DNA from: Tubulanus polymorphus
Lineage: Eukaryota; Nemertea; Palaeonemertea; Tubulaniformes; Tubulanidae
Direction: 5' to 3'
Assembly: GCF_964204645.1 (NCBI RefSeq)
Contig: NC_134027.1
Location: 7,552,485-7,616,484, forward strand
DNA length: 64,000 nt
Part shown: positions 1 to 64,000 of the stretch, piece after piece
How the letters are laid out: every line of letters starts with the position of its first letter
Numbering within the stretch: the stretch's first letter is position 1
Position numbers and translations under genes: made by a program
The notes under the pieces: generated by a model
What the model saw: only the letters and a program-made list of their open reading frames with translations
What the model was told of the DNA's origin: nothing
The model's database searches: none

Positions 1-55
1 AAATAGATACATTTACGATTAGTATGCGTACTTCCCTAATTATAAATTTCGTATA

Positions 56-217
56 TACAGCGGAACCTCCTCATAACGACCTTGGATACAAACGGTCCTG
101 TTTATCGGTTATTACACCTAGAATTTCGTCCCAAATAGGAAAATTCTAATTATTTCATACTGTATATAAGGAACTTCAGGGCCCCAGAGAAGTTCGTTGT
201 GGCGAGGTTCCACTGTA
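56..217. mobile_element. MITE with TA target duplication (pogo/Tigger-like)
   Basis: The two ends are imperfect inverted repeats of about 26 bases: TACAGCGGAACCTCCTCATA at the left, and the reverse complement of the right end begins TACAGTGGAACCTCGCCACA. Both ends carry TA, as expected for the Tc1/mariner/pogo superfamily. The element is about 160 bases and has no transposase, so it is a non-autonomous copy. Similar CAGTNGAACC-type ends recur near 10873, 51564 and 53973. Confidence 0.7.
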
Positions 218-1680
218 CTTATTCTTCGAAATCCGGCATGTGAAAAGACCATGACGTGTGCCCTTACTTTCATCAAGTTTTGTATCATCAATGAGGTGAA
301 CGGATGGGTGGAGATCAGTGCTACCACCAGCAGATTCTCAGCAATAACCGGTCATTCTTCGGATGAGAAAAGGAACAAATTTTAGTTACGATATAAATTC
401 ATTTATTTATCAAATCTAATAGGCTATTATACACGGCACAACACAAAATAAACCTATAGCCTCTTCCCACAAAACTGCTCACTATAACAAGGCACGTCGA
501 GACCTACACTTTTCTTACAATTGATAAACTGGAATGTTACAAAGAACTTACGTACATTGTATATCTTTTTTAGTAATCGAAAATACTAAACAGTGAAAAC
601 TTAATACAACATGTACAATCAAAATTCTAAAACTACACGATCATCGTTTGAAAAAATGACACATCCACAACTTCTCTACCACTAGTACTACCATTAGATA
701 CATAATAACGTTATTTAAGGTAACCAGTCCAGCTGGTTATATACGTAATATTTTCTTGTACATAAAGTTGCAGCTCAGTAAATTCGTCGATATGCATGCT
801 ACTACATGTATTTACAATTTCTTATGTTGGACTAAAATGGACTTTTTGTAATCACGAATTCAGGACATTATACGAAGAGCAAGATTTTCGAAATTTTACC
901 CACAAATCACATGCGCGTACACCACTTAGTAATTTTGGTCCGGAATTCTTTGAGATAATTAAGATTTAGTTAATATGACAATTCATACATATGTACATAT
1001 ATATTCTGTATTCTATTGTACAATATACTTCTAAACGTAGTGTGAACATCCGGTTATTACCTATATTTGACCATATGATTTCCCTGCCACTTCACAATTA
1101 TTCAGACTCAATACCCATCTTACATTGCAGTACGGGTATTTCATAGAATGCAGAGCAGGAGGGAGTCAAAAATGCAATTTCAAAATGAAGTGCTTGGTAT
1201 TCAATACTGTTACATTCTCTGCCACAAATTTTGATTTAGAAATTAACACATATAAAATGCAAATGTTGGTATTACTAATCATAATAGACTCATATAATAA
1301 TTTTGATAAACATATAATGAAGTTTAAGTAGAGTCTACTGCTTACAAGAAATTCAAACCATTACATACATTTTCATAGGCATAACATAACATCAAATGGT
1401 TGGGGGTGGGAATGGAAGAATATAATAATACTTAGTTTAAGAAATAAAACCTCCATGATGGAATTTAAAATCTTCAATCACCGGATGCAATCATTTTTCT
1501 TCTTACAAGCACACATGCAAAGATGCAGCCTAAACAAGACAACTGATGTTCAACGATCTTGATTAAGGATAATGCATGCAGCGTCAATAACCATTTACGC
1601 ACACCCGGCCCATATACACATATTCTAGGAATGACGATATAATGGATTTTATGTCTCATCCTCTGTAGATGTGCACTGCA
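218..1680. other. AT-rich non-coding DNA 3' of CEP72
   Basis: I find no convincing exon or conserved protein here. The short open frames present have no recognisable similarity or splice context. The part next to 1681 is presumably the 3' UTR of the minus-strand CEP72 gene. Confidence 0.5.
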
Positions 1681-4600
1681 CTAATGACCATTAATGAGAG
1701 AGTTCTCAACTGATGAATTCATCTGCGATGTCATCGTTTTCTTCAGTTGATTATAGCTCCAGTGAAGTTGCTGAACGTCTGCGTGGTGGCGCTTTTTACT
1801 ATCGTCGATTTCTCGCAGCAGATGGTCATTAGTTTCAACCAAAGATCTGGAAAGGATTTAAGGTTTGAAAGTTTAAGTTGAAATTACTTGATGTACTCAA
1901 AAAGATAAGGTTTTGTTCATGTGTAACATACTTGTGACTTTCTTGTAACATATTTGCAAGTTCTTGCATTTTCGAATATTGTTTCAAACGGATTTTCAAA
2001 ACTTCAATTTCTTGTTGCAAACCCTGGTTTTGTCGTTGAATTTCATCTGCAACAAAAATTCAATCATCTTATTGATACAGTTTGTACCTACCAGGACAAA
2101 TCATTCAACAGATTTTCAAAAATACATATGTACCAATCAAAACATATTTTTGCTAAATTGTTACCGCTGAACTATTAAAAACTGACTAACCAGTAGCTAC
2201 AGAGGAGTTAGTTATCTGAGTAGCAGTTGTTGTTGATGCAGATAACTCAAGTTCATTAATCTTTTTCTGTAAGTTTTTATTCTCTTCAATCGTTTTCTGT
2301 AGTTGATGTCTTAGCCATTCCTACAAGATCAAGAACTGAGTGAGCTTATCCATTTACCTTACAGACATATGGGTCTCCCCTAGAACAAATTCTCGCCATA
2401 AAATGGCCCAAAATAGTTGAAACATGAATCAAAATACCAACACTACTTGACTTACCACATCTTTTTTGGCTTGATCAAGGCTATCACTCAATTCACGACT
2501 GTCATCTGCAGTACTCCTCGAATGTTCCTTCAATGTGCTGTTGTCATTTGAAAGTTGCGACACACGAGTTTGTAAATGTTTCAATTTATCATTTGAAGGA
2601 TGCGCTGCCTGTGCTAAAAATTCCTTGATGACTCGATCAGCCATAACTACGAAAACAGCAAAATAACTATTACAACTGTTTTGTTCATAGTTTAATACAA
2701 TGTACCGTCTATTCAAATTGGTAACCATTCACTCACCATTGAATTTAGGATGTTTATGCAGTGATTTTGATCCATTCCAGTATTTATCGACCAAATCACA
2801 GATCTGATACAGAAAACTACTATATTCAGAAAGTGGTTCACCATGTGCTTTATGATCCACCGGTGCAGGCCCAGTTGATACCTGCAAATATCAAGATACA
2901 AGTAACAGATACATCAATTTAAACACGTTTCAACAAGTATAAAATGAGAAGACTCAACCTACCTCAGTGTTATATGGTGGTATCATAGGTGGTGGTCCGA
3001 TGTTAGGATATTGGTAATAAGGCGGCATTCCAGTTGGCGGTAGTGAGGCGAACTGTTCTGGATAATGAGGAAATGCTGCAGGATGGTATGGCACAGTGTT
3101 GGCTGGGAACGTCGGTGGCATTGACGAGATTGGAGCTCCTAAAATCAAAACATTTTAAGTCAATTTGTCAAGATTTATGTTAATTCAAAATAATGTTGAG
3201 TAACATTTGTAGCAGTTATGTATAGCTTGAAATAGAGGAGCTGATAGTTTACCTGGATGAGGTGTAAAATTGCCTTCTGCTTTGACATTAACTCTATTGT
3301 AAGCATCAGCTTCGTCTTGGAACTTTAAATTTGGATCATCTCTAAAATTTGTCATAAAATTCAATAACGGAAATTATGATAGATTTGGCTTAGGATAATT
3401 GTTTACATAATCTGATCTCTTTTAAAACTAACCTATTTTTCACTTTCGCAAGTTCAGCCCAGTTTTGTAGTTGAATGTCACCTAGAGTTGTCTTGCTTGT
3501 GATATGAGGATACTTCTCTTCAGCTGAATAAATTGATTAATATATTAATCGATTATTGGGAAATCAAAAGGACATGACTGTCGAGTTACGTTGAAAATAA
3601 TACTAACCATTTTCAGCAGGTTGCGTCCCCAAAGTCGTTCTCTTTCTATTTTTCCCTTCTTCGACAAGCTGAAAATATAAAATTCACGTTCACACCACGC
3701 TAAAAATGGTTTACTTTGCTGTTTTGTTGCAACCCTCAGAAAATGGTAATAGCCCGCATTAGAAAAATACAAACCTTCTCAGGTTTCTCACCGTCTTTCA
3801 TGGGTGGGGTATACCGGATGTTGTCTTGATTTTTCTCCAATTGAAGAATTTCTGTAAAATATTATCACCGTACACAAAATGGCCGATGCATAATTGAGCA
3901 ATGAAATGTTTAGAACATGGACTTACGATCGGTCGAGTAGACCTTTATCTCTGGAATATCGGCTTTTGATCCAGTTATCTCGCGAGGTTTAGACATGTTT
4001 ATTCCACCGGTTCGAGCGATTAAATCCAACAATTCGACATCATCATCATCTAGAGCTGATGTTTTTTTCATGTTATTGATCATATCCACCCTTGGATTGT
4101 TCTGTTTGGAGGGAGTTTGATTTTGTTCCATTTTTGCGTCTTTGAATTCGACCGCCTGGTCGGTACTGTAGTGAATCAGTGCTGCTTTACGTTCGCCATC
4201 TCTCACTGAGCGGTCATCTGAAACAATCATTAACACTCTCTCAATCCTCAGTGTTTTATTAAAGTCATTCAATCCGGGCTAAATCTTCCTCTAAAATGCA
4301 GTCACCGTAAGGCTATTGAGATTATCATAATCAAAGCGGAGCATATCAAGAAGTACAGCAGTTAATCTCACTCACTGCTCACTTGTGCACAATGAAATAT
4401 TCACAAAGCTACCAGCCTATTTAATATTGAATCCATGTCCATTCAAGAAGCTTTGAACAAACAATAGTCCACACAATAGATCATTTCTATTGGTAATCTC
4501 TTAAATCAACATTTAGAATGCAAGTACGGGCAATAACTAAAAACAATAACAGAAATCAATGAAATATTCGAATCAATATTTCATCCACATATTTACATTA

Positions 4601-6376
4601 TTAGAGCCCTGAATCCAAGGTAATGGTAGAGAGTCAAGGCTTGATGGGGAGTCTCTTGCGTTAATATGCAATTTGACGCAATACAGCCTATTTTAAAGTA
4701 ACTTTGCACGAGTTTATCAAGAAATAGGCCCTATATTGTACATGTATATAGCCTCAAAATGAAACTGGTACTATATTGCAAACAACAAAATTTCCATTAC
4801 CTAACATTTTCAGATTTGGCAGCATATGTATAAGAAACAGCCTGTAATCTGGTTCATTTCTAGTGACTGGATTCAAACGTAAATCCAGTTCAGTTAAATT
4901 CTGATTACTTCGCAGTTTATACAATTCATCCAATGTGTCGATATTGTTGTAATAGCTGCCAATGAGTTAAGATATAAAAACATAATTGAGTTTTGTTACA
5001 GAGCATAGAATATTAAACTTTAACGCATGTACGACCCTCAGAATGAACTTTTTTTCATCTAGCAAGTGATAAGCAAAATCATTCTTTATTTTCAGAATAT
5101 GATCGATGAATGAAGGATACAGATTAAGTTTCTCCAGAAGTTGAAGATGATCAATACCCTGTTGAGGAAAGAAAAACAAGAATTTTAATCCAAGATTTAC
5201 TCATCCATGATTATGACCATTTAACTTTTGTACTTACATCAAGTGACTCTAAACAATTTCTTGAGAGGTCTAGTTGCTTCAATCTTGTGAATTTCTTAAA
5301 AGCGTTTCCTAGCAGGCTAATTTTTTCATGGTAGGTACCCGGTAATGTTAATGACCGCACATCCTCTGAAAAAGAATCCAAAAATATCAAAATGTTAAAA
5401 TTTACTCGTAAAATCAGAGTTTCAACCATTATCAAGGAATGACATTATCATTTGGCTTTATGATTGTTAGACCTGTACTTAGCCCAAATGTATATTCATG
5501 GCAAAGTTTTTACCTACTCGACATATAATTAAGGCTGTGGTTATTTTGCCGGATCCGGTCACCGACTTCTGAAGGATATTTTGTCGGATATCGTCGTGAA
5601 TTGGCTGATTTATTCCGCGCATGCGCAGAGAGGTGCGCATCTTAGAAAATTCGAAGGAAGTGTGGAGAACAGAGTTTGAGAAAATAGAGCAGATAGAGCG
5701 ATACTCGAACCCGGGCCAGTAAATTACTAGTGCAGCGTCTCCCCACAAGACCACCGAGCTCGCTGAAAACCAACTGAATGTTTTAACTACATATAGCCTC
5801 ACCTTACCGTAAACCTATCCCTAGTTGTGAAACGGAACCCTCTCTGGACCCTCTTCTCACCCTCTTGACAGTAATCAAAATCCTAACCCTAAACCCAATA
5901 AAATGATTTTCTTGTTATATAATATATGGATCCGGCAAAATTTCTTTTATAAGTCCGTAACCGGATCTGGCTGCCACTTCCTATGATTAATTGCATTCTA
6001 TTTGTTTATAAGCTGAACCCAAGTAGGACTCAGAGTCAGACTGGGGGACCGTCATTCCAACCCAGCCTAATATGGCTTTATAAAGGATGACTTAGGGAAT
6101 GAGGGAGAAATATTTCTGATGAACCGAGGCGTGATGAAAATCGAAACGGGATACAAATAAAGTACATTTGAATTGTAATTGACTTCTCTTTTTTTAAAAA
6201 TTTGTTTCGACTCGGTGAAGGTGACCAGAACTATCCAAAAATGAACCTAGAAGAGAAAGATTTGTGCTTTTTTTCTCATAATTACTGAACATAAGCGATA
6301 AACACGTACCTAAATTGTCAGTTTTCAACTGAACTCTGTCGCGAACCCAGGCGTCCGTGATAGTCACCGTCGCCAT
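1681..6376 (-). CDS. CEP72: Centrosomal protein of 72 kDa (CEP72), LRR and coiled coil
   Basis: About 15 exons can be read on the minus strand and sum to roughly 640 residues, close to the 647 of human CEP72. The first exon (6310-6376) starts MATVTITDAWVRDRVQLKT. Exons at 5238-5365, 5121-5158 and 4801-4955 encode the N-terminal leucine-rich repeats (RSLTLPGTYHEKI, LKQLDLSRNCLESLD, LTELDLRLNPV, NEPDYRLFLIHMLPNL). Exon 3927-4217 continues DDRSVRDGERKAALIHYSTD. The middle (2963-3138) is rich in proline and tyrosine. The C-terminal exons (about 1932-2640, 1681-1850) form a coiled coil with QYSKMQELANMLQESH and LHWSYNQLKKTM, which match the CEP72 C-terminus as I know it. In vertebrates CEP72 is a centriolar-satellite protein that helps recruit gamma-tubulin complexes through CEP131/KIZ. 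An upstream in-frame ATG at 6400 is also possible. The gene is head-to-head with the schlafen-like gene. Confidence 0.88.
5480..5780 (-). mobile_element. tRNA-derived SINE-like sequence in CEP72 intron 1
   Basis: On the minus strand, 5700-5766 reads as a tRNA-like head: an A-box-like GGTGGTCTTGTGG and a B box GGTTCGAGT about 35 bases later. Unrelated sequence follows towards 5500. The stem pairing is not good enough for a working tRNA. The motif TTTTGCCGGATCC occurs near 5546 and again inverted near 5930, so a larger composite element is possible. Confidence 0.45.
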
Positions 6377-6788
6377 TTTCAAACAAAAATCTCCATGCAC
6401 TTCGTAACTGGTAAATTACAGTCTTCTCAAGGTCGTCGAGTCGAGCGGCAATCAAAAAAGCCAAGATTCGAACGCATTTTAAGTGAATTATAATTGGTCA
6501 AACCACAGGAACTTGACACGATTTCATTATATCTGGATCATATTAGTAACTTAGTTTCATAATCGGGTAAAAGTGCAGATCTGCACCTCTCCGCGTAAAC
6601 GGTTCAATCAATTACATTAAATATCATTGTTGGACGTGCTAATTTCACATTTCATGATGATTATCTTGGACGCATTAGTGTTGGTGTAACTGCTTTGCTA
6701 GGCCTAAGTACATTCCCTTTTTATATTCACGCAGCCAACTGACAATGTTGGGCTAGGCAAATTCATAACTGAACTGGGTACACTCCTC
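6377..6788. promoter_or_regulatory. Divergent promoter region, CEP72 / schlafen-like gene
   Basis: Only 412 bases separate the start codons of two genes pointing away from each other, so their promoters must share this segment unless 5' exons lie elsewhere. I see no clear TATA box or other named element. This is an inference from layout only. Confidence 0.4.
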
Positions 6789-8481
6789 ATGGATTTTACA
6801 AAAGGAATCAACAACAATGATGTTTCATCCTCGAGAAGAAAGATTAAAAAATATTACGTTAGTAACACAGTCGTGCCATTTGAAGAGGACGCAACACATG
6901 AGTTTAAAGGTCATAAGAATTTCACATCTGAGGAAGTTCCACCCTGGGCTTTCCAAACTGGTACTGATCGCCCGAGTCGTCAACCTGTATCGAAGTATGT
7001 GACCAACCCAATCATATGGGATCATTTGTAAAAATAGAAGTCTAAAGATATATCTGAAAATAGAATAGAGTTCTGGTCTTATGTACCCGGTAATTATCTT
7101 TTACTTTTTATTACAGGGCGATAAATGGATTTCTGAATAGTGGAATTGGTGGCACAGTTTATCTGGGAATTGTTGATGATGGGTCTGTGAAAGGAATGGT
7201 ATTAACTCAATATCAGGTACTCCTATCAAGATCAAATTTCACTATAAAGCCTAGAAATCTGTATAATTTAGTCTTCTTTAAATTACTTATGATAAAGCAG
7301 AGGATTTCATGGTGATCACCTTTTCAACCAGATTAATTATATACATGAGGCGCGTTGGAAGCAATTTTTGATTGCTGCCGTCAAATGCCGATTTTGGACA
7401 GGTTATAAATATTGCCACGGCGAATTTACTTAATTTCTTCAAAAACGTGGTATTCAACGAAAAAAAACATCATTCAGTAAATTATTGCCTGCAGTCACTA
7501 CTTTTCCAACGCCACTAGGTTAATGCTTGATATTTGAATAATTCTGCTAATTCATCATTTCAGATGGATCATATTGTGGCTAGTGTAGATGATCTGATGT
7601 CGCGATATTCACCTCCTGTTCAGTCACACAGATATAAGATCAAATTCGTACCATGTGTATCTAAGAATGCGACTGATGATGAAATAGCTATTCAAAGTTC
7701 GTTTGATCAACGGTTTGTGTCTCAAAAGTACAAGTCAAATAGATAGTTGTCATTCAATTGACATCCCTAGAAGGATTTTATCATATTTGAATGGGTGTTT
7801 TAATTTTTGTAGCAAAACAGTGGATCCTAAGTTAAGGTTGAGACCGCATAGACTAGGCCTAAGATCAAGAGATTATTGCTGGTGCGACAAAGATTGTCAG
7901 GCTCGTACAAATCATGTCAGTTAAATATTTTTCACTTTTTGGATAAGAAATCATGACCGCAACTGGGGCCTTGATCAGAACCAGTAATGCTTTATTTAGA
8001 ATAAATGGCTTCCAGAATACGTCATTGAAATCATCATCAAACAATGGGATCCTACCGATCCACGAAATCAGGATCTAGTGTCTTCGTCATTGAAACTGTG
8101 TCCAGTGCATGAAGATGAATGTGGACGAGTCAATTTCCGAAGGCAAGCAAGCAACATTGCAGTAAGTATCGATCCATTCCATAAATTTAACAAATTGAGG
8201 CTTTTATCCTGCTCACTAATGCTCTATTTTTTATCCTGGTTTTATCTCAGTATACTCGTGAAGAAATTTTTACACTGACACAACAAGAAGCTGCATCTCA
8301 TTGGCACGATGAAATCAAAAGGTAGAACCATAAAGGTTCATTGAAAAAAAAGTGATTTTTCTTCCTATTCTACACGAACAGGTGTTAATGTAAAATTAAT
8401 TTTATTTTTAGGTTAAGGAAAGAAGTTGCCAATATACGCAAACAAGTTTTTACCATGACATCCGCTAGTGCCAGTTACTGA
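6789..8481 (+). CDS. Schlafen-like protein with AlbA_2 domain (SLFNL1-like)
   Basis: Seven exons join in phase (6789-6994, 7117-7216, 7564-7712, 7813-7915, 8000-8161, 8251-8321, 8412-8481) and give 286 residues. The first exon has FEEDATHEFKGHKNF, and exon 2 has NGFLNSGIGGTVYLGIVDDG, the hallmark of the schlafen AlbA_2 (divergent AAA-4) domain, where an acidic E-x-K motif and GGxxxxGVxD-type loops form the core. Exon 4 carries a CWCDKDC cluster. The C-terminus (VIEIIIKQWDP, then EEIFTLTQQEAASHWHDEIK) resembles vertebrate SLFNL1 rather than the large helicase-bearing schlafens. Vertebrate SLFN nuclease domains cleave tRNA, but whether this short form is catalytic cannot be seen here. The fourth intron uses a GTCAGT donor. 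Confidence 0.75.
7345..7385. repeat. Dispersed repeat fragment shared with 59951-59976
   Basis: About 25 bases around GTTGGAAGCAATTTTTGATT in intron 2 of the schlafen-like gene recur in reverse orientation at 59951-59976 inside the CYBA gene. Only this core is clearly shared, so it is probably a remnant of a dispersed family. Confidence 0.4.
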
Positions 8482-9013
8482 AGAAATAAGATATTGGTCA
8501 CTAATTCTCTCATCTTTTAAACCAGTTCACTTTCGCTCTTGAAAGTTCACAGCCATATTATCTTTATCTATCTCTGTATTTTTGAATAAAATTATTTGTC
8601 CCAATTAGATTTACCCTACTATTGATCTTTATTGTCGATTCGATCCAAGATACGGACTTTGGCAAGTGAGGATTTGACTGGTTATTGCAGTCATTAGCAC
8701 GACTTTATATCATGTGACATTTCAAAATGGCAGCCTCCGAATAAAAACATTTCCACTATCACAACCGTGTAATAATTTCATGCATCGGCCACAACAAGGT
8801 GACCAAAAGCTGCTTGATTTCTCGAGTGGTGACTTGAGTTTTTTACTTCTTTAGCGACGACAAATGATAATTAATTTCATTCAACTTAAGTGTAACTCCT
8901 TAACTGAACTGTCACTCGTCAAGCAGCTTGGAACTCGTCCGACGCCGCTATTTTGTTCTCATTTACTTGATTCATCGTTTTGTAGATATAACTAACATAA
9001 CGTAGTGAATGAA

Positions 9014-10048
9014 ATGGAGAGATTATTGAAATTGATAATTATCGGCGATCCAACAGTGGGGAAAACTTCATTTGTTCAGCGCTACGTAAACGACACATTC
9101 CGAAGAGATTATAAAGGAACCATTGGAGGTAGGCCCGATGGTCAATATTTTATTTTTGAGGTAAATCTGACCATTTGATGAGATTTTTTGTATTACTAAA
9201 CTTTTCAGTTGATTTTGCATTAAAAGTGGTGCAATGGAGCGAAAATGAAACGCTTAAACTGCAACTGTGGGATATAGCAGGTAATGTGAACCTCCAACTT
9301 ACTAAGAATTGTTCAAGTCATACCTTTTTTCAGACTGCTAGTTTCTCTTAAGAATTAATGCAAATGACTACATTTCAGGTCAAGAGAGATTCACGTCGAT
9401 GACAAGAGTATATTACAAAGATGCGCACGCATGCGTGATAATGTTTGACCTCACCCAAAAAAAGACATTCGAAAATACAATCACATGGAAAAAGGATCTG
9501 GATTCTAAGTGTACGCTTCCCGATGGATCTTTAGTACCATGCATTCTTTTAGCTAACAAGGTAAACATTTGTAGAAAGGCAACTGATTAAGTCATTTTTA
9601 GGAAACTGGAGAATTACATGTATTTGAGAAGTCAAAGAACGGTTGAACAGATTGGCGTTAACACTAACATAGCTAATACCAACTCTCTCATTTCAGTGTG
9701 ATTTACAATATCGTGAAGTTGAACAAGTAGAAATAGAAAATCTATGTAAAGAACATGATTTTATTGGCTGGACAGAAATCTCAGTCAAAGATGGACTCAT
9801 GATCGATGAAGCAATGAAGTGAGTTAGTCATTTTGCTATCTTTTTCAATAAATTATTATGCTATTTTTGACATTGGCCTGTGCCGAAGTACCGGTAATCG
9901 CAACGATTTGTTAAATTTTAGATTTTTACTCGATGAAGTAATGACTTTATTTGGGGATATCGATCAAGACTCAACCGAATCACAGCATAACATACGTCTG
10001 GGCCATACAGCAGAGAATGAAAAAGCTTCCAACCAGTGCAGTTGTTAG
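9014..10048 (+). CDS. RAB29: Small GTPase RAB29 (RAB7L1), RAB32/38 subfamily
   Basis: Five exons (9014-9128, 9209-9280, 9379-9560, 9697-9818, 9922-10048) give 205 residues. The GTPase motifs are intact: P-loop GDPTVGKTS, switch I region TIGVDFALKV, WDIAGQE, NKCD (split by the exon 3/4 border) and a SVK guanine-base motif. The segment [20 protein letters not shown] and WKKDLDSK...LPDGSLVPC match RAB29 more closely than RAB32 or RAB38, as far as I recall those sequences. The protein ends CSC, a CXC geranylgeranylation signal for membrane anchoring. In vertebrates RAB29 acts at the trans-Golgi and lysosome and recruits LRRK2. An out-of-frame ATG lies five bases before the chosen start. Confidence 0.92.
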
Positions 10049-11451
10049 TGATTGAATTAATGATTTTATACAAATACTATGTTACCGCTGTCTTACAGAA
10101 TGCACTAGTCATTTTCAAAGAATCTTGGAAGTAACCAGATATTTCTAAGAGTAAACAGTCATACATATTTCGATGCATATCGGAAAGGTGCATAATTCTA
10201 CTAGATTCGATTTGAAAAGTTAATAAATTCAACTTGTAAACCTCCTACGCCATTGAACTTTTTCTAGAAAATCTCTACCCAATTCTGTGGGTCAACTCAA
10301 TCAAATATTTACAGTTAACATTTTTGTAGTCGGGTTACTTCTGTAAAATAGTTTGTAAATGGCTTCTTTTTTATGTATATGTGCTACTTTGTGATGAGTT
10401 AAGTGAGAAATTGAAAGATTTGTATTCAAGAAAGAATATTTGTCATCTCATTGTATCAAGGTGCTTTATTATTACTGGATATAGGCAATATCATTGTGAA
10501 CAATTTTAGTGATTTACACAATGTATAATTGTACACCTGTTCAAATCTTGTTACTGCTCTACTTGTGATTATTTTAAATGAATTGTAATAACTATTTACA
10601 CTTACATAATAAAACAATGAATATTATTAAATACATAAAGTAAATATGCCTCTTTAATTTCATCATTGATCAGTATGCTGTGTCAAGCAGGAACATTTAC
10701 TCTAACTTCCATGGCCCTTTCACATTAATTTCGGTAGAGTCAAAGAATATATCATTGCGTAACATAGCACTAGAAAAGGATTCATATGGGATCTAGACCT
10801 TTTGGTGACAACTTCCTCATTCTCTCTCTTCATTGGAAAAAGAAAACTGCTGCACAGAGATAGGTTCGAGTATACAGTAGACTCCTCTCAACTCGAATCC
10901 TATTAATTCGAAGATCCGAATTTGTAGCAAATACAATCCATTATTGTTGTACATGTATATTGATAGTTTATTACAATTGACCTTAACAACATCAAACATT
11001 GAACATGTGTTGTAATCATAACCTTGAGTGCAGCAAATACAAATCTATAATTTCACTAGGAAACAATTAGATCACATAAAATAAAATTAGGCAAAATTAT
11101 GCATAAGTACCTTTATTTTGTAAGAAGTTTGCAAAGTATTTTCAGTAGAACATGTCATTACAAAATCAGATATACCAAAGTTAAAAATCTTGATGAAACA
11201 CTCTGCCCATGTTGAAGCATGAACATAATAAAATCCAACAAAACAGAAAGAAATACCGGTAAGCTATTGTGCAAGCATACCTTTCGGACTCAATTTTCTT
11301 TTCTGTATTGTTGGATTTTACTGTAGATTACCAAACTTAATAGTAGTAATTACCAAAATTAAGAACTTGAAGTACTCCAAGTAATTACTGAATTCAGAGT
11401 GTTATGATAAGATAAGTTTACATCTTTAAATTACATTTATAGATGTAATAA
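10049..11451. other. Intergenic: RAB29 3' UTR and a solo MITE end
   Basis: The first ~550 bases are presumably RAB29 3' UTR; an AATAAA-like stretch lies near 10608. At 10873 a TACAGTAGACTCCTCTCAAC segment resembles one end of the TA-flanked MITEs in this window, but I find no matching second end. No coding exon is recognisable. Confidence 0.45.
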
Positions 11452-14400
11452 CTACAAAGGTATGTCCTCACCAAATTTACTGATATGCGCTGCTCGCTTT
11501 GCAGGAATCACCAACTGAAAATGAAAATGTTAGCAGTCTTAATACTAAAGAGCCATGAAGAGGGCTTTGAAGTAAATACACAAACAAAAACCTTCAATTT
11601 TTGAAAACGAAATCAAGTGTTTTGTTCATTTTACCTCATTGTGTACGTAGGAATCACAGCCATAACACCATACTGATAAATCAGAGAAACTTAGAACAAC
11701 ACGATGATCCGTTGATAATCCATGCATTAACATATGTTCATTTATATAACGACCACAATGTACCTGGAAAAAGCATCACATAGATTATGAAAATAGATTG
11801 TAATCCGCATGTACATAGAAACATAGAAGGTTTCAATGACAGCCACTTGGATGTTCTAGAAAGTACGAGCTTTTTGAGATGATTGTTCTACTGGTACTTA
11901 CATCATAACAAACAAGACAAATCCAGTTTTCCGCTGGATCGCCGCAATCCATACAAGATTGTCGCACATCTATTCCCGCTCCAGGCACGGGTTGCACTTC
12001 ATATAAATGTGGACACCATAACAATGGAACAACTGCATGTAATTCCTGTATGAAATGCATAATGATTTTATCTACAATGAGGGTTTAAACATTTCAGTTT
12101 CAGTCATTGAAATCTTCAATCATAGTTAACGGAATGAATTTGCACCAAGATTCCTTGAGGTACTTACATTTACATCATGTTCAACACACATCTGTCCAAT
12201 TAAACCATTGATCGTTGTTGAAGGAGACATTACTGGACTACTTTTTCCACCAATAGCACCCTCTAGTTCGTCATCATTATCAACTCGAATACCACCATCA
12301 TCGATATCAAATGAGATGACTTCACCAGCTGCTCCCATGTCCGAGTTACCTATTTGATTATCTGCTTGCCTATTATCCACTAGAAATATTCAATTAAGCA
12401 GATTATCGCAATGTATGGACAGTTACCAGGGGATTCAAGTGATTAATGGAAGGAAAAGATTTGAGGAAGATTACTTACAGGTGAGACGATCCATTGCATG
12501 AATAAATTCGTCCGTACTAGAAAAAGTTGAAAAATTAAGTACATGAATGAATTGACCGTGAGTTTAGCTCAAACTACGTTATATTCTGATTTCTATTTTG
12601 ATGTTTTCTGTGAGGCTATACCTTTGATCCGCCGATGCAACTGAGGATTCCCATGCATCTGTTGAACTACTGACCGCCGAGTCTTGATCAGACGAAATTC
12701 GGACCATTTTCTTACGTTTCACTGGAGCTGGTAAATCAACTACAAGTAACAACAAAATCTTCTCATAGCACTAATGAGCACTAAAATCTTCTCATAGCTC
12801 TGTAAAACTATTGTAAAACTATGTTTCCCATCAAACCAGTCTGTACAACTGTGATGAGTAATAAATATATACTATACTATACTAATGATGACACAATCAG
12901 TTCGTGTTTTGACTGTTTCGCAAATTGAATTTATTAGTCTTCCAGATATGCGACACTGAACGAACCTCTGTATTTGAGGCATTTCCAATACTTCTGTTGA
13001 GTATCCAAAACTTGCTGAAGAGTCTTAACAGCGCTGAAAGTAAACAAGTTATAAACAAAGGCTAACGATTTGATCATATTCAAATACTGAACTTGAATAG
13101 CAGATATTGTTTACCCAGTGAAAGCAGATTTTGGTAAGGAGAAAAAATAGTCTCGCACGAAGACATATGTAATGTTTTAAAACAACAGGCTGCCATTTTC
13201 AACATACCTATCACATGGTATCACAGGATGGTTTAGAATGGGGCACGCATCGCCTAGTAATGTGCTAGTACACATTGCCATTGATTCAGATATCGACTGT
13301 AGATTATAGCCACCCTACAACAGCATCAAAAAATAATAATGTTTGATCTTTGCAATGCCACACACATGATTATCGGATGTCTAAAATGCCTTACTTCTAA
13401 AGCCAGAATCACTTTCCCATTCGCTAGACCCATTAGCATGTGGGTCATATGAGCATAGCCCTCAGGAGTTACTTTGAATCCACCCTGAAATAGAAGGAAA
13501 TTGCAAAATCGACAAGAATGCTCAGAATTAAACACAGTTTGGACCTTTTATTTACCAGTGGGTCCCCTTGAGCTGCATCAAAACCAGCAGATACAATGAC
13601 TAATTCCGGATTGTACTGAAAATGTTCACAATGACAAACTGTTAGCAAGTAGATTTTCATATCGCTTCAAATTCAAAAGTCGAAACAGGAACTTACTTCA
13701 TATGCAATTGGCATAACGACGTGGTGGAATGCAGAAATATAAGCAAAGTCACCCAAACCACGCTGAAAAATGTAACTTAGCGCATGAATGAATATCAAGG
13801 ATTGCGCTGGAATGATAGTAGCAAATCAACCAAGTAAAATACCTTATTCCATGGAATATTGACATTGAAACCTTCCCCTTCATCGACTCCAACCATATCA
13901 AAATTTGCATCCTCCGATGCTGGGAAAAATGTTCCATTATCATAACGATGCAGTGATATATACAACACACTAGTAAACAAAAATATGATTTTTGATTTTA
14001 CATCAGTAATGTTAACTTTGATTCAGATACAGTTTATTAATGAAATAAACACTGACCCCGGATCTCTTTCGAACATATGTTGTATACCATTTCCATGATG
14101 TACATCCCAATCAACAATCAAAATCCTGAATCAAAAAATGAATATACTTGAATGAGCCCGATAATTAATACTTAATTTGGATGTTAAATGTTCTGTACCG
14201 TGAAAGGTTATATTTTTTCTGTGAATATTTGGCAGCTATTGCAACGTTGTTGAACAAACAGAAACCACAGGCTGATTCGTCCTCTGCATGATGGCCAGGC
14301 GGCCTGAAAAATATCCAATATCAAGTTATTACAAAGTATTTCTAATGAAAACAAGTATTACCAGTAAATAGAAGAAAACGCATATACCTGACTACTGCAA

Positions 14401-17400
14401 TTCCGTTTTGTGACTTTCCTGTTAAAACATTGTCTATAACTTGTAAAAGACACCCAGCAGCTAATAGAGCACATTCATATGAATCCTGAAATTAGAAATA
14501 AAAAATTCAACAAATTCATACCTAGGGTGGGTCAAACATTTAATCACCCAACTACGATGCATAATACTACCGGTACCTGATTGAAGAATATAGAATTATA
14601 TTGCAGCTGCATTTCCTTCAAATCACTGTTTTTTGAGGTTTTAGTGTCTTTCATTCTTTTGACGTGGCTTGGAGAATGTACAAGCAAGAGTTCATCTTCA
14701 GTTGCAGAACGACTCTAGAATTGAAATCAGAATCATAATCCAGGATCATCGATGTCGTCAGTGGAATGCGGGATTTGACTGTTGAACAAATAATCCATAG
14801 ATAGTTACTGGAAGACGCTGACATCTATTGACTAGATTGAAATCTTCATGCATGGTAAATATACGTGAAATTCGGTCCGGTCGCTCGGGATGACCTCTGA
14901 AAATGGTATTTTTTTTATCTGGCATAAGTTTCAGGCATGATTTAGGTGTATATAAGTATTAGAAAGTCAACCGAGCACAGAATCAAAGGCACATGACTCA
15001 CGGATTCACAGGATCTTTATGTCTTCTCATTCTTTCATCATAAACAAAACAAGTTTGATTCGGTGCCTTGGTCAGATCTGTCTGCCGAATCACATTATCG
15101 ATCACTTGATCAAAGTGTGCTACTTTTTCAGAATCAAGGGATGGATAGGAATCATAAATTTCATATTCGTCAAACTTTTCATTCATTCTAAAAATAAACA
15201 ACATCCAATTGAGTTTTTGATAGAAAATATGTAACATTTTCTACGTCTGAATAAATGAGTGCTTGCTATATTACCTCTCATAATATAGGTCTGCATTATT
15301 GCTGCTAGTTATTTCTGAAAACCGATCATTATCACAAATTCCTTGCATCTTTAATGATTTCCAGTACGGACGCAATACATTCAATGCATTATATATCGTT
15401 TTAAGTGCGCTGAAAATGAAATCAGCAACTTTTATTATGATAACTGAAACAAATTCACTTTCACTAGTATAAAAAATATTTCAGGTCTTTTTAATAAAAA
15501 AGTATTTGCAATAAATAACCAGTGGTGGTTTTTGACGAGGTAATAACAATGCTGATTTTACCTTTCACAAGGTGGATTCAAAGATTTCAGTGGGGGACAT
15601 GGATCGCCCAGTAAAGTCCTCAGAGTTAACGCTACGCATTCAGACAATGATTTAATACAATATCCTCCTTCCATAACGATGCATAGTTTACCGTTTGCTA
15701 GTGACATGAGCTGATGAGTAAGGTGCGCATAGCACACTGGTTCGACTAACATTTCACCCTACCACAAAAATGCATTAATCAATTTCATTTCATGAGTCAA
15801 AGAGGTAGTCCCATATAGGCCGATATGACTGAAAATATATTTCTCTAACAATATTCAATTTGTTGAATTTGTCAAATGAATATTCAATACAATACATGTA
15901 TTGTATCATAACATTAATGATTAGTAAGCTACTTAAATGTCATTTGATACAAAATGACCACCAGAGTGGATACTAAGATATACATGGTAGACATCCATTC
16001 TGTAACTTGATTGGGCTGGTGATGAAGGAATGGTTTTTGGGAAGGAATAAAAAGCTTTTTTGATTGACTTAGGGAGGACATCACATCACCTGAAAGATTT
16101 ATATTCATATGGTAAATGGATTTGAATGCAGGAGCATGTTGTTGCGGGAGGTCCATTCAACAATCTTAAAATGTACCTTCAAATCACCGACTGCTGCATC
16201 AAAGCCAGCACTAACAAGAACAATCTCAGGACAAAACTAAAGATTAGAAAAAAATAAAGTTAGTGTATACCTCTGGACATCCAATAGCTGCATCAAATCC
16301 TGAACAAACTAGTACTAACTCAGGCTGAAACTATAAAAAAACAACATATATAACCTTTTCAGCCTGATATACACTCATCTACAATCAAACATATCCCAAT
16401 ATTCATGAAACGTATCTGTCAACAATGTGTTAATTAGGAAATGTGGATCACTTTATCATTCATTAATATTTTTTGCTTACCTCATATGCAATAGGCATCA
16501 ATATTTGGTGAAAAACAGCTAAATATTCACTATTAGACATTCCTGTTTTATTCCATGGTATGTTTATATTGTACCCAATACCCCTGCCAGTTCCGATGTG
16601 GTCATAATCGGATTCTTTCAAATTCGGCCAGAAATATCCGAGTTCATATCGATGTATAGAAAAGTACAGCACTCTGAAAAGCAAGACGATCAGCTTCTAT
16701 GTATGAAATTTCCATTACCCGGTAAGACTGGTAACAAGAAATTGGACAAATTCATATATTGCAAATAAATTCTGAAAGTATAACCGGTACACTAACCTGG
16801 GATCATCATAAAACATGTATTGTATGCCTTGCCCATGATGAACATCCCAGTCAACTATCAATATTCTGCGAAAAAAAGTGATGCAAATTCTCTGTCAATG
16901 TATCATCCAATTGCAACTGAGAGACGTGAAAAACCTTTCTGTAGATTTTGATGTAATTTTTCTACCTTTGTAGCCCAAGGTTTTCTAGCCCATGTTTTGC
17001 AGCGATTGCTACGTTATTGAAGTAACAGTAACCGTTACATTCATTGTACATAGCATGATGTCCTGGAGGTCTGAAACGAAAGATGCATAAAAATCTATGA
17101 AACACTTGTTTTTGAATACGGGTACATACACATTGAAAGCATATACGGTACATACCTTGTAATTGTCAGACCATTTTTCACCTGCAAATATGAAGTGAAT
17201 GATGTAAGTATGATTCATAATACATTGTATTTTCGTATAATTTGTGTATGTCAGATATATATACCTTGCTGTCAACTATTTGTTCCACTATATTGATGAT
17301 ACCTCCTAGTACTAAACTCGCAGCTTGGAAACTATGCTGCAAATCAGAGCAGATTACTAATGATTAACTGAACGAAGAAAATAAGGGATTTCATAGAATT

Positions 17401-20138
17401 ATGATTTTTCCGATTTTGAAAGATCTTCATTGATTGACTTGACTATTATTGCCACGATTAATTACCAGTATTTAGAATTTATCGATTGATTGAATATATT
17501 TTGGTTAGTTTAGTATGTAAATAAGAACAATTACTATAAGCAGATATACTATAGGTTATGATTTCACAGAGTAAGCACATAAAAAGACACTTAATGAAGG
17601 TACATGGCTCTACCCAACAAAAATAATCGGATCTCAGTACCAGATATAGGACATAGATTGATATCTATAGGTAAGCATGGATATCCAAATTGTCAGGACT
17701 GGATTCTTGAGCCAAACCTGGACTAACAGGCTTTATGACTTCATGAAGATAGCAGGTGTCAAATATGAATTTCAGGTTGCAGCAAGATGAATTTTGAGTG
17801 ACGATCAGATTCAGATGATTGTTTTGAAGGCATGACTCACATTGTGAAAATAAACAGAATCAAAAAGTGACGATTCATGTTTTAAATCATTTTCATTCAA
17901 TTCTGAGGACTTTTTCACCAATTCGTAAATTTCTTCATCATGGCCTAAGAGTATACTACAGAGGTCAGCAGTTTTCACCTGTGGAACAACATCATTAAAT
18001 AAAACAGTGGATGTTAAAAGAGAAATAAAATATGAAATAGGGGAAGGACATTACACGGGTCCACAGACACATGAAACGTATATCAACTTCATTCAAACTT
18101 GTTCAAATTCTTTTCTGTAGTTTCCAAAAGAACTCATTTGTCAATGGACAAACTTTTTTCAAAAAGTGACAAATTCAAAGAAATTGATTGTAGATGTGAA
18201 TACTTGGTAGGTAAAGAAAGATTAGAATATATATCTTACAACACTACATTGCACGTGCGTTGGAAAAACAACAACTCCTCAGAGAACTAGGGGTCCTGGA
18301 ACACCATGCCCACTTGGAAATTAGTCCGAAGGTCTGAAATGCTTGACAATCTGAAATCTTAAATATCTAACACCTCCTGGTGAACAAATACAGAAACTTC
18401 CACATGAAACTCATCACAATCATGGAACATATCAAGTTACAGCAAAATATGCATAGATCCCAAAATAAATGGAAATCCTGCGTAATTTCACCATTCAATA
18501 TCCCCTTGTGAACGTATGCAAAAGCCAATGATCTTGAAAATGAAAGTGCCAAGTTGACTAAATATGGACGGATGGATGAATGGACAGAGAAAAGGTGAAG
18601 AAAGGGAATGCAAAAGCTCGCTAGGACTAAAGTCCCAAGTGGGCTTAAAAGCCTTTTGATTAGAAATTTGATGAGAAAGTTCAATTTGCAATCAAACATT
18701 GTTACATTTTGACTTCATGGAGAAAGGTGTGGTAGCTTTTCTGAGGTTAGACTAGAGAATGGTTGAGGAGTCACATGACTGGTACAGCAGCCACACAACT
18801 CACTTTATGAAAGTAAACATCATCCATTTTCATAGCGACTGCACTTAGCTGCTCGAAGTTCATATTACGGGTACTTCGTACCAGGTCTAATAAACACGGA
18901 CTATGAATCAACAAGAAATGCTCCTCTAATGCTTCTTCGGCCTGTTGTAAAATTATCGTAATTTGTTCACAAAACCTTTGATCAATCTGTACAATTCCCT
19001 ATTTATAAAGTACGAATGACGGGACTATTTTTTTAACGTAGTATGGATCACCAAAGAGATTTGTAGCCTCCTAGATGAGGAAGCACAAATTAGCAAATAC
19101 CTAACCAAGCTCATGTCAGAATGACTAAAAAAAAATGAGATACAACAGATCATTCGCCAACAACCGCTAGCAGTTTATGGACAAAACAGCAACCAAGTCA
19201 TACATCTGTTATATATATTTGACCAAAATGAGATCAAACCTAAAATGGAATAGTGTTATGATGAAAAATGACATGTATGAATTATACCTCTAATCTGGTG
19301 CATCGTTTTACTAGTCCATACTCTACACAACGTTTATAAGATTCTGTAATTCTTTCTGGACGTTCGGGGTGGTTTTTATCCCACAGACAATGATATGCAG
19401 CCATTTGCTCGTCATATACTAGACCGGTCCTGAAAAATATTCATAATTCAAAGCTTCCTTAACTGAAGAAACTGGAGGCAGGAAGCTATCGTCAAATGAA
19501 AAACCTACTCAGAGGGAAAATCTTTCCGTTTGTCCATAGCCTGAAAAATTAAAAGATTTGCTTAAATCATCTAAAGACTTAAAGATAAATTATGAAAGGT
19601 ATTCACAACATGCTTATTATATAATGCAATGGCAAAGTGCCACTGTGGTGGGGTGAGGTGTATTTACAGTGCTTAAGAAAAGAGTTCTTCCTCCTTGATT
19701 TTTCGACGACCGAAGTTGACGTCCACGTTTTTTTGATTCAGCCAGGCTAGCGCTGGCGCTCTTTGATTTTTTCTTACTAGATGAAGTCTAAAAGAGAGCG
19801 TTTTCAGCATGCTACATAAAATCAACCTTTCCTAGTGCTCCAGTGGTAAAGAAAAATTCGGCAGCAACAAACAAAAAGTGGTGTGAATGTGGCAATAAAT
19901 GGAAGAAGAGTATTTCATTACAACAAACCTTTGGGCGTGTACTGGTTCCGCTAGGAGTTTTGGCTCTACGAACAACACCGGGATCTGTGTTTTCATCGAC
20001 AACTTGAAAATCACAAAGCGCCACAGTTTCGGCAGATTGATTCTGAGCAGATGGTGCCCGCCATCCCAGATTATCTTCCGCTTTGTCTGATATATCATTG
20101 CCTTCTGCACTGGATAACAATTTTTCTTTATCATCCAT
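11452..20138 (-). CDS. HDAC6: Histone deacetylase 6 (two deacetylase domains plus ZnF-UBP)
   Basis: More than 25 exons are visible. The N-terminus (from 20138, [15 protein letters not shown]) is low-complexity and basic. Deacetylase domain 1 runs from about 19433 to 15280 with [15 protein letters not shown] (16966-17070), VDWDVHHG (16799-16863), a GFDAA zinc-ligand exon and EGGYCI (15563-15759). Domain 2 runs from about 15188 to 12965 with [32 protein letters not shown] (13557-13618) and GGYNLQS (13209-13315). The C-terminal ZnF-UBP (12060-11452) shows [41 protein letters not shown] and ends [12 protein letters not shown]6 deacetylates tubulin and other cytoplasmic substrates, and its ZnF binds free ubiquitin C-termini. 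Two exon pairs inside domain 1 are duplicated and listed separately; the mature mRNA presumably uses one of each. Confidence 0.93.
16177..16236 (-). other. HDAC6: HDAC6 domain 1 alternative exon 'a' ([10 protein letters not shown])
   Basis: This 60-base exon has an AG acceptor and GT donor on the minus strand and encodes [20 protein letters not shown]. It keeps the zinc-ligand Asp of GFD and ends in Lys, which aligns with the domain 1 'gatekeeper' Lys of vertebrate HDAC6 (GDPK). It is the downstream member of a tandem pair with 16271-16330, with the same length and phase. Confidence 0.85.
16271..16330 (-). other. HDAC6: HDAC6 domain 1 alternative exon 'b' ([10 protein letters not shown])
   Basis: This is the upstream copy, also 60 bases, encoding [20 protein letters not shown] between good splice signals. 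The zinc-ligand Asp is kept, but the last residue is Glu and the GD of GDxK is GC. The gap to exon 'a' is 34 bases and contains CACTAAC, a good branch-point match, only about 11 bases from the exon 'b' donor. Confidence 0.85.
17841..17978 (-). other. HDAC6: HDAC6 domain 1 alternative exon 'B' (SVYFHN)
   Basis: This 138-base, phase-0 exon encodes 46 residues beginning [19 protein letters not shown] and ending SVYFHN. It has the same length as the exon at 18804-18941, whose place in the domain it could take. It lacks the HSP motif found in the other copy and in the equivalent domain 2 exon. Both borders match splice consensus (ACAG acceptor, GTGAGT donor). Confidence 0.75.
18804..18941 (-). other. 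HDAC6: HDAC6 domain 1 alternative exon 'A' (DVYFHK)
   Basis: This 138-base, phase-0 exon encodes [20 protein letters not shown] through DVYFHK. The IHSP motif matches the VHSP of the equivalent 46-codon exon of domain 2 (about 14577-14714) and the LVHS of vertebrate HDAC6, so this is probably the ancestral version. Exon 'B' lies 825 bases downstream in the direction of transcription. Confidence 0.8.
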
Positions 20139-21494
20139 GTTTCATTCGATATTTCACTTTTCTGCAATGATATACATTTCATCCATTTATATATCAAGTT
20201 CAGCTAATAAGGGTAGATGAACCACCTCACATCTTCTTTTTCTTCTTCTTCTCAATCTTCTCCTTCCAGTTGTGTTCCTTTCCTTTGTGAAGTTTTGAAG
20301 AGTAGAGTCTTCTCAGAAATAGGGGCCACAGGGGAATTGAAGCAAAAAAGGGTCATATGAGAATTAACGGACAGGGAAGGGTTTAGGGGAATTCTTTCTG
20401 GCACAAAGTGATGCATTTGCAGATCGGACCTCTCCTCGGATTTTAATCATCTACTGACTTGTTATTCAGAGGCAATAAATGATAAATGTATCATTCATTG
20501 CCTGTCCTGTGGCATGGTTATTGGTGGATTAGGGTGTTTGACTCACAACCGAGAGGTTGTGGGTTCGAATCCTTTTGTGAAACCATGTTATACAGGAAGG
20601 ACACATATCGAGTGTCCTACCTGTATGATGAAGTTAGCCATAGTATGATGAAGTTGGCCAGAATAGGTAGAAGGGAATGTATTGAATTGAATTGGTTGGA
20701 CCTTGTTTTTTGACTTTGTCCATCATTATCATTTTCTCGGGCTAATTTGCCTACACTACAGGCTACATTCATCTGACGCCTAGCTTTTATATAATCAACA
20801 TGATTTACACGTATCGCATAATTAAAACCAACCTATGAATCTTATGAAATATCGAATTATTTCAATAGGAAGGAAAAGATTTCGAACGTACGTAAATATA
20901 CAAATGGGGACATAAGGTTAAAATGGGACGGCTGTGGAGTACTATGTACCGAATGAGATCAACAAAAATAGATGTTGGTATTTTTTCCTAGGACTTTCGA
21001 ATTAGTACGCATACTAATGTAATAGGCTAAAAACATCAGAATCTATCCTTAGCGCCTCCTCAGAAAAACCAAAGAAAATCCAAAATTATCTATATATGAT
21101 AAGTAATATATTTCATAATTTCTATCCTTGAACTAATGATGTAATAAATTGAAAAATGTGTAAATAATCATATCCGAAGTACTCGTTAAAATATTCTAGT
21201 ATAAGACAAGTGCCAATCATCAAAAATACCTTCTATTGATTCAATATACATCAAACTTCACAAAACCTAACGGACACAATCTGTCTTATTCTCAATTTAT
21301 CCCATAAGCCCTGGCCTCTTAACATTTTTTTCAGTTTCTTTAGATTATCTTTAATCTTCTGACTCAGACGCTTTAACACAAAACAATTTAGAGGTACAGT
21401 TTATTTTCTCTGAGATAGCTAGGCAAGGAATACTGTTTGCTTAGTTATATTTTCGAATATTATGCAAGTCAACCGCTCCTACGCCATCAATTTA
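20139..21494. other. Intergenic DNA between HDAC6 and ACY1
   Basis: Apart from the SINE copy at about 20500-20640 I see only AT-rich sequence and a CT/TTC-rich stretch at 20228-20275. No exon is recognisable. The proximal part is likely the HDAC6 5' UTR and promoter. Confidence 0.4.
20498..20640 (+). mobile_element. tRNA-derived SINE, copy 1
   Basis: It contains a pol III-type A box (TGGTGGATTAGGGTG) and B box (GGTTCGAATCC) spaced like a tRNA. The head CCTGTCCTGTGGCATGG and the post-B-box GTGAAACC...AGGAAGGACACATATCGAGTGTCC are shared with the copy at 56290-56425. Two copies with the same tRNA-unrelated tail show that this is a SINE family, not a tRNA gene. Confidence 0.65.
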
Positions 21495-24400
21495 CTAGTT
21501 TTCATCAGTAAATGGTTTCACGCCGGCCAGTTTCGGAATCAGGTCACAGTAGATGTCGATACCCCGCAGGAAAATATCTTCATTCAAATATTCATTGTGG
21601 TCATGGAGCAATATGGGCGTGTTATTCATTGGAGAAAATCCAAGCGCTGGAATACCGACCTGGAAGAGAGAATAAAAGTTTGATATATTGAGGATAACTG
21701 CTCCATCGCATAAAATAGGCATTCACCTAAGCAAAGCAAATTATTAATTAATATATTATTCATAGCTGTATAATGAAAAGCAATAGCATATTTGAATAAA
21801 TCAGAATATATAACCAGTACCATAGCCATCAAGGAGGGTTGAAAATTTTCAAACTCTTCTACGTACATAATACTTACGCGCTTAAGGGTAATTAGGGGTT
21901 CAAATTAGTGAAATAAGGTACAAATATTTTCATTTTGAACAGTCCTGATGTGATCATTTGTAGATTCGATTTTTCAATTAGTAGGCTGGATAAAAGGCCA
22001 TGCACTTTTTAGTCATACCTGACGAATATACCGGCTGTCAGTAGCTGCAGGAAATACTTCTTTTCTTATTTTCAAACCCCTGTTAATTAGCATATCACAA
22101 GAAAGAATAAACTATTAATTGAATAAAACAGGCCATAAATACCTCACGCAAAAACTGCGAGTCAGTAGCTGCACAAAATATCTCCTTATTTATCTTCAAA
22201 TCCCTATAAACAGGCAGACACTAACGCTCACTATACAATATACATCAGTGTTTTTTTAAAAAGGCCGACTCCCATTCCGTGCAAAATGAAACCTGAAGAT
22301 AACGCAAGAAGTTCACAAAGACTTACATTTTCTTACAAGTGGAACTTAATGCATGCCACCATGGATAATCTTCATCAGTCCGTGTTACTACTTGCGTGTG
22401 ACATTGCTGCAAAATAACCAGAAAAGCAAAATGTTATCAATATCAATCTTTTAAAATCTTATCTATGACCAAAGAATGTACAATACTCTTTTCAACATTA
22501 TTGCTTGTCTTGAAGCTAAATATGCTGTTCTATATATGATAAATGATCTAAATATTTTTACTAGAAACTAGTATTTACTGGCAACTGATTTCAGAAAACT
22601 GCACTGATATTGTAACACTAGAAATACCTGGTTCCATTCAAAATTCACATCTTTTCCAGCATCTGTAGCCCATTTCTCGACCATAGATTGAAATTCGACT
22701 AAATCAGTAGTTGGCGGAACTCTCATATCGAATGCTGGAATTAGTATGTGTAAATAAGTGAGTATGTATGCCCTGAAGTGGGTTCCTTGACTTGACAGAT
22801 ACTGTACCTGCGGAAATTTCAGCTGGAACTACATTGTGCTGTACACCTCCCTACATAGAAACAGAAAACAGAGTTTTCTGTGTGTGATTATGCTACTAAA
22901 GTCTATTCATTGTACTGGTAGTATATGCATGTATGAAAATATACTTTTAATAAAATAAGCCTCTATTGTATGACATTTGTATTATACCTTTATAATAGTC
23001 ATATTAACAGATACAACATCTCCAATTGTCAAATTAGGGTCACTTTCTAGCCTGAAAATATGTAGAACATATTATTAAGATATCCAATGGGAAATATCAT
23101 GCTGATTCCAGCTTATTTTTATTGTTAAATGCTCACTTATTCTTCTGATCTGCCCGGAACGCCATGAACGAATTGATAACATTGTGCTGAAATGGATACA
23201 AAATGGCTGATGAAAATGATATGTACTTTATAGAAAAATATATGGCAATATATATAACTAAATATATAGAACTCGGGTGAAATCCTTACAATTTTCTCAG
23301 CAGCAGTGTTTTCAATAAATCTTGAACCATGTCCGGGATCACCATGGGCAGTCACAGTTATCCCTGCAAAAATGTGAACCAAAACTCTCAAAACCTAGAT
23401 CTCCCAACGGTGGGGAATGAATTAAACAGTTTTCATTGTTACGTACACCATGGCGATTTCTCTCCATAAAACACAGAAAAAACGTCGGTGGGAGATGCAA
23501 GCCCTAAATATAAGAGTTTAACAAACTTATCTCAGATACAAGCAAATGGTTAGCCAGTTCAATCAAATCAGTTTGAAAAAGTGAAGTTTACAACACAACA
23601 AGAAAATCTTCAGATTGGGTCAACATGAAAATTGATTCAATTCAATTCACCTTCATCCATAGCAAAACCAACATTCATATTCTTAAAATGTTCATGTTTA
23701 ACGAAAATTGCCATTCCTTTGAAGCCACCTACTTCCTCATCTGTGGAAAGAAATCACTTAGTCTTGAATCAATTAAGATCGAATAACAGAACTAATTCAA
23801 GATTTTAGCCTTTTGATTAATACAATTTACCTGGAACAAATGTCATATGTATTGTGCGTAAAAATCTCTTGCCTTGCTCTTTCAGTCTTCGAATAGCCTC
23901 GATATACCTAGCAGGAAAACCAGGTAATATAATTTCAACTATAATACAATAACCAATATAACAAAGATTGAGCTTTTTTATAATTTAACTCACTGTATTC
24001 CAACACATTTCATATCCTGTGATCCCCGTGCAATTATATCACCGTTTTCAGTTTTCTTAGCTTCAAAAGGATCACACGCCCAATGTTCCTTTGGGATGAA
24101 AAACAATTTCAACTTTAGTCTTTTTTCTGAACAGCTTTTGCGCTGGTTATTCAAATTTGATAGAAGTTTATTAATTCTAGCGTTCATCTACTTACTGGAA
24201 AGACGGGAACCACGTCTATATGTGAATTGAGCATTATAGATGGTAACGAGGGATCTTCACCTTCCCATGTTATAATCACCACAGGTTCCTTACCAGTTAC
24301 CTATTCAATATATCAGTCATTATGAATATAATGAGCTCAAATACAAATTTCAATGCGACTGTTCAAGAAAAACCTTAGTGCCAGTGGTATGACGCTCCAT

Positions 24401-24770
24401 CATGACCCCTACGAGCACTTCATTATATGCCGGTATATTAAGTGCCACAAACTGGACACTTTAAGGACTGGTTGAATGCGACTGGAGTCATCTATATCTG
24501 AAACTCACATAGATAATTGAGCAAGGCAGATCTAGCTCCCGGGCCATTTTCTGTAGAAAAATCACGGCACTTTCTGAAATGAGAAATCCATAGCTAATTA
24601 TCAGGTAAGAAATGTTTGCATCGGTGAATTGCTCAAATAGTCATAATTCAATTCATACCATAGTCAGGATTTGGATGAACCGTTTTACATCTTAAATATT
24701 CTCTGAAATTGGTGACTGCTTGGTCTTCAGCTTTATGTTTTTTAGAAACACCAGAATTGTCGGTCGGCAT
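21495..24770 (-). CDS. ACY1: Aminoacylase-1 (M20 zinc peptidase)
   Basis: The minus-strand exons start at 24770 ([19 protein letters not shown]) and end at 21495 ([10 protein letters not shown]). They carry the M20 metal-site motifs in order: a histidine-containing segment before [56 protein letters not shown], and at the C-terminus [19 protein letters not shown]. Aminoacylase-1 hydrolyses N-acyl-L-amino acids in the cytosol and works as a dimer; the GHGS histidine is known to reach into the partner's active site. One internal exon is duplicated (22019-22079 and 22143-22203). Because each copy is 61 bases, exactly one must be used to keep the frame. Confidence 0.93.
22019..22079 (-). other. 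ACY1: ACY1 alternative exon 2 (ATDSRYIRQ)
   Basis: This 61-base exon encodes [20 protein letters not shown]. It matches the human segment PAATDNRYIR and so looks like the canonical version. It shares length and phase with the copy 63 bases upstream in the transcript. Confidence 0.85.
22143..22203 (-). other. ACY1: ACY1 alternative exon 1 (ATDSQFLRE)
   Basis: This 61-base exon encodes [20 protein letters not shown] with proper AG and GT borders. Compared with its partner, the Arg of ATDSR is Gln and Tyr-Ile is Phe-Leu; the second Arg is kept. Using both copies, or neither, shifts the reading frame. Confidence 0.85.
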
Positions 24771-24905
24771 ACTGCGTTTTTTCGATGACTTTCGATTATT
24801 CAGTAATTGGAACTGGTTTTATCTAGATAGAAAGATGTTAATTAATCTTATAATGTCTGAGGTGAAAATCCCCCACGGCCACATCAGATCAATATGAAGG
24901 CCTAC

Positions 24906-25370
24906 TAATGTCTATTTCAACCTGACTTGAGAGCATTCCGGGTGGCCTAGCTCGCTCATTTTAGGTAATGGTCTGATAAAGGTCTACATAGGACCAGAAA
25001 GGACAGGCAGTCGACCTTTAACATTGTTTTTTAATCCTCATTAAACTTTATTGAAGGATATCCAGTGAAGTTTGGTCAACTGAAGTTTGGTGTGTAGGCA
25101 TGGAAACATATTGTTTTAACCTTTTAAATCAAGGAGTCACTTCTCTTCATTTAACCCCTTTCAGTGAACACTTTTTGCCTTTGGATATCCTTCAATAGCA
25201 ATACAGTTTACACAGTTACACAATATTGACAATGGATTAAAAATGATGATTTAGGTCTACTGCCAGTCCTTTCTGGTCCTACTAAGATCTTTATCATCAG
25301 GTGTGTACTACCAAAAATGAGCGAGCTAGGCCACTCGGAATGCTCTCAAGTCAGGTTGAAATAGACATTA
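24906..25370. mobile_element. Long foldback MITE with TA ends
   Basis: The left arm (24906-25020) and right arm (25255-25370) are near-perfect inverted repeats; both read TAATGTCTATTTCAACCTGA and continue through GGCCTAGCTCGCTCATTT. Complementarity continues inward (ATTGAAGGATATCCA against TGGATATCCTTCAAT), so almost the whole 465 bases can fold back. Both ends carry TA, consistent with a mariner-type target duplication. There is no coding capacity. It sits between ACY1 and the carboxypeptidase gene. Confidence 0.75.
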
Positions 25371-26090
25371 CTCTACTACACATACAACTACTAGACTACA
25401 ACATGTCAACAGATACCACCCAGCAGGAGCCAAGCCCCAAACGCATATGTTAGCAAAATGCAACAACCCACTCTTAGAAGGATTTTATGGCTTGGCACAG
25501 AAGGGGTAATATAACACACAGTAAGTAAATTATCAATAATCAAGGTCCCAATATCCGATGAATTTTTGAACCCGGAAATAATGGATCAACGACCTTGAAA
25601 GTGAATATTGTACTATTTATCGCCAATAACTGGTCTCGCACTTTTGCTAAATTTACTCACTTCCCTGCGCATGCATCGCGTGACATTTCCATTATCTTGT
25701 CTGAATCTGTGGTTCGTGTTCCGTTTTTTGCCTTTTGAAAAATCAAATGGATCTACCATAGTTTACCGTATACATCGTTTGAGGATTCGGTGAAATCGGG
25801 TTCATAGACCTGGGCCGGCGCGGCCGGCATAGGCCCTGCGCCCGCACCACCGGGTGAATCACACTGTGCTGATTGATAACAAAACCCTGTTTTTCCTCAA
25901 TAACTCAATGAAAGGGCAAATGCGAATTGTTCCCGACCCTGACAAATCCATGACCACCACAGGCCACACTCGCTCCGGCGTCCTAAACGGTCTTCTTACG
26001 AAAAAATTGGTGAACTCTAAGTAAAGTATTTCAGATTTATTGCAAAATGTATTCGATTGTATTTTTTCAAAAACCCAGTGTGCACAGTGG

Positions 26091-28817
26091 TCAAGCGTTT
26101 CCTCTTGACAACGATATTTTACGCATCTCGAGCACCATAGCATTGACTGCTGCGAATATTTCTTCTCCTGAAGGTTTTATATGATCTGGGCTAATGAGAA
26201 ACCCGGACCCCATGAAGTTTCTGCTGGGACGAAGCTCCAAACCAAACGCATATTTCACGCCATTCGCTTTCAACCAGTCCATTTTCGTCCCAGACGCAGG
26301 ATCTAAAAGAATTCGTTGAATAATTATCTACACGTATTTTTACTTTGAAGTCAACTCCACAGTATCAACTTACAGATTATTTCCGGTGGGCTCCCAGCTT
26401 TCCAATGGTGACCGCTTGACTCAAATATTGCATTTGTTGCCGCTAATGAAACTTGCATCTGTTTATCAGAATTCAGAAAATAAATCTTCTGTGTAATAGA
26501 TTAGTTCAGATATTATTTCGCATTTTTATCAATACCAAATTTCATTTACATAAAATCTTACCAGATCTGCTCTATCAGCTGGATGTGTAAGTTCAGACGA
26601 CCATGGTATCATCCATAGTTCAGAGTAGGCATGCATAGACACTACGGCTTTTAGTCGTCCGTTTTTCAGTAGTTTCAGCATTATGTCTCGTACGTTCTGA
26701 GTTTCTGGCTCGGAAAATGCAGCAGGACCACCGTAATCATCAAAACACTGACCCGGGTTGGTCTCTGAAATGGACATCACCGCAAACATCATTTCATGCA
26801 CTTCATACGTGTATTTTTTCCTTAGAGGCCGCATTGGAATTTTCCTTGGATTGTATAATGATTCACTAATTAATCGAAAAATGAGTCCACTACCCCTGAT
26901 AACTAACCATTCCACCTGTAATCCCAATTTCTATTCAGATCTACACCGTGAAAAAAACAATCATCATCGCCTTCCTCCAACAGGTCTGGGTTAACCGGTC
27001 TTTTATTTTTCCTCCACATACGACTCTTGTAAAAAAAAACCAATGAATTTGAGCAACAATTTCCCAAGAAAAAATCCTTCTTTCGAATCAGCACCAATAT
27101 TATGATCTGCGTTGAATGGATATACCGGTATGATATGTTACCTCTCCACCTTTGAACGTCATTTCATAACCATCGGGATTTTCAACGGGAAGGATATACC
27201 AGTCATACATTTCTAATAGGTATCTAGACTTCCCTGTCCAGTAACCTTCGGTTAACTAAAACCCAAGATGTTGAAAAAATTACCGGGTGTTTTTCATACA
27301 ACGGTAAATTCGTAGTTTGATATACATGTATGCCAACCTTATGAATGAGATACAAAGCTGTTGCCGGAGCCAACCATTCCCGACTATGAATTCCCGCATC
27401 TATGAATATTATAGGCTTTGGTTTTGCAGACTTTAGACCCAGCTAGAAGACGCAAAAGCAAATGTTGTAAACATTTACTAAAATGTAATAAAATCAATTT
27501 TCATCAAATCTTAAAAAAGAGCTACGGTATTGAAAATGCGTTAACCTTGAAAACGATCATATCCCTCCCTTCTCGTGTCTTTCCGATATTCACTATTGTT
27601 GCAATATTCCACCACCTCCTCTGCATTTTTCTGAGCCATAGTACGATCTGAAGTAAGTTAACATACGTAACAAACATCGTTGTTTTGGGGTCTCGGTAAA
27701 TGAACTTGAAAATGTGCTTCATGGCAGAATGGGACATGTGAAATGAAAGCGATGTTATATCGAATAGCTATCATCACTATCCTTACCTCGCCGTATGTTG
27801 CATAATACGACAAAATGTAGTCTAAAGTTGGTCTGCTGAAAGTATGCTGTCTGGTAGATTTCAATTTTTCTTTTTTGTTCAGGTAATTCTCTTTCAACAC
27901 GGCTCTGTCAAATAAAAATATGTGTGTGTGAACTAAGGAGAAACAATTCGTTGAGAATACACCATCATCGCCCGGTGATGGAATCTAGTGAGACAGGGAA
28001 AACGTCGTGTCTTATGATTCTGATTTCAACACACTAAACTGTTAACATAGTGGATTGTATATATGATTCTTATTCAAAGACGGTTTCAGTTTTAGTTCCT
28101 TATATATAGACTTTCAATACGTTTTCAACTTAAACATCGGATTCGATCTATCAAATAGAAATACCTCGTACCTTAGAATATCTGTTCGAAACCATCACGT
28201 TGTTTATATTTATCTTACCTGCCAAGAGTTTTTTCTACTTCAGAAAATTCAATATTTCCTCTTTCCAATATGCTGATGACTTCATCCTTGGAGCTAGTAG
28301 GTATTACCGCTTCAGTTGGGACGTGTAAATTCGGTTCGAACCAAAAAACAACCTAGATTTTATCAACGGTACAGTAATTACGAGTTATTATTTTAGCGTT
28401 TTGCTGAGTGAATAATGGTGTAGTATTAAAAGCTGTAGAGATCAATTTATCTAAATTTGAAGCACTTTTTCGTGTTCATATAAGTTATACAATTGATACA
28501 ATAAATCTTAGAATATATCTATATAAATGAAAGGCCAGCGAAAAAAAGGATACTTACATTTTTACTTTTCAATCCTTTCACTATTGATAATTCAATGTCA
28601 GAAGTCGGAGAAATTCGAAATATGCTATCCCTAAATAGATCATATAGTCAACTACAGCGTTTCCTTTTATATATCGAATAAAGTAAATCGGTAACGCGGC
28701 CTATTTCCTTACTGACTTACTCACACATTTATAAAACGCTTATGTTATTTACCTGGTTAGGTCTTCACATGCTCCTAAAGCGAGTACACAGAACAGGATA
28801 AAGAAGACCGCCATCAT
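26091..28817 (-). CDS. Secreted M14 procarboxypeptidase (CPA/CPB family)
   Basis: The start [17 protein letters not shown] is a signal peptide (28753-28817). Exons to about 27790 encode the activation propeptide ([23 protein letters not shown]), and STRQHTF offers a basic activation site. The metallocarboxypeptidase domain has the zinc ligands in [13 protein letters not shown] and [13 protein letters not shown], the substrate motif [10 protein letters not shown], and the catalytic Glu in FGLELRPSR. The exon 26091-26304 begins [10 protein letters not shown]. The residue aligning with position 255, which sets specificity (Ile in CPA, Asp in CPB), is Met, so I infer preference for hydrophobic C-terminal residues. 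The protein ends SLSRGNA at 26091. It is probably a digestive or extracellular enzyme. Confidence 0.87.
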
Positions 28818-31380
<2,563 letters not shown>

Positions 31381-34300
31381 ATGGAAATACGAGTAGAAAT
31401 GGAGAATGGTGTATCCGATCAAAACGCCAACATCCAGAATTCAACATCTTCATCAACTGCTAACGGGAGTAAATGGCATACGTCCGACTCGGTTGATGTC
31501 GCAAATCGCGCCGGATCGTTTGCACAGCCGGAATTAAAAAAGGACGTTGTAGATGTGCAAACCTGGTTAAAGGCTAGTGTTGATCACGGATTTATAAGGA
31601 TATATCCACCGGAAGCCTCATCGCGCCATTCCGAGTTGATCCCTTGCGGCCTAGAAACTACTGCACATAAAATCTGTCTTCAAATTGGCAAACCACCGAA
31701 TTCCCTTCACGTACAGTTTCACGGTGACGTCATACGACGACTGGACCCCGAGGAGTGCCCTCTAGCGATGCAAAGCGGATATCTAGAAAGTATCGGGTAT
31801 ACAGACACTTGCCGAATACAGGAAGAGGGTCCTAAAGAGGAATTACGCTATCTAGTTAAATTCTATTCGGGTAAGTGCTTTCTCCTTTATGATTAATGCG
31901 AAAATCATTTGCATTATGTACATATTTTAGTTATTTTTCAACGGTTTTAATTTCTTTATTTACCGGTAACTATATGTATTACACGTATATCACGTGTATA
32001 TATTTCAATCCATTCGGCATGGGGTTTGTACCCTAAAATACTATTTAGAATAGTTTTTTACATTGTCACAATCGTTGCGGGTAAAGCCATTGATTTGACT
32101 GGGTATAGAATTTTCGAAATATTTCAGTACTTACTGTAATGCCTAAAATACAATACCTTTTCTAGATAAGTACACGAATGCACGAGACTTTTATATGTCC
32201 CCCTTGAAATGGCTCTTGAGGACAAGCACACATTTGCGTATTCCAAATTGTAGTTGTTAGAAATCTACATCATAACAAAGACATTTTTTAATCGTACAAA
32301 ATGGTTTGCCTTTGGGGCCGGCTTTCTGAACAATTTTCCCCAACGAGGCGTTTTCTAGTTGTCTTGTAAGATGATCAATGAAAATTCTTCCTCGCTTTTT
32401 GCATATTGTTGTCTAATTCTAGTTCTTTCAAATCTCTTTTGAACACAGGCAAAATTTCCGATTATAGCACATATTCCAGACATCATCTATCCGGACTCTT
32501 ACATGTTCGGCAAGGGAAAATGTTAAAGCAATGGACTCAAAGATTCTGTGCAATATCGGGCACTAGATTATTGATATATAGAGGTAAAAATTGCCTATTT
32601 TCTACCATAAAAGATATGTGATCAACTTATTGAGTATGGATCTTTTATATTTGAAGATAAAACAAAAAACTACAAACCAACAATTATCCAACTCGCAAAA
32701 GGTTCGATTGAAACGGTAGAGATGAAGGGTCATCCTCTTTGCCTGAAGTTAACACCATCTGTTCAAGGAGAACGGTCTATTTATCTGTCGATAGGAAGTG
32801 AATCTGAATTCACAAAATGGTTGAAGAAGTGCAAAAAGGTGAGTAAAGAAAAGGTACGTATCTAACAATACTAACGCCAGGGATCGGTTAACTGTAGGTT
32901 ACATGATACAGTCCGTTCCATAAGACACCAGCAATTAATCTGCTAACAAAAATTAATTCATAATATTCAATCTCCATTTTGAGACGGATAATGATTGTTT
33001 TATGTTTGTAATGAATTGGTTTATCTACATTTTCAGGCAACTGCCAAACTTCCAACGCATGCAGATCTGTCAAACTGTCACCTAGAGGCGATTCCAGATA
33101 CTGTCTTTATGAATACGGACTTGCAAGTCTTGAATCTGCGTCATAACGTGTTACGAGAGCGCCCCCTGGACGATGACGCCTACACTATAGGATGGATAGA
33201 AGACATCACAAGGTATTTCATCTGCTAATGAGATATTTTTTGCAGCCGAAATGTCAATGTTCAAGGAATAGAGAGTAAATAGCAAAATTACGAATTTTCC
33301 AAAATTCGAGATTTCTAACCGAAATGGACATCTATCTTTTATTCAGGTTTCAGCGATTGAATATTTTGAATTTAGCGGACAATGACCTTGGACATTTCCC
33401 GAAAACATTGTGCGAGATGAAATCATTGACCGAACTCAATCTTTCTGGAAATCAGATTGATGAGATTCCAGCTGAAATAAAAGATCTCACAAAGTAGGAC
33501 CAAAAACAACCTACTCCGAACCATAAGATTTGAGATCTTCTGTTCAAAAGAACTGTATTCTTTTTTTCCAGCATGCAGTTGTTACATTTGCATAAAAACA
33601 GAATATCAGATTTACCAGAATCCATGGTCTGCTTGAATAAGCTAGTCACATTAGTTTTAGCGTTCAACCTGTTCTCCGACATACCAGACACGCTGCTTCG
33701 TCTAGTGGAGTCCTCGGTTTGCAAGGTAAAATATGGCGACAATGTTAGGAATCAGCATTTGAGAATTGAAAAGCCCATGGACGTATAACCGAGAGTATTT
33801 TCATAGTTTATTCGTCCGTGATAAGCCATTATGACATTCCTCTTTTTTTCAGATGGAAACGGTCATTATCTCTGGAAATAAAATCAGTCAACTTCCGCCA
33901 CGAGTCGTAAACAGAATGTCAAATCTGAAGAAAGCCGATTTTCGATTGAATCATTTGACCTTGTCAATGACAGAATCAATCAAGTTCACTTGTTTCGAAA
34001 ATCTAACGCATTTAGATGTAAGAGATAACCAGGTACGCGGGGATACACTAAAACCATTCAAGAATAAAGTATCATAAGCTGTAGTTTAACGAAATAAGAC
34101 GAGTTGATTTATTCCATTAATTCTAGGTTGGTGAATTATTGGACCTGCGGTTGTTGAAAGCTCTTGAATATTTGAATTGCGAAAGAAATCAAATAAATAA
34201 CTTACAACTAAATGGAACACAGCTCAAGTATATATATGCAGCGCATAACGGTGCGTATCGAAAATAAGTGAGAAAACTGCTTTATTTTCTGGACAATATT

Positions 34301-37300
34301 TTGTCCCACGATGGTCCAAATATGTATATCCTCTTTCTGTTTTACTTATCGTTCAGATATACAGCATTTATCAGTCAGTCCGAAACCAGAGTGGTTAGCG
34401 GTCATGAATGTATCTTAGTAAGTCATGTCTCTTCAGCAATATTCATGTAACCTAGTAATTTGGGCTAAAAATGATACCTTGTTTCTCCTAATCGACCGGG
34501 TCATGTAAAATTTGTAATCAGTTCATTTATATAGCTGCCGGGCCAGTTAAGGTTAGCTTGGTCGTGATTTAAAAAAATTGTTTTGTAAAGGATACAGGCG
34601 GCCGGCCGGCTTAACTTGTAAGCTTAGCAGAAGAGAAACAAGGAATCGATATTTTAGCCTTGGTTCCTCATTTTCCCATTTCTGAAACTTTAAGAACACC
34701 GTTTGTTGAAATTTCAGTAACAGGATACAATTCCTACCAGAAGCACTTGCCACTTGTTTCTTCCTACAAAGGTTATACGCTAGTCACAACGCTCTCAAAG
34801 CGCTACCCGAAAGGTAAAGATATTTCTACAATTCCATGAGTTTACCTGGTATTATCGTTGTGCATACGGAGATTCGAAATTGATAAACGGAATATGTTCA
34901 AACTAATCAATATTTCTCGTTCTTTCTTAGAATTTTATGCGACGCCAAACAACTTCGAAGCATCCACGTAAATCATAATAACATAAGTCAACTTCCACTC
35001 GAACTCGAAGATTTCAAACTCGAAGAATTTCTTATACAACACAACAGGCTTGCAAATGTTCCAGCAAATTTCTTCAAACACGCCATAAGGTTAATTGTGA
35101 TTGAACCTTTTTAAATATCTGGATTTAAGTTTGTATAATTGTTTATTCTGTTACTCCAGATTAAAAATCTTCAACGCAAGCAAAAATCGGCTCGTTCATT
35201 TGCCTTCGCTGAACCCAACCACTGATTTGAACAAAATACAAGAACTTTATTTGTCTCACAATTATCTACAAGATGACGTCATGCGTGTAGTTTGCGGATT
35301 CAATCGTCTCAAAATATTGTACATCGCCTACAACCAGATTTATACTATACGAGACAGGTAATAGTTGAAACTCGATGAAAGTCGAGAACCAGTTCACTCA
35401 TACTAATAAACCTACTGGTACTGAAGATGAAAATCCATAACTCAAAATGATTACCATACATTCCAGTGATATATGTAGATTGGAAATGTTATTGGAATTG
35501 AATGTGTCAGGGAACCGACTAAAAGCCTTGCCTATGTCATTGCTCCAGCTACCAGCACTGGAAATATTGAGAGCGCACTCAAACCAATTATTAGAATTAC
35601 CAGACTTTTCTAAATCTTCTTCTCTAAAGGTAAATAAACGATGTACCTGTAGAAATTAGAGTTCGACACATTTCTCTCGAGTCATTCCGACGTTACAATA
35701 ATATATCACTTATTCAGGTGCTGGATGTGGCTAGTAATAAGTTTTTGAACGTCTCAGTTCCAAATCTGATGGATTCTCAGATTAGTCTTCTTGATATGTC
35801 ATGCAATGAACAGCTAAGTGTCAGCGTCGACGAGCTTCAGAGTTTACAGTAAGTAATTATGCAAGCGGCTCCATGCATCTGATTATAACTTTAAATCATA
35901 TCGATAAGTAATATCAAGAAAGAAAAATTTGGACCACTGATAATCTTCTTAGGAACAAGAAGTCGGTTACATTCGTGGATTTGACTGGCCAGAATAGACA
36001 ACTTCCTGGTGCAAATCCTTCCAAGCACGAGGTTGTTGATAGCATACTACCCTGGCAAGTGGGACTTGCTGAAACAAGTGGAACGAGAAACAAGTAAGCA
36101 GAAAAAGGTAGTGAGAAAATAATGCAGTAAATTCTGTGATAAAAATGTGGTTTATTTTCTGTTGACAACAGGTTATGCGTTGGTGTAATTAAAAAGCTAT
36201 GTTACAAGAAAGATGAAGCACTATTTGCAATGTTTGACGGTGGGCAAAACGATTTTATTCCGACTATACTTCAGAAGTCGTTCACGCGGCTGCTCGAAAG
36301 AGAAATAAAACATCCACTAACTAAAGACAAATATCTCAAATACACAATGCTTAGCGCTCATAGGTATGTGTACTATATAAACCGCCCATAAACATATTGC
36401 AGAATGATATTGATTGGATTTGTTTGAACCCGAATTACCATCTTTCAAACCTTAAATTGAAAGTGATCATGTCATTACCTTTTTTCCATTTATCTTAAGG
36501 CGATTACGATCCGCCGGCCATGGCCTGGGTGCATCTGCTACAGTGATCCATTTAGTAAAATCCGACTCGGCAAACGACGTTTACACTCTGAATCTGGCCA
36601 ATATCGGAGATACTGAAGCTGTCTTATGTCGAGGTCGGGAGGTTCTGCTTCTAACTCGTCCATTTACCGTCAGTAAAGATTACCAGGATAAAGAGCGTGT
36701 CTGCAACACGGGAGGAATCGTTACTGAGGTAAACGTTACACTACCGATGAAGCAAAAAGGACGCGAGACCCTTCTTTTTGAAGAAGTGATCTAATAACAA
36801 CCTAATAATCTGAGATATTTGCCATTTTGCCCTTCATTTTCAGGACAATAAAGTAAACGGTAGCTCGGAAATGACCCGTATGCTCGGTTGCACGTATATG
36901 CATCCTCAACTAATTCCCGATCCACATCAATGCAGTATCGCTCTCACGTCTGATGATCAGTTCATTATCCTCGCAAACAGAAATCTCTGGCGTCAGTTGT
37001 CCTATCAGGAAGCTGTAGCAGAGATCGTTCATGTTAATCACCCGGTGCTAGCGGCGAAGAAACTACAGGATTTAGCGCAGAGTTACGGTTGTAAAGAGAA
37101 CATTAGCGTACTCGTCGTGCGTCTACATCTCGGAGGCCATGTGATAGGATGTGATGATAGTTCAGAGTGCGATAGTTTAGACGAGCGATTTGGTTTAGGT
37201 ACCGTTGTGGAAGAAGACCCTTCACAATCGGAGGAGGTATCTGTTTTATTGTTTACTTTTGAGTTCCTAAGTACTTATGAATAAATAGTTCGTCAATCAG

Positions 37301-38447
37301 CTGCATGACATGCCAACATAATTGTTACGGTATAAAAAAAACGAAAGTTGTTTTCCAAATTATTTTTTAGATAATTCAGCCATTGGTGAAACATTCACCG
37401 GCTCCAAATACAAAAATGAGGCGTTTCATCAAGAAGAACCGTGTGACCGAGTGGGAGAATGTTCTACAGCACCGTCTTTCCGAAGAAGTGAAAGAGCACG
37501 AGTTGCAGTCATCCGTGAATGAGTTGATGAGCAGCGGCAGTTCTGTGGCAAAGGATAGTGATTTCAGGACATCACTGGCGGAGTTGAGTAGTTCAGATTC
37601 TCCAGATAGTCTGAATTCACATGAAAGCGTTAGCCGCAACCGAGTCGGTACTTACGATTTACGCAACGAAACAGTTGCACCATCGCGAAACAAAGTTCTA
37701 TCGGATAGCGGTGACGAAGAGAGCGGTGACGAGTTAGAGAGGATCAGCGATCATAGTCCAGTAGCAGGTACTCCTCCAGAAATACGTGTATCTTCTCTAG
37801 TTAAAGGCGATGCTCGTTGTGATTCGATCGAGAATTTAGTGAGTCACCTTAAGTCAACCAGCCGAGCAGCAGCAGATGATAACAGGGAGATGGAGAAAGT
37901 GAATGATGATACAGATGGCGATTGTCATTACGAGTCACTTGATGAATTGGATATTGATGAATCAGTTTTTGAATATGATGTGATAAATTCGACGCTCAAA
38001 GAACATTCGAAACAGGAAGAAAAAATAGCTTCGGATGCTTCTGAGCCAATCTACGCAAAGGTCGATTTAAAAAAGAAAATGTCAAAGAAGGCAGCAATGG
38101 TAACAGCAGACGCCATGAAACAACAAGAGTTGGAGGAACAAGAAGTGATGATTGATATTTCAAGTGAGTCAGGAGATTCAGATGTAGATTCAGTGCGCAT
38201 GGGTTCACTGAAAGATCGAGGTCACGTTCATGCGAAAGTAAAAGCTTATTACCATTCGGACGATTCTGAGACATTGACGCCATCATCTTCAGCTAATTCA
38301 ATATCGAGTTCTAATAGTTCTAGGTCTAGTACAACGTTACCCTCATCAGTCGTTGAAAATATTCAACAACGACTTGATCAACCAGTTACAAACAACGTTA
38401 GGGTTATGTCTCGGGTTGCAAGCATTGATATCATTACTCACCTGTAA
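31381..38447 (+). CDS. PHLPP: PH domain and leucine-rich repeat protein phosphatase (PHLPP)
   Basis: About 18 exons give roughly 1,450 residues. Exon 31381-31870 encodes the N-terminal region. Exons 32449-32583 and 32657-32838 form the PH domain (HHLSGLLHVRQGKMLKQW, RFCAISGTRLLIY, FTKWLKKCKK). Exons from 33036 to about 35850 carry some twenty leucine-rich repeats (LNILNLADNDLGHFP, LTELNLSGNQIDEIP, LHLHKNRISDLPESM). A PP2C-type phosphatase domain follows (LCVGVIKKL, LFAMFDGGQN, GHGLGASATV, LANIGDTEAVLCRG, ALTSDDQFIILANR, LAQSYGCKENISVLVVRL; 35953-37236). The last exon (37371-38447) is a long Ser/Asp/Glu-rich tail ending THL, a class I PDZ ligand like the DTxL end of vertebrate PHLPPs. PHLPPs dephosphorylate the hydrophobic motif of AKT and PKC. 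I chose MEIRV at 31381; an in-frame ATG at 31339 is possible but sits before an AG that could be a splice acceptor. Confidence 0.93.
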
Positions 38448-39068
38448 GATTATTTACTTAGCTGGACTATTAACTTACACGATTCAGCAACAAACTTTCT
38501 ATTGATTGTATTTGATACGTTATATTGGGTGGATTAAGACCTTTCTTAAACAGTATTTTCAGTGATGTTCAAGTAAGTTTGAACATTACATAGATAATTG
38601 ATTTATATGATATATTTACCTGAATGAAATTGTTGATTCATCATAAAAAAGGATACGTAGTTGTTGAACACTTTATATAATACATTATCATGAATGAATA
38701 CGAAATACGAAATATTTGAAAACTGTGTTTTGTCTTTTTATTGTTATGAAAAACTATTCAATTCTTGAAATCGCAATTATTTCTGCTTTAAGAGATATTT
38801 CAGATTTCAAACTGACGATAAAGAAACCTCTATTCTGTTACAAATTTCACTACACATAGCATTTTATGCATTACCCAGGGCACTCAAAACTGCTTTTAGC
38901 TTTTAGCGTTTTATATCATGAACTCTTAACAACCCATGCTGATTCGGTTAATGTTTTGGAAATGCAAATATAGCGATTCGCCAATCAATGAACGAGGATC
39001 GTCTTCATTTAAGAAGACTTTAACAGTTATTACTCGACTTTCTGAAAACCATTAAAACATTTGGTATC
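38448..39068. other. PHLPP 3' flank and GPCR copy 1 upstream region
   Basis: AT-rich, no exon recognised. It presumably contains PHLPP 3' UTR and the promoter of the first tandem GPCR gene. Confidence 0.4.
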
Positions 39069-40103
39069 ATGGAAAATGATACGATGTCAGATGAAGACCA
39101 ATGCGGATCTTTGCCTCCGGAACGATGGGATTACAGATTTAGTGTGCTGATGTATCTATGCGTGTATGGACCGATGTCTTTTATTGGTATAGTGTTGAAC
39201 ATCCTTACTATCATTGTTCTCGGTCGGATGCAGAGTATTGCTTTACATCCAGTGAAGATCTTAGCCGTATTTGATATGTTATTTTCGGTGACAGTTTTTG
39301 TTATGTATCCGATGAGGACGCTGTATATTTACTCGCGATTAGGCGATTTAGTTTTTCGTTTTGACGACTGGTGGTTCGGTGCATGGTTTATCATCTTTGC
39401 AAGGCCACTTTTCTTCACGTTTCAAATGTCCAGGAACTGGGCTGTTCCGCAGGTCAGTTTAGGCCGACTCCTTGTCATTCTCTTTCCATTGAAATCTAAA
39501 CTATTTTCAAATGTTAGAGTCTATAATATTTCGAGTGTTGTTATAACCATTATAAGCGGAATTTCATTTTGGGCATTTTATGTGCCATTAGGCAGTCCAG
39601 TAATATGGGTGCACGCTAGATGTTTTCTGAATATTGGACAAAGCGCACTTTCATTGCCAAGATTTCCAAAGATTGAATTTTATAATCAATCATTTTTCTA
39701 TGGAACTCTATTTCTGCCGACAGCATTTTTGATTATTATAAATATATCGATAATGATATCATTATTTGTGGCCAGTTCAGCTAGACATAAAATGAGTTCC
39801 GACGCATTCAGCAAAACTATGAACCAGGAGAAAAGAATTTTGAGGATGGTTACTGTAATGGTGGTTGTATTTCTGTTTTGTGAAGTTCCCGGATGTATAG
39901 ACAGACTCGGGTCTATTGTAAAAAAGAATGTATTTATTGGTTTCACTCACGATCAACTAATGATCATGAGAAAAGCATTTTTAGCTTTGACAATTCTAAA
40001 TTCCACATTAAACTTTTTCATATATTGTTCCACGAATCGCAATTTCAAAAATGTCACTATTGATATTTTATATATATTTTTGTCATTTGCACAAAAGAAG
40101 TAA
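39069..40103 (+). CDS. Orphan rhodopsin-class GPCR, tandem copy 1
   Basis: A single-exon gene of 344 residues with seven hydrophobic segments. Landmarks: GIVLNILTIIVLGRM in TM1, LAVFDMLFS in TM2, MSRNWAVPQVSLGRLLVILF at TM3, where the usual E/DRY is replaced by LGRL, RILRMVTVMVVVFLFCEVPG in TM6, and LNFFIYC in TM7 in place of NPxxY. The SRNW...FPLK pattern recalls the FMRFamide-receptor-like and orphan receptors expanded in spiralians, so a peptide or chemosensory ligand is plausible but not shown. The two following copies share most of this sequence. The missing DRY suggests altered G-protein coupling. Confidence 0.8.
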   Translation: MENDTMSDEDQCGSLPPERWDYRFSVLMYLCVYGPMSFIGIVLNILTIIVLGRMQSIALHPVKILAVFDMLFSVTVFVMYPMRTLYIYSRLGDLVFRFDDWWFGAWFIIFARPLFFTFQMSRNWAVPQVSLGRLLVILFPLKSKLFSNVRVYNISSVVITIISGISFWAFYVPLGSPVIWVHARCFLNIGQSALSLPRFPKIEFYNQSFFYGTLFLPTAFLIIINISIMISLFVASSARHKMSSDAFSKTMNQEKRILRMVTVMVVVFLFCEVPGCIDRLGSIVKKNVFIGFTHDQLMIMRKAFLALTILNSTLNFFIYCSTNRNFKNVTIDILYIFLSFAQKK

Positions 40104-41871
40104 ATTCAAAATGTTCTAACCATATTGATTGAAAAAAAAGGAAATACCATTAAAAACTGTTGGCCGTAAAAGGTGATCAAATCTCGATCAGAATAGACAT
40201 ATCACAGTCGATAAAAGATTATTTTCTAACTGTAAAACATAACTGCATATAGATTCTGTTTAAGATTATGATTATTGTACGCACATGTCACCATATACCG
40301 AGACAAGAAAAAATGCTCTTCCTAAAGAACCCAAAGAAACCAATGCTGATACTTGAAACCTACACCCGCAATCAATAATGACGGAACCGTCCATGCCTGT
40401 TTCAGAAAGAAACAGAAAAAATCAAGCGATAATTCAAACTCGTATTGGTGAACTAGAAAGAAAATAACAATGTTACAATCTGTCCGTCTTAACATAAAGC
40501 ACGCAAATGATTTCAGAATCAGATTATTTCATATGTCATTATGTAAACTGTCGAAAGCTTGATAGGACAAACGAAAATGCTTCTGTTTCACGATCAAGTA
40601 ATGTGTATATCTTAATTATAAGCTGAAGTGCAAAAACTGAAAATAGAATATATTCTCAAGAGATAAGACTTATAAGTGATTGAATTCATCGTGAATCTCA
40701 TATATCACAAATACAAATTAGGTTCGAATAAACATTGTTTTATTCATCACTAGACCAAACTGTACACAGGACCCTTTCGAAAAGATTTGAGACGGCGATT
40801 ATTCACGCTTACGATTTATCATATAACGGGCAGAAAAGCCTCTTTTCTTTGCTATGAAGCTAATTTGCCTCACATACGGAAAACTGAAATCAATTTGGCA
40901 CGACATTGCTTAAAAAATATGATCCATTTCACGAATGTAAACTTGTTAAATTGTCGTTGGTAACGAGAGTAACTAACAAACATAACTGATTTCGAAAAAA
41001 AGGTTTCACAATCGATCAAAAATGGCGACGTTCATGGTAAACGACATTGTGAAGTGGTGAATCCCGTGGAAAATACTACCAGACAAAATTATGCACTAAA
41101 AATGTGGTATTTTTCGGATCTTGAGTCGTTTACACAAACTTCACGCCTCTGCATTGCTTTGATTGGTGGCAGCAGGGAGGAACCGAAGAATTTGCATCTG
41201 GAATTTTGTTCCACAATGAAAAATGTTAAGATGTTAATCATCTATTACAATGTCTGTATATGCATATAGTTTCAAAATCGAATTTTGCTCCATACTAATA
41301 ACCATCACTCGAGTTAACTTTTCGCAGATCATCTTTTCGAATAGTTTGAAACGATGATTATCCACCGTGCTGAGTTATAATGGCATAATCGGACACAACG
41401 TGCGTCCTGTTTCGAATATCATTAAACTGTTTTGATTCAGTGAGAAATCAATATCATTCACGCTACGCATGTCTTTATGAAAATATTATTTATTTCATGT
41501 GAAGTTGCGCGGAAGGTACATAATCATTTTGTTCGATCTCGTAGCGGGCACTCTTCTGGTGGCAAATCTCAATTTCGATCAGAGGCATTTCACATATTTA
41601 TTATAATTCATCTATTTTCTTGTCATATCACTGCACTGGTTCGAGTAGGTATGTGACACAGAAGTACTCGTACTACATTAACATATGAATCTAGCCATCA
41701 AATCTTTATCCGTCGAAGGTTTTATACCGGCACTTCATTCTATAATGAGGATATATCAGTTAGCATGGAGGTTTCTCGAATGGTTCATTGAGAATAATAT
41801 GCCGTCCAGACACTGATGTTACCGTAGACTGTTTTCCTGATATTAGTTTTAATATGAATGATGCATAAAAA
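40104..41871. other. Spacer between GPCR copies 1 and 2
   Basis: No gene is supported. The first ~100 bases after the stop (TAAATTCAAAATGTTCT, ATACCATTAAAAACTGTTG) match those after copy 2, and 40965-41331 matches 43507-43845, so the spacer is part of the duplicated unit. Confidence 0.6.
40965..41331 (+). repeat. Tandem-duplication flank, copy A
   Basis: Shares diverged but continuous similarity with 43507-43845: for example TTTCACAATCGATCA near the start, GTGGAAAATAC in the middle and ACTTTTCGCAGATC at the end. This upstream segment was duplicated along with the receptor genes and may hold their regulatory DNA. Confidence 0.75.
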
Positions 41872-42903
41872 ATGGTTAACGATACGATGCCAATTATCAA
41901 ATGTGGACCACTGCCTCCGGAACGGTGGGATTACAGATTTAGTGTGCTGATGTATCTATGCGTGTATGGACCGATGTCGTTTATTGGTATAGGGTTGAAC
42001 ATCCTTACTATCATTGTCCTCGGTCGGATGCAGAGTATTGCTTTACATCCAGTGAAGATCTTAGCCGTATTTGATATGTTATTTTCGGTGACAGTTTTTG
42101 TTATGTATCCGATGAGGACGCTGTATATTTACTCGCGATTAGGCGATTTAGTTTTTCGTTTTGACGACTGGTGGTTCGGTGCATGGTTTATCATCTTTGC
42201 AAGGCCACTTTTCTTCACGTTTCAAATGTCCAGGAACTGGGCTGTTCCGCAGGTCAGTTTAGGCCGACTCCTTGTCATTCTCTTTCCATTGAAATCTAAA
42301 CTATTTTTAGATGTTAGAGTCTATAATATTTCGAGTGTAGTTTTAACAATTATAAGTGGAATTTCATTTTGGGCATTTTATGTGCCATTAGGTAGTCCAG
42401 TAATATGGGTGCACGCTAGATGTTTTCTGAATATTGGACAAAGTGCGCTTTCATTGCCAAGATTTCCAAAGATAAGATTTTATAATCTATCATTTTTCTA
42501 TGGAACTCTATTTCTTCCGACAGTATTTTTGATTATAATAAACCTTTCAATCATGATATCGTTATTTGTGGCCAGTTTAGCTAGACATAAAATGAGTTCC
42601 GATGCATCCAGCAAAACTATGAACCAGGAGAGGAGGATATTGAGGATGGTTACGATAATGGTGGTGGTATTTCTGGTGTGTGAAGTACCCGGATGTATAG
42701 ACAGACTCGGGTCTATTGTTAAAACGAATGTGTATATTGGTTTCACTCACGATCAACTAATGATCATGAGAAAAGCATTTTTAGCTTTGACAATTTTTAA
42801 TTCCACTATGAACTTTTTCATATATTGTTTCACAAATCACAATTTCAAAAACGCTACTATTGACATTTTACGCGTGTTTCTATCATTCACACAAAACAAG
42901 TAA
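41872..42903 (+). CDS. Orphan rhodopsin-class GPCR, tandem copy 2
   Basis: An intact single-exon frame of 343 residues, closely similar to copy 1. The N-terminus differs (MVNDTMPIIKCGPLPPERWD). The stretch 42029-42305, TM2 through TM4, is essentially base-for-base identical to copy 1, whereas the second half carries many substitutions (for example MNQERRILRMVTIMVVVFL and MNFFIYCFTNHN). TM3 again lacks DRY (LGRL) and TM7 has NFFIY. It is the best candidate for a working receptor alongside copy 1. Confidence 0.8.
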   Translation: MVNDTMPIIKCGPLPPERWDYRFSVLMYLCVYGPMSFIGIGLNILTIIVLGRMQSIALHPVKILAVFDMLFSVTVFVMYPMRTLYIYSRLGDLVFRFDDWWFGAWFIIFARPLFFTFQMSRNWAVPQVSLGRLLVILFPLKSKLFLDVRVYNISSVVLTIISGISFWAFYVPLGSPVIWVHARCFLNIGQSALSLPRFPKIRFYNLSFFYGTLFLPTVFLIIINLSIMISLFVASLARHKMSSDASSKTMNQERRILRMVTIMVVVFLVCEVPGCIDRLGSIVKTNVYIGFTHDQLMIMRKAFLALTIFNSTMNFFIYCFTNHNFKNATIDILRVFLSFTQNK

Positions 42904-43993
42904 ATTCAAAATGTTCTTAATTGAAAATAGTAAATACCATTAAAAACTGTTGACTGGTATATCAATCCATATTTTAGGTGCAAAAAGAGCAACGGGACAT
43001 TATTCGATATAGTGTTGTTGAATCAAGATTTCCCGAGATGCCCTAAATTCAACCTTCTTCCGGTTGCAAATATTTAAATTTTCATACAGGATTTAGAAAA
43101 TTCTTTGCATAATTCTTTAACTGCTTTTTTATCTTTTGCAAAAGAGGTGCTGATTAATCTAACCGTACAAATCAGATATAGGAAATACCATTGCAAACTT
43201 CTGGTGGTTGAAGTGGTCGAATCTCGATTAGAATAGACCACTTACCATAGGCGTTGATATAGATATGATACATAACTTCATCCAAATATCTGCTCTTTAA
43301 TCATGTAGGCCTATAGATCCTATAGAATACATTGGGACATTATATATGCATCTTAAACTATATATCAAGAACTTTGTTGTGACGGTACTGATACATGAAT
43401 AATAATTCGTCCGGAATCGCCTACATTCTTGGCTGGTTTGTTTTTCAACTGCCTGTATTATCTGGAGTTTGAATGATATGTTAGGTTTGAATTAATGATA
43501 ATACCCGTAACTTACTAACATAATTGATTTCTGAGACGTTTTCACAATCGATCAGAAATTGCGAAGTCCATGGTTAAAGACATTCTCCCGTGGAAAATAC
43601 CACGAGACAAAACTATGCAGTAAAAATGTGGACTTTTTCGGATCTTGGGTCGTTTGTACAAACTCTGCTTACGCCCCTGCATTGCTTTAACTGGTTGGAA
43701 GAGGAATGGACTGAAGAACTTTCATCTGGAATTTTGTCCCACTATGAAGAACATATGTATGTTAAGGTTCAGTATGCAGTCAGTGTCAAAATCGAATTTC
43801 CTCCATACTAATAGCCACCACTGGAGTTCACTTTTCGCAGATCCACTTCACTTTATAACGAGGATACCGGTATAGGTTACCACGAAGGTTTATCGAATGG
43901 TTCATTAAGAATAATATGGGAATAATATGCTGTCTAATCACTGATGTTACCGTAGACTGTTTTCCTGATACTACACACATAAAAAGTACTAAA
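42904..43993. other. Spacer between GPCR copies 2 and 3
   Basis: No gene is supported. It contains the second copy of the duplicated flank (43507-43845). Near 43175-43245 it also shows a fragment like the region after copy 1 (AAATACCATT...GAATCTCGATTAGAATAGAC). Confidence 0.55.
43507..43845 (+). repeat. Tandem-duplication flank, copy B
   Basis: Counterpart of 40965-41331 upstream of GPCR copy 3, with scattered substitutions and small gaps. It ends in ACTTTTCGCAGATCC. Confidence 0.75.
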
Positions 43994-45004
43994 ATGGTTA
44001 ATGATACGATGCCAATTATCGAATGTGGACCACTGCCTCCGGAACGATGGGATTACAGATTTAGTGTACTGATGTATCTATGCGTGTATGGACCGATGTC
44101 GTTTATTGGTATAGTGTTGAACATCCTCACCATCATTGTCCTCGGTCGGATGCAGAGTATCGCTTTGTATCCAGTGAAGATCTTAGCCGTATTTGATATG
44201 TTATTTTCGGTGACAGTTTTTGTTATGTATCCGATGAGGACGCTGTATATTTACTCGCGATTAGGAGATTTAGTTTTTCGTTTCGACGACTGGTGGTTCG
44301 GTGCATGGTTTATCATCTTTGCGAGGCCACTTTTCCCCACGTTTCAAATGTCCAGGAACTGGGCTGTTCCGCAGGTAAGTTTAGGCCGACTCCTTGTCAT
44401 TCTCTTTCCATTGAAATCTAAACTATTTTTAGATGTTAGAGTCTATAATATTTCGAGTGTTGTTATAACCAGTACAAGTGGAAATTCATTTTGGGCATTT
44501 TTTGTACCATTAGGCAGTCCAGTAATGTGGGTGCACGCTAGATGTTTTCTGAATATTGGACAAAGTGCACTTTCATTGCCAAGATTTCCAACGCTTCACT
44601 TCTATCATTTATCATTTTTCTATTGAACTCTATTTCTGCCGACAGTATTTTTGATTGTACTAAACCTTTCAATCGTGATATCGTTATTTGTGACCAGTTT
44701 AGCTAGACATAAAATGAGTTCCGATACATCCAGTAAAACTATGATCCAGGAGAGGAGGATATTGAGGATGATTACGGTAATGGTGATTGTATTTCTGGTT
44801 TGTGAAGTACCCGGGTGTATAGACAGGCTCGGGCTCGTTATAAAAAAGAATGTGTATGTTGGTTTTACTTACGATCAACTAATGATTATGAGAAAAGCAT
44901 TTTTAGCTTTGACAATTCTTAATTCCACATTAAACTTTTTCATACATTGTTTCACAAATTGTAGTTTAAAAAATGTTTCAATTGATATTCTATGTATAAG
45001 TTAG
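43994..45004 (+). pseudogene. Orphan GPCR, tandem copy 3, broken by one TGA
   Basis: It aligns along its whole length with copies 1 and 2, but codon 44624-44626 is TGA where both others have GGA (Gly, at the start of TM5, after LSFFY). The reading frame continues unbroken after the stop to 45004, so a single G-to-T change separates it from an open frame. Further changes include Phe to Pro at the end of TM2/TM3 (PLFPTF) and IHC in TM7 where the others have IYC. The 5' half would encode a receptor truncated after TM4. I call it a pseudogene, probably recent. Confidence 0.75.
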
Positions 45005-46006
45005 TGTTGTTCAAATTTTCAATTACTATAATCACAGATCACTCTGGTGATACCGCAAAAAAATTAACAATAGAAATTGTTTCTTAGCAGCACAACTCCT
45101 AAAGGTGGGCGTAGGCCGGCCTTGTGACCGCTTACGACTCACTGCGACGCGATTCACTGCTCCCGCCAGCGACGACCGACCCTACGCTCCCTTGTGACTG
45201 TCGCACATGTTATACTTTCTGCGACGCGACGCCACCGTCGCAACCGACCTACGCGCTCTTGCGACTGGGAGCGACGCGATTTTTTCCAGTAATACTGGAG
45301 ATTTGAAACCACAATGGTAATGAGATGCGTTCTGATTTCAATTTCGTATTCTATACCATATATAATCATTCATATTAGCGCTTATAACGCTACACACGAG
45401 GAAAGGAAAGGGAAACCCTTAACAGATTTTCAAAATGTATTCAGTCTTGTGTTTTGTATAACAGTTTATTGAAAATCTAAAAAGTTTGATTTTTCCCCGA
45501 CGTTTAAGACAGGTCCTCAGTGAAGTCTCAGGGTGCTACTTCATTTGTTACAAAACATTTCTTTGATGAGAGAATGTAATCCCAGGAAAATCTTGAAATC
45601 GAAAAAAGTCTTCTTCATTGTCGCGCCTTAGAACTATCAGGAATAGATTTAGTTTTAGAAACGATGATTTGCTTCAGAAGTTAACCACTGATATCGCACA
45701 TTATGACGAGAAAGCTTGTAAAAACGTTGAACTGTTGTTCATCACGCCGGCATCAAATAGTTTAATGATGCGCCGATGAACCGAGGTAGATAAAGTTGAT
45801 AACACTGATCTCTGGTTCCCCACATGAATTTTCGTGTTGAATCAATCGTTGGGGCTCTTTTAACACAACATCAAGTGTGAATATGACAATTTTTCGGAGA
45901 TTGACCATTGAACGCAGAGTGGAAATGTCTTGATAATATTCCAGATGTCAAATCTATTTCATAACTCCGACTAATACATACATATATCGAATTTTGTCCG
46001 CTCCAT
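45005..46006. other. Intergenic DNA with a GC-rich repeat-like block
   Basis: At 45115-45290 an unusually GC-rich block repeats motifs such as CTTGTGAC/CTTGCGAC, ACGCGAT/ACGCGAC and CGACCGACC. It is probably a degenerate dispersed repeat. The rest shows nothing recognisable. Confidence 0.45.
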
Positions 46007-46993
46007 TCATTTTGTCGATTTCGTTTTACAAATATACGAACAAAATACTTTATACAGGTGCTTTCTGAACAGAGGGATTCGTGCGACGTAAACTGGAAAA
46101 TTTGCGGCATAATTGATCAGTGTGATGTACCCGCAGAACCAATACAAAGTGCCTAACCTACGCTTGTATCTATGCGATACTAGTTCCGGATGTTCTACTG
46201 AGTAGTACCCGAAAAGCAGACCTGACACCATTGGAAAATTTGTCAATACGAAGATAATTGATACAACTAGTAAACTAGTAGTAATGCTCCTATCCTGTTT
46301 GCTCACCTTAGCCGTTAGACTATCACCTTTCCAACGATGGCGGATAAGTTGGATGCAAACCATAACATTTAAGACACAAATGAATAAAGATGGTATGATA
46401 TGATATCCTAGGATACCGAGTACGTAACGAAATATATACAAATGATCATTTTCGGTGGATATTACATCGAAACATTCACCGTTCTGTTTCATATTGATTT
46501 CATGGAGGAAAAACTGCCGTATTTCGAGAGGTGTGACGATCGCGAGGATGCAAAAGAGGGTTATTTTTGTTCGTTTGTACGTCAGGTAGCGTTCAGCGCT
46601 CATCGGATGACAAAGGGCTACGTATCACTCTGCGGTCATTGTAACGGTAATTAAACCGGACATACCTACGCACCAGTTACCTATGTACGATCCTAATTTA
46701 CACGTAACGCTGTTTAGTCGGAAGAAATCAACGCCGATGTAACGATAACCAAGAACAACTAAAGAACTGGCCATGTGCAATAAATCGACGACTGCTAACC
46801 ACAATAAGTATAAGATACCGTTTCCCTTGAATTCCTTGTTCGTCGTGAACACGATGATTGTCAAAGTATTGCCGACAATTCCAAAACATACATTCGGCGC
46901 GAGGATATATTTTTCGTAAATTTTCATGGCAGTCCTGGCATATTTCAAGCCAGGAAATATGATTTCGGTAATGACCGTCACTGTTCCGTTCAT
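46007..46993 (-). pseudogene. Rhodopsin-class GPCR with TGA at the E/DRY arginine
   Basis: A 329-codon single-exon frame on minus starts MNGTVTVITEIIFPGLKY. TM1 has VCFGIVGNTLTIIVF, TM2 LYLLWLAVVDLLHM, and TM3 begins at the conserved Cys (VTCKLGSYIGNW). It then reads TVTMTAE, stop (TGA, 46625-46627), YVALCHPMS. TM5-TM7 are intact (HIIPSLFICVLNVMVCIQL; LVVSIIFVLTNFPMVSG; NFPVYVARIPLFRKHL). The stop replaces exactly the Arg of the E/DRY motif, most simply a CGA to TGA change. The family looks FMRFamide-receptor-like and is not a close relative of the three tandem copies. Without the stop it would be a full-length receptor, so it is either a recent pseudogene, a null allele or an assembly error. 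Confidence 0.72.
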
Positions 46994-48294
46994 TAGGCCG
47001 CAGATCGTGGTCGCAGAGCACTAAACTAAGAATGGCGACGACATAGGTGAAAGTAACACGCGTTACTGAAGTAAACCGCGTAAATGAAAATAATTTCATA
47101 AACTAAAGTGTAACTTCTCGATCGTCCGGAATTTTGTATCACTAATGACACTAATGAAATAAAATGTTTTTATCCAATAAAGACTGATGTTTTCAGTTCT
47201 GTGTTATAATTTAACTAGTTTCATTGGTTTCCTCAAATAGTTTAAAGTTGGGTAAGATTATGTTATCATATATTGAATAGCTTCGTTTGTATGAAAAGAA
47301 ATGAATTCGATCTTTCATCACCGTCGGTCTAGAGTCAGAATTCATGTACAATGAAGTTAGTGTATATTGATATTTCACCAGTATGCTCTACCATCAGCTT
47401 GCCAGGACGGTAATATGAAGGCATATTTTTAAAAAATTGGAGATTTATGGGCGTGAAATTGCACGGCTGAGTCGTCAAAGTGTTTCTCTCGAGTCAGATT
47501 TGAATGACCTAATGATAATCATGACTCTATAAGGTATCTACCTCTGCAGTCCTCCGATCTACCAACTGAGCTATCGGGGGAATACAAAGTAATGCACATG
47601 GTATCAAAATTTGTCTTTTTTCTTCTTTAAGTTAAGTATAGAAATGGATGATTTAATCCAGTTGACATCTCATACGATAACCGAGAAAATCAATCCAGAT
47701 GTTTGTAAACTCAACATTTCAAGATCATTCTTCATTACAATCGTTGAAAATAGAATATACATGTAGTTCACCCAAAAGACCACTTGCACAAAGAGATTAG
47801 ATTAATCCAAACATCTATATGTTATCACCCTGGTGAAGCTAGTATAGGTTTATAACGGTATACCTTTAAAACGATTCCCTTGATCTTAATGAATTTCTGT
47901 TGGCGTAAATTAATTAGTTAGCTCTAGGATATGTATAATTTCATCATTTGTATACAAGTACAATGAATAACGCGAATGATGGATTGTTTTGATCTAAGCA
48001 TTCATATGCATATCAAAGAAATCAGTCAATTTAATCATAGGGGTAATTAATATTTTTACTAGTGAGTTTATGAGAGACAGACACTAATTACTCACTGAAT
48101 TAGGTGTCACGAATAGATTGGTTCTCTAGATTTAATTGAGAAAGTTAGACACTTGAGATGCACGTTTCATTCTTCAATATATATCTACCTGACAACACAT
48201 CACGTACATTAATCGTCTGTCTCATGCTGACACTTAACCTCTGGATAATTGTCTACTGCGAGGATTACGGAATATTTTCATCAACGTGACTGAA
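46994..48294. other. Intergenic DNA upstream of the homeobox gene
   Basis: No exon is recognised. It includes a tRNA-Tyr-like relic at 47485-47580 and otherwise AT-rich sequence, part of which must be the promoter of the homeobox gene. Confidence 0.4.
47485..47580 (-). pseudogene. tRNA-Tyr pseudogene with intron remnant
   Basis: On the minus strand the 5' part GATAGCTCAGTTGGTAGA and GGAGGACTG match tRNA-Tyr. The anticodon loop reads CTGCAG where CTGTAG is expected (anticodon GTA). About 25 bases in the position of the usual tRNA-Tyr intron follow, then ATTAGGTC and a shortened T arm ending CTCGAGAGA. Several bases of the T stem-loop are missing, so box B and folding are lost. Confidence 0.6.
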
Positions 48295-51080
48295 ATGAGT
48301 CTACAGCGACCAAGTTTCAACATCTCAAACATTCTGTCCAACGTCGGTAACGGCCATGACTACGACTATCATCTAAATCACCAGTTCAAACATGCGACGC
48401 AACAACAAGGTAAGCATCAACATAATTCAATTCAATTCAATTAATTCTTTATTGTTCCGTAACGTAGTTAAACATGATAAGATTAAGTACAATAAAGACA
48501 GGGGGATAAAATATAACATTTTAAAGATAGAGATAACAAAAACAATAACAGTTTAATATACATATATACACGATGTAAATAGGTTTTCAGTAAGTGAATC
48601 AGTGATAGTTTAATTAATGCCGATAACGGATACTGCGACGTAACACTACAGATTTCAGATAGTTGTTTTTTTTCCATGAGTTAGACCCTTTCTCGATGTA
48701 TTTCCCTAAATATTTGGCCATTTCGCACAAATTTTGCACACTCCATTACAAAGTGGAACTCATCTTCTACTACTCCGCATCTGCTACATAAGCGTTCTTC
48801 CCTAGAGATACCTAGGTAGCGCCCTTTCTCAATCATAAGTTTGTGTGCGCTGAGTCTTAATTTGGTTAGAGCTGTCTTAGAGGAAATTGGAATGTTCAGT
48901 AGTAAATAGGGTTCCAAACTGAATTCTGTTTTGAAGATCTTATATGAGTCAAGTTTGTTAAAGCTTTGAATTTTTGTTTTCCAGAATATTTTATATCGCT
49001 CTTGGAGTATGTGTTTGAACCTTTTAATATGCTGATAGGTCTGGCCAACTTCTAACAGGTTGAGACTATTTGTAGCAGACATGGCTTTTAGGAAAATAGT
49101 CCTTGTCATTTGTCTGGTTTTTCATAGAACTCAAATCTTTCACCGTTATATTTACAATACTATTTACATTTGTACACATGTGGTTATAAAAGTTAATTAT
49201 ACGGGAAAATGCATCTATATAAATCGGTAGTCTTCCTAATTCACCGAGTACTGCTAAATTGGTAGTTTTTTTGTTTACATGCAATATGAATTTGCAGAAT
49301 TTGACAGTTAATTTATTGAGTAGGTCATCCTTTTCCATTACTTCCTCAATTGGGAATGTACCAATGTTTTTGAATATTTTCTTAGCAGTGCTCGTTTTTG
49401 TTAACCAAATCTCACAACCATATAGTGGGATGGATGTTACCAAAGTGTCAAACAGCTTTAACGATACATCGGGTGGAAAATCTTGAATACCAATCATTTT
49501 TTGAATACTGAACATGGCTCGGTTAGCTGATTTGAATAGATCTTCTCTAGCTTTGTTAAAACACCCTGATGCTGTAAATATAAGTCCTAGATATTTGTAC
49601 TCTTTTACTAATTCAACATATGCACGGGGATTGTGGGGTCTAAACAAATTGAAGATTTCAGAATAAGTTCATTAATTGGATCGTAAAATAGAATTACAAA
49701 CTTCCCCTGGAGGTAGATTTTTAGATGTCGTTGTATAGATTCGTGTATACAAACTTCGAAAGAAAAATAGAGAAACATTTTCTTATTAGAATGAATCACA
49801 ACAGAGTTTTTACACGTCGTTTGGTTTTTTAGGGGATTATTTGAACAATGCGTGCACATCGGACGGATCGAAGAAAACTACTTCCACCCCCAACGCGGTA
49901 ACTGCAAAAGGAAGGCAGAGGACACGGTTTTCTTTTTCCGAAAAACACGTACGTATGACATGTTATATTCTATTTTACCAATGTTTTGATTTCATTTTAT
50001 ATGAAATGTGAAACTATTAACAATTCTTGATAGACGTGTATATATTTAATTTCTTTACCCTGTCTTTCAGTTGGCTCAATTTGAACGTATATTCACCGAG
50101 GACAAGTATCCCGATATAACAGTGATCGAAGATCTAGCTTCAAATTTTAATTTGCCCGTTGAAAAAATATCTGTAAGTATTCTATTGACTATACATATTC
50201 CTTGGTTTGGTTATTAACGAAACTAGCGACATTGAAAAAAAAGATATAGATGTATTCCAGAAATCAATAACGGTGTCTTTTACTATTTTGTTGTTTTTCA
50301 GACCTGGTTCCAGAATCGCCGTGCCAAACAGAGACGAGAAGGGAAAGCTGATTATAAATCTTGGATGCGAAAACAGTTTTTCGTTAATAAAGAAAACGTA
50401 GCCGCTAGTACCAATGACGTACCTGGTACAGATCACGTTTTGACACCGCCAAGTTCAGAGTGTTCGGATGTGATGAGAAAACCGTCGACACAGTAAGTAA
50501 CCCCTTGATTAAATGATTCTAAAATCTCGTAAATACTATGAACTTGTCATTTACCAACATTTGGTTTTTTTTTTGTTGAAGGATTCATCACCGACCTCTA
50601 CCGCAGACTACAACTGGACCACCTATGTACAACCCAACGGCTACCTATAATAAGCCGTCTTTACCGCGTCAACCGATACCATACACTTCCACCATGGTCA
50701 AACCAATTCCGTACGGAAATGTACCGCGGTATTACCATCAGCAAACAACGCAGTCGACACCCATGACGTCAGAATTTAATCCGACGACGGATCCACTCAC
50801 TTCGTCTGCTTCGTACGGATTACGATACTTCGGCGGACAAAATTCGTTCGGAAATTCCAACTGCAGCAACGCACTCGTATCTCCATCGACCATCAGTCTG
50901 GGAAATCCGACCTACGCCGACTTCTTTCCAACGAATTTACCACACTACAACATGTATTCAATGCGTACCGATGGTCAAACATGTGACAACCAAACTCCAG
51001 CGATGACTGTAAATGCAGTTCCATTCGTTCAAGGACAACCACCTGTTAATTCGCTATATCCTGAATTAGCATGTTTATAA
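48295..51080 (+). CDS. Divergent PRD-class (paired-like) homeobox transcription factor
   Basis: Five exons (48295-48409, 49833-49948, 50071-50172, 50302-50492, 50582-51080) join in phase to 340 residues. The start MSLQRPSFNISNILSNV contains FNISNIL, an eh1-like Groucho-binding motif. The homeodomain begins RQRTRFSFSEKHLAQFERIF, has YPDITVIEDLASNFNLP, and ends with the recognition helix STWFQNRRAKQRRE. Position 50 is Gln, and the intron between KIS and TWF falls within helix 3, a common site in paired-like genes. The tail is rich in Pro, Tyr, Ser and Asn. The fit to named PRD families (Gsc, Mix, Otx, Prop) is partial, so it may be a lineage-specific member. A 1.4-kb intron 1 holds a decayed LINE. 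Confidence 0.8.
48420..49660 (-). mobile_element. 5'-truncated non-LTR retrotransposon (LINE) fragment
   Basis: Two overlapping minus-strand frames (49066-49647 and 48681-49109, offset by a frameshift) encode the end of a LINE ORF2. The first has YKYLGLIFTASGCF and PLYGCEIWL, typical of the region after the reverse-transcriptase palm. The second has LRLSAHKLMIEKGRY, REERLCSRC and VEDEFHFVMEC, the usual C-terminal Cys/His region. The endonuclease and palm motifs are missing. The 3' end near 48420 runs into AATTCAATTCAATTCAATTA, a short-repeat tail as in CR1/L2/RTE elements. It lies antisense within intron 1 of the homeobox gene. Confidence 0.75.
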
Positions 51081-53197
51081 AAAGTTAGAATTCTTAAATC
51101 TGTTTGTGTGCTTATTCCAATGTACAGTTACTTAATGGGTATTAAATTAATTTGATCTTATAATATTGAGTTCTTTTTGAATGCGTGGCGCTTTCTCATT
51201 ACTCATTTCGGAAATTTCAACTAGTGCACAGTTACCGGGATTTAATGTTCCATGGGCACTTGTAATATCAGACACAAGTCAAGCAAATTTTTGCCCTTTT
51301 TTGTCTTGTCAGCTAAGAAAATTTGGACATTTAGTGCGACTAATGTTGCCTTTTTGGACATAGAGTCATTTTGGGATGTGACAAGCTCTTCAAATTTAGC
51401 CCTAGTGACCGCAGGTATGGTCGAAGTGACTTAGGTCGGATAGACAATCTCATGGCGGAGGAGAGACAACTGAAGAATATAAGCAAACTTACTCTATACA
51501 TTGGCATACAAGTAATATTTATTTTGTGGAACTTATTCCATATATTTAAAATAAATTACGAAATACAGTCATAACCGCTTAATCCGGATCGGCTTAATCC
51601 GGATTTTGGTCTAATCCGGACAATATTTGCAGTCGTATGTTCATTAACATACAAATGACTTTTAATGCGCATTTCCTGTAAACCGGATGAATTCTATTGG
51701 TCCCAAATGATCCGAATTAAGCGGGTTCTACTGTATATGAATTGCTATCATGTTGATTAACAACTGCAGTTCCAATATACATTCAGGTAATCTTGCGCCG
51801 GGGGATGCTTTTCCCGCATAAACCAATAAACCAAAGAATGACTACCATGATGTCAAATCCCCATTAGGAATTAGTTTATAATAGTATCACTATCTACGCA
51901 AGATCAATCACCAAATCTTAAACCTAAACCCACTCACTCACCTAATGAAGATACTATACACTAGTAGCGAAAGCTCATGCGTCAAATGAACTAGTTAACC
52001 TATAAAGTACTATTTGTCTTGTATTTATCCTACACCCAGTTAACACGACTCCTCTAAAACCTTATACCAAATGGCTTAAATTCCAGTCCTTATATTCTAA
52101 ATTCTTTAGAAATTAGCTACATGAAAACTATCGACCACTTATTCCCCTACACACTATCATTAGACCAAGACCACCATTAGATTGGACAAAAAATTCATCG
52201 CCTATCGTAATAAAACGAATCTACGAATCCATTTAGGCTGTAGACTTGACTAACAGTTATTATCACGCGGAATAGGTATCGTTCCAAATGATGATGGTTT
52301 TTAGGGAGTGTAGGATCCCACTAATTGTTTTACAATCAAGATCTTTTGCACATCATAATAAACCAAACATATATATGGTTCTTCTTGTTGCTCGTAATTC
52401 AAATACATCAATCATTGCCGAAAACCTGAGGTTCAAGTTGCTGTTTTCAGATCTGACAGAATTTGTCTGAATACACGTACTTATAATCGTCTTAAAATGT
52501 AACATATAACAACAACGTATTTTACTAAATTTTTTGTAAGAATTTAGCATCGACGCATAGAATATATCAATTCCCCGGTTTTCGATGAGAGTTCTTTTAT
52601 CATTTCAGATCCTCTTTAAAACGGTGTATTGTATTCATGCAAACTCGAATTACCGTTAAATAAATCAGCAGTTGACAAAGTGCAAATAACAAATGGACGG
52701 ACGATTTACATTCAATCCTGGTGAACTTGATCACCAACATTCTTTCAATGTAAACATATTTCTAGCAAATATATTATTCATTTTGAAATAACGAAACCTC
52801 AGTATATTCTGATAAAAAAATCAATTGTGTCAAGGAAACTTGAAAATTCAATTTTGACCCAAACTAGAAAACTACCGATGGATTGTCTAGTTCCCTGAAG
52901 GTATTTATAGTACCTCTTCTACATTATCATCATTTTAAGCACATAGATTGATTGCAACTACCATATCTAACACACTCATAAAATCTAGGTTTAGTCCCGT
53001 TAAGCACACAAATTTTAATACAGCACCTCTAACTTCAATTAACTATGTTTAGGTATTACCTAACCATGACAGAACCAGATATTCTAAGACATGAATTTGT
53101 CACAAGCTAAACGTTAGAAACTAAATTTTTGTTGCACTCCGATAGAAATCGTGGTTATATATACAAATATCTCAAATTTTCTGTCGACTAACATGGT
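51081..53197. other. Intergenic DNA between homeobox and zinc-finger genes
   Basis: Convergent 3' flanks, AT-rich. Apart from the MITE at 51564-51735 I see no gene or RNA. The short open frames have no support. Confidence 0.45.
51564..51735 (+). mobile_element. MITE with TA target duplication, copy 1
   Basis: It starts TACAGTCATAACCGCTTAAT and ends with the inverted counterpart GATCCGAATTAAGCGGGTTC followed by TACTGTA. About 27 bases of terminal inverted repeat are flanked by TA, with no coding capacity. The internal segment GAATTCTATTGGTCCCAAAT is shared with the copy at 53973. Confidence 0.8.
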
Positions 53198-56008
<2,811 letters not shown>

Positions 56009-56289
56009 TATGGGATATTCATCGAATAACGGCGAAAAACAATATTTAAGGGCCCGAATTCCACTGATTATTTCCTCGGCTGCCAGTGCAAGCGCGATGT
56101 ACAATAAAATTGATTTAATCTTTTGAGTAGAGTAGCTTCACCCGGCCAAGGTCGTAGAGACAGTAGTTGGTTGGCACATGTTCCCTAAACTAATAAGCAA
56201 CAAAAGTGAGTTTTTTTATCCAAATAATACGTAGCCAGCATAGAGGCTCGTATCAAGAGTTGTTGGTAATGCAAAAACGATATATGTAA

Positions 56290-56425
56290 ATCCGATTTGT
56301 CCTGTCCTGTGGCCATTTGTGGCATGGTGGATAAGGTGTTTGACTCGCAACTGAGACTGAGGTTGAGGGTTCGAATCCTCCTAGTGAAACCGCATTCAGG
56401 CAGGACACTTATCAGTGTTCGTCGA
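56290..56425 (+). mobile_element. tRNA-derived SINE, copy 2
   Basis: CCTGTCCTGTGG, the A-box region TGGCATGGTGGATAAGGTG, TTTGACTCGCAACTGAGA, B box GGTTCGAATCC, then GTGAAACCGCATTCAGGCAG and GACACTTATCAGTGT. It matches the copy at 20498-20640 over head and tail. It lies between the divergent starts of the zinc-finger gene and MPHOSPH6. Confidence 0.65.
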
Positions 56426-56479
56426 CTCAGATTTAAAAAAAAAAGACGCTGGGTAAGATTCAAGAATAGGGGACTAGTG

Positions 56480-56520
56480 GTTAGGATTAGGATTAGGATT
56501 AGGGTTAGGGTTAGGTTTAG
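56480..56520 (+). repeat. Interstitial telomere-like repeats
   Basis: About seven units alternate between GGTTAG, GATTAG and GGGTTAG. The motif is that of metazoan telomeres (TTAGGG)n but short and degenerate. It sits just 3' of a SINE copy and may be its tail rather than true telomeric DNA. Confidence 0.6.
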
Positions 56521-56840
56521 TTCCCTAATCATCATTAATTACTATATACATTACTATCATTATATATCATCATTATCAATTACTAATATTATTACTTAAT
56601 TGATTACTATCACTACATATATATTGCTATAGTCCCCTATTCTTGAATCGCATCGGCCAACTCCAATAATCAATATAAATTTGAGAAAAGTTTTTACACA
56701 AAATAGGCCAGCCAACTCAATTAATCAATAATCAATATTAACTTAGAAACATCTTGAGTTAGTTTTAGTTTACAATGTTGAGTATTTACTGTTCCTTAAA
56801 CAAACACCCATCATCATCTTTTCTTTTGTTGAAGTAAAAC

Positions 56841-57785
56841 ATGGCGACACAAGAAAATGACAAGAAGTCAACTAAGTTGTCAAAAAATCTTCTACAAATG
56901 AAGGTAAGGACATTGGAATTTAATAGGTAGGCCCTGGCCTTTACCTGGTTTCCGGTTTTCTTCTTGAACTGAACTTTTTAAGTGATAATTTTTTATGTAG
57001 TTCATGAGACGCACAGCTGTGAAACAGGAAATGGATGAAAATGAATTGGAGAAAAAACGTATAATCGATGATGAACATTGGGTGCTTGATATACCAGAGC
57101 AGAAACAAGCAGTGTAAGTCTGGTAGGCCCTACAGACCCTGCTAAAGTCAAAAGACTGTAGTCCAGTTTGGCCTTGAGTTTATCAAATGTAAATGTTAGA
57201 CCAGGTATAAGAGATTTTCTATTAATGTTATTTCCTTGTTTTGTTTCAGGAGCAAATATATTATGGAACCAAGTAATGTTGTTGTCGAAGGGTTACCACA
57301 ATTTGGACGATTATCTTTCAAAGGATTTAATCCAGAAATTGAGGTAAATTATAGCCTCGGGTAGTTGTTACCTGCATTACTAATTAATTGTATCGAATAC
57401 CTCACTGTAACCAGTGTTCATTTTATAGAAATTGATGACTGAAGAAGAATTTGAAGCAAAATTAAATGCTTCTGAAGAAAGGGAAAAATTAACAGCAGTC
57501 GATGACGAAGAAATGGTTGAAAGGTGAACAGAAGGATAAATGATAGTCAAATAACTCTCTAGGATAATCCTAATGCAAATTTTTATCTTATTTTCTTATC
57601 GTCATTTCAGATTCGAAAACATTGTGGGTACTATAGCGAAGAAATTTACGAAAAAAAGAAACCGAACGAAAGGAACTGAATCATCACAGCCTGATTCTGA
57701 ATCGCCACAACCAACTGCTACTAAACGAGTGAAAAAAGAGACTTCAAAGACTAAAACAAGAAAGTTTCTTAAACCCGATGTTTGA
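56841..57785 (+). CDS. MPHOSPH6: M-phase phosphoprotein 6 (exosome cofactor MPP6)
   Basis: Five exons (56841-56903, 57001-57113, 57250-57343, 57429-57523, 57611-57785) join in phase to 179 residues; human MPHOSPH6 has 160. Landmarks match family positions: KLSKNLLQMKFMRR near the N-terminus, IIDDEHWVLDIPE, GRLSFKGFNPEIEKLM, the acidic middle, VGTIAKKFTKKR and the C-terminal FLKP. MPP6 binds nuclear RNA and the exosome and helps with 5.8S rRNA maturation, partly by linking MTR4. The C-terminal tail is Lys/Ser-rich. The first exon is short and has a clear GT donor after ATGAAG. It is head-to-head with the zinc-finger gene, 0.8 kb away. Confidence 0.93.
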
Positions 57786-58467
57786 TAATAAGCAAATTGA
57801 CTTAATGCATTTCTTGTATATTTAACTTTAATGAATTGTTGGTTGAATGTTTTCGCATTCATGCTTTTTAGCCCACACTTGGGACTTTTAATCCCAGCGG
57901 TCTATTGTATTCACTTTTCATCCATCTGTCCATAGATGGAATCCAATTTTTTTTGGCATATTTTGTAAAATTTCAGTTCATGACACTATGCTCAGATTAT
58001 GGCAAGTTTCAAACAGGGGTGTGCAGTGAATGCCAGTGAAAATGTCAAGCATTTCATCAAGTGGGCATGGTGTCCCTGGATCCATTTTATGTACAAACCT
58101 AGAATGAATGAGAATGTTAAATGAACCTAGAATGAGAATGTTAAAATATATTATTTATATCATCTCAATATAAGGGCTTTCATTTTTTTCACTATTTTGA
58201 AGCAGTTATCAATAAGTTGATGCATTTTACAAGGAAAATAGACTTGAGATTATTACAACTGTAGCGTGGACTCCTGCTGCCCCAACCAATGGATGGATGG
58301 ACTCCAGTTACACAAATAATGAACCTTTCTACATACTTAATAAAAAATGTCATGTGGTCTATTGCAGGTAACAATTTATTTAAACGTTTTAAAATTTCGG
58401 ACAATATCATAAGTACAAAATGTATAAATATTAAATTTTATTCATGATTTTTTAGCTCAATTTGGTT
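57786..58467. other. Convergent 3' flanks of MPHOSPH6 and CYBA
   Basis: No gene is recognised. A short direct repeat (GAATGAGAATGTTAAA...GAATGAGAATGTTAAA, 58107-58145) is visible. Confidence 0.4.
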
Positions 58468-60302
58468 TTACGTTTGCAATGTGGACTCGTCAGTTTTTGG
58501 TCTGCGAGGTGGAGGATGGCTCGGTGGTTGTAACGATTCTAATCGATAAACCGCCTCTTTTTTCTTCTTCGTTATGGCGATCCATTTTTCACCTTTGATA
58601 GCAGCCTATAAAGTGCACAAAAGTTTCATAATTAAACATGATACAATTGAAAGCTTTTGAACTGGATCACATTTGGACCCGTGGAATTCATCATAAATAC
58701 ACACCACCATGTACAGTGCAGCAGTAATGAATAGACAAAGTCCACCGATCAGAGTGGGCAACAAGAAAAAACATGGAATACACAAACTGAAATAATTAAA
58801 TATGAAATTGAACTATATTGCACATTGTATATCATACAGAATAACGAAAAATTAATTACATTAGTGCTAGTGAACGAAGGCTACTCACACAAGATGAATA
58901 ATTGATCTAACGTAGTAATTTCTAGTTACGGGTCCACATTGGTTGATAATAACAGTTAAATAATGCTGGAACCTGAAACAGTATTAGAAAACATTTCAGC
59001 ACATAATGAACTACATGTAGGCCTATAGGTATAACGGGAGCGGATCCAGGAATTTAGAATAGGCCTAGCACTTCCTGGTTGTCTGGTTGTATACATGTAA
59101 ATGTATATGGTTAATACATGGTACATGATTGAATGATAATTTCTTTGTAAGAAAATTTATCATCATCTTAGTACCTAGTTATTCTAAAACAAAATGACCA
59201 CTGTTTTGTGTCATTTTCTTTTTTAACAGACAGGTCGATAAGATGTTACCTTGGCCGTGGGCTCCCCCAATCAGGCACGGATTTAGGGGGTAGCACACGA
59301 GGCACGTGCTACCCTCTAGATTTTCTAAGTGCCCCTGAAAATTATCACTATGTTTTTATTTGGTGGAAAGAATCCCAAGTGCTCAGAAATTGCATCTGAA
59401 GGGGATAGTGCCCTTTTAAAATATTACCTGCCCTTTTGATTTTGTGCTACCCCTAAAATTTTGTCCTGGATCCGCGCCTGCCAATGCCCCAGAGTGGAAT
59501 GAATCTGGTGAAGATATTCTTACCGGCGTTCATTCGAACTGCCTTTCTTCCGTTTACCTCTAGGATACTCGACGAAGAAAATTACAATACTAGCGCAGCT
59601 TAGAAATTAAGGGTTAAGGAAGATGAGGCAGCACTTTCTATGAGTACATATTCATCACACTAATTTTGGTTAAGTGGTCCCTATATTCATCATTGAAAGG
59701 ATACATAGAAAAAGCAGCAATTTGCCAGTTTCTGAACATGCCAGTCAATCCTAGTATACCACCAAAAACTGTGACTGAAGTGAAAAAAAATGTCAAACAG
59801 TGGCGTTGGAACCGTAGCGACTGCAGTGGCGAAAGCCGCATCAATAATTTACTGAATAATATTTTTTTTCTATCTTTACTATGTATTTGATGAAATTAAA
59901 GTAGATTCGCCAGAGCAATATTAGGATCTGTAAAGAAAAGGCAATTGGCCGCGGCAATCAAAAATTGCTTCCAACACCCCTGTGGCTGTGCCTGTGGCAC
60001 CCACCACTCTTATCCAAAAATTGTCCTCCTGCATTGTGTGGCCCCCGTGACTCACCCACCCACACCACCAGTTCAGTTACGCCCTCCTCTTCGAAGGCAA
60101 ACGATCACCACGTTGCCAACCCATTTCCTCTCAGTCGGAGTCCTACCCTTCAAAGAATCTAGGAGATAGAAGTCTAAATTTAGTAGAAGATTTCAAATAA
60201 GCGGATCGAGGAGATCGAAGGACGTTTCATCCAGAACAACTTGCCTGCACAAGAAATGATGGCTTGTTCGTTGGCCCACATGGCCCATTCTATACCACTC
60301 AT
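58468..60302 (-). CDS. CYBA: Cytochrome b-245 light chain, p22phox (NADPH oxidase subunit)
   Basis: Six exons (60245-60302, 59705-59774, 59524-59598, 58889-58972, 58705-58786, 58468-58605) join in phase to 168 residues. The first exon, MSGIEWAMWANEQA, is almost the human N-terminus. EYPRGKRKKGSSNER and GPVTRNYYVRSIIHLV are CYBA hallmarks. Hydrophobic segments around GGILGLTGMF, CASIVIFFV, CIPCFFLLPTLIGGLC and LFITAALYMV form the membrane part. Near the C-terminus, PPSHPPPRRP matches the SH3-binding proline-rich motif that docks p47phox/NOXO1. The protein stabilises NOX catalytic subunits and supports superoxide production. The first intron begins GC rather than GT (GCAG|GCAAGT). The C-terminal tail is shorter than the human one (195 residues in total). 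Confidence 0.93.
59272..59480. mobile_element. MITE, hAT-like ends, in CYBA intron 3
   Basis: It begins CAGGCACGGATTTAGGGGGT and ends ATCCGCGCCTG, imperfect inverted repeats of about 12 bases (CAGGCRCGGAT). CCAAT flanks both sides and may be a partial target duplication. Internally it reads GTGCTACCC twice and is GC-rich compared with its surroundings. No coding capacity. Confidence 0.6.
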
Positions 60303-61847
60303 TTTCTCTCACGACACCCCTTCTTCATGGACACATTTGATCATTGTTGATGATGCGGGTATCAGCAGGAAACCAAAGGGCCAATCGCGCGACGCTTCCA
60401 CCTTTCCACGCTTCAATGCACTTCACAAACGTATACGCGAAAGATTGGTTGCCTATAGAATTCTTAAACTGGTTGCCTGTCCCATTCGAGACCGGTAACC
60501 AGTCTACATAATGTTTGGACACTAACAGGGAAGCGCTCCGGGTTGGAGCTTCTTGTCAATACTAACCGATGGCTTTGCTCCATTGACTAGAAATACATGA
60601 AGTAGCCTTTTCCTTCCACTTGTTATTCTCACACGCTGGACATTTTTTCGGCAAATAAAGATTTTAATCAGTTTAAACTGAAACTCATTCATAGGAAATA
60701 ATATTTCAATAACCGGGGTAGTATTTTCTTGTCAGCCGTTTTGAACAAGGGCAAATTCATCCTGTTGTGCAAATCTTAGGCGAATTTATCACGTCAAATC
60801 AAATTTGATTTTAAGTAAAATCGTTTTTATCGTGTCATAATCAAATTTGATTTGGTCTAATTTTTTAATTTAACACGGCGTCAAATTCAAATCGATTTGT
60901 CAAATCATCAAATCACCACCGGAGGCGATTTGATACGATTTGAAGATGGTGGACTCACAAATTGTTTGTCGAAAAACTGATATTAATGTCAAAACTGAAA
61001 GAGAAACCTGAAACCTGAAACCCATTCATGGGACATAAAGTGGGACAGTATTTTCTTGGTCAGCTGTTTGGAACAAGGCGTCAAATTCATCCTGTTGTGC
61101 AAATCTTATTTGATTAGATTACACGTGACTAGCAAATTATGATTAGGAAAATCAAATCTGATTTGACCAGATAAATTCGCAAACAATAATATCAACGCGG
61201 GTTGGGGTCGGGCTCGCGGCTCCAAGTAATTAAAAATGCCTCATATATCTCCCCTCAATTGAATCGAGGAGTTTTTTTTAATGAAAATCTGTCTATTGAC
61301 GGGATTCAGTGATAACAGTATGAATGATGAATAATCGTGAATACATGGTATTAGTGGGTTTTCCCCCAATGACTCAAATAGACCGCTTTCCTCGTGCATG
61401 TGAGGTAGCTCGGGGTGCATGAACTGTCCGTGACTAATCAACTAATTTCATTAGTAAATGTTTACGCGGTTTCTATGATAGGAAGACCTGTGTTGGAGTG
61501 AGTCTGAACTGGAAGTGCTATCGGTCGGTATATTTTATAAATTATTCTAGAATTTAAGAAGAAAAAACAGGCGGATGCTTATAAATTCGGAAGTAGCTGT
61601 TGGGAATCAAGTAATTTATTTCATGGCCTTATTAAAGTTCCTCCACTATATTGTTCAGCTGACTACTGGCGCGTATTCAACCCGGCGGTGGAACCTCATA
61701 ATGTAAATCCATTCAACAATAGAGACACAATTGCGGGTTTTCAGAGTTGTTGATATCATTCTGACACGCGCTATTGAATACGTCACCGGCTGACCACGGT
61801 GTACACAAGCATAGACCATTCACCTCAGCTTACTCACACTGTGAACA
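60303..61847. other. Repeat-bearing intergenic DNA upstream of CYBA
   Basis: A diverged pair of direct repeats lies at about 60676-60780 and 61012-61110 (both contain AGTATTTTCTTG and AAATTCATCCTGTTGTGCAA). Between them are several palindromic AAATCAAATTTGATTT motifs. No gene is recognised. Confidence 0.55.
60676..61110. repeat. Direct repeat pair with AAATCAAATTTGATTT palindromes
   Basis: Two arms of about 100 bases, roughly 330 bases apart, share AACTCATTCATAGG/AACCCATTCATGGG, AGTATTTTCTTG and TTCATCCTGTTGTGCAAATC. The interval is rich in CAAATCAAATTTGATTT-type palindromes at 60797-60900. Probably a nested or internally duplicated non-autonomous element. Confidence 0.6.
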
Positions 61848-62191
61848 TGCTACCGTGGATTCTCCTCCTGGCGATTTTCGCTGCGCTCCCGCTCCTGCTC
61901 CTGTTCCTGCTTCCTGAGGAACGACGTCTTTATGTTTTATGTGTTACTGTTTGTCTCTGTGCTGTCCTGTACTGTTCCGTGTTAATTAATCCGTTCTATT
62001 TTTCAGCAATTAACCCGTTTTGTTTTTCAGGGCCGATTTCTCTGTCGAATTTCAACGTTTGCAGGAACAAAACTAATGTCCGAAGCGTCAGCTCTCCTTC
62101 GCCGGTCGTGTGTCGAGGATGTCAGACAAAGAGTCGGTCAGGAAATTCTGCCCTCTACACGCCCTCATACGGAACACGAAAACCAGGATGA
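61848..62191 (+). CDS. Uncharacterised hydrophobic open frame
   Basis: An open frame starting MLPWILLLAIFAALPLLLLF is strongly hydrophobic for about 60 codons (one or two membrane segments, or a signal anchor) and then becomes Ser/Arg-rich to a stop at 62191. TTTTCAG sequences at about 62005 and 62030 could be splice acceptors. A second overlapping frame (62071-62231) encodes MSEASALLRRSCVEDVRQRV and continues to the arm of the inverted repeat below. I recognise no family. It may belong to a mobile element rather than a host gene. Confidence 0.25.
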
Positions 62192-62760
62192 CGAGGCCTC
62201 ACTGCCCCCATCTATCTACAAAGTGTGCTGAGTGATGTCAATGACGGGCATATCTGCGGGATTGCGCGGGATACAAATGGAGCGGTTATACTGGATTGTC
62301 ACGCCACTAGCATTCATTGGTCCTTGTGACCGCCCGGATAAGGGATGATGTCACGCCCTTTGTTTCTGGTATTCTGAGTCGGCTGAGGGATGATTCTACT
62401 GTCACGCCCTTTGATTTCTAGTTTGAGTGCTAGTTTTCATTGTGTCCTTGTGACAACCTCGGGCAGAGATGAAGTCTCTTGTCGGCTTGTGAGTGCTAGT
62501 TTCATTGAGTCCTTGTGACTACCTCGGTCAGTGGATGAAGTCTCTTGTCACGCCTTTGAGTGCTAGTTGAGATCCTGAATCTCGCCCGGTCAAGCTGGTT
62601 GTACTGCGCTATTTGTGTTTCGTGCAATTTTACAGGTGTGTCAGTTACTGACGTCGCCCAGTACATCCTGCAGTTAGATGGGGAATGTGAGGCGTTGTCA
62701 TTCTGGTTTTCGCGTTCTGTGTGAGGGCGTGTAGAGGGCAGTATATTCCTGGCTGGCTTA
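62133..62760. repeat. Inverted repeat with internal tandem repeats
   Basis: The left arm from about 62133 and the right arm ending about 62757 are inverted copies: CTGCCCTCTACACGCCCTCA on plus at the left, and the same on minus at the right. Weaker complementarity extends inward for about 170 bases. Between them, diverged tandem units of 66-67 bases start at 62427, 62493 and 62560 (GTGCTAGTT...TCCTTGTGAC...GATGAAGTCTCTTGTC). Confidence 0.7.
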
Positions 62761-62939
62761 TTGTCTGGTGTTCTCGGCATGTGACCGGCGACGGAGAGCT
62801 GAAAAGCTTTCAGACATTAGTTTTGTTCCGTACCAGGTTTTCATCGCTCTTCTCTTTTTTTTCATTTCAGGACTCCCAAGATGAAGAAGAAGATGCTGAA
62901 GGTGACTACAACGAAGACGATGCCAAAAAAGAACACTGA
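62721..62939 (+). CDS. Possible terminal exon encoding an acidic tail
   Basis: After TTTCATTTCAG at about 62870 a short frame reads DSQDEEEDAEGDYNEDDAKK and stops at 62939, like the acidic C-terminal end of a nuclear protein. The upstream open part overlaps the inverted-repeat arm and is probably not coding. I cannot link it to other exons in the window. Confidence 0.2.
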   Translation: MRACRGQYIPGWLIVWCSRHVTGDGELKSFQTLVLFRTRFSSLFSFFSFQDSQDEEEDAEGDYNEDDAKKEH

Positions 62940-62940
62940 A

Positions 62941-63654
62941 CTCAGCAATATTGAAAGTTAAGTTGATACACATGATACAAATTACGATGCGTGATACGGA
63001 AAGGATTGTGTAATTACAGAATATCGTTCTTTTACTCATTTCAGGTTAATCCGGAAAGGCCCATCTAAAATCTGCCCACCAGAAGTGCCCACAAAAGACT
63101 CCCATTATGAGTTTTCCGGTTTGCTCGGCTACCCGTACTGGCGGGGTAGTCTAGATAGGCAAATGAAAGCTCCGGTTTGCTGAACTACCCCTCTTTGCGG
63201 GGATGCGGTATGATGTTTGATCTGACAGTTTAAAGTGGTTAATGGGTGTTTCAAGTGCTTACAACGATGCTTATTACTTAATGTGGTACATGGTGGTTTA
63301 AAAAAAGATTTCATAATGATACGCTCAAAGTATAGGCCTACCGCGTGGGCTTCGTAGAAAGACCACTGCCTGTGGCCTTCCCAAATTTTAATTGTTCTGT
63401 CCGATTTGGTTTCGTCCAATTGAAAGACTGCCTTTTCCAGTTAGGGCATTTTTGGATCACATCACTCAGGAAATGACTTACGCTTTTGGGCCCTTTCGTC
63501 GGTCCCACGTGTTTCATTTGAGCTATAGACCACATGGTGACACCATGATGGTCAGAAACTGACCAATTGAGATATTCCCGAGTCTGAACACCTGACTGCG
63601 AATTTCGGAAATTTATCGAGTCATGTTTGTTTTCAAACTACCGAGGTATCATCA
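62941..63654. other. Non-coding DNA before the terminal satellite
   Basis: No gene is recognised. A TTTCAG at 63039-63044 may be a spurious acceptor. CTGACCA-type motifs begin to appear near 63545, ahead of the satellite. Confidence 0.35.
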
Positions 63655-64000
63655 TTGCAAATTCATAAATTGACCATCACTGACCACCACTGACCAATAT
63701 AAACTTCTCGAATATGAGTTCGATATACCGCGTTATGGTGTCAAACTAGAAAGGATTCGCCATAGATATTGAGAATTCATAAATTGACCATCACTGACCA
63801 CCACTGACCAATTCAAACTTCTCGAATATGAGAACGATATACCGCGTTATGGTGTCAAACTAGAAAGGATTCGCCATAAATATTGAGAATTCATAAATTG
63901 ACCATCACTGACCACCACTGACCAATTCAAACTTCTCGAATATGAGAACGATATACCGCGTTTATGGTGTCAAACTAGAAAGGATTCGCCATTGAAAATT
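63655..64000 (+). repeat. 114-base satellite, about three units, running off the window
   Basis: ATTCATAAATTGACCATCAC recurs at 63661, 63775 and 63889, an exact 114-base period. Units two and three are almost identical; unit one differs at a few positions (for example ATATAAACTT against ATTCAAACTT). Each unit contains its own short repeat (GACCATCACTGACCACCACT). The array continues beyond the window end. Confidence 0.92.

What the first reader, a model, noticed from the sequence alone, without database searches (positions are those of the whole stretch)
16177..16330. HDAC6 domain 1: mutually exclusive exons that swap the catalytic 'gatekeeper' residue
Two adjacent 60-base exons of the same phase encode alternative versions of the zinc-ligand loop: [20 protein letters not shown] and [20 protein letters not shown]. 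Both keep the zinc-binding Asp. They differ at the last residue, Lys against Glu, which aligns with the domain 1 gatekeeper Lys (GDPK) of vertebrate HDAC6 and the Leu (GDPL) of domain 2. From memory of structural work on zebrafish HDAC6, that Lys gives domain 1 its preference for C-terminal acetyl-lysine. Only 34 bases separate the exons, and the best branch point (CACTAAC) lies about 11 bases from the upstream donor, so joining both should be sterically blocked. One gene could thus make two deacetylases with opposite charge at the pocket mouth. I know of no such HDAC6 isoform pair, but I cannot search.
Basis: partly seen in the sequence, partly recalled or inferred. Interest (0 to 1): 0.88.

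Follow-up and report, generated by a model that had tools for sequence, protein, structure and literature searches.

The report
HDAC6 exon pairs swapping pocket residues
An animal HDAC6 gene carries two pairs of alternative exons that look able to rebuild the mouth of one of its enzyme pockets, including a swap between a positively and a negatively charged residue known to set which acetylated molecules such enzymes accept; no RNA evidence was available.

Summary
In an HDAC6 gene (two deacetylase domains plus zf-UBP), two homologous 60-nt, phase-0 exons lie 34 nt apart and encode alternative forms of the domain-1 loop with a zinc ligand. Their last residue aligns without gaps to the gatekeeper: Lys as in HDAC6 CD1 (K330), or Glu, which is the gatekeeper of the polyamine deacetylase HDAC10 (E274).

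It swaps Asp and Ser at a substrate-binding position. Four domain-1 forms are possible.

Joining E to K looks sterically blocked: branch A is 10 nt from the donor, and the 20 constitutive introns modelled are 71-174 nt. Nothing comparable constrains A and B.

Three capped searches of the 268-Mb assembly showed no HDAC10-like locus. The bold reading is that the Glu form covers for a missing HDAC10. Against it: no HDAC10-type L1 insertion, altered neighbours (GCPE, GDLK), a weak exon-A acceptor, and no RNA or related genomes to test.

New variant of a known kind: exon pairs well supported, substrate switch inferred.

The parts
11452..20138 (-). HDAC6 gene: first modelled ATG to the stop after the zf-UBP; the exons between about 12967 and 12046 were not modelled
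   Evidence: Pfam 2x PF00850 and PF02148
19288..19429 (-). exon e4, constitutive start of domain 1; loop L1 reads [12 protein letters not shown], without the HDAC10 PACE/PECE insertion
18804..18941 (-). alternative exon A (138 nt, phase 0-0), ...MDDVYFHK: Asp at zebrafish CD1 position 150 / HDAC10 D94
   Evidence: weak acceptor, score -4.54
17841..17978 (-). alternative exon B (138 nt, phase 0-0), ...FDSVYFHN: Ser at the same position
   Evidence: also matched by the HDAC10 query at E 0.065
16481..16673 (-). exon e10, ending ...MPIAYE, upstream neighbour of E and K
16271..16330 (-). alternative exon E (60 nt, phase 0-0), gatekeeper Glu, HDAC10 type
16237..16270 (-). 34-nt spacer: donor of E, CACTAAC branch-like site with A at intron base 11, pyrimidine tract and AG of K
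16177..16236 (-). alternative exon K (60 nt, phase 0-0), gatekeeper Lys, HDAC6 CD1 type
15562..15758 (-). exon e12, beginning GEMLVEP, downstream neighbour of E and K; carries the EGGY motif
14577..14714 (-). domain-2 counterpart of A/B (e16): also 138 nt and phase 0-0, one copy found
13556..13615 (-). domain-2 counterpart of E/K (e22): also 60 nt and phase 0-0, gatekeeper Leu, one copy found
11452..12045 (-). zf-UBP, three exon pieces joined by eye

Best explanation
An HDAC6 gene of an unnamed animal, probably a protostome, holds two tandem pairs of homologous exons in its first deacetylase domain, A/B and E/K. The most likely use is choice of one exon from each pair. For E/K the choice is enforced by geometry: E's 5' splice site and K's branch site share 34 nt, so U1 on E's donor and U2 on K's branch point cannot act together and commitment to one excludes the other. 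The choice changes the rim of a pocket whose other catalytic motifs are constant. Gatekeeper Lys (HDAC6 CD1 type) would favour anionic substrates such as C-terminal acetyl-lysine; gatekeeper Glu (HDAC10 type) would favour acetylated cations and disfavour C-terminal acetyl-lysine, probably as a bifunctional enzyme because the HDAC10 L1 insertion is absent. A/B also swaps Asp and Ser at a substrate-backbone-binding position. Shown by sequence: exons, phases, homology, splice signals, spacing, residue alignment. Inferred: use of both exons, exclusivity, U1/U2 competition, change of specificity.
For: Exon coordinates, equal lengths and phases. Homology far above background (E to K 59 against 21; A to B 46 against 17). 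Gap-free alignment to HDAC6 and HDAC10 with either exon of each pair. Motifs PPGHHA, DWDVHHG, GFD and EGGY present in both forms tested (A+E, B+K). Donor and acceptor scores of E, K and B lie above the 90% decoy quantile or higher, and A's donor above 95%. 34-nt spacer with branch A 10 nt from the donor, below the roughly 50-nt steric threshold quoted in PMC7969005 (passages). Four of the six gaps touching alternative exons are longer than all 20 constitutive introns. Gatekeeper roles and E274L effect: PMC5454378 (passages; section 6).
Against: No transcript or related genome. A's acceptor is weak (-4.54, below the decoy median of -2.58). Nothing in the sequence prevents joint A+B use (825-nt intron; complementary words at chance level). 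All skip and include combinations keep frame. GCPE and GDLK each depart from the GDP consensus. No PACE insertion. D94A in HDAC10 changed kinetics little, and zebrafish and human HDAC6 preferred an acetyl-lysine peptide more than 100-fold over N8-acetylspermidine (passage). The codon-position test for constraint is weak (0.046, 0.073, pooled 0.015, ignoring saturation).
Confidence: 0.6

Rival explanations
1. Only one exon of E/K (and of A/B) is in use; the other is an unused or decaying copy.
For: Each of E and K has lost one residue of the GDP consensus (GCPE, GDLK). A's acceptor is weak. No transcripts were available.
Against: All four exons are open, keep exact length and phase with no indel despite 35% and 60% base divergence, keep GT-AG and the conserved motifs. 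E and K both keep the zinc-ligand Asp. K retains a good branch site and tract inside a 34-nt spacer.
Confidence: 0.17
2. Both pairs are spliced alternatively, but the effect is fine tuning (stability, rate, partner binding) and not a switch of substrate charge class.
For: Most residues that differ between A and B are not at the named contact position (33 of 46 differ). D94A had little effect in HDAC10 and the gatekeeper alone is described as necessary but not sufficient.
Against: The E/K difference falls on the residue that converts HDAC10 specificity when mutated, and the two alternatives are exactly the two charged states known in HDAC6 CD1 and HDAC10.
Confidence: 0.18
3. The pairs are not exclusive: frame-preserving transcripts that include or skip both exons make an inactive domain 1 as a regulatory form.
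For: 60-nt and 138-nt phase-0 exons preserve frame in every combination. A and B are separated by an ordinary 825-nt intron.
Against: A 34-nt E-K intron with its branch A 10 nt from the donor is far below the other introns modelled. The fold takes one 46-residue and one 20-residue unit without gaps.
Confidence: 0.05

Closest known systems
HDAC6 (zebrafish and human CD1)
   Same: Two deacetylase domains and zf-UBP; domain 1 aligns end to end with CD1 (440 bits for A+E, 427 for B+K against 5eef); K-exon has the CD1 gatekeeper Lys
   Different: Two homologous exon pairs in domain 1; one offers Glu at the gatekeeper. No such pair was listed in the paper searches named in the report.
HDAC10 (zebrafish)
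   Same: Glu gatekeeper in the E form; Asp at position 94 in the A form; domain-1 scores equal to those for HDAC6 CD1 (440 and 428-429 bits)
   Different: No PACE/PECE insertion in L1; second domain is a full deacetylase domain followed by zf-UBP, not the pseudo-deacetylase of HDAC10
Sterically enforced mutually exclusive exons (OGDH 4a/4b)
   Same: Tandem duplicated exons with the branch point too close to the upstream 5' splice site (PMC7969005 passages)
   Different: Branch A 10 nt from the donor here, against 25-41 nt in human OGDH; whole spacer 34 nt; a catalytic specificity residue is exchanged; exclusivity not shown by RNA

Membership tests
HDAC6 | Two deacetylase domains and a C-terminal zf-UBP | tested here: met
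   PF00850 twice, PF02148 once on exons joined by eye
HDAC6 | Lys gatekeeper in domain 1, Leu in domain 2 | tested here: inconclusive
   K-exon Lys and domain-2 Leu fit; E-exon has Glu
HDAC6 | Catalytic motifs of domain 1 intact | tested here: met
   PPGHHA, DWDVHHG, GFD, EGGY aligned in A+E and B+K forms
HDAC10 | Glu gatekeeper | tested here: met
   E-exon only
HDAC10 | PACE/PECE insertion in L1 | tested here: not met
   [12 protein letters not shown] aligned to HDAC10 with a two-residue gap
HDAC10 | Pseudo-deacetylase second domain, no zf-UBP | tested here: not met
   Second PF00850 domain full length and zf-UBP present
Mutually exclusive exons | Homologous tandem exons of equal phase | tested here: met
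Mutually exclusive exons | Feature that blocks joint inclusion | tested here: inconclusive
   Present for E/K (34-nt spacer); none found for A/B
Mutually exclusive exons | Transcripts contain exactly one of the pair | not testable with these tools
   No RNA data were available

The most novel reading that the evidence does not exclude
One HDAC6 gene does the work of two enzymes by splicing. The A+E form (Asp150, Glu330 in zebrafish CD1 numbering) has an HDAC10-like acidic rim and removes acetyl groups from polyamines or other cations. The B+K form (Ser150, Lys330) is an HDAC6-CD1-type enzyme for anionic C-terminal acetyl-lysine. This may cover for an HDAC10 gene the animal lacks and would tie polyamine and protein deacetylation to a splicing switch.
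Probability: 0.27. Interest if true: 0.87.

Novelty: new variant of a known kind. Interest (0 to 1): 0.7.

Why it matters
The gatekeeper was defined by comparing separate genes (HDAC6 CD1 Lys, HDAC10 Glu, others Leu or Met) and by point mutants (PMC5454378 passages). One gene that offers Lys and Glu as alternative exons would be a natural swap experiment on a single scaffold. It would make the role of HDAC6 domain 1 directly testable in an animal and would show splicing choosing an enzyme's substrate charge. If HDAC10 is truly absent, it also suggests how that activity could be kept after gene loss.

Tried and rejected
Assembly or recent duplicate: rejected. The pairs differ at 35% and 60% of bases, and the E/K stretch was found once in the assembly.

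Further copies: in-frame peptides of 25 modelled exons were scanned ungapped over the window (B and K as queries). Only A/B and E/K have an extra copy within domain 1. Most other deacetylase-domain exons score clearly only on their counterpart in the other domain; e1, e2, e3, e7, e14 and e17 had no clear second match. Copies with indels or split by introns could be missed, and the 8- and 10-residue peptides of e7 and e3 have little power.

Competing RNA structures for A/B: inverted repeats exist, but the longest complementary words are at chance level (fractions of 300 shuffles reaching the observed value 0.09, 0.35 and 1.0).

Relatives elsewhere: one scan each of viral contigs and genome contigs gave none. 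The assembly has no relatives in the genome search.

Clade: COX1 not found. GH6, a tunicate cellulose-synthase marker from memory, not found, but the control rang nowhere either. let-7 matched at 51.1 bits, below its cut-off of 53.5. mir-2 gave 12 matches, 7 over the cut-off; one control genome (Caulobacter) rang below the cut-off. That let-7 marks bilaterians and mir-2 protostomes is recalled, so 'protostome' is likely, not shown.

Structure prediction was not used: the tool takes proteins that the DNA gives letter for letter, and this domain is spliced from many exons.

Literature: 10 of 10 searches used; most listed papers were seen only as titles and abstract starts. Seen as passages: PMC5454378 (section 6 whole), PMC7335359, PMC8868106, PMC8810773, PMC12220842, PMC7969005. 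Hai and Christianson 2016 on HDAC6 CD1 was not seen; I use what PMC5454378 says of it.

Full report
THE GENE. The window is bases 7,552,485-7,616,484 of contig C3 of a 267.8-Mb, 77-contig assembly. On the minus strand, from about 20,138 to 11,452, lies one gene whose spliced exons give two PF00850 deacetylase domains and, further on, a zf-UBP. That is the architecture of HDAC6. Domain 1 aligns over its whole length with zebrafish HDAC6 CD1 and about as well with zebrafish HDAC10 (A+E form 440 and 440 bits, against 5eef and 6ufn; B+K form 427 bits against 5eef and 428-429 against the best HDAC10 chains). Exons between domain 2 (ending about 12,968) and the zinc finger (from about 12,045) were not modelled.

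THE REPORTED PAIR. Gene order is E-exon 16330-16271, a 34-nt spacer, K-exon 16236-16177; both exons are 60 nt, phase 0-0, with GT-AG ends. Either fits between e10 (ending ...MPIAYE) and e12 (beginning GEMLVEP) and completes a gap-free domain. They share 12 of 20 residues and 39 of 60 bases; differences by codon position are 8, 3 and 10. In an ungapped six-frame scan of all 64 kb the E query scores 59 on K, 59 on the domain-2 counterpart and 21 on the best unrelated stretch. The 170-nt stretch holding both was found once in the assembly.

A SECOND PAIR. The same domain holds exons A (18941-18804) and B (17978-17841), both 138 nt and phase 0-0. Each aligns without gaps to the same 46 residues of HDAC6 CD1 and ends in the motif D[DS]VYFH. 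They share 13 of 46 residues, so this duplication is older, or has changed faster, than E/K. A scores 46 on B and 61 on the domain-2 counterpart, against 17 for the best unrelated stretch. An HDAC10 query sent to the whole assembly also touched A (E 0.024) and B (E 0.065), both weak on their own. Domain 2 has one counterpart of each, with the same lengths and phases (e16, 138 nt; e22, 60 nt). None of the other 23 exon peptides scanned showed an extra copy within its domain (limits in Tried and rejected).

WHAT THE EXONS CHANGE. The last residue of E/K aligns without gaps to K330 of zebrafish HDAC6 CD1 and E274 of zebrafish HDAC10. PMC5454378 (passages; section 6) says that the CD1 Lys dictates specificity for C-terminal acetyl-lysine, that the HDAC10 Glu favours acetylpolyamines, that the other human HDACs have Leu or Met there, and that E274L cut N8-acetylspermidine deacetylation 20-fold while raising acetyl-lysine deacetylation about 100-fold. 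So the pair offers the HDAC6-type and the HDAC10-type gatekeeper. The A/B difference falls, by residue counting, on zebrafish CD1 position 150, CD2 S531 and HDAC10 D94: Asp in A, Ser in B. PMC5454378 states that D94 corresponds to the acetyl-lysine-binding residues D101 of HDAC8 and S568 of human HDAC6 CD2; PMC8810773 describes D101 and S531 as hydrogen-bonding the acetylated lysine's backbone (passages). Against over-reading: D94A in HDAC10 changed kinetics little; human and zebrafish HDAC6 prefer an acetyl-lysine peptide over N8-acetylspermidine more than 100-fold; the gatekeeper neighbours depart from GDP (GCPE, GDLK); and L1 lacks the PACE insertion, without which zebrafish HDAC10 lost polyamine activity 15-fold and gained lysine activity 16-fold. 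I therefore expect a bifunctional E form rather than a strict polyamine deacetylase.

HOW THE CHOICE COULD BE MADE. In the spacer GTATACACTAACTTTATTTTTTTCTAATCTTTAG the best branch-like site, CACTAAC, starts at intron base 6, overlapping the E donor. Ten bases precede the branch A and 23 follow it to the end of the AG. Its score (9 of 10) ties for the best with three others among the 26 acceptors scanned. The 20 constitutive introns modelled are 71-174 nt. PMC7969005 (passages) gives about 50 nt as the steric threshold between 5' splice site and branch point, and describes OGDH exons 4a/4b as enforced in this way. E-to-K joining should thus be blocked, and U1 at E and U2 at K should compete (inference). 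Leave-one-out splice-site scores: E donor 6.58, acceptor 9.3; K 8.46, 6.92; B 4.65, 7.02; A 6.16, -4.54. The 90, 95 and 99% decoy quantiles are 4.39, 5.73, 7.66 for 541 donors and 4.04, 5.39, 8.23 for 448 acceptors. A's acceptor is thus poor, below the decoy median of -2.58: either it needs help to be used, or it counts against use of A. Of the six gaps touching alternative exons, four (346, 825, 504, 418 nt) exceed all 20 constitutive introns, one (150 nt) lies within their range and one is the 34-nt spacer. For A/B nothing found enforces exclusion: the intron is 825 nt and complementary words around it are at chance level. Skipping or including both members of either pair keeps the frame.

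NO HDAC10 SEEN. Three searches of the assembly (PF00850, 17 matches; domain 1, 20 matches; zebrafish HDAC10, 21 matches) fall in six regions: this HDAC6; a class IIa-like gene on C10 (GFDAAIGHPQPLGG); two class I-like genes on C2 (GADSLSGDRLG, GADSLGCDRLG); an HDAC8-like gene on C1 (GADGVAGDPM); and, only, an HDAC11-like gene on C3 at 7.233 Mb (GTDILDGDPLG) (class names from motifs are recalled). Each search scored only 20 candidates, many taken by this HDAC6, and an assembly can miss a gene, so absence is likely and not proved. It makes the Glu form more interesting, since an HDAC10 function may have moved into HDAC6.

SPECIES. A let-7 match (51.1 bits, under its cut-off) and 12 mir-2 matches, 7 over the cut-off, suggest a protostome animal; the clade meaning of these families is recalled. 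No RNA or relative genome was available.

NOVELTY. Ten paper searches listed no report that I could recognise of alternative exons in HDAC6 catalytic domain 1. The library lacks most subscription journals, and most listed papers were seen only as titles and abstract starts. Mutually exclusive exons, HDAC6 and each gatekeeper state are known; both states in one gene, with a second pair beside them, is a new variant. My odds, by judgement: the exon pairs exist as described, about 0.9; E and K are both used and exclude each other, about 0.8; the switch changes substrate charge preference, about 0.55; it makes up for a missing HDAC10, about 0.27.

Noticed in passing
own assembly, C2:21.716-21.718 Mb, C3:4.553-4.555 Mb and C4:25.614 Mb: Twelve mir-2 family matches (six, five and one; 7 over the cut-off): two clusters and a lone copy.
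   Followed up: no
window 39069-40103, 41872-42903, 43916-44626 (+): Three very similar long open frames that look like tandem rhodopsin-type receptor genes; Pfam 7tm_1 matched one of them below its cut-off (25.6 against 30.5 bits) and the other two not at all. A fourth frame at 46007-46603 (-) matches 7tm_1 and Srw over their cut-offs.
   Followed up: partly
window 29128-29308: Uninterrupted AT dinucleotide array, 90.5 copies.
   Followed up: no
window 13556-14714 and 16177-18941 (-): Domains 1 and 2 share exact exon lengths and phases for the two segments that are duplicated in domain 1 (138 nt and 60 nt), so this exon structure probably predates or survived the domain duplication.
   Followed up: partly
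window 26532-27442 (-) and 31339-31893 (+): Peptidase M14 (zinc carboxypeptidase) exons and a PHLPP RA domain, neighbours of the HDAC6 gene.
   Followed up: no
window 18380-18404 and 18946-18970: A 25-nt, 72% inverted repeat joins the exon-A acceptor region to the A-B intron; its 10-nt exact core is not clearly above chance (0.09).
   Followed up: partly
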